DNA of 34,082 nt from a virus, in the IMG/VR virus record IMGVR_UViG_3300031759_000093, positions 1-34,082 of that record. One strand, written 5' to 3'. The notes under the pieces were generated by a model, which did no database searches, had not been told where the DNA came from, and saw only the letters and a list, made by a program, of their open reading frames with translations. Position numbers and translations under genes: made by a program. Positions within the stretch are counted from its first letter, which is position 1, and each line of letters opens with the position of its first letter. Shown here piece by piece: positions 1 through 34,082 of the stretch.

Positions 1-1
1 A

Positions 2-604
2 AAGTGCCCATTCTGTGAGTTAGCTTCCAACTCCTACAGAAAGTTTACGGCCACCGAAGACCCAGCTTATAAGGAAGCTTTTAAGCAGTTGGTAGTTAAG
101 CAAAATTATTTGTTAGTAGGTTATGAGGTAGATAAGCTCGATACTTCTAACATCACAGAAGAGTCTGTGAAGATCGTTCGTGCCTCGTCTAAAGCTTCTA
201 TGGAAGGTATTGTTTCCATTATGAGCAAGGAAAAGGATTTCGTAGATTTTGATAGCGGTAGAAATTGTGAACTCTTGAAGCCAGCCGGTAAGGGAACTAT
301 AGTTGCTACTACTTGGCAGTTTCAGGACCCAGAACCTGCTTTTACTGGCAAAAAGGGTAAGGACATTTGGGATAAGCTAATTGAAGTATCTCCCGATTTA
401 ACCGCAATCATTACTCCTCCTTCAGAGGAAAAGATGGCTGAACTTGTAGCTCGTTTTACAAGCCAACCAAAGGTAGATGAACCTGTTGTAAGCCCAACGG
501 CTTCTTCTAAACCAAAGAAGCTTTCTTCGCAGGAAGCAGATAGTGAAGAGTTTAGTCCTTCTGATTTGGACACTCTTCGCGCTTCATTGAGAGACGATAA
601 CTAA
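2..604 (+). CDS. ssDNA-binding protein, gp32-like (5' end missing)
   Basis: The reading frame is open from the window edge to the TAA at 602-604, so the start lies upstream and 200 codons are visible. It begins with a CPFC pair at visible residues 2-5, like the second half of the zinc site (CPVC) in T4 gp32. A GKKGKDIWDKL stretch follows, close to the GKKIWDKI segment of gp32. The last 70 residues are a Pro/Ser-rich linker and an acidic tail ending in RASLRDDN. Such tails recruit partner proteins in gp32 and other SSBs. The expected role is coating ssDNA during replication and recombination. The recombinase gene downstream supports this. T4 gp32 is 301 residues, so about a third is probably missing. 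The family call rests on motifs and context only. Confidence 0.75.
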   Translation, partial: KCPFCELASNSYRKFTATEDPAYKEAFKQLVVKQNYLLVGYEVDKLDTSNITEESVKIVRASSKASMEGIVSIMSKEKDFVDFDSGRNCELLKPAGKGTIVATTWQFQDPEPAFTGKKGKDIWDKLIEVSPDLTAIITPPSEEKMAELVARFTSQPKVDEPVVSPTASSKPKKLSSQEADSEEFSPSDLDTLRASLRDDN

Positions 605-611
605 TCGGGAA

Positions 612-645
612 ACGGTCTAATTGTGTAAAATAATAGTTGGACCGT
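612..645 (+). other. RNA hairpin downstream of the ssDNA-binding protein gene
   Basis: ACGGTCTAATT (612-622) pairs with AGTTGGACCGT (635-645), giving an 11-bp stem with two G-U pairs and a 12-nt loop, 8 bases after the stop codon. No T-run follows, so it is not itself an intrinsic terminator. It may protect the 3' end of the mRNA. Confidence 0.5.
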
Positions 646-653
646 GTAATGGA

Positions 654-702
654 GCCAGTGAGTGTGTTTCGCCTCCTTAAACACTCACTGGCCCATTTTT
701 TT
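654..702 (+). terminator. Intrinsic terminator before the recombinase gene; loop resembles anti-Shine-Dalgarno
   Basis: A perfect 12-bp stem, GCCAGTGAGTGT (654-665) with ACACTCACTGGC (681-692), is followed by seven T residues (696-702). The 15-nt loop holds GCCTCCTTAA, which matches the pyrimidine-rich 3' end of 16S rRNA. Its TCCTT (674-678) is complementary to the AAGGA (705-709) ribosome binding site of the next gene. The element could therefore both end transcription and fold over the downstream RBS. Confidence 0.75.
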
Positions 703-715
703 AAAAGGATATAAA

Positions 716-1873
716 ATGGCGTATAAAAAGAAAAGTTTAACTGGTCTATCTAAAGAAGAAGAGCAATTAGCTGGAGTTTCTGGTTTAGGTGATTTGGACG
801 GATTTAGAGCAGAACTCCGAAAAGAGTTTGGGGCTGGCACAGCCATTGATGACGATGATAACATTAGTGGTTTTATTAAAACCAATATTGATGCTCTTGA
901 TTATCTTTTAGGTGGTGGTCTACCTCAAGGTAAGATGACAGAAGTAGCAGGACGAGAAGGAACTGGCAAATCGAGTTTCGGTATTCACATGCTTGCTAAT
1001 ATTCAAAGACAGGGTGGCTTAGGTGTTATTATTGATACTGAGTCGGGTGGTGTTGGTGATCGTTTTAGGTTGGAGCATTTTGGAGTTGATCCCAAAAAGT
1101 CTATCATTACCATTGAAGATGTGGCTGAAAAAGTATTTAGTCAGATTGAAAGAGTAGCCAACCATATCGCTAAGAATAATATCAAAGCTCCATCTATGGT
1201 TATTGTCGACTCTGTTGCTGGTTTAATTGCCAAGGCAGAGCTTGAGGCTGATATGGAAACAAATTCATTTGCAACCACAGCCCGTGTAATTTCTAAAGGT
1301 ATTAAAAGAACAAAGTCTATTTGTCATGAAACAAACCTCGCCGCAATGTTTGTAAATCAGAGTCGCATCAAGATTGGTGGAATGACTAATTCATTCACTG
1401 GCCCTGAATATACAACTCCAGGTGGCGATATGTTGAAGTTCATGGCTATTACTCGTTTGTTCTTCACGCGTGGCAAGACCCTTGGTGATACTAAAATGTC
1501 TGAAGGTCACATCGTTAATTGCAAGGTTATTAAATGTAAGACTTCTGGAGCAATGAACCGGGTTCTCCCTCTCAGGTTCTATTATGACCAACGAGCTTAT
1601 AGCAACGCTGGTATCGTTTATGATGTTTTAAATGATGCTAAAGCCTTCCCAGGAACCGGAGCATGGAAAACTATTACCCTGCCAGACGGTACTGAAAAGA
1701 AGTTTAACTCTGATAGTACTTTTATTGAGTTATTTAATGCTTCGGAAGAGAATAGACAGCATTTCGTTAATATGATGAAGTCTTGTTTTACCAACCTTGC
1801 TCTCAACGACAATTCAGAAACAGATACTCAGCTTCTCACAGAAGATATGGACCCAGGTTTAGGTTTGCTTTAA
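716..1873 (+). CDS. RecA/UvsX-family recombinase
   Basis: A 385-residue ATP-dependent strand-exchange protein. Walker A is GREGTGKSS at residues 79-87 (K85, S86), and Walker B is MVIVD at 161-165. The DNA-binding loop region around 213-242 reads VNQSRIKIGG then TTPGGDMLKF, which is closer to bacterial RecA (INQIRMKIG, TTxGGxALKF) than to T4 UvsX. The C-terminus is acidic, ending EDMDPGLGLL. The ATG at 716 is chosen because AAGGA lies 6 bases before it. An upstream in-frame GTG at 662 falls inside the terminator stem. The gene follows a gp32-like gene, its functional partner. It forms filaments on ssDNA and drives recombination-dependent replication and repair. Confidence 0.93.
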   Translation: MAYKKKSLTGLSKEEEQLAGVSGLGDLDGFRAELRKEFGAGTAIDDDDNISGFIKTNIDALDYLLGGGLPQGKMTEVAGREGTGKSSFGIHMLANIQRQGGLGVIIDTESGGVGDRFRLEHFGVDPKKSIITIEDVAEKVFSQIERVANHIAKNNIKAPSMVIVDSVAGLIAKAELEADMETNSFATTARVISKGIKRTKSICHETNLAAMFVNQSRIKIGGMTNSFTGPEYTTPGGDMLKFMAITRLFFTRGKTLGDTKMSEGHIVNCKVIKCKTSGAMNRVLPLRFYYDQRAYSNAGIVYDVLNDAKAFPGTGAWKTITLPDGTEKKFNSDSTFIELFNASEENRQHFVNMMKSCFTNLALNDNSETDTQLLTEDMDPGLGLL

Positions 1874-1881
1874 TTAAGTTT

Positions 1882-2139
1882 ATGCTTTATGATCCGCCTT
1901 ATCCTTTAGAGTACTTAAAAGCACATTATCCTGCTCTATTAAAAGATCCAGTTCATGTGTGGAGAGCTACTACAGGTATAGAGCTAATTCACGAAGAGCC
2001 AACAAAAGCTGAGTTAGAAAGAATTTGGGCTAATTGGAATAGAATGTCTTCTCTTCAAAAGAAATTATCTGATGAGCAATCTAAAAAGTTATTTGGTATT
2101 ACTAACCACGAACATTATTTAATATTATCCAGTAATTAG
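1882..2139 (+). CDS. Small protein of unknown function
   Basis: An 85-residue protein starting at ATG 1882, eight bases after the recombinase stop, so translation may be coupled. The N-terminal part has many Tyr, Pro and His residues (MLYDPPYPLEYLKAHYP). The middle is amphipathic and charged, with a Trp pair (IWANWNRM, residues 48-55) and Lys/Glu-rich helix-like sequence after it. No signal peptide, membrane segment or known motif is seen. A longer TTG-started version from 1783 would overlap the end of the recombinase gene by 91 bases and is unlikely. It closes the replication block just before a bidirectional terminator. I do not recognise the family. Confidence 0.7.
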   Translation: MLYDPPYPLEYLKAHYPALLKDPVHVWRATTGIELIHEEPTKAELERIWANWNRMSSLQKKLSDEQSKKLFGITNHEHYLILSSN

Positions 2140-2158
2140 TATCAATATTAATAGACAT

Positions 2159-2191
2159 AAAAAGGCCCACCTTAAAACAGTGGGTCTTTTT
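2159..2191. terminator. Bidirectional intrinsic terminator between convergent genes
   Basis: GGCCCAC (2164-2170) pairs with GTGGGTC (2180-2186, one G-U) around a 9-nt loop. There is an A-run before it (2159-2163) and a T-run after it (2187-2191), so it can work on both strands. It separates the + strand gene ending at 2139 from the minus-strand gene ending at 2200. Confidence 0.85.
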
Positions 2192-2199
2192 ATTTATAC

Positions 2200-2490
2200 T
2201 TAGCTAATCATTGCCCGGTATAGTTTATCCAATTTTGCATAGTAAGCATCTCTTTTACTATTAAATGCATTTATTCCTTCATGACTGTTAACATCACTAA
2301 AAGAGCCGGTATATGGAAATGCGTCTTTAATGTGCTCAAATCTACCACCGCGTTTAATCAATGCGGCCATTTTCTGAATTTCGTCAAGAGAGAATAATTT
2401 TTCTGTTGCATTAATTGTATCTTGAATGGTTTCTTCTGAGACAGTTATCTTACTAGTATATAATCGTTCATCAAATGGGTCGAAGGACAT
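2200..2490 (-). CDS. Small minus-strand protein of unknown function
   Basis: A 96-residue protein and the only convincing minus-strand gene in the window. The composition is mostly charged and helical (SEETIQDTINATEKLFSLDE, then KRDAYYAKLDKLYRAMIS at the C-terminus). There is no membrane segment or catalytic motif that I recognise. Support for a real gene: it fills the space between a bidirectional terminator and a divergent AT-rich intergenic region, nothing is coded opposite it, and its composition is protein-like. The RBS is weak (GAAAGA before the ATG). A late-promoter-like TATAAATTA lies 24 bases upstream. No function can be assigned. Confidence 0.7.
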   Translation of the reverse strand: MSFDPFDERLYTSKITVSEETIQDTINATEKLFSLDEIQKMAALIKRGGRFEHIKDAFPYTGSFSDVNSHEGINAFNSKRDAYYAKLDKLYRAMIS

Positions 2491-2513
2491 AATAAATCTT
2501 TCACAATATAATT

Positions 2514-2522
2514 TAATTTATA
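2514..2522 (-). promoter_or_regulatory. Candidate late-type -10 element for the minus-strand gene
   Basis: Read on the minus strand this is TATAAATTA, one base from the T4 late promoter core TATAAATA, and 24 bases before the ATG at 2490. The region is very AT-rich, so a chance match is quite possible. Confidence 0.3.
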
Positions 2523-2580
2523 TATTTAAGCTGCTTGTTTTTAAATATCTTTCGATGTATTATTTAGAGACAATAGATAA

Positions 2581-3579
2581 ATGATACTATTTGATGAGAA
2601 TAATTCCGAACATAGAGAATCTGAACTTGATGAAATATTAGAAAGCTTTTCTTTTGAGGACCAACGAACAGAAGTTGAAAAAAGAAAAGATAAAAAATAT
2701 GAGTATCGTGAGATAACTTATAATAAACAAGATGTGTCTGATGTAGAGAAAAAGGCTATGGGTGAGATGATACTTATAGAACCAGATCTTAATAAGTATT
2801 CAGAGGTTTTTATAACAAGAGCTACTGCATATTATCCAGAACTTCTTGAAGGTTTTGAATTAAAAAAGAAACGCGGAAAGAAATCAAATATTTACTTTAT
2901 TGAAGCTGTTGGAAGGCATTTATGGGAAAAATGGAATGCTAATAAAACTCCAGAAAATCAAAACGATTTTGTGGCATATCTTTACACGATTATTGATGGT
3001 GTTATATTTAAGTATGGTCGTCATAAGCATGGGATATCTTACGGTGAGATATTTCAAGGTGCTGTTATCAAGCTCATCCAAGCCATGGATAAGTTTGACC
3101 CTCAAAGAGTAGTCGGCCACGACGAAAAAAATCGTCCTATATATGCCAGGGTATACACATATTTTACAATGATACTTAACTATGGCATAACAACTATAAC
3201 AATGGCCCACGGCTATGATAAGATACATAATATGTCTTATGATGCCATGGGTCGTGCTGTTGAAGGAGATAAACAATTTGTAAGTGATGCTGCTATGGTA
3301 TTTCAGGAGTTTTTAATCTTTTTGAATGCTTTTAAGGATTATGAAGACTTAACAGAAATAGATAGAAAGATATTATATAAATTGTATAGTATTTTAGAAA
3401 ACGGCGAAGATTTACATAAGATAGCTAATAATTTAATATATACATTACAAACAGAATGTCAAGTAAAATCAAAAGAAGTTTTAGCTACTATGATAAAAAT
3501 GAGAGAGGCTTTTGGGCCTCTCAATATATTTTCATCTAAATTATTATTAACGCAAAATGATTTTGAACAAGATAATTAA
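2581..3579 (+). CDS. Sigma-factor-like protein, putative late sigma factor (gp55-like)
   Basis: A 332-residue protein with a sigma-70 region 2-like core. Around residues 157-175 it reads EIFQGAVIKLIQAMDKFDP, matching the region 2 pattern (D-L-x-Q-x-G-x-x-x-L-x-x-A-x-x-x-F-D). ARVYTYFTMILNYGITT follows, like the region 2.3-2.4 helix that recognises the -10 element. T4 gp55 has the same kind of minimal region 2. This protein is longer than gp55 (185 residues), with an acidic, Lys-rich N-terminus and a helical C-terminal part of about 120 residues. It may direct host RNA polymerase to late genes, and its place just before the packaging genes fits. No region 4 helix-turn-helix is obvious. A different RNA-polymerase-binding role remains possible. 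Confidence 0.65.
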   Translation: MILFDENNSEHRESELDEILESFSFEDQRTEVEKRKDKKYEYREITYNKQDVSDVEKKAMGEMILIEPDLNKYSEVFITRATAYYPELLEGFELKKKRGKKSNIYFIEAVGRHLWEKWNANKTPENQNDFVAYLYTIIDGVIFKYGRHKHGISYGEIFQGAVIKLIQAMDKFDPQRVVGHDEKNRPIYARVYTYFTMILNYGITTITMAHGYDKIHNMSYDAMGRAVEGDKQFVSDAAMVFQEFLIFLNAFKDYEDLTEIDRKILYKLYSILENGEDLHKIANNLIYTLQTECQVKSKEVLATMIKMREAFGPLNIFSSKLLLTQNDFEQDN

Positions 3580-3699
3580 ATGTACAGTAAGCCTTGTAGT
3601 GGTTGTGCTGTTATTAAAAACGTGAGTTTTTCAACTCATAATACATGTATAATAGAGGGCTTTCGGGCCCTTTATTATTTATTAAGAAATAAGTTATAA
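3580..3699 (+). CDS. Possible 39-residue Cys/His mini-protein
   Basis: An ORF whose ATG directly follows the stop of the sigma-like gene (TAAATG). The product has Cys6, Cys9, His20 and Cys23, a C-x2-C-x10-H-x2-C spacing that could bind zinc. Against it, an intrinsic terminator at 3654-3682 lies inside the 3' half, so many transcripts would end before the stop codon. There is no clear RBS beyond possible coupling to the upstream gene. It may be real or chance. Confidence 0.3.
   Translation: MYSKPCSGCAVIKNVSFSTHNTCIIEGFRALYYLLRNKL
3622..3639 (+). other. Small hairpin
   Basis: TGAGTT (3623-3628) and AACTCA (3633-3638) form a perfect 6-bp stem with a TTTC loop, 15 bases before the terminator stem at 3654. 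No T-run follows. Confidence 0.35.
3654..3682 (+). terminator. Intrinsic terminator before the packaging genes
   Basis: AGAGGGC (3654-3660) pairs with GCCCTTT (3667-3673, one G-U) around a TTTCGG loop, followed by a T-rich tail. It separates the sigma-like gene from the head gene cluster, which therefore probably has its own promoter. Confidence 0.75.
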
Positions 3700-3705
3700 T
3701 AAGAG
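3688..3705 (+). promoter_or_regulatory. Candidate late promoter/leader element before the small terminase gene
   Basis: AATAAGTTATAATAAGAG lies just after a terminator and 8 bases before the ATG at 3713. It contains TATAATAAG, similar to TATAATAAAG before the tube gene and TATAATTAAG before the capsid gene. The AAGAG end may act as the RBS. In DNA this AT-rich the match is only suggestive. Confidence 0.35.
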
Positions 3706-3712
3706 CCTTTAC

Positions 3713-4216
3713 ATGAACCAATTAAATAAACGCGAAAATATGAATCCAATAGTCCAAAAAATTGATGGACTTGTAATGGATGAGTCTGAAAAGCTTATAA
3801 AAGAATTAGATGATGTAGCAGAACTTTATTCGGGACTAATAGATATTCAACGAGATAGAATGATACAATCAACAGATGCTTCATTTCCTATCAGTTTAGC
3901 AAAACTCGGTGAATTACAATTACAAGCATTAAAACAAAAAAATGATATATTAAAGAACTTAACTTCATATAAGACAACAGAAGCTGCTGGAAACAAAAGA
4001 GGTGGAGATTTAAGTATTTCTGACCTTTTAAACTCCGCAGCTCTTGGTGCTGGAGTTGGGGCTAAATTAAACATGTCTGGACAACAACCAAGCCAGCCAA
4101 AACTTCTCACAGAAGATGGTGAAGTAGATATAATAGATGTTCAAGTTGAAAATACAGGTTCTAAAACCGTATCACCAGAAACAGCAGCAGATATATTAAT
4201 GAAAGATTTTAAATAA
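3713..4216 (+). CDS. Putative small terminase subunit (gp16-like)
   Basis: A 167-residue protein, close in length to T4 gp16 (164), placed directly before the large terminase as in T4 and overlapping it by one base (TAATG). The first 90 residues are helical and charged with heptad-like hydrophobics (LVMDESEKLIKELDDVAEL), as expected for an oligomer-forming small terminase. A Gly/Ala-rich middle (AALGAGVGAKLN) and an acidic C-terminal tail follow. It would recognise viral DNA and stimulate the packaging ATPase. The call rests on position, size and coiled-coil character, not on a diagnostic motif. The ATG at 3740 is an alternative start. The first ATG is preferred because AAGAG lies 8 bases upstream. 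Confidence 0.6.
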   Translation: MNQLNKRENMNPIVQKIDGLVMDESEKLIKELDDVAELYSGLIDIQRDRMIQSTDASFPISLAKLGELQLQALKQKNDILKNLTSYKTTEAAGNKRGGDLSISDLLNSAALGAGVGAKLNMSGQQPSQPKLLTEDGEVDIIDVQVENTGSKTVSPETAADILMKDFK

Positions 4217-6201
4217 TGGCTAAAACCAAGTCTTTACAAGCCAAAAAGTTTATGAATAAACCGGATGACTTAACTCATAGATATTATGAGCCAGAAAGAC
4301 TTGTTGCTAAATTACAAAAAGAAGGAAAGTCATCTGATGAAATACGTGAAACTCTTATTCAGTATGTTAAGGAAGAGCGTCAAAAGTGTTTTGATGACCC
4401 TGTATATTTTGCTAATAATTACGGGTTTATTATCGGCCATGGTGCTGCTGGTATTATTCCTTTCAATACAGCCCCTTATCAGGAGAGTATTCTCAAAGGT
4501 GTTCGAAATGATAAATACTCAATAGCGGTTAAATCTCGTCAGTTAGGCGTATCTACTATTGTAATGTTTTATTGTCTATGGTATTCTATATTCTCACAAG
4601 GTAAGAAAACTCTAATTGTGGCCCACAAAAGAGAGTCCGCAGAAGAGTTTATTGCTAAATTAAAGACTGCGTATGAGTTTTTACCTGAGTGGCTAAAACC
4701 GGCAACAACTCTTTATAGTAAGAGTACAGTAGAGTTTGATACTAAATCTATCATTAAAGCCATAACTTCAAACCCACACGCCGCCAGATCGTTTTCTGCT
4801 ACATTATTTGTTCTTGACGAGGCCGCCTTCATTGAAAACTGCGATGAGGTGGTAAAAGCTATTTTACCAACAGTAGCTGCCGCAGATGCTAAACTTATAG
4901 CTATCTCTTCACCAAACGGCAATTCAGATTTAAACTGGTTTTATAAAACTTATACATACGCTGCCGCAAAAATGAATACGTGGACTGATTACAACTTGCC
5001 CTATACAGTATCTCCAGTATTCACAAAAGACCCTCATTTCAGGGAACATCAAATCCAAATTGATAACGGTAATATAGATAAGTTTGAACAGGAATATGAG
5101 TGTAGATTTGATATCAATTTAGCGTCTTTATTTAATAATAATGTATTAAAAGCTTTTAAAGTGAATGAAAACATATTAAATAAACAACTTGGTGGAATAA
5201 CATATGAAGATACTTTATTTATATGGAAACTTGCTGAAACTGGTAAGAGATATATAATAGGTGTTGACTGTTCTTCTAATAAATCTTCAGCAAAGGATTA
5301 TACAGCATTTCAAGTTATAGATGTTGAAACACAAGAACAAATGGCTGAATATATGGGTAAATTACCAACAGAATTGTTTGTTGATATTTTATTAAAAACA
5401 GCAAAGCATTATAATACTGCTGAGCTTGTTATAGAAGAAAATTCATATTCCCAGTTAGTTATATTCTTACTCGAACAAAAAAACTATAAAAACTTATGGA
5501 TGGCTGATAATAAACAAACTCCGGGATTTAATACCAATAGAAGCAGTAGAGTGCTACTACTTGAAAAATTGATTTTATTTTATAATAATCTACACGGTAT
5601 TTCTAAACTCAAAAGCGCAAGATTAAAAGTTCAAATGGAAAACTTCTCTGCTGGACAAGCTTACGCAGATGGTAGTAGAAAAATGGAAGCATCTACTGGT
5701 AATGATGACCTTATATTAGCTCTTGCTTTAGCTGTAGTTACGCTTATTCCAAAAGAATACTTTCATAGACCAGAAATAGACCAAAATGCTTCTCTCATGG
5801 CCAGCACTGAAATGATGACAAGAACTGGAGAATACTCTGACGAATATTTAGAACATTTTTCTATTTTGATGGGCATATCTAAAACTTCATTAGAGTCGAG
5901 ATTAAAGCTTTATCATGAAATAAAATCTGGTGTTTATGAGGGTTCTGGATTAGAAGATATAAACTTTGTTCATCCTGTAGAAGAATGGGAAAGAACACAA
6001 GCAGCTGCCGATTTTCTTGGTATGAAAAATACACAAATACTATCTGATTTGGAGTTTACTAATTTTAAGAATACTACACTGCCTTTCGGTGAGCAGTATG
6101 ATTTAGGAGACCCTTTTTCAGATGATTTAGAAGGTATACAAAGAGCACACAGAAACTTTTTATATGGCTCAAAAGCTAAAAGAAACAGTAGTTTTTGGTA
6201 A
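4216..6201 (+). CDS. Terminase large subunit (gp17-like)
   Basis: A 661-residue packaging motor. The ATPase domain has a Walker A-type loop KSRQLGVST (residues 106-114) and Walker B LFVLDEAAF (197-205, D201 E202), aligning with SRQLGKTT and IDECAF of T4 gp17. The nuclease domain has YIIGVDCS (346-353, D351), ELVIEENS (403-410) and NDDLILAL (496-503), the three acidic sites of the RNase H-like fold. The usual Walker A Lys position is Val112. Lys106 just before the loop may substitute, as in other terminases with an RQxGxST motif. It is about 50 residues longer than gp17, with an extra C-terminal region that may bind portal. It cuts concatemeric DNA and pumps it into the prohead. Confidence 0.96.
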   Translation: MAKTKSLQAKKFMNKPDDLTHRYYEPERLVAKLQKEGKSSDEIRETLIQYVKEERQKCFDDPVYFANNYGFIIGHGAAGIIPFNTAPYQESILKGVRNDKYSIAVKSRQLGVSTIVMFYCLWYSIFSQGKKTLIVAHKRESAEEFIAKLKTAYEFLPEWLKPATTLYSKSTVEFDTKSIIKAITSNPHAARSFSATLFVLDEAAFIENCDEVVKAILPTVAAADAKLIAISSPNGNSDLNWFYKTYTYAAAKMNTWTDYNLPYTVSPVFTKDPHFREHQIQIDNGNIDKFEQEYECRFDINLASLFNNNVLKAFKVNENILNKQLGGITYEDTLFIWKLAETGKRYIIGVDCSSNKSSAKDYTAFQVIDVETQEQMAEYMGKLPTELFVDILLKTAKHYNTAELVIEENSYSQLVIFLLEQKNYKNLWMADNKQTPGFNTNRSSRVLLLEKLILFYNNLHGISKLKSARLKVQMENFSAGQAYADGSRKMEASTGNDDLILALALAVVTLIPKEYFHRPEIDQNASLMASTEMMTRTGEYSDEYLEHFSILMGISKTSLESRLKLYHEIKSGVYEGSGLEDINFVHPVEEWERTQAAADFLGMKNTQILSDLEFTNFKNTTLPFGEQYDLGDPFSDDLEGIQRAHRNFLYGSKAKRNSSFW

Positions 6202-6236
6202 TATGATACACGATATGAAAGTATAGGATAATTTAA

Positions 6237-8225
6237 ATGGCAGAAGAAAAACAAAAAAAGAGTATAATGACAGCAATTGCTTCCTTATTTACAAGAAGCA
6301 GGCCAGAAGAGTTCTCTACAAGATTAGGCGTTGAACAGGCTTTACAGGCTATAAATAGTAAAAATGCTACTACTGCCGCTATCGAACCCACTGTTATTTC
6401 TAAAAAAGGAATGGGAGTTGGCGTATATGTTGATAGAACAGATGGTCCAGTATTTCATAGATATTTAGATAGAGAAAATCTACGGCATGCGAGATATTCT
6501 ATATATGATAGAATGGATACGGATTTAGTGGCATCTGCGTTAGATGTATATGCTAACGAAGCTACACAAAAAGGTAGTGGACAAGAAGTAATTACAGTAT
6601 CAAGTTCTTCTAAATATATTCAAGATGAATTAATGGATATGTTAGAAACAACCGGATTGAATAATTGGAAATCCTGGTCTGTCATAAGAGATATGTGTAA
6701 ATATGGTGATAGGTTTGAATCCATAAAGCTTGATGCTCGTAAAGGTGTGATTGATTTAATGCAATTAGATCCTCGCGGAGTCTATCGTTTAGATGTTGAT
6801 GGAGAACTCCAAGGCTATGTTCAGGATATGGAAATTGTTAGACAGAACTCTCTTGATGCCAGTTCACAGTATTCTACACAAAGTCCCTTCATTGACTTAA
6901 CTACTCTATCTCTTCCTTATATGACAAGGAAGATGAAAACTTCTACAGAAACAGATAAAGACAATCTTATTCCTTTCCTTAAATATGAAATGCTTCATTT
7001 TAAGCGCCGTGGAAACGGAATGTTTGAGCCTTATGGTGTATCAAGTTTAGAAGCGGCAGTAGATGTTTGGAAAAAAGTTGACTTACTTTTAGATAGTATC
7101 ATTATATATAGGTTAAATCGAGGTCCCGCCAGATTAGTATTTTATGTTGATGTTGGTAATAATCAAGGTGCTGATATAGAAGCTCTTGTTAAACGTCAGA
7201 TTAACTCCATCAATAAGAGAGAGTATTATGACCCAACTGGTAAGTTAAATGAACGTTATCAGTTATTAGATATGAATGCTAATATCTTTATTCCTGTATC
7301 TAAAACAGCACAAAGCTCTAAAGTAGATATGCTTCAACCTGCCCAAAATCTTGGCGATATTGAAGATTTAATGTATCTAAATAATCGACTTTTCTCGGCT
7401 CTTAAAGTTCCAAAAGCTTTCTTGGGCTTTGAAGGTGATGTAAACTCAAAAGGAACTTTATCTCAACAAAATGTTACGTTTGGAAAAGCATTAGCCAATA
7501 TCCAAGAAGATTTCTTATCTGTTATAAAAGAGCTTTGTGTAATTCATTTAGCTATTAAAGGCATAACAGATGTTTCTGAACTAAAGTCTTTTAGTCTTGT
7601 AATGACAAGACCGTCATATATTGAAGAAAAAGCTCGTATAGAACTTGACACAGCTGCTGTTGGATTAGCACAAGCATATTTAAGTCAAGGTATTAATCGT
7701 GAATGGGTATTAAAGAACGTATTAAAGAAAAACGATGCGGATATTCAAGCTATGTTAAAATTAGACCCAGCCGCAGCCGCAGCAGCTCAAGCTGGTGGAA
7801 TGGGTGGAGGAATGCCTATGGGTGGCGGTATGCCAGGATTAGATACTATTTCTCCTGGTATGGAAGGTATGCCAGGAGAAGGCGTAGAAGCTCCACTACC
7901 AACATTAAATCCTGCTAATATACCAGCAGGAACTCCGCAAGGTCCAGGAGCACAGGTTCCAGCAGCACAGCCCTCTCCTTTAGTACAACAATATGAGTAT
8001 AACAGTGAAAACACTCCTCTATATGAAGGTGCTTCTATTGAAACAAGAGTTAAAGTACGTTCACCAAGAGTTCTTGTAACTGAAATTCGTGATTTAATCA
8101 AAAAGCAAGAAGAGGAAGAAAAGAAGAAAAATGAAATCCTTACAGAGACAATAAAAGAGGATGAGGTATTAGACCCTCTTTTAAGTGATGAATTTCAAGC
8201 TAACATTAACCGCTTAATTGATTAA
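6237..8225 (+). CDS. Portal protein (gp20-like)
   Basis: A 662-residue dodecameric head-vertex protein of the T4 portal type. The conserved region around residues 380-430 reads LNNRLFSALKVPKAFLGFEG, then NSKGTLSQQNVTFGKALA, typical of T4-type portals. The central region has the KYEMLHFKRRG and VDLLLDSIIIYRL segments. Relative to T4 gp20 (524 residues) the C-terminus is extended by a Gly/Met/Pro-rich low-complexity stretch (about 515-590) and a charged helix rich in Glu and Lys (about 615-640). The gene starts 35 bases after the terminase stop and is preceded by an AGGATAATTTAA leader. It joins the motor, head and neck. Confidence 0.93.
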   Translation: MAEEKQKKSIMTAIASLFTRSRPEEFSTRLGVEQALQAINSKNATTAAIEPTVISKKGMGVGVYVDRTDGPVFHRYLDRENLRHARYSIYDRMDTDLVASALDVYANEATQKGSGQEVITVSSSSKYIQDELMDMLETTGLNNWKSWSVIRDMCKYGDRFESIKLDARKGVIDLMQLDPRGVYRLDVDGELQGYVQDMEIVRQNSLDASSQYSTQSPFIDLTTLSLPYMTRKMKTSTETDKDNLIPFLKYEMLHFKRRGNGMFEPYGVSSLEAAVDVWKKVDLLLDSIIIYRLNRGPARLVFYVDVGNNQGADIEALVKRQINSINKREYYDPTGKLNERYQLLDMNANIFIPVSKTAQSSKVDMLQPAQNLGDIEDLMYLNNRLFSALKVPKAFLGFEGDVNSKGTLSQQNVTFGKALANIQEDFLSVIKELCVIHLAIKGITDVSELKSFSLVMTRPSYIEEKARIELDTAAVGLAQAYLSQGINREWVLKNVLKKNDADIQAMLKLDPAAAAAAQAGGMGGGMPMGGGMPGLDTISPGMEGMPGEGVEAPLPTLNPANIPAGTPQGPGAQVPAAQPSPLVQQYEYNSENTPLYEGASIETRVKVRSPRVLVTEIRDLIKKQEEEEKKKNEILTETIKEDEVLDPLLSDEFQANINRLID

Positions 8226-8266
8226 ACTCTTTAACAATTAAATTATTGAACAGTCTTTTATAAAAC

Positions 8267-8278
8267 ATTAACTTAGGG
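8267..8278 (+). promoter_or_regulatory. AATTAASTT-type leader motif before the core-like gene
   Basis: ATTAACTTAGGG ends 7 bases before the ATG at 8286. Its 3' AGGG can act as the RBS. The ATTAA(C/G)TT part recurs before several other genes in this window. Confidence 0.35.
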
Positions 8279-8285
8279 TTAAAAA

Positions 8286-9569
8286 ATGAAACTACAAACT
8301 TTTATAGACATACTTCGTGGTGGTAATTTAGCTTTGGGGAGTAAATTATCTAATTTACTAACCGAAGACTGCACGATTTTAGAATACACTAATGACTCCG
8401 TTCTCTTTACAAAAGGGCACAGGCTGGTTTTAGCCAAGTTTAAAAACCCTCTTACAGAGTCAAGAATGACTTCATCTCATGTTTTAAATAATGAAGTTAT
8501 AGAGATTTCAAAGAATGACTTAACAGAATCTATGAAAAATATGCTTAACAAAGTAGTTGAGTGTGTTATTTCAGAAAATCTTGTAGATGCTCAAGAAAAT
8601 CTTGACGAGTTCTGTGAAACTTTTTATCAAATGTCTATTTTAAAAAATAGATATCCTGATATGTTTACAGAAGAGTTAATAAAGAAATCAGAAGGCAGAG
8701 CAATTAGAATGGAAGCCAGAAAGCATATTCCTGCTTTTAAAGCTGAAATCTTTAATGCTACTGTAATTTCTGAAGGTACTGAAGAAGATAAAGAATTAGC
8801 CACTACTAATTTAATGGCTATTGTTGAGTCTGATTTAGGTAAAGTATTGAATTTAGGAAAAGAAAAAGTAAAAGCAATCGTTACAGACGCTCTATTAGGA
8901 AATACCTTTTTAGCCGAATCTGTTACTAATAATCTTTATGAGATATTAGAGTGGAATATGGAAGATGGTAGTCATAGAGAAAACAGATACGATGCTGGCG
9001 CTGGTAAGTTTAGTGATGAAGAACAGTCTGATTTAGACCGTGAAGAAGAGGAAATCCCTTCTGTTCCTACAGAAAAAGAGGACATAAATGCTGAAGATGA
9101 GAGCAAAGAATTTGCCCCATTTAATCCAGCTATGTTCTCTGAAGAAGATATTAAGCAATTACACAAAACCACATTAAAATCTATTTTATTAGCAATGCAA
9201 GACTTTATTCATGATAAGGCTGCTGATTCTGCTGATGAACAAGTAGACCCAGATTTAGCTGACCAGATTAATGCTGATTTATTAGCATTAGAAGATGGCG
9301 AAGAGCTTGGTGATGATAGGCTTGCTGAAATAGAAGCTCGTTGGAATCCAATGATTTCTTATTTCCTTGACAGTTCTTATCATACCCCTGCTGACGAATT
9401 AATGGGTGAAGAGGAACAGCCTTTAGAAGACCAATTACCACCAGAAGGTGAACAAAGTTCTACCCCAGTAGAAAATGTTGAACAGGGTTCAGCAAACGCA
9501 AGCGCACCACAAGCTCCTCCAGCTGCTTCGGCTCCTTCACAGGCTCCAGGACAGCTACCAGTAGCATAA
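8286..9569 (+). CDS. Acidic protein between portal and protease, putative prohead core protein
   Basis: A 427-residue protein of unknown family. Residues 1-240 are mixed helical sequence with a Glu/Lys-rich character. Residues about 240-285 and 325-350 are strongly acidic (for example DREEEEIPSVPTEKED). The last 50 residues are a Pro/Ala/Ser/Gln-rich disordered tail. In T4 the small acidic core proteins gp67 and gp68 occupy the place between portal gene 20 and protease gene 21, so an internal core role is the best inference. This protein is far larger than either and I see no sequence match. The LTE/LxE sites visible in it could be prohead protease targets. A capsid decoration or neck role cannot be excluded. 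Confidence 0.5.
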   Translation: MKLQTFIDILRGGNLALGSKLSNLLTEDCTILEYTNDSVLFTKGHRLVLAKFKNPLTESRMTSSHVLNNEVIEISKNDLTESMKNMLNKVVECVISENLVDAQENLDEFCETFYQMSILKNRYPDMFTEELIKKSEGRAIRMEARKHIPAFKAEIFNATVISEGTEEDKELATTNLMAIVESDLGKVLNLGKEKVKAIVTDALLGNTFLAESVTNNLYEILEWNMEDGSHRENRYDAGAGKFSDEEQSDLDREEEEIPSVPTEKEDINAEDESKEFAPFNPAMFSEEDIKQLHKTTLKSILLAMQDFIHDKAADSADEQVDPDLADQINADLLALEDGEELGDDRLAEIEARWNPMISYFLDSSYHTPADELMGEEEQPLEDQLPPEGEQSSTPVENVEQGSANASAPQAPPAASAPSQAPGQLPVA

Positions 9570-9578
9570 GGATTAATA

Positions 9579-10226
9579 ATGAGTAATTTAGAGTTCATGA
9601 AAGATGACTGCGGTACAACCCGTGGTTTTGAGGTTCTTGAAGAAGCCCTTACTCCAAACTCTTCTTGGAAAAGTTTAAAAATCCGTGGCATTTTTCAAAG
9701 AGCTGATGCTAAAAATCATAATGGTAGAGTATATCCTTATGATGTATTAGTTCGTGCTTTAGGGGAAGCTAAAGATAGTTTAGATTCAAAAAACATGTTT
9801 GGTGAATTAGACCACCCAGCTGATGGTAATCCTACAGTATCGTTAAAGAATGTAAGTCACGTTATTACGACATTAAACTTCTCTGGTAAAGATTTACTCG
9901 GAGAAGCAATAGTATTTGATGACCCAGGTCCAGCAGGAACACCTTCTGGTAGATTACTTGGTGCTTTAATTAGAAATAATTGTACGGTTGGTATTTCAAG
10001 CCGTGGGTTAGGTGCTTTATCTAAAGGATATAGTACTGGTGATGTAGTAAATGAATATAAGCTAATAACGTTTGATTGTGTTCACGATCCAAGCACACAA
10101 CAAGCTTATGTTCATGCTGTAAATGAAGCAAAGAAATACGGTCGTTCTATACATCAAGCCTTAGAAGATGAAAGAATTACAGAACAATTTAAAGAACATA
10201 TTAGAGAAATTTTAAGAAATAAGTAA
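9579..10226 (+). CDS. Prohead maturation protease (gp21-like)
   Basis: A 215-residue serine protease, close to T4 gp21 (212). The signature residues are visible: His79 in FGELDHP (74-80) and Ser140/141 in TVGISSRGLG (136-145), with a later FDCVHDPS (165-172). The N-terminal GIFQRADAKNHNGRVYP is typical of the family, where the substrate capsid and scaffold are cleaved after Glu. RBS AAGGA lies 8 bases before the ATG and the spacing to the previous gene is 9 bases. The protease is enclosed in the prohead, digests the scaffold and trims the capsid protein before packaging. Confidence 0.93.
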   Translation: MSNLEFMKDDCGTTRGFEVLEEALTPNSSWKSLKIRGIFQRADAKNHNGRVYPYDVLVRALGEAKDSLDSKNMFGELDHPADGNPTVSLKNVSHVITTLNFSGKDLLGEAIVFDDPGPAGTPSGRLLGALIRNNCTVGISSRGLGALSKGYSTGDVVNEYKLITFDCVHDPSTQQAYVHAVNEAKKYGRSIHQALEDERITEQFKEHIREILRNK

Positions 10227-10229
10227 TAC

Positions 10230-10243
10230 AATTAACTTGTAGG
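10230..10243 (+). promoter_or_regulatory. AATTAASTT-type leader motif and RBS before the scaffold gene
   Basis: AATTAACTTGTAGG is followed by TGATAAAC and the ATG at 10252. AGGTGA is a good Shine-Dalgarno match and decides in favour of ATG 10252 over the GTG at 10243, which lies within it. CAATTAACTTGT recurs exactly at 12879-12890. Confidence 0.45.
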
Positions 10244-10251
10244 TGATAAAC

Positions 10252-11106
10252 ATGGCAATTAAAATAAAAGAAATTAATGAATTATTAGAAACCCCTGAAA
10301 TTAAAGAGGTTTTAGAATCTGCTATTCAAGAGCAGTGCAAGGAGCGTCAAGATGCTCTCGATAAAAAGCTGCAAGAACTTGAAGAAGCTAAAAAAGCTGG
10401 CGAAAAAGAACTATTCATCAAAAAGCAAATGCTTTTAAGCAAGGCTAATTTATACGAAGCTAAATTAAAAGATGTTTATGAAGCCAAGTTTAAGGAACTT
10501 TCAAAGAAAGTTGCTACAGATGTATTCAATTTTATTAACGAGTCTGTTAGTAAGGTTACTAAAGCTGTAACAGAAGATGCTACTCCAGACAGCAAGATTG
10601 AAAAGATGCAAGAAGCTTTTTCTAATGCTGTTCGTTCACTTTCTCCTTTTTTCAACATTAATGAATTAGTAGAAGCTAATACTGAAAGTGTTGAAAAGTA
10701 CAAGAGCTTATTAAACGCTGAAAAGCTTGAAAATGCTAAACTTCGTAGCAAGGTACTTTCTGATGAATTAGAGGCTTTAGTTGTTAAAGAATGTGCTGGC
10801 TATCCATTAGAAAAGAAAACAGTAATTGTTGCTGCTTTAAAAGAAGCAAAACCAAATACGTTAGTAGAAGCAAAAGATGCTATTGAAAGCATTAAGGCTT
10901 CAATTAGAGAAGAAGCTAAACCAGCCGAACCTGTAACAGAAGCTGTTGTAGCTCCTGCTCCAGTTGCTGAAACTCCCACAAAACCAACTAAAGATATGAA
11001 GTCTTCTTTAGTAGCTTTAGCAGAGGATGTAAAAAAGAGAGAAGCCGCAAAAATAGCTTCTACCTCTGCCCCAAAGGGAATGCTCGAACCCCTTGATATT
11101 TTTTAA
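10252..11106 (+). CDS. Prohead scaffolding core protein (gp22-like)
   Basis: A 284-residue, almost wholly helical and highly charged protein, rich in Lys, Glu and Ala with long coiled-coil-like stretches (residues 20-125 and 140-225). A Pro/Ala/Thr-rich linker (222-247) precedes a short conserved-looking C-terminal helix. It lies between the protease and the capsid gene, exactly as gene 22 does in T4. Sites of the form L-x-E followed by Ala (LVE at 139-141 and 204-206) fit the specificity of the prohead protease, which would destroy the scaffold during maturation. It forms the internal core that shapes the prohead. The call is based on composition and position. Confidence 0.8.
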   Translation: MAIKIKEINELLETPEIKEVLESAIQEQCKERQDALDKKLQELEEAKKAGEKELFIKKQMLLSKANLYEAKLKDVYEAKFKELSKKVATDVFNFINESVSKVTKAVTEDATPDSKIEKMQEAFSNAVRSLSPFFNINELVEANTESVEKYKSLLNAEKLENAKLRSKVLSDELEALVVKECAGYPLEKKTVIVAALKEAKPNTLVEAKDAIESIKASIREEAKPAEPVTEAVVAPAPVAETPTKPTKDMKSSLVALAEDVKKREAAKIASTSAPKGMLEPLDIF

Positions 11107-11134
11107 ATAAACCCAACAAACGACTTAATAAAAA

Positions 11135-11147
11135 CTATAATTAAGTA
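11135..11147 (+). promoter_or_regulatory. Candidate late promoter in the capsid gene leader
   Basis: CTATAATTAAGTA lies about 60 bases before the capsid start in a 100-base leader. It shares TATAATWAAG with elements before the tube and small terminase genes. The separate leader fits strong independent transcription of the capsid gene. The evidence is a motif only. Confidence 0.3.
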
Positions 11148-11206
11148 TTAACGTAAGAAACAATTGTAATAAAAAACAAAACCGAATTTAAGGGAGAAAG
11201 ACCTAA

Positions 11207-12814
11207 ATGTTAAATCAAGAACCTCTATTAGAATCAAAGGTTAAATCTATTCTCAAGCGAGATGAAGAAGTAGCCAAGTCCCGTGGTCGTGCCCCATACT
11301 GGGCAGGCATCATGGAACACCTTCAGGGCATCAAGGATGAAGATACTCGTAATACAGTATTTATGCACACCGTACAGTCTATGAAGTATGCTTTAAGTTT
11401 ATCTGAAGCCACTACAACCGCTGCAACCACTCCTGGTGGTTACAACAAGGCCATGTTACCAACAATTATTCGTCGTGTTCTACCCCAGGTAGTTGCTACG
11501 AAGTTCGTTGCTACTCGTCAGTTGGATGTTCCTACACAGATAATCCAAACCTTCCGTTTAAACCGCAAAAATGCCAAGGATGGTGTTGGTGCTGGTACAG
11601 AATGGGCTGATCCCAGCCAGCTTCAACGTTACACTCCTGTAACATCTGCTACTGGTCAAGTAATTGGTCAGAACATTTGGCAGGGTAATAAGTTTGCATT
11701 AGACCCTAACTATTCTGCTCAATCAGTAGTTGGTGAAGTAATGTCTGCTTCTGGTGTAACTGGCTCTAATGGTCAAACACTTGCTTATGGTCCTTTACTT
11801 CCTGGCTCTGCCCAGATTATGTTAGTTCCTGACAACGATCCTCGTTCTGCTGTAGTTTATGCTTACGATAATGGTGCTGGTCTTTTCGTCAGCTCTTCAA
11901 CTGGTTTAGTATTATCTGGTGTTACTATTGCTAACTATGGTGTATTAAATGGCACCGCTCCTATGGTCAATTTAGCTGCTCTTCCAGTTCCTCAGCAATC
12001 TGATGTTTCTGGTGAACCTGCTGATACTTTCCACTGGGAAATGAATTACTCCTTCTCTCTTGAGCGTAATAAGACTGCTTTAAGTGAAATCAGCTTCGCT
12101 ATGGATACTATTCAGGTTAACGCCAAAGCTCGTAAGAACTTTGCTCAGATTTCTGCTGAAGCTATCCAGGATTTAGAAGCTTACACTGATGGCAAGATTG
12201 ATGCCCTCAAGGAATTAGTAACTGCTATGACTGAAACAATGGCCCTTGAAATCGACCAGGAATTAACTTTAGCCATGATGCAGACCGCCTACGCTACTAC
12301 CACATGGAATGCTTTATATCCAACTGGTCAGTTCCGTGGTACGCAAGCTGAATACAACCAGACATTAGTTCACAAGATGAACTTCGTTTCTAACGATATG
12401 TCTGTAAATTATCTACGTGGTGATGATTTCTTCGCTATCTGCCACCCACACCTCTTCAATATTCTACAAAACACCAATAATTTCCATATGAGCGACCTAA
12501 ATCATCTTCACCAGGGCGACTTTAATGTAAATGCTGAAAAGATGGGTACAATTGACAGTTATACAATTGCCAAGAATGCTTATCATCCTCAGTCTGATAA
12601 GATGTTAATGGGTTATACTTCTAAGGATTTAGCCAAGGCTCCTTATGCTTACTTCCCCTATGTAACTTACTTAACTCCTCCACAAGCTGACGTTTTAAGT
12701 GGTGACATGTTCTCCACAATCGTTGGTCTACAACAGAGATATGACCACAAGGTCCTACTTGATGGTAAGTATGGTCTTGCTAATCTCCAAGTACTTAACA
12801 TGTACCAGAGCTAA
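11207..12814 (+). CDS. Major capsid protein precursor (gp23-like)
   Basis: A 535-residue capsid protein, near T4 gp23 (521). Residues 82-115 (TIIRRVLPQVVATKF, then QLDVPTQIIQTFRL) match the start of the gp23 fold. Residues about 290-360 (SFAMDTIQVNAKARKNF, SAEAIQDLEAY, MALEIDQEL) match the gp23 spine helix region. The N-terminal 67 residues look like a delta domain, with a probable cleavage site LSE67/A68 close to Glu65 in T4. A strong AGGGAG RBS lies before the ATG and a terminator follows. Codons are biased to CGT, GGT, CTT and AAG, and GC is higher than in neighbours, as expected for the most expressed late gene. Confidence 0.95.
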   Translation: MLNQEPLLESKVKSILKRDEEVAKSRGRAPYWAGIMEHLQGIKDEDTRNTVFMHTVQSMKYALSLSEATTTAATTPGGYNKAMLPTIIRRVLPQVVATKFVATRQLDVPTQIIQTFRLNRKNAKDGVGAGTEWADPSQLQRYTPVTSATGQVIGQNIWQGNKFALDPNYSAQSVVGEVMSASGVTGSNGQTLAYGPLLPGSAQIMLVPDNDPRSAVVYAYDNGAGLFVSSSTGLVLSGVTIANYGVLNGTAPMVNLAALPVPQQSDVSGEPADTFHWEMNYSFSLERNKTALSEISFAMDTIQVNAKARKNFAQISAEAIQDLEAYTDGKIDALKELVTAMTETMALEIDQELTLAMMQTAYATTTWNALYPTGQFRGTQAEYNQTLVHKMNFVSNDMSVNYLRGDDFFAICHPHLFNILQNTNNFHMSDLNHLHQGDFNVNAEKMGTIDSYTIAKNAYHPQSDKMLMGYTSKDLAKAPYAYFPYVTYLTPPQADVLSGDMFSTIVGLQQRYDHKVLLDGKYGLANLQVLNMYQS

Positions 12815-12838
12815 TAATTGGTATAACAATATAAGAAA

Positions 12839-12866
12839 AGAGGGTTCTTTTGAGCCCTCTTTTTTT
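12839..12866 (+). terminator. Intrinsic terminator after the capsid gene
   Basis: AGAGGGTTC (12839-12847) pairs with GAGCCCTCT (12852-12860, one G-T) around a TTTT loop and is followed by six Ts. It ends the head gene transcript 25 bases after the capsid stop. Confidence 0.88.
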
Positions 12867-12878
12867 GTATAAAAATAT

Positions 12879-12934
12879 CAATTAACTTGTGTGTATAAAA
12901 TGTATTACAGCTGACAGGGAAACTTATAATAAAG
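12879..12934 (+). promoter_or_regulatory. Promoter-like leader before the tail tube gene
   Basis: This lies between the capsid terminator and the tube gene. It holds CAATTAACTTGT (12879-12890), the same 12-mer as before the scaffold gene, then TATAAAA and, at 12924-12934, TTATAATAAAG. A new promoter is expected after the terminator. Which of these is the -10 element cannot be decided from sequence. The remaining bases to 13017 hold no gene, only an RBS (AAAGGAATGA) before the ATG. Confidence 0.4.
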
Positions 12935-13017
12935 CAGTAATTAAATAGTAGAGAAATTGAACTCCACAAACGAAACAAGCAAGTAAAACACTTTAAAGTA
13001 TTGAAAAGGAATGAGTT

Positions 13018-13509
13018 ATGAGTGAGAAGTTGATGGGTTGGACCAACAATTTAGCAGAACCAAAGCGAACTAATAGATTTGAGTTATTATTAACTGATTC
13101 TCTTCGCCTAACCTGCCATTCTGTTAGTATACCAAATATTGAAGTAGAAAAAGTAGAAGTCCATAGAATGCACGAAAAGTTCTATGTTGCTGGTTCAAAA
13201 GTAACATACGGCGAAGTAAAATTAGAGTTTTATGATTTCGTAGATAATGCTGCTTCAAAATCTCTACAAGCATGGTATACTACAATTTATAGTCAAGCTA
13301 CCTCTCTTATGGGATATCCACAAAATTATAAACAAGATTTACAACTTTTAGTATATGGTCCTGATCATTCTATTGTTGAATCTTGGTTATTAGTTGGTTC
13401 ATGGCCCGTAAGTTTAGCCTTTGGACAGATGGATTGGAAAGACGGTGCTGGCGTAAGAAATGTTTCGGTGGACTTACGCGTTGACCAAGCTGTATTAACA
13501 TTAAGCTAA
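13018..13509 (+). CDS. Tail tube protein (gp19-like)
   Basis: A 163-residue protein, the same length as T4 gp19. The N-terminal LAEPKRTNRFEL and SVSIPNIEVEKVEVHR, and the middle VTYGEVKLEFYDFVDN followed by LQAWYTTIY, are typical of the gp19 tube fold: a beta barrel that stacks as hexamers. GPDHSIVESWLLVGSWPVSL and the VSVDLRVDQAVL end complete the family pattern. An AAAGGA RBS precedes the ATG. It forms the inner tube through which DNA passes. Unlike T4, the tube gene precedes the sheath gene and both lie after the capsid gene. Confidence 0.92.
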   Translation: MSEKLMGWTNNLAEPKRTNRFELLLTDSLRLTCHSVSIPNIEVEKVEVHRMHEKFYVAGSKVTYGEVKLEFYDFVDNAASKSLQAWYTTIYSQATSLMGYPQNYKQDLQLLVYGPDHSIVESWLLVGSWPVSLAFGQMDWKDGAGVRNVSVDLRVDQAVLTLS

Positions 13510-13535
13510 TAAAATATTTTTAAGGATTAACAGCA

Positions 13536-16202
13536 ATGACAACATTTATTTCCCCTGGCGTATATACACTGGAGCAGGATTTGTCACAGTATGTTTCCAA
13601 TCTGTCTTCTACCATTGTAGCTATGGTAGGAACTTCAGATATGGGACCAACTGAAACACCCACTCTTGTAACTTCCGCTTCTCAATATGTAAGTTTATTT
13701 GGACAGCCAAACCCTAATCATTATTTAGGATATGCGGCTCTTTCGTACTTGGAACAAGGAAATCAGTTATATGTAACACGTGTAGCACCATCTGATGCTT
13801 CTGTTGCCAAACTAACTGTTCCACTACCCGCCAGTTATACACCATACTCTGGTAATTGGACCTTATCTTCAAATACAGCAACAACTGCTACTTTTACGGT
13901 AAGCAATTCTACGGGCGCTACTGGAGCTAACCAATTAGTAGTATTACCAACAACTCCTCCAGTAACATTATCTGGTTTTGATTTTACGGATACCACAAAT
14001 GTAGCTGCTATAAATGGTAAGGTAGGTTCAGATTTATCAAGCTTTATTTCTTCTGGCCTTGTTAATAGCTATGTTGTAGGTCGTTCTTTTACAGTAAACA
14101 CCGGTTATGGTAAGGGAAGCTCTGTTCCAGTAACTAATTTAGCTGTAGATGATTTAGCAGATTTGTATTTAACTGTAGATGCTACTAAATTCAATAGCTT
14201 CAACTCTCCAATATTAGCAACTGCTACTGGCTCATTCCTCTGTACCACAAAGGCTGTTTCCGGTGCTATCGCTGCTGAAACTGTTGTTATTGGTAGTACC
14301 TCTAACGGAACTACTACTGGAACACTTTCACTGGTTCTTACTACTACCGGAACTCCTAATGCTACCCCAACTTTAACTAATATAAATAGTTATGTTAGCG
14401 TAGCCAGTCCAAACGTTACTATTACAATCCCAATGTTCTATACCGGAACAGGTGGAACTGGAACTATTACAGCCGCTAATGCCGCAAATAATGCACTTTC
14501 AATTTCCGCAGTATTAAACGGTATAATTTCTGCCTTTGCTGGTGGTTCAAGTTCTTTAACTGGAAATCTTGCTACTGCTTATCCACTTTGCGCTGCCACA
14601 TTTGATGGAGTAACTGGTTTAGGTTATATTAATCCTGTTACTGGAGCTTCTGCTGGCTTATCTTCTGCTACAGTGCAATCTGATGGATTAACAATTGTAT
14701 TAGCTGGTATTACATTAGGTGCTTCTTCTACTTTCTCTTATGGAACTAACGCAGGTCCATTTGTATCTACTACAAACATGCAGATTACTGGAACGTTCTC
14801 TTTAAATCTTTCCAGACCTACTTGGGTAATGAATGCTGCTGGCTCTTCTTTTGTCCCAACATTTTTAAAGTTCTCTTCTCTTGGTGAAGCTGATTTCTCT
14901 AATGTAGCTATTACTGTAGATTTAAACTTAAATAATGTAGACGCAAGTGATGAACAACAATATGTTGTTTCTTTATATACCAGAGGTACTGGATTATCCA
15001 TTTCTCCCTCCAGTGTATATCAGAGCGATTTTGTTCTAACAGAACAATATACTGGAACACCAGATGTTTTACAGTCTACTATCAATTCAAGCTCTGCCTA
15101 TGTTAGTTTAAAAATAGACTATGCTACTGTAGATACTTTAAATTATACAAGCGGCGTTATTACAAATGGCACACCTTCCGATAATTTAACTCCTTCTTTT
15201 GGTCTATTTACTGACGCAAGCGGATTAGGTGTTATTACGGGAGCAGTAAATACTACTTCTTCTAACATAGCATATCCTTCTTATGCTGCTTTCCTTGAAA
15301 ACGGCTCTACTGGAACTATTGTAGATAATTATACTATTATTGGTGATGCTGCTGATAAGACTGGCATTTATAGCGTTTCTGACCCAGAAGCAATTGATAT
15401 TAATTTATTAGTTGTTCCAGGTTGGTCTGCCGACCCTGCTGTTGCTGCTGCTATGATTAGTCTTTGCCAAAATCGTAGTGACTGTATGTGTATTCTTGAT
15501 ACTCCTTATGGTTTAAGTGTCCAAGAAGCTATTAACTATAGAAATAATGTGTTAGTTTCTGGTAGTAATTATGCTGCTGTATATTACCCTTGGGTTCAGG
15601 TTGTTGATTCTGTAAACAAGGTTAACCTCTTTGTTCCTCCCAGCGGTATGGTATCTGCTCAATACGCATATAACGACTCTGTTGGTGCCGTATATACTGC
15701 TCCAGCTGGCCGTAATCGCGGTAATTTATTAAATGCTACAGCTGTAGAACGTATTTTAAACCAGGGCGATAGAGATGCTCTAACTCTTGCTCAAATTAAC
15801 CCAATTTATTCAGAAGCTGGTTATGGTATTTATATTCGCGGTCAAATGACCCTTCAAAGAGCTACAACTGCTCTTAATCGTGTAAATGTTCGTAGACTTT
15901 TACTTTATCTTCGTAAGGTTATTTCTACTGCTTCTAAATATTTCGAATTTGAACCAGGGGATTCCGTTACTGCTCTTCGTTTGAAGCAGCTTGCCGAATC
16001 TACTCTTCAGGCTCAACAGAATTTAGGAGCCATTAGAAACTTTACAGTAGATGTAGGTTCTGATGTTAATACGTCTCAAGTATTAGAAAACAATGAACTT
16101 GTAATGTCTATCTCTATTGTTCCAACAAAGACAGCAGAAATAATTGTAGAAGTTTTCAATATTCTTCCACAAGGACAGGGTATTACAATTAATAATGCTT
16201 AA
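13536..16202 (+). CDS. Tail sheath protein (gp18-like)
   Basis: An 888-residue contractile sheath protein. The N-terminus FISPGVYTLEQDLSQY, the adjacent VAMVGTSDMGPTETP, and the GNQLYVTRV segment are typical sheath elements. The C-terminal 250 residues hold the conserved core: PWVQVVDS, PPSGMVSAQYA, YTAPAGRNRGNL, RRLLLYLRKVIS and a final IVPTKTAEIIVEVF. T4 gp18 has 659 residues. The excess lies in a Thr/Ser/Gly/Asn-rich, beta-type middle region (about residues 95-560), probably surface domains. RBS AAGGA is 12 bases before the ATG, and a terminator follows. Contraction of this protein drives the tube through the cell envelope. Confidence 0.95.
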   Translation: MTTFISPGVYTLEQDLSQYVSNLSSTIVAMVGTSDMGPTETPTLVTSASQYVSLFGQPNPNHYLGYAALSYLEQGNQLYVTRVAPSDASVAKLTVPLPASYTPYSGNWTLSSNTATTATFTVSNSTGATGANQLVVLPTTPPVTLSGFDFTDTTNVAAINGKVGSDLSSFISSGLVNSYVVGRSFTVNTGYGKGSSVPVTNLAVDDLADLYLTVDATKFNSFNSPILATATGSFLCTTKAVSGAIAAETVVIGSTSNGTTTGTLSLVLTTTGTPNATPTLTNINSYVSVASPNVTITIPMFYTGTGGTGTITAANAANNALSISAVLNGIISAFAGGSSSLTGNLATAYPLCAATFDGVTGLGYINPVTGASAGLSSATVQSDGLTIVLAGITLGASSTFSYGTNAGPFVSTTNMQITGTFSLNLSRPTWVMNAAGSSFVPTFLKFSSLGEADFSNVAITVDLNLNNVDASDEQQYVVSLYTRGTGLSISPSSVYQSDFVLTEQYTGTPDVLQSTINSSSAYVSLKIDYATVDTLNYTSGVITNGTPSDNLTPSFGLFTDASGLGVITGAVNTTSSNIAYPSYAAFLENGSTGTIVDNYTIIGDAADKTGIYSVSDPEAIDINLLVVPGWSADPAVAAAMISLCQNRSDCMCILDTPYGLSVQEAINYRNNVLVSGSNYAAVYYPWVQVVDSVNKVNLFVPPSGMVSAQYAYNDSVGAVYTAPAGRNRGNLLNATAVERILNQGDRDALTLAQINPIYSEAGYGIYIRGQMTLQRATTALNRVNVRRLLLYLRKVISTASKYFEFEPGDSVTALRLKQLAESTLQAQQNLGAIRNFTVDVGSDVNTSQVLENNELVMSISIVPTKTAEIIVEVFNILPQGQGITINNA

Positions 16203-16224
16203 TAATTAATAAATAAATGTAGAG

Positions 16225-16255
16225 CAGCCTCTATTAATTTAGAGGCTGTTTTATT
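16225..16255 (+). terminator. Intrinsic terminator after the sheath gene
   Basis: CAGCCTCTA (16225-16233) pairs perfectly with TAGAGGCTG (16240-16248), with a 6-nt loop and a T-rich tail. It separates sheath transcription from the baseplate genes. Confidence 0.88.
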
Positions 16256-16260
16256 TTCCA

Positions 16261-16276
16261 AATTAAGTTAGACGGG
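16261..16276 (+). promoter_or_regulatory. AATTAASTT-type leader motif before the tube-like baseplate gene
   Basis: AATTAAGTTAGACGGG lies directly after the sheath terminator and 7 bases before the ATG at 16284. The motif may be part of the promoter for the baseplate operon or of the translation start. Its 3' ACGGG is a modest RBS. Confidence 0.4.
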
Positions 16277-16283
16277 AATACTT

Positions 16284-17573
16284 ATGGCAGATACAAGTAC
16301 TATGCAGCAAGCTATTATGGGTGCGAATACGCCTGGACAGAGTTCTATTACTCAAACTGGATTTTTACAGTCTCCCAATGTTTTATTCCAGGCAATGAAC
16401 CAACAATCATTGACTAATCTTAAATCCCTATCAGCCGGCTCTGTTGGTACGTATTTACAAAGTAAAAATATAGTTAATGGTAATATGGCATCAATTATAA
16501 ATGCTTCTCTTGATTATGTTTTAGGTGGAAATAGTCAAGGATTACCAGCAATATCTGGTAATGTAAAATATAGTAGTTCTAAAAGAACTTTTATTCCTAT
16601 CATATTAAAAACAGATTTTTTATTTAATTTAAACCCAAAATCTACAGCAGGAACTAACAACCAGCCTGTCCCATTATATATAGTTTTTGATAGTACGCCA
16701 GAAGATATAACGCTTCAAAAAACAGCTAATTGGAATGCTGTTAACTTTTTAGGCAGGCCAGAACCGGTTTGGACATATCAAAATAGTAGTCCTATAACTT
16801 TCGCTTTAACTGGAAAGTTTTATGCCGAATCTGTTCAAGCACATGGAAAGCTATTAAAACTTTCTGATTATATAATGTCTTTGGCTACACCTTCAGAAAA
16901 TAATTATATGCCATCTCCAGTTACGGTTTTTATAGGAACTTGGAAAGTATTACATTGTATAGTAAATAATGTTAGTATAAAATATTCTGGACCATGGTCT
17001 TTACAGGTTAATCAAGATGATGTGAATAGAGCTTCAAGCACAGCTGAAAAAAATGTTATTAATAATGCTATAATAGACCAAAACAATTCTAATATACCAA
17101 CGCATGCTCCATATTTGTTTGAAGCTACTTTTAACTTTACTGTTGTAAGTCCTGGTAATAATGTTCAATATGCCGAACAAGTTGTGTCTAATAATGGCGG
17201 TGTTAATAATGGACAAGAGCTATCAAAAGATGACATGAATAGTCCAGTACTTCAAAGCATGTTAACTTTTAACTTAAATGAAATTGATACTGATGTAAAT
17301 ACAGGATTATATCAAAATACGGCTTTTACAGCATATACATTTGAGGGAGGCCAGTTAAATACATATACAGACTCCTCTTTATCTTATACTACTGCTGCCC
17401 AAAACTTAAATATATACGATAATGCTAATTCAGTTAAGAGACTATCAGACCAGGGAGTTATAACAAATGCTATAAGCTCTCAAATGTTGAGCTTGTTTCA
17501 AAAAGCTAATCCGTCTTCTACTCAAACTCCACAAACAACTACCTCATTAAATCCATTTAAGAAGTTATTTTAA
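16284..17573 (+). CDS. Tube-like baseplate protein, possible tube initiator (gp48/gp54-type role)
   Basis: A 429-residue protein. After a Gln/Ser/Asn-rich N-terminal 90 residues, a domain at about 130-295 has the pattern of contractile-system tube or hub adaptor proteins: VPLYIVFDSTPEDITLQKTANW, a PITFALTGKFYAES strand pair, a KLLKLSDYIMSL helix, PSPVTVFIGTWKVLHCIVN and PYLFEATFNFTVV. In such systems this fold caps the hub or starts the tube. The remaining C-terminal part is polar and low in complexity. It lies between the sheath and hub genes and is 2 bases from the next gene, which fits a tube-baseplate junction. I infer the fold from local pattern only. The exact T4 counterpart is not certain. 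Confidence 0.5.
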   Translation: MADTSTMQQAIMGANTPGQSSITQTGFLQSPNVLFQAMNQQSLTNLKSLSAGSVGTYLQSKNIVNGNMASIINASLDYVLGGNSQGLPAISGNVKYSSSKRTFIPIILKTDFLFNLNPKSTAGTNNQPVPLYIVFDSTPEDITLQKTANWNAVNFLGRPEPVWTYQNSSPITFALTGKFYAESVQAHGKLLKLSDYIMSLATPSENNYMPSPVTVFIGTWKVLHCIVNNVSIKYSGPWSLQVNQDDVNRASSTAEKNVINNAIIDQNNSNIPTHAPYLFEATFNFTVVSPGNNVQYAEQVVSNNGGVNNGQELSKDDMNSPVLQSMLTFNLNEIDTDVNTGLYQNTAFTAYTFEGGQLNTYTDSSLSYTTAAQNLNIYDNANSVKRLSDQGVITNAISSQMLSLFQKANPSSTQTPQTTTSLNPFKKLF

Positions 17574-17575
17574 TT

Positions 17576-20464
17576 ATGGCAGTAGATAATACTAATCTTT
17601 TAATAGATATACAAGATATTCAAAAATTAGTAAATAATACTAATTCCTCTACTTCAAGTAAGAGAGATAATACTATAAATGCTGTTATAAAATTATTAAC
17701 AGATTTATTAGATGAGGCGTCTGTTAAAACTATAAAAAATCAAATTTCTGATAATGGTTCTTCATCTTTAAATATAAATGGTATAGGAGACTCCGGTAAA
17801 GGTAATAATAAATACTTTCCTTCTTATAACGCAAGAACCCCTATTGCGGAAATATCATTAAATGGTACGCAGATTTATCCTAAAAAAATAGATTTAGACA
17901 CTGGAAAATATATAAACTCTAAAATGAACTTTCAAAATCTAAATCTAAAGTTTCCATTGGGCGGTGTCGAAAAATCAATTACTGGTTCTATTCAATTATT
18001 TACAAAAGACCCAAAAGAGATATTAATACCATTAGATATATACGCAAAGCAGGGTGGAACTAAAGAAGCTACAGATAAAGCTGCATTTGGAACTGGCGGT
18101 TTACCAACACTTACATTAAAGTTTGGATGGGCCTTTTCTTCTACTACATCTTCTAATACTGTACAAGCCCTTTCTCCTTCTTTAACTTTTGTAATTACGC
18201 ATATAGATATGACTGATCCTGGAACACAGGGAACAACATTTACTTTATCTCTACAAGAAACTGGAACTTTAGTTCTTGAAAACAGTTCTAATGATATTAT
18301 TATATTACCAGATTATCCACAAGAACAATTAAGAACATTATTAGAGGGTCTATTACATGTAAGATTGTTTACATTAGATGATTTATTATATTTTGGTATT
18401 CCTGGAGGAAATAATCCAAATACTAACAGTAATTCTACAACAGGTGGTTTTTCTTCTAAAAAACAAGTAATACAAAATAGTACGCAATCTAATCTTAATG
18501 TAGGCGGATTAAGCTCTATAAATAATATATCTTCATATGCTGAACAATTAAGAACATTAGCTATACAAAAGTTTGGTATGGCTACAAGTGGTTATACAAG
18601 TTATTATAATACAACTGATTTAGAAAGATATTTAGCAACAAAACCTGGTGGTATGTTAGCTGTATATCAACTAAAACAAAATCTATCTCTACAGCAACCA
18701 ACTGCCCCAGGAACTTCTGTATCTGGAACTGAAAATACATCGGCAGCTGGTAATTCTAATAATCAAATAGTTAGTTCAATGTCTTCTGGCGTTGTTCCAG
18801 ATACACAACAAGGACAACAATCTGCTGCTATTACGACTGGAACTCTTACAAAAACTTTCTTTGCTACACAACCTTCTGCGGCTGTTGGTATAAACGGTAG
18901 AAACTTTTTTACTGTTGCTAATGAACTTGCGGCACAGTGTAGATGTAGATGGTATCCACACGAAAACAGTGTATCCGCAAATCAAAGTGATAATGATAGT
19001 ATAACTACAACAAAACTTAATGCTTTAGCATCAGATTTAAAAACTATACAAAATATGCCAGCAAGTATTAGCACTATTTCAGATGATTTGCTTAAAAGTA
19101 TTAAAACTAATACTGGTACAAAAGATACCTCTTTAACCAGGGAACAGGCACAAACTTTAATAACTGCTCAATTAAAGCAAGATATAGCTAAACTATCTAC
19201 TAAATGTTCTTTACAATGGATACCAAATATACCTGCTGATTGGAAAACTACTGGAAGCGATATAAACTCTACAGGATTAGACCCTAATGGTAAATCTATA
19301 CCTTATGATGTAGGTGCCTTCTTCCTATTACCTGATATTTTAAATGATTATACTATTTTCTTATCTGATTTACCTGTTCAATACGGGCCCGGTGCTTCTT
19401 CTATGCCATATTTATATGGGTCTGGCCAAAACGTATTTCAAGTTGCTACACAAGGAAATACTCCACAGATGTTTGGAGAAGTCATAGCATTGTCCGTAAG
19501 TCATAGCGATTTGATAGCAGCATTAACGCAAGCAGCAAATGAAAAAATGGCTTATGCTGTTCAAGGAAAATGGTTTGGCCAAATAGAACCAGCAATTGCT
19601 TATCAAAATCAAAATACAAATAGTTTATTTAGACCAGATAGTAGCGAAGATACTACAAAATCTGAAGCTGCGGCTGCTAAACAATTACAAAAAAGTAGAG
19701 CTGTTCAAGGAGATATACGAAGTTCGTTTAAAGGTTCTGTTGGAACAGGTAAAGTAGGAAAACTTGCCATTTTTGACGGCGATGATATGTCGGGACAAAA
19801 CAGAAGTTTATCATGTTCTGATATTCCTGTAGATACAACTACAGGACCGGCTCAAAGTGCTTCATATATGATACAATCAAGAGTAGCAACTTTTTTAAGA
19901 TGGCCTACAACAGCAAAAATAACTATTTTAGGGGACCCTAATTTAATAAGATTGGGCCCAGGATGTTTTGAATTATTATCATATTATCCTGTTGAACATG
20001 TAAATCCAATTACTGGTGTAATAACAACTACGCAAGAATTAAACGCCCTAACGTCTGGTTTATATTTTGTTAATCATATTGAGCATTCAATAAGCGGAGA
20101 CAATTTTATTACCGTGTTAGATGGTCAAAAAGTAATTGACCCATCTTTTGTTCCATCATCTTTGACTAATCAAATGACAAACATATTACATGACCAACAA
20201 AATACAAAACAAAGTATTTCTAATACAGTTAATGGAGCTATTAATCTTGGTACAGCCTTCTCCGGTTCTTCTCCAATATCTCCGTATGGTGTAAATCAAG
20301 TGTCAGAAATAGATTTAAATAGTTCAGATTTTACTACAGGAACTTTTGCTACTGATTTAAAAATTGTTTTAAACACATATTATTCTACTGTAATAAAAAA
20401 TACTCAAAGCGCCACATCTGGATTACCAGCATCTGTTCCAGGACCAATACCAAATCTACCATAA
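17576..20464 (+). CDS. Baseplate hub protein (gp27/gpD-like)
   Basis: A 962-residue protein with two hub-like regions. Residues about 85-250 read PIAEISLNGTQIYPKKIDLD, LTLKFGWAFS, then THIDMTDPGTQGTTFTLSLQ, the first barrel of hub proteins. Residues about 755-890 read RVATFLRWPTTAKITILGDP, IRLGPGCFELL, SGLYFVNHIEHSISGDNFIT and a VLDGQK end, the typical second barrel found in T4 gp27 and P2 gpD. Between them lies a long Ser/Asn/Thr/Gln-rich region with an ANELAAQCRCRWYPHEN helix. It is much longer than gp27 (391 residues). No lysozyme domain or OB-fold spike is evident here. It would sit at the tail centre above the spike. Confidence 0.65.
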   Translation: MAVDNTNLLIDIQDIQKLVNNTNSSTSSKRDNTINAVIKLLTDLLDEASVKTIKNQISDNGSSSLNINGIGDSGKGNNKYFPSYNARTPIAEISLNGTQIYPKKIDLDTGKYINSKMNFQNLNLKFPLGGVEKSITGSIQLFTKDPKEILIPLDIYAKQGGTKEATDKAAFGTGGLPTLTLKFGWAFSSTTSSNTVQALSPSLTFVITHIDMTDPGTQGTTFTLSLQETGTLVLENSSNDIIILPDYPQEQLRTLLEGLLHVRLFTLDDLLYFGIPGGNNPNTNSNSTTGGFSSKKQVIQNSTQSNLNVGGLSSINNISSYAEQLRTLAIQKFGMATSGYTSYYNTTDLERYLATKPGGMLAVYQLKQNLSLQQPTAPGTSVSGTENTSAAGNSNNQIVSSMSSGVVPDTQQGQQSAAITTGTLTKTFFATQPSAAVGINGRNFFTVANELAAQCRCRWYPHENSVSANQSDNDSITTTKLNALASDLKTIQNMPASISTISDDLLKSIKTNTGTKDTSLTREQAQTLITAQLKQDIAKLSTKCSLQWIPNIPADWKTTGSDINSTGLDPNGKSIPYDVGAFFLLPDILNDYTIFLSDLPVQYGPGASSMPYLYGSGQNVFQVATQGNTPQMFGEVIALSVSHSDLIAALTQAANEKMAYAVQGKWFGQIEPAIAYQNQNTNSLFRPDSSEDTTKSEAAAAKQLQKSRAVQGDIRSSFKGSVGTGKVGKLAIFDGDDMSGQNRSLSCSDIPVDTTTGPAQSASYMIQSRVATFLRWPTTAKITILGDPNLIRLGPGCFELLSYYPVEHVNPITGVITTTQELNALTSGLYFVNHIEHSISGDNFITVLDGQKVIDPSFVPSSLTNQMTNILHDQQNTKQSISNTVNGAINLGTAFSGSSPISPYGVNQVSEIDLNSSDFTTGTFATDLKIVLNTYYSTVIKNTQSATSGLPASVPGPIPNLP

Positions 20465-20469
20465 ACATT

Positions 20470-20482
20470 AATTAAGTTTAGG
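20470..20482 (+). promoter_or_regulatory. AATTAASTT-type leader motif and RBS before the tape measure gene
   Basis: AATTAAGTTTAGG ends 8 bases before the ATG at 20491, and AGGAAA gives the RBS. It is one of the closest matches to the recurrent leader motif of this window. Confidence 0.4.
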
Positions 20483-20490
20483 AAATATAA

Positions 20491-22854
20491 ATGGCTGAAC
20501 AAGATAATGAAACTACTGATAAAGTCTTAATGAAAAGACTTGCCGCTATTGGTATTAAAATAGAAGTAGACCAGGATTATATTAACAGACAGTTAAGTCC
20601 TGCTATGGCAGCTATATCTAAAAAGCTTAATCAGTTATCCAAAGAAAGTAAAATGGATAAAGATGGTATCTTCGGAGCAAAGTTTTTTCAAGATAAAATT
20701 AAAAACATTACTGGTTTTGATTATGCTTTAATAAAATCTACTAAAACAATGCTTGGTTATGGTTTAGCTTCTAAAAATATGAACCTCGATAATCAAGAAT
20801 TTTATAAGAGTTTAGGCTTTATAAGTAAACGTTTAGTAGATGTAGCTTCTGGCATTACAAGCTGGAGAAAAGCCGGAAAAGATGCCTCTGACCAGTCAAA
20901 AGAAAATACTTCAAGTTTAGCTTCAGCATTAGCATCCGCAGATAAAAATAGTGCTACTTTAGCCGCTGGTCTTGATAGTGTTGCCACATCAGCAGAAGTA
21001 GGAGCTGTTGAAATGGGAGCATTTGCTACAATCGCTACTGGTGGATTAGCATTATTAGCTGTAGCTATTGTTGGTATAGGCGCAGCATTCTATAAAATGT
21101 TTACTTCTGCGATGTCTGCGAGAGATGAGGTTAAAAAGTTTGACCAGCTTGTTGTGGGTATGGGACAACAAGGTGTCACGGAATTCGCTGGTAAATTACA
21201 GCATTTAAATAAAGCTGTTTGGGGATTAGGGTTTTCATTAGAACAAGTAAATGGTGTAGCTCTTGATTTTGCTAAAGCTGGTGTTAGTCTTGGTAGGTCT
21301 CTTGATACTAATTTAGTAAGTAGTGTATTAACTCTATCTGGAGCCACAGGAGTAGCTTCAAGTGAAATTAGTGGTTTATACGGCGAATTATTAAAGTCTA
21401 CAAAGATAAGTGTCGACTCCTTAACAGCAATGGGAGATACGTTTACAAGATTTAATCAAATAGTTTTTAACGGAACAAATCTTGGTCAAGTATCTTTTGC
21501 TACATTTAGAGAAGCTATATCGTCTTCTGCCAATGCTTTAGCTATTGCTACTGCGCGTGGAGAAGAGTTTACAAATAAAATGACAAGAGATTTAATGTCA
21601 TTGTCTGGATTAGCTACAACATTAAGTTTAAGTGTATCAGAACTTAACGGGCTATTCGAATCTGCTGGTAGTCTAATTTCTGACCAAAACTCGCCATTTA
21701 GAGCTTTCTTGGCTATTTCTGGTGGTGCTAATATAAATCAAATGTTAACTAACCAATTTGATAAAACTGATGCTATGTTAAGAGGAATAACCTTTTTACA
21801 AAACTTAAATAAGAGTTTTGGAGAAAATATCCAAATAACAGCACAAGTCGGTGCTCAATTATCTGGTTTATCAAAAGAAACTGTTATTAAAATGATAAAT
21901 ACAAGACAGGAAACTATTGCTGATATGTTAAAAGCTCAACAACAGTTAGCTACTATTCAAACAGATGCTACAAAAGATGCTTATGAGAAGGTTAATAGTG
22001 ATTTAACTTCTGTATGGAATAGAATTAAAACAATGTTCGTAACGATGTTCCAAAACATTATAGGCGGTTCAAGTGGAATGAATAATTTATTAAGAAGTGT
22101 TGAAAATTTCTTAATGGATTTCAAAAGAACTATGGAACATAGTGGTTTAATAGATACTCTTGGAAAAATAGTAGACAAAGTAGCTAATTGGTTAGGTAAT
22201 AACCTTGTTCCAATGATTGAGTTTGTTAATAAAATGTTATCAGATTTTGCTAATCCAGATAAAAGTATCTGGAAAAGTCTTATAGATTTAATAGTAGATG
22301 GGTTAAAATTACCTTTTTTCCTATTAGGCCAATTAGCAGGAGAAGGGTTTAGAGCAGCAATGGCAAATGTCTCTATTTTAGGTATGAAACCTTTTGCTGG
22401 AGCAAAAACAAGAGAACAAATAGAAAAAGAATTATCAGAAAAGCGCGGTGTTTTAGGTAGTTTTGGAAACAATAGAAATATGCCAGAATTAGACTATTTA
22501 AATAATAGGTTATCTGCTATAGATAAACAAGAAGGGCAATTATCTAAATATAGTCCAGATACGGTGACGTATGGTAAAACAGCTGGCGGTAAAGTTGGTT
22601 TTATGACTGTTGGACAAAAAGAGTATGCTTTAGAAGAAGAAAAGAAAAGAGTTCAAGCTGAAATAGCTAAAAATACTAAATCTGCCGCAGAAGATATACA
22701 TGAAGTAAGATTAGCGGTTTGTCATACTTCTGCTGATACTGAAAAGATAATAGGAACGCCTGCTAAACCAGTTAGTCCATTAGCTAAACTTACTGTTAAT
22801 AGCGCTGGAATGCCAAGTATGCCTGTATTGCATAGTATGGCTAATGGCGGTTAA
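20491..22854 (+). CDS. Tape measure protein
   Basis: A 787-residue, largely helical protein downstream of the hub gene, the place of gene 29 in T4. It has an Ala/Ser-rich helical N-terminal third, a strong membrane-type segment at about 178-202 (ATIATGGLALLAVAIVGIGA), and long heptad-like helices. A second hydrophobic stretch (LPFFLLGQLAGEGF, about 607-620) and a charged C-terminus follow. These are usual tape measure features: the length of the helical protein sets tail length, and the hydrophobic segments may insert into the host membrane for DNA entry. At about 1.5 Angstrom per residue this would give a tail near 120 nm. T4 gp29 has 590 residues. Confidence 0.8.
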   Translation: MAEQDNETTDKVLMKRLAAIGIKIEVDQDYINRQLSPAMAAISKKLNQLSKESKMDKDGIFGAKFFQDKIKNITGFDYALIKSTKTMLGYGLASKNMNLDNQEFYKSLGFISKRLVDVASGITSWRKAGKDASDQSKENTSSLASALASADKNSATLAAGLDSVATSAEVGAVEMGAFATIATGGLALLAVAIVGIGAAFYKMFTSAMSARDEVKKFDQLVVGMGQQGVTEFAGKLQHLNKAVWGLGFSLEQVNGVALDFAKAGVSLGRSLDTNLVSSVLTLSGATGVASSEISGLYGELLKSTKISVDSLTAMGDTFTRFNQIVFNGTNLGQVSFATFREAISSSANALAIATARGEEFTNKMTRDLMSLSGLATTLSLSVSELNGLFESAGSLISDQNSPFRAFLAISGGANINQMLTNQFDKTDAMLRGITFLQNLNKSFGENIQITAQVGAQLSGLSKETVIKMINTRQETIADMLKAQQQLATIQTDATKDAYEKVNSDLTSVWNRIKTMFVTMFQNIIGGSSGMNNLLRSVENFLMDFKRTMEHSGLIDTLGKIVDKVANWLGNNLVPMIEFVNKMLSDFANPDKSIWKSLIDLIVDGLKLPFFLLGQLAGEGFRAAMANVSILGMKPFAGAKTREQIEKELSEKRGVLGSFGNNRNMPELDYLNNRLSAIDKQEGQLSKYSPDTVTYGKTAGGKVGFMTVGQKEYALEEEKKRVQAEIAKNTKSAAEDIHEVRLAVCHTSADTEKIIGTPAKPVSPLAKLTVNSAGMPSMPVLHSMANGG

Positions 22855-22865
22855 TCTATAAAGGT

Positions 22866-22880
22866 AATTAACTTATAAGG
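22866..22880 (+). promoter_or_regulatory. AATTAASTT-type leader motif and RBS
   Basis: AATTAACTTATAAGG ends 10 bases before the ATG at 22891. The TATAAGG end combines a -10-like and an RBS-like sequence. Confidence 0.4.
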
Positions 22881-22890
22881 AAACAATGAA

Positions 22891-23394
22891 ATGAGATATA
22901 AAATTAAAAACCTTAGTGGAGATACCACTAATGCTAATCCAGCTTTTTGGCAACCAATTTGTATATATGCTACGTCTGACCACTATCAATCTCTTTTACC
23001 AATTGGTCCAGGTCAAACTGTTGTAGTAGGTGAAAATGCCTTTGTTGAATTAACAACTAATTCAAATTATGCCCAGTTTATTTCTGTAATAGATAGTGGT
23101 GAACCAGACCTTAATGTTCCATATAGAATTACACAAACTCTTAATGGCTCTTGGCAATACGTTGATTTACAGAGATTTGCTGGTAAGTTAGCAATTACTA
23201 ATCCATCAACAGCAACCCAGCCTATTTACTTCTCATTTAGCTGGTTTAATACTCCAGCTACTACACCACCAGCAGAAACAATTTCTACTGTATTACCTGG
23301 AGAGACAGTTAATATAGATGAACCAATGAGCCCAATTAGATTTATTGCTCTTGAGGGCCCAAATAATGCGACAGCTTACGTTTTATCTAATTAA
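22891..23394 (+). CDS. Unknown beta-rich structural protein
   Basis: A 167-residue protein, predominantly beta by composition (many Val, Ile, Thr, Pro, Gly, few Lys or Glu), with no signal peptide or Cys pair. Segments such as LLPIGPGQTVVVGENAFVEL and SGEPDLNVPYRITQ have counterparts in the N-terminal region of the next protein (ISIAPGASLLYSDVVI, ANPNYNVPLIQEY), so the two may share a domain. It follows the tape measure gene and precedes fibre-like genes. A small baseplate or fibre-attachment protein is a reasonable inference, but I do not recognise the family. Confidence 0.7.
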   Translation: MRYKIKNLSGDTTNANPAFWQPICIYATSDHYQSLLPIGPGQTVVVGENAFVELTTNSNYAQFISVIDSGEPDLNVPYRITQTLNGSWQYVDLQRFAGKLAITNPSTATQPIYFSFSWFNTPATTPPAETISTVLPGETVNIDEPMSPIRFIALEGPNNATAYVLSN

Positions 23395-23401
23395 GGTATA
23401 A

Positions 23402-25972
23402 ATGTCAAATGTATTAACTAATAATACTACTGGTAGTATTATATTAGCACTTAACACTAATTCTCCTGGGTCTACTATTTCAATAGCCCCAGGAGCAAGT
23501 TTGTTATATAGTGATGTAGTTATTACAGACGAGGCTAATCCTAATTATAATGTTCCTCTTATTCAAGAATATATAAACTCTGGAATATTATTAAATCAAA
23601 ATCTTTCTGGTTTAACTGGTTCAGAATTACAATTGTTATCTCCAGCTAATCTTGTTATAAATATGACTACTGGAACACCCCAATTATTATCTAAAAGTGT
23701 TCCAACTAATATAGATAATCAACAAGTATTAGCTTCTAATGATATGGATGGTAAATTACAATATATTTATTATAAATCTGTTCAAGGCATGTCATTATCA
23801 ATGGATTTTGGTGCGACACAGTTTTTAATAGATAATACTAATTTATTATATCCAGATGAAATAACATCATTTGCCGTTCAAGTATATGATAGCATTAATG
23901 GTATTTTAAAACAAGTTAATCGTTTATATATTGGAACTTTAAGAGAAGGTGTTAAAACTTATACACCCGGTATAGATACAACATATGTAGATTTTGACCC
24001 TACAAATACAGCATTTGATGCTGTAAGTCCTTTATTTAAAAATGTTTTAACTACTGTTATTGAAACTGTTTCCGGACCTACTTACATAGGCGGCCCTAAT
24101 GTTATTACTGTTAATTCTACTGATACCCAATTTACAACTTTCTGCCCTACATATATTTTAGGTATAATAAATACACCATATACTTCTGGCTGTCCTATTT
24201 TTGTAGCTACGAGAACTATACAAACAACTATAACTAATAGTTTTGATACAACTGTTTCTATAACAAATCCACCACTTACCGTAACGACAAATAACGTATA
24301 TGAAACTAAAGTAGCATTTAAATATTTACACCAACAAATATATGTAAATAATACATTAACAAACACTATTCCTACAATTAATCAGCCAGTATATTTTAAT
24401 ACTGCTAATAATTGGATATTATTACAGCAAAGTTCTAATTTTACAGCAGACGTTAATATACCTAATATAATAGATATAGAAAATGTTTTTCCAACAAATA
24501 TAGTAGACGTAATTACAGAATACATCCCAACAGGTATGCTTGTTCTTACTAAATACCCAAGTGTCGAAGGCGGCCCATCTAACGCATTATATTTTATCAC
24601 TTGCTTTAATAATATAACTAATATACCAATAATATCAAGTTTAGAATTACCATCAGAACTAAAAAATATAAAACTTAAAAATATGTCATATTTATCAGAA
24701 ATAGATGGTATTAACTATGATATATTTATAACAACAGATACAGAAGTTTGGCGATATTCTTCGAATACAAGTGTTTGGGAACAATTTTTATATTTTGGAA
24801 ATGCTATAAACTATTTAAATACTGCTGTGTCTAATGGTATTTTGTCGTCAGATGGTATAGTAGGATTACAAGAGCTTTCTAATTTTATAATGTTGCCTAA
24901 AATTAATACTACAAATGCGTATGTTGGCATTTTAGGTTCTGAATTAGGGTTAACCTTTTTTAACTTAAAATTAGTAAATAATGAGTTTATTACAAACGCT
25001 AAAAATACAGTAAATAAATCAATAAATGTATCTGGCTCTGCTATAATAACTGATATTAAGTTTAATACACATGGGGAGAATATGTATGTATTTACATGTT
25101 CATATTCCTCTCAAATACCACGAACTTGGTTTAATAATAGCAGTTGTTTACAACTAATAGATAATAGTTCTAAATTAATATCAAATGTTTATTATTTAAA
25201 ACCAGATATAGAAGCTAATGGCGACTCCCCATATTATGTCACGCAAAACTCATTACAGCTAAATTATCAACCTTCTGGAGAACAGGCTTCTTATACACCT
25301 GTTTTAATATATTCTGATTATGAATATAACTTACAGTCTGCTAAATATTCATTTAAACTGTCTAACTTTGTCAATGATACTATTTTATGTAATGAATTAA
25401 CATCTACATTAGCTTATAAATATTATGTACCTTATATAACAGAACGTATTATTTCAAGTATAAGTCCAGCAGAATTGAACATATTAGAACTTAATGAGTA
25501 TAAACATGCTTTTAGTATACCCTCTATAAATAGTATTTCTATATTTTCAACTTTAGGAACACAGGTTTCCGTTTCAGAAATACAGTCTGTTGTTTTACCG
25601 GACACTTATACATATAATGGCTCGGATTACATGTATTTTGTATGTACAGATTTAACTAACTCTGTTGTAATACCAACAAGTATAATAACGCAAGAAGTTT
25701 CTGGACAATTTTCTACAACTATTACCTTTGAAAATAGCTTTTCTGGCAGTATATATTTTAATGCTTGTCAGGCACCTTCCGAAGTCTCTTTTTCTGGATT
25801 ATTTGGAATAATCGCGCATAACTTCGGAACTTATCCACAAGTCATTTTAGACAGTAGTTCTGCGGCAGTATTAAACGATATTAAATATATAGATATAAAT
25901 AGGCTTGAACTGTCCTTCAAATCTTCAGTAAATACTACAGTTCTTTTGGCAGGTCAGCCCGTATTAGAATAA
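23402..25972 (+). CDS. Large beta-rich tail protein of unknown function
   Basis: An 856-residue protein, strongly enriched in Asn, Thr, Ser, Ile and Tyr and poor in Lys, typical of fibre or adhesin beta structure. The N-terminal 60 residues resemble the N-terminal part of the preceding protein. A region around residues 430-530 has beta-propeller-like character (EVWRYSSNTSVWEQF). The C-terminal 90 residues (FSGLFGIIAHNFGTYPQVIL, VLLAGQPVLE) look like a compact tip domain. RBS AAGG is 7 bases before the ATG, and the gap to the previous gene is 7 bases. A receptor-binding or baseplate peripheral role is inferred from composition and context only. Confidence 0.75.
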   Translation: MSNVLTNNTTGSIILALNTNSPGSTISIAPGASLLYSDVVITDEANPNYNVPLIQEYINSGILLNQNLSGLTGSELQLLSPANLVINMTTGTPQLLSKSVPTNIDNQQVLASNDMDGKLQYIYYKSVQGMSLSMDFGATQFLIDNTNLLYPDEITSFAVQVYDSINGILKQVNRLYIGTLREGVKTYTPGIDTTYVDFDPTNTAFDAVSPLFKNVLTTVIETVSGPTYIGGPNVITVNSTDTQFTTFCPTYILGIINTPYTSGCPIFVATRTIQTTITNSFDTTVSITNPPLTVTTNNVYETKVAFKYLHQQIYVNNTLTNTIPTINQPVYFNTANNWILLQQSSNFTADVNIPNIIDIENVFPTNIVDVITEYIPTGMLVLTKYPSVEGGPSNALYFITCFNNITNIPIISSLELPSELKNIKLKNMSYLSEIDGINYDIFITTDTEVWRYSSNTSVWEQFLYFGNAINYLNTAVSNGILSSDGIVGLQELSNFIMLPKINTTNAYVGILGSELGLTFFNLKLVNNEFITNAKNTVNKSINVSGSAIITDIKFNTHGENMYVFTCSYSSQIPRTWFNNSSCLQLIDNSSKLISNVYYLKPDIEANGDSPYYVTQNSLQLNYQPSGEQASYTPVLIYSDYEYNLQSAKYSFKLSNFVNDTILCNELTSTLAYKYYVPYITERIISSISPAELNILELNEYKHAFSIPSINSISIFSTLGTQVSVSEIQSVVLPDTYTYNGSDYMYFVCTDLTNSVVIPTSIITQEVSGQFSTTITFENSFSGSIYFNACQAPSEVSFSGLFGIIAHNFGTYPQVILDSSSAAVLNDIKYIDINRLELSFKSSVNTTVLLAGQPVLE

Positions 25973-25985
25973 TTGTTTTGATAGA

Positions 25986-25999
25986 AATAAGTTTATAGG
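25986..25999 (+). promoter_or_regulatory. Leader motif and RBS before the first DNRP-type protein
   Basis: AATAAGTTTATAGG lies 7 bases before the ATG at 26007, a variant of the recurrent motif. ATAGGT gives the RBS. Confidence 0.35.
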
Positions 26000-26006
26000 T
26001 AAAATA

Positions 26007-27272
26007 ATGACAACTTCCTCATCTTCAGTTCCAGTTTTAGGCCCAGTATTATATTTTACATCAACAGATGGTTATTCTTACGATGTAGATAATAGGCCAT
26101 TATCTAATTTAGATACAAATATTAGACACATAAATACTTCTCTTGTTGGTATAGGATATGGTGAACACGCTTCTTTAGCTGGCGGCCAATTAGCTCCTGG
26201 AACAGTAGTTTCTTTAGCACCAAATGGAGCTATTTTTTATCCAATTACAGTCCCCTCTGTTAATTTAATGCAGAATATTGTTGGCCTTGTTATTGGAGCT
26301 ACAGACTCCGGTTTAAATAGAGTTATTTGGTCTTCAAAGCATTTAGATTTAGATGTTATTGGTTTAACTTCGATAACTGCTGGACAAGCTTCTGGTAGCT
26401 ATTTAACTACGCAATCTGGTGGTAATGGAGCTATTGTTGTAAAAACAACACCAAATACAACAACAGACTATATTTTAGGTAGAATTAAAAACGGACCATA
26501 TATCGAAGTTAATACAGCAGCAGAACTTATTGCTAATGATGCTTCTATAGCAGTAAATAATGCTGTATTAGATAATCATGCTAATATGTATGGTTTTACA
26601 AGATTAAGAAACTTATTAATGTATATTGATATGGGAGTCACTCCTATGCAATATATTAAAAGAACTGTTAGACAGTCTGATTATTATGGAGTAAGCTCTG
26701 TTGTAAATCCAATGAACGTTGGGCTATCTTCTGATTTAACTACTATAGCTCCGCTGTCTTCCGACTCTACTGTCTATGGTAGCGCTCTTGATAATAAAGT
26801 AATCAAAGAAAGTTATACAAGTTATATAAATACTGGAGTTTCTCCATCAGATTCCGTATCTGTAAGTGGAGTAGCAAGCACTTGGTCTTCTATTGTATAC
26901 GCAACTGCTCTTCCTTATAGTTATAATTCTCAAAACTACGAACTTCAACAAATTGCCTCTACTGGTGGATTTGATTATAGTTCTAACGTTCAGTTATTTA
27001 AAAACTTTCAAATTGATAAATACTATCAATATAATAAAACAATTTCTGCTAACCTTGTTGGTAAAATAGCAGCTACTGCTACAGTATTTAATCCATTAAA
27101 TATTTCGGGCCAAGGTGGAGAAACTACCAGAACTATAGTTTGGGACTTCTTCTCTTATAGTATTTCTGGATTAGAAACATATAAATATAGAGTAATAACA
27201 AATGGACAGTCCTCTGAAACTGCTTTGTTATCCAGCACAGGAATATTCCCATCCGTATTAATAACGATTTAA
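26007..27272 (+). CDS. Tail/baseplate protein with N-terminal YDVDNRPLxxLD motif
   Basis: A 421-residue protein. After a short Ser-rich start, residues 25-39 read YDVDNRPLSNLDTNI. The fibre-like protein at 28392 has the same motif (DVDNRPLLDIQNNI), and a divergent form occurs at 30996. After it both share a QLxxG region leading to a short hydrophobic strand (FYPI here, LIPI there). The middle is beta-type with GASDSGLNRVI-like segments, and around residues 180-220 there is a helical part (LRNLLMYIDMGVTPMQYIKR). It probably docks a fibre or wedge part to the baseplate through the shared N-terminal module. The family is not identified by me, and the role is inferred from its neighbours. Confidence 0.7.
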   Translation: MTTSSSSVPVLGPVLYFTSTDGYSYDVDNRPLSNLDTNIRHINTSLVGIGYGEHASLAGGQLAPGTVVSLAPNGAIFYPITVPSVNLMQNIVGLVIGATDSGLNRVIWSSKHLDLDVIGLTSITAGQASGSYLTTQSGGNGAIVVKTTPNTTTDYILGRIKNGPYIEVNTAAELIANDASIAVNNAVLDNHANMYGFTRLRNLLMYIDMGVTPMQYIKRTVRQSDYYGVSSVVNPMNVGLSSDLTTIAPLSSDSTVYGSALDNKVIKESYTSYINTGVSPSDSVSVSGVASTWSSIVYATALPYSYNSQNYELQQIASTGGFDYSSNVQLFKNFQIDKYYQYNKTISANLVGKIAATATVFNPLNISGQGGETTRTIVWDFFSYSISGLETYKYRVITNGQSSETALLSSTGIFPSVLITI

Positions 27273-27282
27273 CAGAGTTTAC

Positions 27283-28071
27283 ATGTCAAACATGATACAA
27301 CCAGCTTTTGATTTAAAGACATTACTACCACCATTCCATACGCATAAACTACCATCAGCTGGCTTTTTCTCTGAAACTCCCGCAGAAATAAATATTCGTG
27401 GTCTTACCATCAGAGAATTAAAGCATTTAACAGCTTCTGGAAGATTAGATAAGAAAGTATTTGACCAAACTATTGCTTCTTGCGTTAAAGAAACTATAGA
27501 TTTTTCAAACTTATTATTACAAGATTATAATTATATTGTATATTTAACAAGACTTTATACTTCTGGTTCTGAAGCCAGTGGTGCCAAACGGTGTGAAAAT
27601 CCACAATGCGGTACTAAATACAATTTTAAATACGATTTAACAGAACACGCAGAGACAACATTTTTGGAAGAAGTTTTACCAATATCTAAAACTGTTATTT
27701 TACCAAGATTTAAAGAACGTTTTGGATATGAAGTAGTAGCAGAAGTTAAACCACTAACCCGTGGAGATTATCTAAAAATAGATAAAGCTATTCAGCAAGC
27801 GGCAGACCAAGCAGCCAAGACTGGACAACCTATGTCCAGCTACCCTCTTACCGAGCTTCTAAAGGCCCATATCATGTCGATATCAGGTTTGCCTGCCCAA
27901 GTACCCAAAGAACAGCTTCTGGACTATTTAGACCCATCAGAGGCTAATTTAATAACATCAGCATACCCAGATGATAATTTTGGTTTATCTGGTAAGGCTA
28001 TTACTATTTGTCCAGTTTGTAAGACAGAACAGGAGTTCGTGATTCCGTTCACGGACATCTTTTTTCAATAG
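27283..28071 (+). CDS. Baseplate hub assembly protein, gp26/gp51-like, with zinc-ribbon cysteines
   Basis: A 262-residue protein resembling the T4 baseplate protein family of gp26 and gp51. It has an N-terminal PPFHTHKLPSAG segment, an INIRGLTIRELKHLT helix and a C-terminal CPVC. Cys104, Cys109, Cys243 and Cys246 (CENPQC and CPVC) form a likely zinc ribbon. The reading frame ends at TAG 28069-28071, two codons after a TTTTTTC run at 28060-28066. The +1 frame is open from 28043 to 28333 with protein-like sequence, so a frameshifted long form of about 349 residues is likely. The pattern recalls the G/GT tail chaperones of lambda-like phages. It probably helps to assemble the hub. Confidence 0.7.
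   Translation: MSNMIQPAFDLKTLLPPFHTHKLPSAGFFSETPAEINIRGLTIRELKHLTASGRLDKKVFDQTIASCVKETIDFSNLLLQDYNYIVYLTRLYTSGSEASGAKRCENPQCGTKYNFKYDLTEHAETTFLEEVLPISKTVILPRFKERFGYEVVAEVKPLTRGDYLKIDKAIQQAADQAAKTGQPMSSYPLTELLKAHIMSISGLPAQVPKEQLLDYLDPSEANLITSAYPDDNFGLSGKAITICPVCKTEQEFVIPFTDIFFQ
28060..28066 (+). promoter_or_regulatory. Candidate frameshift slippery site TTTTTTC
   Basis: In the gp26-like frame this reads TTT TTT C, with CAA TAG following. A tRNA-Phe (anticodon GAA) can slip +1 from TTT to TTC. A -2 slip gives the same frame. A -1 slip would hit a stop within five codons, so only +1 or -2 explains the downstream frame. Confidence 0.55.
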
Positions 28072-28333
28072 TTTCTTAAACCTTGATATTCCTATTACCC
28101 AAGAGTACTATAACGTTATCGAATCAATTTTATTAGAGTTTTTTCATAATGGATTAACATATAAAGATATAATACAACTTCAAGTTTTTTTAAGAGTAGT
28201 TTTAAAAATGGAGTTTATGTATACAGATTTTGCTACACCAATAGATTTTATGAATTACTATAGTGTAGCAGAAGAGATTGAAAGAAAAAAACAAGAAGAA
28301 ATAGAAAACAGCAAAAGAGAGCAATATAAATAA
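28067..28333 (+). CDS. Frameshift-encoded C-terminal extension of the gp26-like protein
   Basis: 88 residues in the +1 frame relative to 27283-28071. The frame is open from 28043, upstream of the slip site, with no ATG, GTG or TTG start before ATG 28208. The sequence is protein-like: LDIPITQEYYNVIESILLEF, then GLTYKDIIQLQVFLRVVLKM, then an acidic and Lys-rich helix at the end (EEIERKKQEEIENSK). About 55 sense codons before the first ATG in this AT-rich DNA would be unusual by chance. It may instead be a separate 41-residue protein from 28208, which has TAAGAG upstream. The long fusion is preferred and would act as a tail chaperone or bind the tape measure or hub. Confidence 0.6.
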   Translation, partial: NSFLNLDIPITQEYYNVIESILLEFFHNGLTYKDIIQLQVFLRVVLKMEFMYTDFATPIDFMNYYSVAEEIERKKQEEIENSKREQYK

Positions 28334-28334
28334 T

Positions 28335-28359
28335 ATGGGCCTGTCTGGCCCATTATTAT
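28335..28359 (+). terminator. Intrinsic terminator-like hairpin after the gp26-like gene
   Basis: ATGGGCC (28335-28341) pairs perfectly with GGCCCAT (28347-28353) with a 5-nt loop. The following TATTATATA is AT-rich but not a clean T-run, so termination may be partial. Confidence 0.55.
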
Positions 28360-28367
28360 ATAAGGGT

Positions 28368-28380
28368 AATTAATTTTGAG
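28368..28380 (+). promoter_or_regulatory. Degenerate leader motif before the fibre-like gene
   Basis: AATTAATTTTGAG resembles the recurrent AATTAASTT leader motif and lies 12 bases before the ATG at 28392, after a terminator-like hairpin. Confidence 0.25.
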
Positions 28381-28391
28381 TGAGACTTTTC

Positions 28392-30989
28392 ATGCCAATA
28401 AATCTAAAACCTGTTAATGTTTATCAAGAGTTTGAACCATACGATGTTGATGTAGACAATAGACCACTATTAGATATACAAAACAATATTCAAGAAATAG
28501 TAGGTTTATTAGAAAACTCTGGCTTTTATTCTGAAATAGCGGCAGATCCTTCTCAACTACCGGCTGGCGGATTTTCTACATTTACTTGTGCTTGTATTGG
28601 TACAAATAGCTTATTAATCCCAATAGACATATCTAAATCTATTATTGAAATTGATTATACTACCTTGCCAATTGTATTAATTCTTGGATATAATATAGAT
28701 ACAAACACTTATCAATGTCTATCCTTTTCTGCTGGCATAACTTTAACCAGCAAATTCGCATCCTTTGTTTCTGGTTCTCAAGGAAGATTATTAAAAGTTG
28801 GCCCTGGCGGTGTTTTAGTTGACCAAATGTACTATGATTTGGCTTATGCTTCGTCTGGTTATCAATCTTTATACGTTGGTAAAATATTAGGCCCTAATAG
28901 TATAGTTTTTGGTGGAAACCAAGTTAGTATTTTAGGAAATAATTTTTATTTAGCTAAAAATAGAGACGACTCGACTTCTGGATTAATAACAGTTCAAAGA
29001 GCTAATTCTACTTCGAACACAGTATTTAAGTCTGTAAACATTAATGATGTAGGCTCTTCTTATAATTATGCTGAATATGTTAATAGTTATGGAGCTATAA
29101 GTTCTAATTCTTATTCTGTACCAATATATTTTTCTTCTTCGGAATTAGATTTTGACCAATCTACTGGATTATTTTTAGCTCCGGTATTAGAAGCTCAACT
29201 TAATGAAATACACTTTTTAACCCCTTCCATAACTACTTTCACAGGGGCTTCTCAAACATATTTAACAGCTGGTATAAATGTAAGAAGTTTATTAGATTTT
29301 ACTTCTTTAAACTTAATACATACTTCAACATATTCAAATAGCATATCAGAATTAACACAAGATATTAGCACTAAACTTATTTTTCAAGATAGAGTTTCCT
29401 CTACTCCAGTTCCTATTGGTTTACAATTTAATAATACTCCTATAACTGTAGGAGATAAAATACTTGCTTCAACAAACCAACCAGCTAATCTATTACCAAT
29501 TACTGATACTACCGGTATTACTATTGCTGATTATTTTAACACCGCCGGTGGTTATATTGGCGGTGTCCAGGATAATTCTGCTCTAACTACTACAAGGAAT
29601 ACAGTATCACAAGACCAATTAATACAATCAAATGCTAATTTTACTACAAACGGCATAAATGATTATTCTAACAGTTTTACTTTACTAATTTCTGCTAAAT
29701 CAAATACGTCTATACCATCAAATATTGCTCTTTCTTCTGATGGATATATTAATTTAAGTTCTGGTAATGGTATTTTAACAAACCAAAAAAATCCTGTATT
29801 AGATGCTGAACTAACTTCAAAAAAATATGTAGATACTAAGGTATTGAGTATAGCATCTTCTGCTAATACAAAAGTTCCTTTAACTGGAACAACTAATAAA
29901 GACGCCTCTGGAAATATATCTACTGCTCCAATTACAGGTAAACTTGATTTTGATGTCACTAACAGCCAAATATCAACTTCACAAGTATTAGTATTTAATA
30001 GTATAAATACAGCAGATATTTTATCCGCAAATCCCATTAATGTTTTTCAATCTGATGGGACAGATTATCAAATTGTAAAGGTAGGAAATACTGCTTGGAA
30101 CACATCAAACAGCGTTTTAACTAATTTACAAGGAATTAGAGAAGCCGTAAGTAAAGATTTTTTATACAGTTATTACGAACAAGTTTCTTCAACTGGAGCT
30201 TTTGTACAAACATCTCCAGCTAATCCAACTATACCACAAAATATAACTGGACAAATAACTATTACAGGCGCTCCTGGAGATACTGGTGTCCAACTTGAGT
30301 TAGAAAATGTGTTGTCTGATAGTGTTAATTTAAGGTTAACTACTACAACAGGCTCCCCAGTTGATTTTACTATGGATAATAGTGCTTTAACTATAAGTTC
30401 TCCATTAGCTCCAGTATTATTAACAAGAGCTTCTGTAAATACTGATGCCGCATTATCTATCCCAACAAAAGGTTATGTAGATGCCGCAGTTGCTTCCGTA
30501 ACAGCCGCTACAGTAACTCCGTTTTATGCTATTTGGAACCAAAAAAATGCTCCTGGTTCTCTTATAACTGTAGGTAGTATTACGTATTCTTGTGCTTTTG
30601 CTACTTCTGGAACAGACGCTGGAGCAGATACGCAAACTAATTTATCTTCGTTATTTACACCAGGAGCTGGTGGTTTACTATATAAAGCATCTAATGCTCA
30701 TCCAATAGTATTACAAATAAACGCTGGAGCTTCTTGGTATCAACAGGTAGGTCCTGGAGGCGGAAACCAGCAGTGGAGAACAAGTTGTAATATTTTAGTA
30801 AATACTACTATTGTTGCGTCATCCGAGGAACAATTTTCTGGTTCACTTTCCGCAAGACCAACCTCTTCTGTATCATCTATTGTAGTATTAAATCCTGGAG
30901 ATACGTTAGTTGTTGGTGCTAAAGTTAATAGCGATTTAACTGGAACAAACGCTATTGACCAATATTTAAGTATGGCAAGAATAGGATAA
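28392..30989 (+). CDS. Tail fibre-like protein
   Basis: An 865-residue protein. Residues 17-32 read YDVDVDNRPLLDIQNN, the same motif as the protein at 26007. The long middle is beta-rich (Ser, Thr, Asn, Ile). Two TKxYVD-type motifs, SKKYVDTKV and TKGYVDAAV, are common in trimeric phage tail fibres. The C-terminal 150 residues (after TPFYAIWNQKNAPGS, with GASWYQQVGPGGGNQQWRTS and VVLNPGDTLVVGAKV) look like a globular tip domain of the TNF/C1q-like jelly-roll kind. I choose ATG 28392 rather than GTG 28380 because GTGAG lies 8 bases before it. It is probably a fibre anchored to the baseplate through its N-terminus. Confidence 0.75.
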   Translation: MPINLKPVNVYQEFEPYDVDVDNRPLLDIQNNIQEIVGLLENSGFYSEIAADPSQLPAGGFSTFTCACIGTNSLLIPIDISKSIIEIDYTTLPIVLILGYNIDTNTYQCLSFSAGITLTSKFASFVSGSQGRLLKVGPGGVLVDQMYYDLAYASSGYQSLYVGKILGPNSIVFGGNQVSILGNNFYLAKNRDDSTSGLITVQRANSTSNTVFKSVNINDVGSSYNYAEYVNSYGAISSNSYSVPIYFSSSELDFDQSTGLFLAPVLEAQLNEIHFLTPSITTFTGASQTYLTAGINVRSLLDFTSLNLIHTSTYSNSISELTQDISTKLIFQDRVSSTPVPIGLQFNNTPITVGDKILASTNQPANLLPITDTTGITIADYFNTAGGYIGGVQDNSALTTTRNTVSQDQLIQSNANFTTNGINDYSNSFTLLISAKSNTSIPSNIALSSDGYINLSSGNGILTNQKNPVLDAELTSKKYVDTKVLSIASSANTKVPLTGTTNKDASGNISTAPITGKLDFDVTNSQISTSQVLVFNSINTADILSANPINVFQSDGTDYQIVKVGNTAWNTSNSVLTNLQGIREAVSKDFLYSYYEQVSSTGAFVQTSPANPTIPQNITGQITITGAPGDTGVQLELENVLSDSVNLRLTTTTGSPVDFTMDNSALTISSPLAPVLLTRASVNTDAALSIPTKGYVDAAVASVTAATVTPFYAIWNQKNAPGSLITVGSITYSCAFATSGTDAGADTQTNLSSLFTPGAGGLLYKASNAHPIVLQINAGASWYQQVGPGGGNQQWRTSCNILVNTTIVASSEEQFSGSLSARPTSSVSSIVVLNPGDTLVVGAKVNSDLTGTNAIDQYLSMARIG

Positions 30990-30995
30990 TTAAAA

Positions 30996-31628
30996 ATGGA
31001 TAATAAGATTGTACATTATAGCGCTTCTCAAACAATACCAGACGCAGAGTTTTTACCTCTTTTACGAGATGAAGCTCCTTATTATGGTAATTTAAATAGA
31101 CCAGCTCAATCTGCTTTTGATTTAGCCAGTACTGTAGCTGAATTACAATCTTGGGGTGGATTAGTTAGTATTGTAAATCCAGCAAATCAAACACATGTTT
31201 TTCAATTATATGAAATTGGTAGAATACAAGATGGAGAAACTCTGGTAGCTTCGACAATAACAGACCCTCCTTATAGCAGATATGGTATTGTAGTTGCGGA
31301 AGCAGAGTTTAATCCAATTTCTGGGTTATATTCAAATATAGTAGTATGTACTTTCTGCCCAAACTTTGTATATCCTGTAGCGCCTCTTTGGACTGGTGAT
31401 GCTAATGGAGAATATTTGTATCTTAATGTCCCTAATTCAGACGCTACATATTTAACAAGCACTCCAGGAATAAGCAGCGGAAATATTTCAAGAGCACCAT
31501 TAGCAGTTAAAACGGGAACAAACACTATATTCTTTTCTGGAACAGCAAGATTATTTGGTATAAATACAGGAATAGTTTTATCTGGCCCAACTGGTGCTAC
31601 TGGCCCAACTGGTGCTACTGGTGTATAA
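30996..31628 (+). CDS. Tail protein with N-terminal NRP motif and collagen-like C-terminal repeats
   Basis: A 210-residue protein. Residues 29-50 (YYGNLNRPAQSAFDLASTVAEL) look like a divergent copy of the DNRPL motif of the two neighbouring proteins. The middle is beta-rich (GIVVAEAEFNP, NGEYLYLNV). The end is GPTGATGPTGATGV, collagen-type Gly-X-Y triplets encoded by two identical 18-bp units. Collagen-like ends usually form triple helices in trimeric fibres. The gene overlaps the next by one base (TAATG). It is probably a short fibre or adaptor that passes its trimer axis to a partner. Confidence 0.65.
   Translation: MDNKIVHYSASQTIPDAEFLPLLRDEAPYYGNLNRPAQSAFDLASTVAELQSWGGLVSIVNPANQTHVFQLYEIGRIQDGETLVASTITDPPYSRYGIVVAEAEFNPISGLYSNIVVCTFCPNFVYPVAPLWTGDANGEYLYLNVPNSDATYLTSTPGISSGNISRAPLAVKTGTNTIFFSGTARLFGINTGIVLSGPTGATGPTGATGV
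31584..31619 (+). repeat. Tandem 18-bp repeat coding Gly-Pro-Thr-Gly-Ala-Thr
   Basis: GGCCCAACTGGTGCTACT occurs twice in direct succession (31584-31601, 31602-31619). It is a short collagen-like tract at the end of the upstream gene, and may vary in copy number among relatives. Confidence 0.9.
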
Positions 31629-34082
31629 TGGCTTTAAACTCTGGTAAGTATCAAAAATTGACCTTTGGTGATTTCTATACAATTGTGTGGAATATGGTTC
31701 CCTCTGTATGGAGAGATGCTGATGACCAGTATGGAAAATCCTTACAAATAGTATTATATACTATGGCACAACATATGTATTACTATTTTTATAATAAAAT
31801 AGTATATATGGATGAACTTTTTGATCCGGATTTATGCCCAGAAAAATATTTAAGGTTTTTAGCTGGAATGGTTGGTTGGACCTTACAAGGTTCAGATCCA
31901 GCTTTATGGAGAGAGCAAATAAAAGCTGCTCCTCTTTTATATAAAATTCGTGGGACTAAAAGAGGATTATTATTAGCTGAAAAGCTTGTAGGCTATTCTG
32001 TATTTATGAGTGAAATGTATAGGGACCATATTGGAGATATAGTCCCTAAAGAGCGTATTTTTAATAATACACCAACAAATATAACAACAAAACCATGGTT
32101 TAGAAACGTTTTAACAAGTTTAGAAGGCGAATTACTACCAGGTAAGGCCGAAAGCGACCAATTTGATGCTTTTAATTTTACTGGTATGGTTAAATTAAGC
32201 CCTACTGGTAATGTAATAAGACCAAGAATAGTCACGAATACCCGAACATTAGTATTTACTCCCTCAAGTACGACAAGTAGATATAATAATTTGACTGGAC
32301 AATACTCATTAGCCAGATATGCTAAACTGCCGAGAATAAATGTTGTTCTTCAATATAACAATGATTTAGACGCACAAAATCCTGATGGGACCGTAAAAGA
32401 AAATAATTTTAGTGGGGCATTAGATTTATTGCTTCAATTTAAGCCTTTTCATGTATTTATAGAAAACTTGGAAGTTCGCTATGATGTATCTGAGTTTATT
32501 TATGACCAGACGGCTATAAATAGTGATATTTTTAATGTCCAGGAAGAATTAGACTCTGCTGTAGTTATGACTATGGATAGAGCTGAAAATACTATTACTT
32601 ATAGTACTACTCCAGCAGTAGATGTAATACCAGAAAATGAAGAAGCGCCAATAAGCCAATTAGATAATCGTGGTGTTATTACAAGTATATATAAAACAAT
32701 AGATTTATCTTCATTAACTCCAAACGAAGAAAGCTCTTTGTATGATATAGCTAAAAAATCTATGCCAGTAAAGACATTTCCTGTTGGAGACAATTCAACT
32801 TTAATATCTATAGCTTCTATTGGAAATAATATTTATACTTTAGAAGATTTAATTGGGTTTACTCCAGTTATCGGAACAAATAATTACATGTTTACTGACA
32901 TGACTGGAACTATTGAAGCTACTGTTAATAATCCTGGTGTATTTACTATCTATAATCCAGGACATGATGTATTACAATATAATATATCTAATTTATTATC
33001 AGACCCAGTTTTAGACTTTAAATCTATGTTTTCTTCTCAACAAGGTATAACTGATTTTATAAATCAAACTACAACACCTGATAGTAATGGATATGATAAA
33101 ATATTAGCCACTAACTATATTCCAGGGTTAACAAGTTCTGTTATTTCAAGTGTTAGTTCTACTACCCAACCTTATAGGTCTATTGTATCTACCACATATG
33201 ATACACAGGCTTTGCTCCCACCAACTACTACAAGTACTTTACCTTCCAGACCTTGGGATTTACAGGCACTTTCTATCTTTAATTCATCTGTATTGAGTTC
33301 AAGTATGACTAATACAGCATTATTTAAGAGTTTATATGATAACACTTTTATGGTTGTATTAGAAACAACAATAGAAAGTACTACATATTCTAATATTTTA
33401 ACTCATAATATAGATTATTATTTTGATAACACTAATAATATATATCTCAATTCTTCTACAATAGCACCAAAAGTAGGAAATGCTACTGATTATACTTTTT
33501 TATTAAATAGCAAATTACATATTTTATATTTATCGAGAATAACATATAGTGATGAAACAGAAAATGGTATACCAATAAGAGGCTTTAGATATACTACAAG
33601 AATAAATCATAAGTTTACAAGACAAACTTTAACAAATACTACTAAAAATCCTACACTTGAAAGTGTTATGCCAACACAAGTAAGTTCTGTTAACATTTTA
33701 AATGGCGGAACACAACAAAAAACTGTAATAGGAACTAAAAAGTTTAGAACACCAACTAATATTTATAACAGAAGCTATTTAAAAAATCAACTCGTAGATG
33801 GTCATAACGTAGTTTCAAGAAATCCGTTAAATAGATTAGATAAAACTCAATGGGAAGTATATTCACCAGAATATACAGCAGTATATTTGGGCGATCAAGT
33901 AATTACAAACAATTGGTGGGGAAATTATTATAATGTTTCTTCTACAACAGAGTCAGAAATACCATATACATCTATTGATACTTCTGAAGCCGCTCAATTA
34001 AAAGATACTAATTCCGATCAATGGGCAGCGGCATTACAATTATATAATCCCAGTGACCCAAATCAGTTTTTAGTTTCAAGAA
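31628..34082 (+). CDS. Baseplate wedge protein, P2 gpI/T4 gp7-like N-terminus (3' end missing)
   Basis: Open from ATG 31628 to the window end, 818 codons with no stop. The N-terminal 125 residues match the P2 gpI tail-protein pattern: FDPDLCPEKYLRFLAGMVGW at 65-84, then APLLYKIRGTKRGLLLAEKLVGY at 101-123. P2 gpI has about 176 residues. Here a long beta-rich, Thr/Ser/Asn-rich part follows, so the whole resembles T4 gp7 (1032 residues), the large wedge protein in the place of gpI. It starts by one-base overlap with the preceding gene. It would form the wedge core that links hub and fibres. Confidence 0.7.
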   Translation, partial: MALNSGKYQKLTFGDFYTIVWNMVPSVWRDADDQYGKSLQIVLYTMAQHMYYYFYNKIVYMDELFDPDLCPEKYLRFLAGMVGWTLQGSDPALWREQIKAAPLLYKIRGTKRGLLLAEKLVGYSVFMSEMYRDHIGDIVPKERIFNNTPTNITTKPWFRNVLTSLEGELLPGKAESDQFDAFNFTGMVKLSPTGNVIRPRIVTNTRTLVFTPSSTTSRYNNLTGQYSLARYAKLPRINVVLQYNNDLDAQNPDGTVKENNFSGALDLLLQFKPFHVFIENLEVRYDVSEFIYDQTAINSDIFNVQEELDSAVVMTMDRAENTITYSTTPAVDVIPENEEAPISQLDNRGVITSIYKTIDLSSLTPNEESSLYDIAKKSMPVKTFPVGDNSTLISIASIGNNIYTLEDLIGFTPVIGTNNYMFTDMTGTIEATVNNPGVFTIYNPGHDVLQYNISNLLSDPVLDFKSMFSSQQGITDFINQTTTPDSNGYDKILATNYIPGLTSSVISSVSSTTQPYRSIVSTTYDTQALLPPTTTSTLPSRPWDLQALSIFNSSVLSSSMTNTALFKSLYDNTFMVVLETTIESTTYSNILTHNIDYYFDNTNNIYLNSSTIAPKVGNATDYTFLLNSKLHILYLSRITYSDETENGIPIRGFRYTTRINHKFTRQTLTNTTKNPTLESVMPTQVSSVNILNGGTQQKTVIGTKKFRTPTNIYNRSYLKNQLVDGHNVVSRNPLNRLDKTQWEVYSPEYTAVYLGDQVITNNWWGNYYNVSSTTESEIPYTSIDTSEAAQLKDTNSDQWAAALQLYNPSDPNQFLVSR

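Follow-up and report, generated by a model that had tools for sequence, protein, structure and literature searches.

A conserved shifted-frame extension suggests +1 frameshifting in a probable gp26-like tail assembly chaperone from a T4-type phage

A gene of the T4 gp26 family, very likely encoding a tail assembly chaperone, was found to end inside an overlapping open frame displaced by +1 (or -2), and both the extension encoded by this frame and the UUU_UUU_C motif at the junction are conserved in divergent relatives. Judged from these sequence comparisons, the frameshift is conserved and very probably translated, and a +1 slip of tRNA-Phe from UUU to UUC is its likely mechanism, by which a single chaperone gene would yield a short form (TAC-N) and a long form (TAC-NC). 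The window, i.e. the whole stretch of 34,082 nucleotides that was analysed, is a 34-kb virus record with matches to terminase, portal, protease, capsid, tube, sheath and UvsX, and its source is a freshwater T4-type phage. The features referred to below are the following.

20491..22854, + strand: candidate tape measure protein of 787 aa, presumably the chaperone's client (from its translation, which has a hydrophobic segment)
27283..28071, + strand: TAC-N, zero-frame putative tail assembly chaperone gene of the T4 gp26 family, 262 aa (PF12322, phrog_150, structure model, VIA-align)
27592..28023, + strand: split four-cysteine zinc-ribbon-like element, C104/C109 and C244/C247 of TAC-N (from sequence; weak in VIA-align)
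28043..28333, + strand: open +1 frame overlapping the end of the TAC-N gene (sequence, conservation, shuffles)
28060..28066, + strand: proposed shift site UUU_UUU_C, in which the P-site UUU at 28063-28065 would re-pair with UUC at 28064-28066 (invariant in 5/5 clade lineages)
28067-28330, + strand: TAC-C, the part that would be read after the shift, 88 aa, closed by TAA 28331-28333 (predicted three-helix domain, low confidence)
28069..28071, + strand: zero-frame stop TAG, two codons past the proposed shift codon with only CAA between (sequence)

The zero frame runs from ATG 27283 to TAG 28069-28071, and the gene ends in GAC ATC TTT TTT CAA TAG. On rechecking the sequence, the coordinates that a first-pass annotation had given for the zero frame, for TTTTTTC (28060-28066) and for the +1 frame (28043-28333) proved exact. 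Its description of the frames was likewise reproduced: the first ATG, GTG or TTG of the +1 frame is codon 48 past the site, which leaves about 55 codons after 28043 free of a standard start, the -1 frame closes 4 codons on, where a stop within five had been stated, and the +1 read-through product was computed at 349 aa, the length that had been estimated for the fused protein. The open -1 frame that goes with an X_XXY_YYZ site is hence missing from the window.

The layout of the window is shared by four divergent relatives, namely L014, L121, L122 and L123-L126 (the last have the same site and extension and were counted as one lineage), so that together with the window it was found in 5/5 lineages. 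The zero frame ends in F-F-(Q/L)-stop in the four relatives, with TAG or TAA at the equivalent place in all five lineages, TTT_TTT_C is invariant in 5/5 and followed by AA, AG, TA or TT, and the extension lies in the +1/-2 frame throughout, with 82 to 90 codons. The five extensions could be aligned over 82-88 codons at 29-46% identity. In this alignment the second codon position was the least variable in 10/10 pairs of distinct lineages and the third the most variable in 9/10, the exception being the pair of the window and L123. The 88 codons of the window stayed open in 0/5000 dinucleotide shuffles, and the extension of each of the four relatives in 2-5 of 5000. The extension is single-copy in each of the 6 records searched, two of which carry the window's own DNA. 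The five lineages are mutually related and do not, therefore, represent five independent tests. A private sequencing error is unlikely because the same DNA runs through the site in three public contigs (L001-L003), each with one difference from the window, at position 29838, in 8.8 kb.

Decisive for the conservation case was a scan with the upstream neighbour (A8), which yielded L121-L126. Scans with P0001, P0002, A2, A3, A6 and A7 returned only the three same-DNA contigs, L014 and the partial L004, which ends short of the site and was excluded from site counts. A pattern search of contigs with A6 gave 61 pattern matches, 0 of them confirmed, and tblastn of two extensions (window and L121) against phages found no match. 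The first-pass annotation had proposed a candidate programmed +1 (or -2) frameshift in a gp26-like gene, and this is now well supported, with the extension open, conserved and coding in 5/5 lineages and with the +1 ORF, its offset and the TTTTTTC site all retained in the alignment of homologues. Two outcomes that it had named as counter-evidence were not encountered: in none of the +1-frame relatives examined do the two frames form one unbroken gene, and conservation of the +1 protein extends across the clade.

The identity of the zero-frame product was assessed by family profiles and by structure. TAC-N was matched by PF12322 at E 2e-5 (24.8 bits, cut-off 24.5) and by phrog_150 at E 7.6e-9, and PF12322 reached E<=0.01 in 5/6 aligned TAC-N members. 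A genome-wide PF12322 search was positive in 4/6 records and failed to pick up this gene in the two sister records of the window, for which reason the PF12322 match is regarded as marginal. A TAC-N profile matched the gp26 of the -1-type phages described below at E 6e-7 (prob 92), and at the level of sequence it is this profile match to gp26, not the single-family PF12322 match, that carries the family assignment. Among the PDB entries in VIA-align, the structure model of TAC-N (pLDDT 84.6) ranked YqbN, which we take to be a tail assembly chaperone, first (Z 7.2, rmsd 5.4, 90 aligned) and the tail assembly chaperone of HK97 second (Z 5.8, rmsd 4.0, 85 aligned). Both matches cover TAC-N residues 2-96, with the next row at Z 3.2, and their values are moderate, a Z under 8 possibly reflecting a common arrangement. 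Foldseek of the model against the PDB gave no match at E<=0.001, and the named matches in BFVD were mostly baseplate hub proteins, many others being uncharacterised or nameless. Over the four-cysteine part, the VIA-align rows were weak (NrdR, Z 3.2 and 3.0; ZPR1, Z 2.8). Because the moderate fold scores, the sequence family and the frameshift design point the same way together, the gene at 27283-28071 very likely encodes a tail assembly chaperone. Its earlier label of gp26-like baseplate gene stands in the first part, given the PF12322 and gp26 profile matches, but baseplate is better replaced by tail assembly chaperone, the YqbN and HK97 chaperones ranking first.

Shifted-frame extensions are also found in other T4-type phages, though in the opposite direction. 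In 8/8 named phages (KVP40, Melnitz-3, Cr30, S-CAM1, Ah1, vB_OspM_OC, Mendera and S13), gp26 ends in NNT TTT TTY and the extension lies in the -1 frame (T_TTT_TTY). By rule, -1 on T_TTT_TTY was assigned in 79/80 contigs, these being the best 80 of at least 571 confirmed matches and a narrow sample, fetched with one cyanophage-type extension query; the sole exception, L073, has the same T_TTT_TTC site and a -1 extension, with its gp26 frame broken upstream. XacN1 and CM1 carry a C-domain-like extension in -1 and stand outside the 8/8 count, and LR756511, in which the -1 frame is open and the domain short and unclear, was left out of every count. In S-CAM1 (L018), Ah1 (L019) and S13 (L022), the unannotated stretch from gp26 to the next large ORF corresponds to the -1-frame C-domain. 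A profile of the -1-class C-domain matched a 45-residue stretch at the end of T4 gp51 (E 3e-5, prob 74), which suggests that in T4 gp51 corresponds to the long form and gp26 to the short one. This fits the short and long chaperone genes of T4, which we take to be genes 26 and 51.

Such an arrangement has precedent, as Vladimirov et al. 2022 is cited for some T4-likes that possess one short and one long gene in place of a frameshift (in passages of PMC10885494), and poly-T sites are given as known -1 signals in T4-like TAC-N genes (in passages of PMC12846349). The first-pass annotation, which knew of no frameshift described for the gp26/gp51 family, needs correction here, since these same sources refer to frameshifted T4-like chaperones as published (Vladimirov et al. 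2022; PMC10885494, PMC12846349). Whereas gp26/gp51 as T4-type chaperones and the -1 principle are already known, the +1 direction at UUU_C looks new for the family; a literature search found no +1 shift in gp26-family chaperones, and Vladimirov et al. 2022 may contain one. The window has in common with the T4-like chaperones the PF12322 family, the short/long design and a shift near the Phe-Phe end of TAC-N. It differs from the T4-like cases examined, which shift -1 on T_TTT_TTY, in leading to the +1/-2 frame from a zero frame of TTT_TTT_C, and from T4 itself, which has two genes where the window has one gene and a shifted-frame extension. Most of the -1 class shares the TTTTTTC heptamer with the window clade, the two groups reading it in opposite phases.

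Relatives that share the frame of the window were found by protein searches with L123, L121 and LIS04, which led to phages both isolated and assembled, namely Bacillus SP-15, Listeria LIS04, Streptococcus GXN1, Flavobacterium immuto and the megaphage LR756508, all with extensions in the +1/-2 frame. Added to the five clade lineages they make ten +1-frame members, which are not independent, five being one clade and SP-15, LIS04 and GXN1 being related. Homology to the -1-class C-domain was seen for the extension of SP-15, LIS04 and GXN1 (E 1e-6, prob 91), which indicates that different phages arrive at a single domain through shifts in opposite directions. The extensions of immuto and LR756508 matched weakly, both to the SP-15 group (E 5e-4, prob 32) and to the -1 class (E 0.0014, prob 17). 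For the window clade, all comparisons of the C-domain with other TAC-C domains lay at E 0.015-0.13, including E 0.015 against the SP-15 group and E 0.043 against the -1 class (none of them significant), and the comparison with T4 gp51 gave E 0.65. The 88-residue extension of the window is probably helical, its model showing three helices at low confidence (pLDDT 65.6). Annotated short hypothetical ORFs in SP-15 (L142:2821-2940) and immuto (L143:2821-2931) have the same frame and stop as the +1 extension and are probably pieces of the chaperone C-domain.

An in-frame UUU_C was found at most 8 codons from the stop in 9/10 +1-frame members, that is, in the window and 8 of the 9 others. Further upstream, of the Phe codons outside the last 12 codons before the stop in these ten genes, 10/95 are UUU_C (six genes affected), the 12-codon end zone having been chosen after the sites were seen. 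The exception is LIS04, which is 65% identical to SP-15 and reads TTT_AGT; as it extends in the +1/-2 frame without UUU_C, the shift takes another form in at least one relative. A downstream NCC_CGA_TTY, common to SP-15, LIS04 and GXN1, could be an alternative shift site for these three. UUU_C alone is not sufficient, because six of the ten genes have it in their body and because Cr30 has an in-frame TTT_C at its gene end, yet extends in -1. The seventh base of the site, C, is kept across the clade, though the window prefers TTT for Phe (290/381) and TTA for Leu (539/877). No downstream RNA structure that might act as a stimulator stood out from shuffles (z -0.56 to +2.0), and of the two Gln codons the window uses CAA more often, so that no pause signal is seen except the nearby stop.

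We infer that slippage occurs, in which direction and how rarely, and what the two forms do, along the following lines. Most ribosomes would stop at TAG 28069 and release TAC-N. In a minority, tRNA-Phe on UUU 28063-28065, with the A site awaiting CAA, would slip +1 to UUC 28064-28066, which would be a better pair than UUU for its GAA anticodon; by sequence, this re-pairing to UUC would be perfect in all nine UUU_C members. The shifted ribosomes would go on to complete TAC-NC of about 349 aa, with the helical C-domain at its end. Phage lambda makes a short chaperone, gpG, and a minor frameshifted long form, gpGT, in tail assembly (described in part of PMC5009743). By analogy with these, many short copies may bind the tape measure protein, while few long copies may recruit tail tube subunits. 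The lambda gene shifts -1 and the window +1/-2, and the likeness considered here is that of their short/long designs.

A programmed -2 shift would arrive at the same reading frame, by the P-site tRNA-Phe on the second UUU re-pairing two bases back within U6 and adding one extra Phe. U6 is present in 5/5 clade lineages and in SP-15 (UUU_UUU_C, as in the window clade) and LIS04, the latter of which would also be accounted for, and re-pairing of a single tRNA is allowed in the window clade. There is precedent for this direction, as passages of PMC3498833 describe a -2 frameshift in the tail chaperone gene of phage Mu and an HIV site, U_UUU_UUA, that can be altered to -2; Mu shares with the window the chaperone and the relative frame and differs by the -2 mechanism. 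However, no U6 run is found in immuto (AGC TTT_CTT), LR756508 (AAC TTT_CTA) or GXN1 (TTC TTT_CGT), and a -2 slip is disfavoured because tRNA-Phe would there land on GCU, ACU or UCU. A tandem -2 slip would furthermore have its first tRNA on UCU, UGU, UAU, CAU or UCU in the clade, and the retention of C7 would go unexplained. The -2 route is thus considered unlikely, and +1 better supported, if short of proof.

Separate production of the C-domain as a stand-alone small protein, through internal initiation or reinitiation, is considerably less probable again. The first-pass annotation had held that a normal start codon for the second ORF in relatives would speak against a frameshift; none is conserved among the +1-frame relatives, but an ATG that overlaps the stop is an annotated gene start in 3/8 named -1-type relatives (KVP40, Cr30 and Mendera). 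An in-frame ATG or GTG also lies just upstream of the site in L121, L122 and L123, L014 has an in-frame ATG at 3626, deep within the gene, and some extensions contain early start-like codons. The positions of these candidate starts are not conserved, however, the window has no ATG, GTG or TTG from 28043 to extension codon 48, and the conservation of the shift site would be left without an explanation. Transcriptional slippage, in which RNA polymerase would add or drop bases on T6 so that part of the mRNA encodes an in-frame fusion, was rated marginally lower still: the window clade has the T6 run at the junction, but T6 is short for slippage by bacterial RNA polymerase and the run at the site does not exceed TTT in three +1-frame relatives. 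Homopolymers are prone to indels, but a sequencing error, or a decayed gene whose end has drifted out of frame, is scarcely credible given the identical offset in four divergent lineages besides the window, the constraint on the extension as coding sequence and the three other contigs that carry this DNA, and a layout that appears both conserved and coding is the product of neither chance nor sequencing error.

The +1 slip has a close counterpart in influenza A PA-X, for which UCC_UUU_CGU is a demonstrated +1 site (passages of PMC3498833 and PMC8310308) and whose authors, Firth et al., predicted a wider class of UUU_C +1 sites (PMC3498833, in the same passages). As proposed for the window, the mechanism favoured there is a slip of the P-site tRNA-Phe from UUU to UUC, with no known 3' signal. 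PA-X differs in belonging to an animal RNA virus, in its unrelated gene and in a rarely used A-site codon, and its UUU_CGU was found only in GXN1 among the ten +1-frame members. For HF1-like haloarchaeal myoviruses with two chaperone ORFs, a +1 shift at TTT-CGC has been proposed without experiment (part of PMC7230728). They resemble the window in the chaperone gene, the +1 direction and a UUU_C type site near the stop; their hosts are archaea, and the likeness considered here is one of site and gene role. Tailed phages of different kinds use -1, -2 or +1 shifts (part of PMC5009743). Listeria phage PSA, which the first-pass annotation had listed as a +1 precedent among tail chaperones, does not serve as one, its +1 sites being attributed to the capsid and tail-shaft genes in the passages of PMC5009743.

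The genes around the chaperone were inspected as well. The candidate tape measure gene, which no family match identifies, lies upstream of the chaperone gene, three ORFs separating the two, and this order is opposite to the usual one; if 20491-22854 is indeed the tape measure gene, the chaperone of the window does not lie between tube and tape measure. In LIS04, the chaperone gene is located between the tail tube and tape measure genes, and that of immuto stands ahead of the tape measure gene, from which it is separated by a single short ORF lying in the extension. Both flanking genes of the window (26007-27272 and 28380-30989) contain a segment with DVDNRPL near the start, a sequence feature which suggests that the genes either side of the chaperone encode related structural proteins. 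The upstream one, 26007-27272, is conserved in L004 and L014, and a further ORF, 30996-31628, ends in collagen-like GPTGATG repeats (31580-31628). Directly behind the extension, L123:6407-7228 (also in L124 and L126; L125:5043-5864) is an ORF that starts with a GIY...YIG-like motif, at a position taken by a large ORF in the window, L014, L121 and L122. From its sequence, the GIY...YIG-like ORF is likely a homing endonuclease inserted beside the frameshift gene.

Taken over the whole family, the +1-slip account raises the possibility that the gp26-family chaperone switched frameshift direction in evolution and that UUU_C is a general +1 signal in bacterial phages, a proposal we hold to be somewhat more plausible than its negation. 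The -1 class would slip from U_UUU_UUY to UUU_UUU and the window clade, in mirror image, from UUU_UUU_C to U_UUU_UUC, while the Streptococcus phage, the Flavobacterium phage and the megaphage would make do with only the minimal UUU_C. If the switch is real, UUU_C matches the class predicted by Firth et al. The finding would also explain unannotated gaps or odd small ORFs in the genomes of S-CAM1, Ah1, S13, SP-15 and immuto. Through frameshifting, tail chaperone genes govern the proportion in which two assembly factors are made, and here one gene family appears to do so through a -1 shift in some phages and the +1 frame in others, near the same Phe-rich end. This difference in direction would constitute a natural experiment on the evolution of recoding signals, and would provide a candidate UUU_C +1 signal in bacteria.
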